Below are positions 1 to 5,445 of a DNA stretch of 5,445 nucleotides, piece after piece. The stretch lies in assembly GCA_947465345.1 (NCBI GenBank), contig CANHZL010000051.1, positions 1 through 5,445 on the forward strand, given 5' to 3'. The DNA comes from Opitutia bacterium (GTDB lineage: Bacteria > Verrucomicrobiota > Verrucomicrobiae > Opitutales > UBA953). The translations under genes and the position numbers were made by a program. Each line of letters starts with the position of its first letter. The first letter of the stretch is position 1. The notes under the pieces are model-generated. The model was not told the DNA's origin and did no database searches. It was given only the letters and a program-made list of their open reading frames with translations.

Positions 1-1159
1 CCGCGAGCATCGGGAAACGGATCTTGGGGTCGATGAACAGCTCGACGGGGTCGTAGCCAGGCTTGCGATGGATGTCCACGGTGCGCGCGAAGTCGGGCTC
101 ACCCTGTCCTTCCTCCCACCAGTAATAAGAGAACCAGCTATGGTCGTCGGCGATGACGACGAAGTCGCCGCTGCGCACATGCTTGATGCCGGCAGCGGCC
201 TGGCCTTCGGCGTCGAGCACCTGGGCGACGCCGGGCGTGGCGAGCAGGACTTTGCGGACGGCTTCGCGAACCGACGGATCAAGGACCACGACATGCGCGA
301 TCTGGTGGTCGACCACGGCGAAGGCCTTGGAGTTGAAGGTATCGAGCGTCAGGCTGCCGTCCTCGGGCTTGAGCTCGAGCCAGTCGTGCGCACGCAGGAC
401 CTTGTTCAGCGGGACGGCGCGGTCGACGGCGGTGATGGCGTATTCGGAGACGATGAGGACTTCGACGCCGCGGGCTTCGAGGAACTCGGCGAGGTCACCG
501 ACGAGCTTATCGACGTCACGACGCGCGGTATCGCAGCGCGCATCGTCCGGTCCGAAGCGCTGGAGGTCGTAATCGAGGTGTGGCAGGTAGACCAGGCTGA
601 GGTCGGGCTGCTCGTGCTCTTCAATCCAGCGAGCCGAATCAGCGATCCACTGCGATGACGGCAAGCCGGCACGTGGGCCCCAGAACGAATGGAACGGGAA
701 ATCGCCGAGATCGCGCTTGAGCAGTTCCTTGTAGCGCTGCGGGTAGCTCGCGATGTCGAGGATCTTCCCGCCATCGGCCTTATAGACCGGGCGTGGCGTG
801 ACGGAGATGTCCGCTGCGGTACCCATATTGTACCACCAGAAGAGGTTCGCGACCTTGAGCTTAGGGTTCTTGGCGTGCAGTTCGTCCCAGACCTTCGGGG
901 CGAGCACGACGCGGTTCGACTGCTTCCAGAACTGCACCTCGCTGAGCGTGCGGTCGTACCAGCCATTACCGACGATACCATGCACGCTCGGTTGCTTGCC
1001 CGTCAGGTAATCGGACTGCGCGGTGCAGGTGACGGCCGGGAACGCGGGGCGCACCTTCGCGACGCTGCCCTTGGCAGCACGGGCGGCGAGGCGCGGCATG
1101 ACGCCGGAACTCAGGTCCCGGGCGGAGAGACCGACAACGTTCAGGACCGCGCGACGCAT
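1..1159 (-). CDS. eboF: EboF-like alkaline phosphatase/nucleotide pyrophosphatase superfamily protein (3' end cut off by window)
   Basis: An open frame runs from the ATG at 1159-1157 to the left edge without a stop, giving 386 residues; the C-terminus is outside the window. The start is chosen because the protein then opens MRRAVLNVVGL, the expected first beta strand of the fold. No signal peptide is visible, so it should be cytoplasmic, unlike most alkaline phosphatases. FPAVT at 40-44 followed by TG (53-54) and HG (60-61) matches the nucleophile region of nucleotide pyrophosphatases, with Thr44 as the candidate nucleophile. Later landmarks are PHLDYDLQRFGPD (193-205), SEYAIT (238-243), DHQIAH (284-289) and DIHRKPGYDP (362-371). 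By hand alignment several usual metal ligands are changed (Val9, Gln200, Glu239, Tyr240), so phosphatase activity is not assured. The start lies inside the 3' end of the cyclase gene (19-nt overlap), which suggests translational coupling. Family assignment is firm; the reaction is unknown. Confidence 0.85.
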   Translation of the reverse strand, partial: MRRAVLNVVGLSARDLSSGVMPRLAARAAKGSVAKVRPAFPAVTCTAQSDYLTGKQPSVHGIVGNGWYDRTLSEVQFWKQSNRVVLAPKVWDELHAKNPKLKVANLFWWYNMGTAADISVTPRPVYKADGGKILDIASYPQRYKELLKRDLGDFPFHSFWGPRAGLPSSQWIADSARWIEEHEQPDLSLVYLPHLDYDLQRFGPDDARCDTARRDVDKLVGDLAEFLEARGVEVLIVSEYAITAVDRAVPLNKVLRAHDWLELKPEDGSLTLDTFNSKAFAVVDHQIAHVVVLDPSVREAVRKVLLATPGVAQVLDAEGQAAAGIKHVRSGDFVVIADDHSWFSYYWWEEGQGEPDFARTVDIHRKPGYDPVELFIDPKIRFPMLA

Positions 1160-2292
1160 GGCTGCTGATCCCGCGCCCGCAGTTCGTCAGCAGCCTTGCG
1201 CACGATGGCGGAAGCCATCTCGTGGACCTGCGTGGACTTACCGATGGCGGTCGGCAGGACGAGCGTGAGCTGGCCGCCGAGGTGTTCACGGAATTCTTCG
1301 AGGCCGGCCAGCATCGGCGCGCCACCTTCGAGGTGCATCTCGGGCGCGTAGATCTTGAAGCCGAGGGCCACGAGCAGGTTGAGCGAGCGTTCCGTCTCTT
1401 CCTTACCGAAAAGCCCGAGCTCACGGGCGCAGATCAGGTCGAGCGCTAGGCCGACGGCCACGGCCTCGCCGTGCGTCAGGCGATGCTGGGTCATCGACTC
1501 GAGCTTATGCGCGGCCCAATGGCCAAGGTCGAGGGGACGGGCGCTGCCGAGTTCGAAAGGGTCGCCATTGCCGGCGATGTGCTTCGCGTGCAGTTCGGCG
1601 GAGCGACGGACGGCGCGGCCGATGGCGGGGATGTTCCCGGCAGCAAGTAGCGCGGACTCCTTCTCGAGGTTGGCGAAGAAGACCGGGTCCTTGAGGAGCG
1701 AGACCTTCACGGCCTCGACGAGCCCGTCACGCAGGCCGCGAGCGTCCAGCGAGGCGAGTAACGCGAGGTCGTTGACGACGGCGGCCGGCACGGCGAAGGC
1801 GCCGGTGAAGTTCTTCTTACCAAAGGTATTGATGCCGTTCTTCACGCCGACGCCGGCATCGCCCTGACCGAGGGTCGTGGTGGGCATACGCACGAGACGC
1901 ACGCCACGGTGGGCGGTGGCGGCCGCAAAACCGACGGCGTCGAGGAAGGCGCCGCCACCGATGGCGAGGACGTAGGAGTGGCGGCAGATCTTGTCGGCCT
2001 CGATTGCGGCCAGAGCGGCCTTGACGACGGCGGAGTCCTTCTTGGCGGCCTCACCGCCGGTGAGCACGAGGGGCGCGCGGGTGAAGTGAATGGCCATGGC
2101 CTTGCCGTAGGCGGCGACCTCGGTAGCGAAGCCCGGACGGGAGTTGGCCAGGCCGGCGTCGACAATCGGGATGACCTTGGCCCCGGCGAAGAGGTCGGCG
2201 AGCACACGGTTACCCGCAGCAAACGCGCCTTCGGTGAAGAAGATGCGATGGCGGTAGGTTACCGCGAATTCGAGGTCAAGGGAGTCGTCCAT
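1141..2292 (-). CDS. eboD: EboD-like 3-dehydroquinate synthase family sugar-phosphate cyclase
   Basis: This encodes 383 residues in the dehydroquinate synthase fold, whose members use NAD+ and a divalent metal to cyclise a sugar phosphate. Visible motifs are TGGEAAK (78-84), the nucleotide-binding AIGGGAFLD (110-118), PTTTLGQGDAGVGVKNGIN (137-155), ExxK at Glu193/Lys196, LDLGHWAAHKLE (254-265) and HGEAVAVG (274-281). Glu193, His258 and His274 fall where the three metal ligands lie in fungal dehydroquinate synthase, with the same His-to-His spacing of 16, so the site looks intact. The DSSVGGKT signature of true dehydroquinate synthase is replaced by DAGVGVKN, nearer to sedoheptulose-7-phosphate-type cyclases, so shikimate synthesis is unlikely. 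I chose the ATG at 2292 although the frame stays open to 2760: the upstream 156 codons overlap the prenyltransferase gene, are Arg/Pro-rich and resemble nothing. No clear Shine-Dalgarno is seen. The substrate is unknown. Confidence 0.9.
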   Translation of the reverse strand: MDDSLDLEFAVTYRHRIFFTEGAFAAGNRVLADLFAGAKVIPIVDAGLANSRPGFATEVAAYGKAMAIHFTRAPLVLTGGEAAKKDSAVVKAALAAIEADKICRHSYVLAIGGGAFLDAVGFAAATAHRGVRLVRMPTTTLGQGDAGVGVKNGINTFGKKNFTGAFAVPAAVVNDLALLASLDARGLRDGLVEAVKVSLLKDPVFFANLEKESALLAAGNIPAIGRAVRRSAELHAKHIAGNGDPFELGSARPLDLGHWAAHKLESMTQHRLTHGEAVAVGLALDLICARELGLFGKEETERSLNLLVALGFKIYAPEMHLEGGAPMLAGLEEFREHLGGQLTLVLPTAIGKSTQVHEMASAIVRKAADELRARDQQPCVARS

Positions 2293-2387
2293 AGCCCTGG
2301 GGGAGGGTTTATCAGAAGAGGTTAGACGCCTGAGGACAAGCCAAGTTCCCAACTTCGGCCTTCGTAAAGGCCCCAAACCCGGCCGAA
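2293..2387. other. eboC-eboD intergenic spacer with small hairpins
   Basis: These 95 nt are the only sizeable gap in the cluster. Three short perfect inverted repeats are visible: AAGTT/AACTT (2343-2347 and 2351-2355, 3-nt loop); GGCCTT/AAGGCC (2357-2362 and 2367-2372, 4-nt loop); and CGGCC/GGCCG (2356-2360 and 2381-2385), which competes with the second. None is followed by a run of T on the minus strand, so I do not call an intrinsic terminator. Stems this short arise often in GC-rich DNA. The spacer could carry a processing site, an internal promoter or nothing. Confidence 0.35.
2311..2339 (-). promoter_or_regulatory. Weak sigma70-like promoter candidate before eboD
   Basis: On the minus strand TTGTCC (2339-2334) and TCTGAT (2316-2311) are separated by 17 bp; each matches the sigma70 consensus at four of six positions. 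Transcription would begin near 2304, leaving a leader of only about 12 nt before the eboD ATG. This fits an internal promoter that decouples the cyclase and EboF from the upstream genes, but matches of this quality occur by chance, and promoter consensus in this lineage is unknown. Confidence 0.18.
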
Positions 2388-3386
2388 TCAGGTGGTCGGG
2401 ATCCAGCGACGCAGCAACAGGGTCAGGCCGAACGAGCCGAAAGGCATGATCCAGACAAGCCGCGACGCGAAGACGGCCCAACCCACCTCGACCGAACCTT
2501 CGGTGCCGGAACGCATGTAGCCGACATAATAGAAGAAGATACCCGCCGCGGCGAAGTCGACCAAGGGGAACGCGGCGAGGCGGTCGGCGACCCGGCGGCC
2601 GACGCCGGCGGGCAGAGCGTGGCGGCGGTTCGAGAAAGCGACCCAGGCCCAGAACAGAAGACAGCCGATGAGGGCGGGGCGCGACATGACGTTCACCTCG
2701 GGCAAGAATTGCACGAGGACGAGCGGGACGGGCACGAGATAAAGTAGCCACTCGGCCCACTTGGGCGGCGCGCCGGGTCCAGCTTCATGTCGCGCGACGA
2801 GCGTGATCGAGAACGTCAGCAGCCAAAGCACCGCCGGATATGCGAGCAGCGCGACGAGATTCCAGCCGCGGAAGTGCGGGCCATCGATCAGCCCGCCGAC
2901 AGCGAAGAAACCGATGAGCGGAAGTAACGCGCGGCAGAGCCCCATCACGGCCGGCGCCCAGCTGACGCCCTTATGCCAGCGATCATAGACGAGCACGCTG
3001 GCGACGAGCAGGAGCACGAGGACGAGGGTGATGCCACGATGGCCGCCGAGCGAGGCGGCGACGGTGAACCATGAGCCGAAGGCCAGCGCGAGGCCGCCGA
3101 CAATGAACGCGGACCGCGCGGAGACGATGCCGGCCGGGATCGGTCGGGTGGAACGGCGCTCGGTGTCCCAGCGCGCATCGAAGGCGTCGTTGAGGATCAT
3201 GCCGCCGACGTAGATCAGCGAGACACCGAGGAGCAGCCCAAAAAGCGAGAGTAACAGGCCGTTGGTCCACGGGAAGCGATCGGTGTAGACATAGCCGAGC
3301 AGCCAGCCGCCGACCAGGTTGCTCCAGACCGTCGGCAGGTTCGAGCCACGGGTGAGGATCAGCCAGGCGCGGAGCTTGGCGAACAT
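2388..3386 (-). CDS. eboC: EboC-like UbiA family membrane prenyltransferase
   Basis: This encodes a 332-residue hydrophobic protein with about eight to ten membrane segments, the clearest near 44-65, 93-112, 117-134, 176-197, 211-228, 236-252 and 304-325. UbiA-family enzymes join a polyprenyl diphosphate to an acceptor in the membrane. The first Asp-rich motif is intact: NDAFDARWD (66-74, Asp67, Asp70, Asp74), followed by Arg77 and STRPI (79-83), which normally bind Mg2+-diphosphate. YDRWHKG (134-140) and Arg152 follow. After the segment ending near 197, where UbiA proteins usually carry a second DxxxD, there is only ARHEAG (198-203), so that motif is absent or remodelled. The gene starts one base after the EboE stop (TGAGATG across the junction), implying coupled translation. 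It is the only membrane protein of the set, so the membrane step of the pathway probably happens here. Prenyl donor and acceptor are unknown. Confidence 0.9.
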   Translation of the reverse strand: MFAKLRAWLILTRGSNLPTVWSNLVGGWLLGYVYTDRFPWTNGLLLSLFGLLLGVSLIYVGGMILNDAFDARWDTERRSTRPIPAGIVSARSAFIVGGLALAFGSWFTVAASLGGHRGITLVLVLLLVASVLVYDRWHKGVSWAPAVMGLCRALLPLIGFFAVGGLIDGPHFRGWNLVALLAYPAVLWLLTFSITLVARHEAGPGAPPKWAEWLLYLVPVPLVLVQFLPEVNVMSRPALIGCLLFWAWVAFSNRRHALPAGVGRRVADRLAAFPLVDFAAAGIFFYYVGYMRSGTEGSVEVGWAVFASRLVWIMPFGSFGLTLLLRRWIPTT

Positions 3387-3387
3387 C

Positions 3388-4560
3388 TCAGAGGGGCTTC
3401 ACGCCACGCTGCGCGAGTTCAGCGAGCGTCCAGCGATATTCTTCGGCAATCATGTCGGCGACATCGGCCGCGCGGACTTCGGGCGGCAGGACTTCCCAGG
3501 TATACGTCTCGATCTCGAGCTCGCGACAAGCGCCGGGCGCCTTGGCGATGACATCAAGCGCGGCCTTGAGGTGGTCGTTCGTCGTGGAGAGTTCATCGGA
3601 CAGTCGGTCGGCGTTGACCGGCACATGGAAGTGCACGCGGAGTTCCTCGAGCGCGCGGAGCTGATCAATCGCCGCCATGGCGAACGGGATGTCCTTGAAG
3701 CGCACGATGGAGCCGTCCTTCGCCCGACCCATGGTCTGGTGCAGGTACGTGGGCTCGTGCATCTTCGCGAGGCGCGCGAGGGCGACCTCGGTGGGCTTTA
3801 ACTTCAGCGCGGAGCTGAGATGGAACTTAAGCACGGGCGCGCCGCCGGCGTTGAGTCGGGCGATAGCCTCATGGGCTTCTTCGTATTGCAGCGCGAAGTG
3901 GCAGGTGTCGTAGGCGATGCCGAGGTGGGCGTCGACGAGGCCCTTGGCAGGCTCTTCAGCGCGAAGCTGTTCGAAGAGGCGCAGCGCTTCGGGCGTGTTC
4001 TCGGCGTGGCCGATCGGCTCAGGCTCGAGCGCAAGGCGCAGGTGCGTGCCGGTGCGATCGCGCAGGCGGGCGAGGTGTTCGGCGCACGCGAGAAGGTTGC
4101 GGCGCATGACCTTGAGCTCGTCGGCATTGCGTCCAAAGCCCTTGAATGAACCCGGCAACGTACTGACGGTGCCGACCTTGTCGGGCGGACCAAATGCGGC
4201 GAGGAGATCGAAGAGACGGTTGGTGTATTCGAGACGCGGCGTCTCGCACCAGTCCGGTGAGAAGACGTTGTCCTTCACGGCCTGGCCGTGGAACGGGCCG
4301 AAGGGGAAGCCGTTAATCCCGGCGACAACGCAGTTCTCTTTGTCCAGCCAGGCGCGGAAAGCCGCGAGCGTGGCGGGCACGGCGAGCTCCTTCGCGGCGA
4401 GGTCGCCGAGGCGGAGGCCGAGGACGTAAGTCTTACCGGGGCAGACGCGGTCGCGCACGCGAAGCGCATGGTCGCGCAGGCCGGCGAACGTCTCGACCCA
4501 CCCTTCGCCGCGATGGACGTTGGTGCAGTAGGCGAGGGAAAGTCCAGACGTGAGCTTCAC
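3388..4560 (-). CDS. eboE: EboE-like xylose-isomerase-type TIM-barrel protein (metabolite traffic protein EboE)
   Basis: This is a 390-residue protein of the xylose isomerase-like TIM-barrel superfamily (sugar-phosphate isomerases/epimerases, AP-endonuclease fold). Family landmarks run in order: LAYCTNVHRGEGW (9-21), NGFPFGPFHG (83-92) with VKDNVFSPDW (95-104), STLPGSFKGFG (133-143), LALEPEP (176-182), YDTCH (217-221), KFHLSSALK (245-253), EPTYLHQ (269-275), VHFHVPV (309-315) and EIETYTWEVLP (349-359). Glu179, Asp218, His221 and Glu351 are plausible metal or acid/base residues at the barrel's C-terminal rim; this is inferred from strand-end positions. The start codon is GTG (4560-4558); no ATG or GTG lies just upstream in frame, and the KLTSGLSLAYCTN opening fits the family. 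The EboB stop is four bases upstream and the EboC start one base downstream. No signal peptide is visible, so it is likely cytoplasmic. The reaction is unproven; the family name reflects its genetic link to metabolite export. Confidence 0.9.
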   Translation of the reverse strand: MKLTSGLSLAYCTNVHRGEGWVETFAGLRDHALRVRDRVCPGKTYVLGLRLGDLAAKELAVPATLAAFRAWLDKENCVVAGINGFPFGPFHGQAVKDNVFSPDWCETPRLEYTNRLFDLLAAFGPPDKVGTVSTLPGSFKGFGRNADELKVMRRNLLACAEHLARLRDRTGTHLRLALEPEPIGHAENTPEALRLFEQLRAEEPAKGLVDAHLGIAYDTCHFALQYEEAHEAIARLNAGGAPVLKFHLSSALKLKPTEVALARLAKMHEPTYLHQTMGRAKDGSIVRFKDIPFAMAAIDQLRALEELRVHFHVPVNADRLSDELSTTNDHLKAALDVIAKAPGACRELEIETYTWEVLPPEVRAADVADMIAEEYRWTLAELAQRGVKPL

Positions 4561-4564
4561 GCGG

Positions 4565-5380
4565 TCAGGCCTGAGCGGCGGGGTCCTTGAAACGCGGCGA
4601 CTGCGAGAGGAACTTCACCGGGTTACCGTAGACGAGGCGATCGATGGCGGCGGCGGAGTGGCCGCGGCGACGCATCTCCTGCGCGGCCTTGGGTACAGAC
4701 AGCGGATCGCTGTGGCCCCAGTCGCACGCGCTATTGAGCCAGACGCGCTGGGCGGAGACGGATTCGATCATGTCGATGGCACGCACGGGCGTGGCCTTCG
4801 ATTCAGGGTAAAGCGTGATGCCGGCCCAGAAACCTTGGTCGAGTACTTCGTGAATCGTGTGCTCTTCCACGTGGTCGATGATGACGCGTTCAGGCTTCAC
4901 GACGCCGTTGGCCTTGAGGCAATCCATGATGAGGCGCGTGCCCTTGCGCTTGTCCTCGAGGTGCGGCGTGTGCACGAGGATCATCTGGTCATACTGCACC
5001 GCGAGGGCGATGTGCTGCTCGAGCACCTTCATCTCGTTGCGCGTGTTCTTATTCAGGCCGATCTCGCCGATGCCGAGCACCGTCGGGGCCTTGAGGAATT
5101 CGGGGACCAGCGCGAGGACGTCAGCGGCGAGCGCCATGTCTTCGGATTCCTTCGGGTTGATGCAGAGCCAGGAGTAATGCGGCAGGCCGTATTTGGCGGC
5201 ACGCTTGGGTTCATGCTGCGTCAGCTGGCAGAAGTAGTCGTAGAAGCCGTCGGCGGACTTGCGGTCGAAGCCGGCCCAGAAGGCGGGCTCGCAGATCGCG
5301 GCGCAGCCCGCGAGGGCCATGGCCTGATAGTCGTCGGTGGTGCGGCTCACCATGTGGCCGTGCGGTTCGATGTAGCGCAT
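4565..5380 (-). CDS. eboB: EboB-like TatD family metal-dependent hydrolase
   Basis: This encodes 271 residues, a normal length for a TatD-type amidohydrolase-superfamily hydrolase. The two-metal site can be traced: HxH near the N-terminus (His7, His9 in EPHGHMVSRTTDDY, 5-18), IGEIGLN (104-110, Glu106), VHTPH (136-140, His137), IDHVEEHT (168-175, His170) and CDWGHSDPL (219-227, Asp220). All expected ligands are present, so an active enzyme is likely. TatD relatives are best known as nucleases, but in ebo clusters this protein accompanies a cyclase and a prenyltransferase, so a small-molecule C-N, C-O or ester bond is the more likely target (inference). The ATG at 5380 puts the HxH strand at the very N-terminus, as the family requires. 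No signal peptide is seen. It lies 9 nt after an upstream gene and 4 nt before EboE, in one transcription unit; no strong Shine-Dalgarno is visible. Confidence 0.9.
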   Translation of the reverse strand: MRYIEPHGHMVSRTTDDYQAMALAGCAAICEPAFWAGFDRKSADGFYDYFCQLTQHEPKRAAKYGLPHYSWLCINPKESEDMALAADVLALVPEFLKAPTVLGIGEIGLNKNTRNEMKVLEQHIALAVQYDQMILVHTPHLEDKRKGTRLIMDCLKANGVVKPERVIIDHVEEHTIHEVLDQGFWAGITLYPESKATPVRAIDMIESVSAQRVWLNSACDWGHSDPLSVPKAAQEMRRRGHSAAAIDRLVYGNPVKFLSQSPRFKDPAAQA

Positions 5381-5389
5381 GGTCGTGGC

Positions 5390-5445
5390 TTACTTGAGGC
5401 CGGGCCAGACGCCCGAGGCGGCCTTGGTGTCGGCCTTTTCGATCG
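5390..5445 (-). CDS. 3' end of an unidentified upstream gene (possibly eboA)
   Basis: Reading the minus strand back from a TAA at 5392-5390, the frame gives 17 residues ending IEKADTKAASGVWPGLK and runs out of the window. The 9-nt gap to the EboB start and same strand suggest it is the preceding gene of the operon. In reference ebo clusters the gene before eboB is eboA, a protein of unknown function, so that is the positional guess. The fragment is too short to recognise and could belong to another gene or be an open frame by chance. Confidence 0.45.
   Translation of the reverse strand, partial: IEKADTKAASGVWPGLK

Follow-up and report, generated by a model that had tools for sequence, protein, structure and literature searches.

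The window (the whole stretch of 5,445 nucleotides analysed here) carries five long open reading frames on the minus strand, arranged head to tail in the order eboB-eboE-eboC-eboD-eboF. Neighbouring frames are separated by 4, 1 and 95 bases, except that eboF overlaps the end of eboD by 19 bases. On this strand, eboB (positions 4565..5380) encodes a TatD-like metallohydrolase of 271 aa, eboE (3388..4560, GTG start) a xylose-isomerase-like TIM barrel of 390 aa, eboC (2388..3386, a class 1 allele, see below) a membrane prenyltransferase of the UbiA superfamily of 332 aa, and eboD (1141..2292) a sugar phosphate cyclase of 383 aa. The fifth frame, eboF (2..1159), encodes a member of the phosphodiesterase/alkaline phosphatase superfamily and is truncated by the window edge, with the first 386 of its 454 residues inside. 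At the opposite edge, the last 17 codons of a sixth gene, eboG (IEKADTKAASGVWPGLK), and its stop codon occupy 5390..5443, also on the minus strand, and its 5′ part lies outside the window.

All five long frames matched Pfam domains: TatD_DNase for EboB, AP_endonuc_2 for EboE, UbiA for EboC, the N and C domains of DHQ_synthase for EboD and Phosphodiest for EboF, upholding the families first proposed for them. Ebo-specific profiles gave a more graded picture. EboE passed the curated EboE model of NCBIfam (NF035939; 400 bits, cut-off 250), EboC had the EboC model NF035940 as its best match but stayed under the cut-off (105 bits against 250), and no ebo-specific NCBIfam model matched EboB or EboF. 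EboD exceeded the cut-off of NF004852 (476 bits against 333), a model labelled 3-dehydroquinate synthase. Four other eboC alleles of the bacterial class scored 94–109 bits on NF035940, Azospirillum EboC 89 and Deinococcus EboC 96 (its best model was SCO3242), while EboC of an EboA-type cluster, from Aureibacter, passed with 342 bits; the NF035940 cut-off thus covers only part of EboC. The only solved relative found for EboB was 3guw, and EboE matched no solved structure by sequence at E 0.001. Related loci, the closest of them about 92% identical to the window in DNA, share this gene content and order, which excludes a chance assembly. Together with the Pfam and NCBIfam matches, this recurring order bears out the ebo identity that the preliminary description had given to B, E, C, D and F, all of which are encoded together here.

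The preliminary description had also called the cluster near-complete and suggested a check for eboA beyond the window edges. No eboA was found; instead, eboG occupies that slot. The same C-terminal ending closes the 8802-9170 reading frame of related locus L022, and the gene is present in 25 of 31 related loci, the other six of which begin inside or just before eboE. Its protein family is homologous to the protein in the same slot of a Deinococcus cluster (hhalign probability 98.8), which we equate with the EboG of PMC5133447 by the description given there rather than by its accession list. The EboA model NF035938 matched none of 55 genomes of the genus, although the control also matched nowhere. 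With eboG as the sixth gene, the operon is of the EboG type, and the window covers most of this six-gene unit (G-B-E-C-D-F) from a freshwater Opitutae bacterium. The structure model of EboG, with three helices, was weak (pLDDT 76, pTM 0.48) and gave no basis for a fold search.

Ebo clusters are found across many bacteria and in some algal plastids, and have been associated with the export of scytonemin and with resistance to nematodes; the links first drawn to nematode repellence in P. fluorescens, to scytonemin in Nostoc and to eustigmatophyte plastids agree with the cited work. The EboG variant described in Deinococcus, Herpetosiphon and others has the same six proteins as here (PMC5133447), although the order in two Deinococcus clusters is D-G-B-E-C-F. 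In the plasmid records, EboB of the window was 57% identical to two Deinococcus records, 60% to Gemmatirosa and 39–44% to the other 48. The variant of Nostoc, Bacteroidota and eustigmatophyte plastids shares homologous EboB, E, C, D and F and has EboA in place of EboG, the two being unrelated (PMC5133447). The main texts of PMC5133447 and PMC6282210 contain no instance of the string 'Verrucomicrobi'.

An indication of what the pathway makes came from clusters in which EboD is replaced. Among the 51 plasmid records that carry an EboB relative, eboD lay within 5 kb in 16 and inositol-3-phosphate synthase (MIPS) within 5 kb in 32, with none having both and three having neither, among the matches listed (the best 60 of 79 MIPS records and the best 60 of 115 EboD records). 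A ring synthase of one kind or the other therefore stood beside EboB in 48 of these 51 listed records; the sample is uneven, Streptomyces contributing 25 of the 32 MIPS records. MIPS occurred in EboA-type (Streptomyces), EboG-type (Gemmatirosa, locus L130) and haloarchaeal clusters. Like the window, the Streptomyces and haloarchaeal clusters combine EboB, an EboC-like protein and EboF; MIPS-type clusters have a prenyltransferase of the SCO3242 or UbiA family and a sugar phosphate isomerase, and those of Streptomyces have EboA and EboE as well. The extra isomerase was present in 7/7 MIPS-type clusters viewed and in 0/9 EboD clusters. That a cyclitol synthase of known function takes the place of EboD without being homologous to it is good evidence for EboD as the maker of a cyclitol ring. 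It also backs the idea of a prenylated cyclitol raised in the preliminary description, already proposed in PMC5133447 and taken up in PMC6282210. No report of the replacement was found in the literature searched.

Within the bacterial class, EboD follows EboE closely: it exceeds its cut-off in 78 of the 80 genomes that have EboE and in 1 of the 60 that lack it, although in 65 of those 78 the two genes are not adjacent. Of the 80, one had MIPS in addition to EboD, and two had neither EboD over the cut-off nor MIPS. Aligned with 3-dehydroquinate synthase (DHQS), EboD is changed at three positions (Lys to His235, Arg to Ala251 and Asn to Asp255), which we take to be substrate-site residues of DHQS. 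The His and Asp are invariant in 7/7 EboD proteins, and the Asp is common to 4p53, the EEVS ValA.

EboF and EboC also depart from their best-known relatives. Aligned to 2gsn, EboF has Val, Gln, Glu and Tyr in place of Asp54, His214, Asp257 and His258 and retains Thr90 and Asp210 (numbering of 2gsn). It thus lacks the full two-metal ligand set of nucleotide pyrophosphatase/phosphodiesterases (NPP), and the same pattern was seen in 6/6 EboF proteins from four phyla, which makes it unlikely that EboF works as a standard two-metal phosphodiesterase. The model of EboC (pLDDT 90.9) had digeranylgeranylglyceryl phosphate (DGGGP) synthase as its nearest fold (6m31; also 7bpu), an enzyme that prenylates a non-aromatic acceptor. 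UbiA enzymes are expected to have two Asp motifs. EboC has the first, with TxxARxE at the site of the second, and its reaction may therefore differ from theirs.

In this genus, eboC exists as several alleles. Across 17 loci chosen for an EboE identity of 94% or more to the window, EboC fell into three classes 50–61% alike, while EboB, EboE and EboD were mostly more than 90% identical. The segment that differs between classes spans 2351..3296 (minus strand), the points at which 90% identity to locus L022 ends by megablast, with identity in 60-base bins used alongside. Same-class EboC proteins had a mean identity of 83.9%, against 84.4% for heme O synthase and 82.8% for MenA, paralogs that lack the class gap (UbiA paralogs of genome G021 were left out of the pair counts). 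Fast drift of eboC was therefore rejected, since the gap is present solely between classes. The gene is multi-allelic and probably exchanged between species while its neighbours change little, in a survey of one genome per species in this genus. In a second genus, one search found EboE homologs standing alone, with no further ebo genes, and another gave only two genomes. One metagenome-assembled genome (G021) had two ebo loci that differ in eboC class; their EboE DNA was just 89.8% identical, pointing to a mixed bin or to two copies.

Taken together, these observations lead us to lean, by a little, towards a pathway for a membrane-anchored prenylated cyclitol in which eboC is exchanged between species. 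EboD would cyclise a sugar phosphate to a keto-cyclitol, and EboE, from the same superfamily as the inosose enzymes IolI and IolE, may then rearrange this ring. EboC, with its prenyltransferase fold and first Asp motif, would attach a prenyl chain in the membrane from a cytoplasmic active site. EboB and EboF could carry out trimming or transfer steps, and EboG would be a small, probably helical accessory protein. Other ebo-bearing organisms would make the ring with MIPS and a sugar phosphate isomerase rather than EboD. As eboC is swapped among little-changed neighbours, related species probably carry the same ring with a different tail, attachment point or partner.

A serious competitor, to which we give somewhat less than even chances, is that the alleles of eboC arose because selection acts on a protein of the inner membrane, or by plain recombination in this genus (phage DNA entry or drift of a tolerant membrane protein being examples), with the same chemistry in all classes and the product unchanged. 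Variation in EboC is concentrated in the periplasmic loops and outer helix halves (mean entropy 1.98, 0/36 positions invariant in 27 sequences), whereas the cytoplasmic loops are conserved (0.61, 41/95). Nor is eboC the sole exchanged gene: an MFS gene about 2–4 kb upstream has two alleles 37% alike, eboF is also divergent in loci L016 and L026, and the five ebo gene alignments reject one another's trees (AU test), with the misfit largest for eboC (delta logL 1271–1714 against 37–562 for the other four). However, within-class dN/dS of about 0.08–0.20 (pairs computed) indicates that each class is constrained, and the comparison with heme O synthase and MenA also weighs against this explanation. 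A bolder version of the prenylated-cyclitol pathway, which we regard as rather doubtful, would make the product a type-determining surface or periplasmic lipid, its cyclitol head formed by EboD or MIPS and its prenyl part set by eboC, which would pass between species as serotype genes do, with rare types favoured by grazers, phages or competitors.

It is unlikely that the acceptor of EboC is instead an aromatic or indole-type compound provided by other genes, with the cyclitol a separate head group or not made. The EboC relative Ubi-297 of Maribacter farnesylates quinoline acids, which are aromatic acceptors, in vitro and prefers 8-hydroxyquinoline-2-carboxylic acid (PMC9235831), and the ebo genes of Nostoc act on scytonemin monomer export (PMC6282210). 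Against this stand the DGGGP synthase-like fold, the ring synthase beside EboB in nearly all listed plasmid records, and the operon neighbours scanned at locus L020, none of which matches an aromatic-biosynthesis enzyme. A shikimate or ubiquinone side operon with EboD as an extra 3-dehydroquinate synthase, as NF004852 and public annotation would have it, is highly improbable and was rejected: 47 of the 55 genomes of the genus have a separate AroB above its cut-off away from EboD, and there EboD falls under that cut-off; EboD of the window scored 194 bits on AroB (TIGR01357, cut-off 305) and differs at three DHQS substrate positions; and MIPS can replace it.

The use of either EboD or MIPS points to a cyclitol as the product of the ebo cluster. 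Streptomyces and haloarchaea are hosts to which labelled inositol could be given, and the eboC alleles provide natural enzyme variants in otherwise very similar operons that could help to show which part of the product EboC sets. The preliminary description had included neither the replacement of EboD by MIPS nor the allelic variation of eboC, nor the loss of the usual metal ligands in EboF.

The ebo genes all lie on the minus strand. The preliminary description had recognised five Ebo proteins (B, E, C, D and F) on one strand, and all five have Pfam domains: TatD for eboB (4565–5380), a xylose-isomerase-like TIM barrel for eboE (3388–4560, GTG start), UbiA for eboC (2388–3386), DHQ synthase for eboD (1141–2292) and phosphodiesterase for eboF (2–1159, its first 386 codons). 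The NCBIfam EboE model and NF004852 (EboD) were matched above their cut-offs; the EboC model was the top model for eboC, scoring far under its cut-off. The ebo identity of the operon is practically certain. However, eboA, which was to be looked for past the window edges, gives way there to another gene, eboG, whose final 17 codons, ending at 5390 (minus strand), lie upstream of eboB. Related proteins have about 100 residues, and the product from L020, an Opitutae relative, had no Pfam or NCBIfam match at E 0.001. The gene sits upstream of eboB across the genus, and a homolog (42–55% identity) was found in 12 of 30 loci from the class, which extend only about 1.5 kb past EboE. In a Deinococcus ebo cluster, the protein encoded at the corresponding place matches the eboG product, and another Deinococcus cluster is arranged alike. 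Since Deinococcus clusters are described in PMC5133447 as carrying EboG where others have EboA, the operon, G-B-E-C-D-F, is very probably the EboG variant.

A close EboE is encoded at 31 loci on one-genome-per-species contigs, 29 of them labelled Opitutae, Opitutia, Opitutales, Opitutus or Verrucomicrobia. The other two, L006 and L027, bear the Opitutae operon under the labels Akkermansia muciniphila and Polynucleobacter meluiroseus, and are probably mislabelled bins. The nearest long DNA matches were the Opitutae relatives L003 (92.1% over 4,592 bases) and L002 (90.6% over 5,448). In the genus of L022, another Opitutae relative, EboE was matched in 41 of 55 genomes, above the cut-off in 36. 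In another genus, 15 genomes (L139–L153) have an EboE homolog 35–38% identical to that of the window, and other ebo genes were not detected within 9–14 kb around it.

The window and L022 are 100% identical in EboB, 98% in EboE, 96% in EboD and 95% in EboF, but only 56% in EboC. The high DNA identity breaks off at position 3296 of the window, some 30 codons after the start of eboC, and at position 2351, some 37 bases beyond its stop. Other pairs of loci alike in EboB, E, D and F can likewise differ in EboC. Single linkage at 75% divided the 38 loci where EboC runs to 300 residues or more into 14 groups, and the 17 loci (window included; L005 and L023 from the same MAG) whose EboE shares 94% identity or more with that of the window fell into three EboC classes of 9, 5 and 3. 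EboC identity in this set averaged 83.6% within classes (49 pairs) and 55.3% between them (87 pairs, range 50.0–60.7). For the other proteins the difference between same-class and different-class means was small: 94.7 versus 92.5 for EboG, 97.2 versus 96.7 for EboB, 97.1 versus 95.9 for EboE, 95.1 versus 92.8 for EboD and 90.8 versus 87.8 for EboF. All the lowest EboD and EboF values came from L029, a locus with incomplete reading frames; without it the different-class minima were 91.6 (EboD) and 80.2 (EboF), and without L026 as well, 93.2 and 89.6.

As a control, two other UbiA paralogs (in genome G001 heme O synthase and MenA, above their cut-offs), sampled from 13 and 12 of the genomes concerned, gave same-class versus different-class identities of 84.4 versus 83.6% and 82.8 versus 80.3%, with a lowest pair of 62%, while EboC fell from 83.9 to 55.9%. 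When the three classes of 14 core loci are mapped onto a tree built from the other four genes, they require 5 changes, against a shuffle mean of 5.4 and a lowest possible count of 2, so the eboC class is not tied to the descent of its neighbours; the EboE tree alone needs 4 changes, a count that 8% of shuffles match or undercut, and the EboD tree 5. Synonymous distances are in line with exchange of eboC: between L005 and L010 eboC stands at 0.26 against 0.57–1.14 in the three other genes compared, and between L001 and L022 at 1.09 against 0.31–0.37 in other genes. We are highly confident that the eboC alleles are real and exchanged, and doubt that they alter the product. Replacement of eboC between phyla is proposed in PMC5133447; we found no report of eboC alleles inside one genus in the open-access journal literature. 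One MAG, G021, holds two ebo loci of differing eboC class (L005 and L023), either as a mixed bin or as two copies.

Exchange is not confined to eboC. In AU tests every ebo gene alignment rejected the trees of the others, indicating wide recombination in the genus. An MFS gene about 2–4 kb upstream, before eboG, has two alleles about 37% alike (L005, L016 and L026 versus L006, L007, L009, L015, L018, L020, L021 and L022), each common to several species and distributed independently of eboC class; eboC is thus not a lone case, the exchanged loci here numbering at least two. No class effect was seen in Gfo/Idh (5 loci), PAS-AraC (9) or the downstream heme protein (11). The EboF of L016 and L026 is 82–84% identical to that of the window and 91% between the two, a sign of exchange in eboF as well. 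Downstream of eboF, L020:14818–17886 encodes a heme protein of the PVC-type CxxCH kind, about 1,020 residues long; 12 further loci among those compared have homologs.

The EboC structural model (58 sequences) had a pLDDT of 90.9 and a pTM of 0.90. Foldseek and VIA-align ranked DGGGP synthase top, followed by UbiA homologs, UBIAD1 and a membrane phosphoribosyltransferase. All 58 aligned sequences share the first Asp motif, NDxxDxxxD, without change; the second site is TxxARxE, with Thr, Ala and Glu kept in 7 of 7 EboC from four phyla. With topology assigned from the motifs, conservation is concentrated in the cytoplasmic loops and variation in the periplasmic ones, a gradient that may be ordinary for the superfamily.

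In EboF the phosphodiesterase label is doubtful. The window protein was compared with those of L020, L022, L128, L129, L132 and L133. Six EboF from four phyla have Val, Gln, Glu and Tyr in common at four positions aligned with metal ligands of the NPP 2gsn, which we take to be Asp54, His214, Asp257 and His258. EboF retains the nucleophile Thr and one Asp; lacking four of the usual ligands, it would be a doubtful candidate for an active phosphodiesterase.

EboD is a member of the sugar phosphate cyclases. Aligned with 6lk2, a 3-dehydroquinate synthase (DHQS), and 4p53, which we take to be the EEVS ValA, it carries His, Ala and Asp at three substrate positions that are Lys, Arg and Asn in DHQS; the His and Asp are invariant in 7 of 7 EboD. 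EboD probably makes a cyclitol, and a prenylated cyclitol is a slightly favoured product. Formation of a cyclitol from sedoheptulose 7-phosphate has already been proposed in PMC5133447. EboE was above its cut-off in 106 genomes of the class, of which 80 were searched for EboD (leaving out three focal-genus genomes, thirteen with stand-alone EboE, nine low scorers and G077). EboD was above cut-off in 78 of the 80, versus 1 of 60 genomes without EboE (20 named negative, 40 by elimination from the full positive list). Because EboD sits close to EboE (about 3 kb or less) in 13 of the 78, the remaining 65 having it elsewhere in the genome, the link is co-occurrence more than one operon. Inositol-3-phosphate synthase (MIPS) was matched in one of the 80, on another contig; that genome also has EboD.

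Among 51 plasmid records with an EboB relative, EboD lay within 5 kb of it in 16 (Deinococcus 2, Gloeothece, Azospirillum, Aureibacter, Mycetohabitans 3, Salipiger 2, Roseivivax, Ketogulonicigenium 5) and MIPS in 32 (Streptomyces 25, Embleya 2, Nonomuraea, Gemmatirosa, Halobaculum, Halocatena, Natronococcus). Among the matches listed (for MIPS the best 60 of 79, for EboD the best 60 of 115) no record had both; neither was present in the 18–19 kb checked of another three, Haladaptatus, Streptomyces NBC_01340 and NBC_01562. Seventeen of the 51 records were viewed as loci (7 MIPS, 7 EboD, 3 neither): a sugar phosphate isomerase was present in all 7 MIPS loci and, at E 1e-8, in none of the 7 EboD plasmid loci, nor in L020 or L022. 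MIPS occurs beside EboA (Streptomyces) and beside EboG (Gemmatirosa), so its replacement of EboD arose more than once or passed between variants. This distribution over plasmid records is new here. Within the open-access journal literature, ebo with inositol matched only PMC6282210, PMC9235831 and PMC5133447; the word inositol occurs 0 times in PMC5133447, and PMC6282210 refers to ebo nematode work in Pseudomonas fluorescens. In three Streptomyces MIPS-type clusters (L181, L182 and L183) the first gene is of the ScyD/ScyE family and a multicopper oxidase is encoded towards the far end, which brings to mind the link of ebo to scytonemin.
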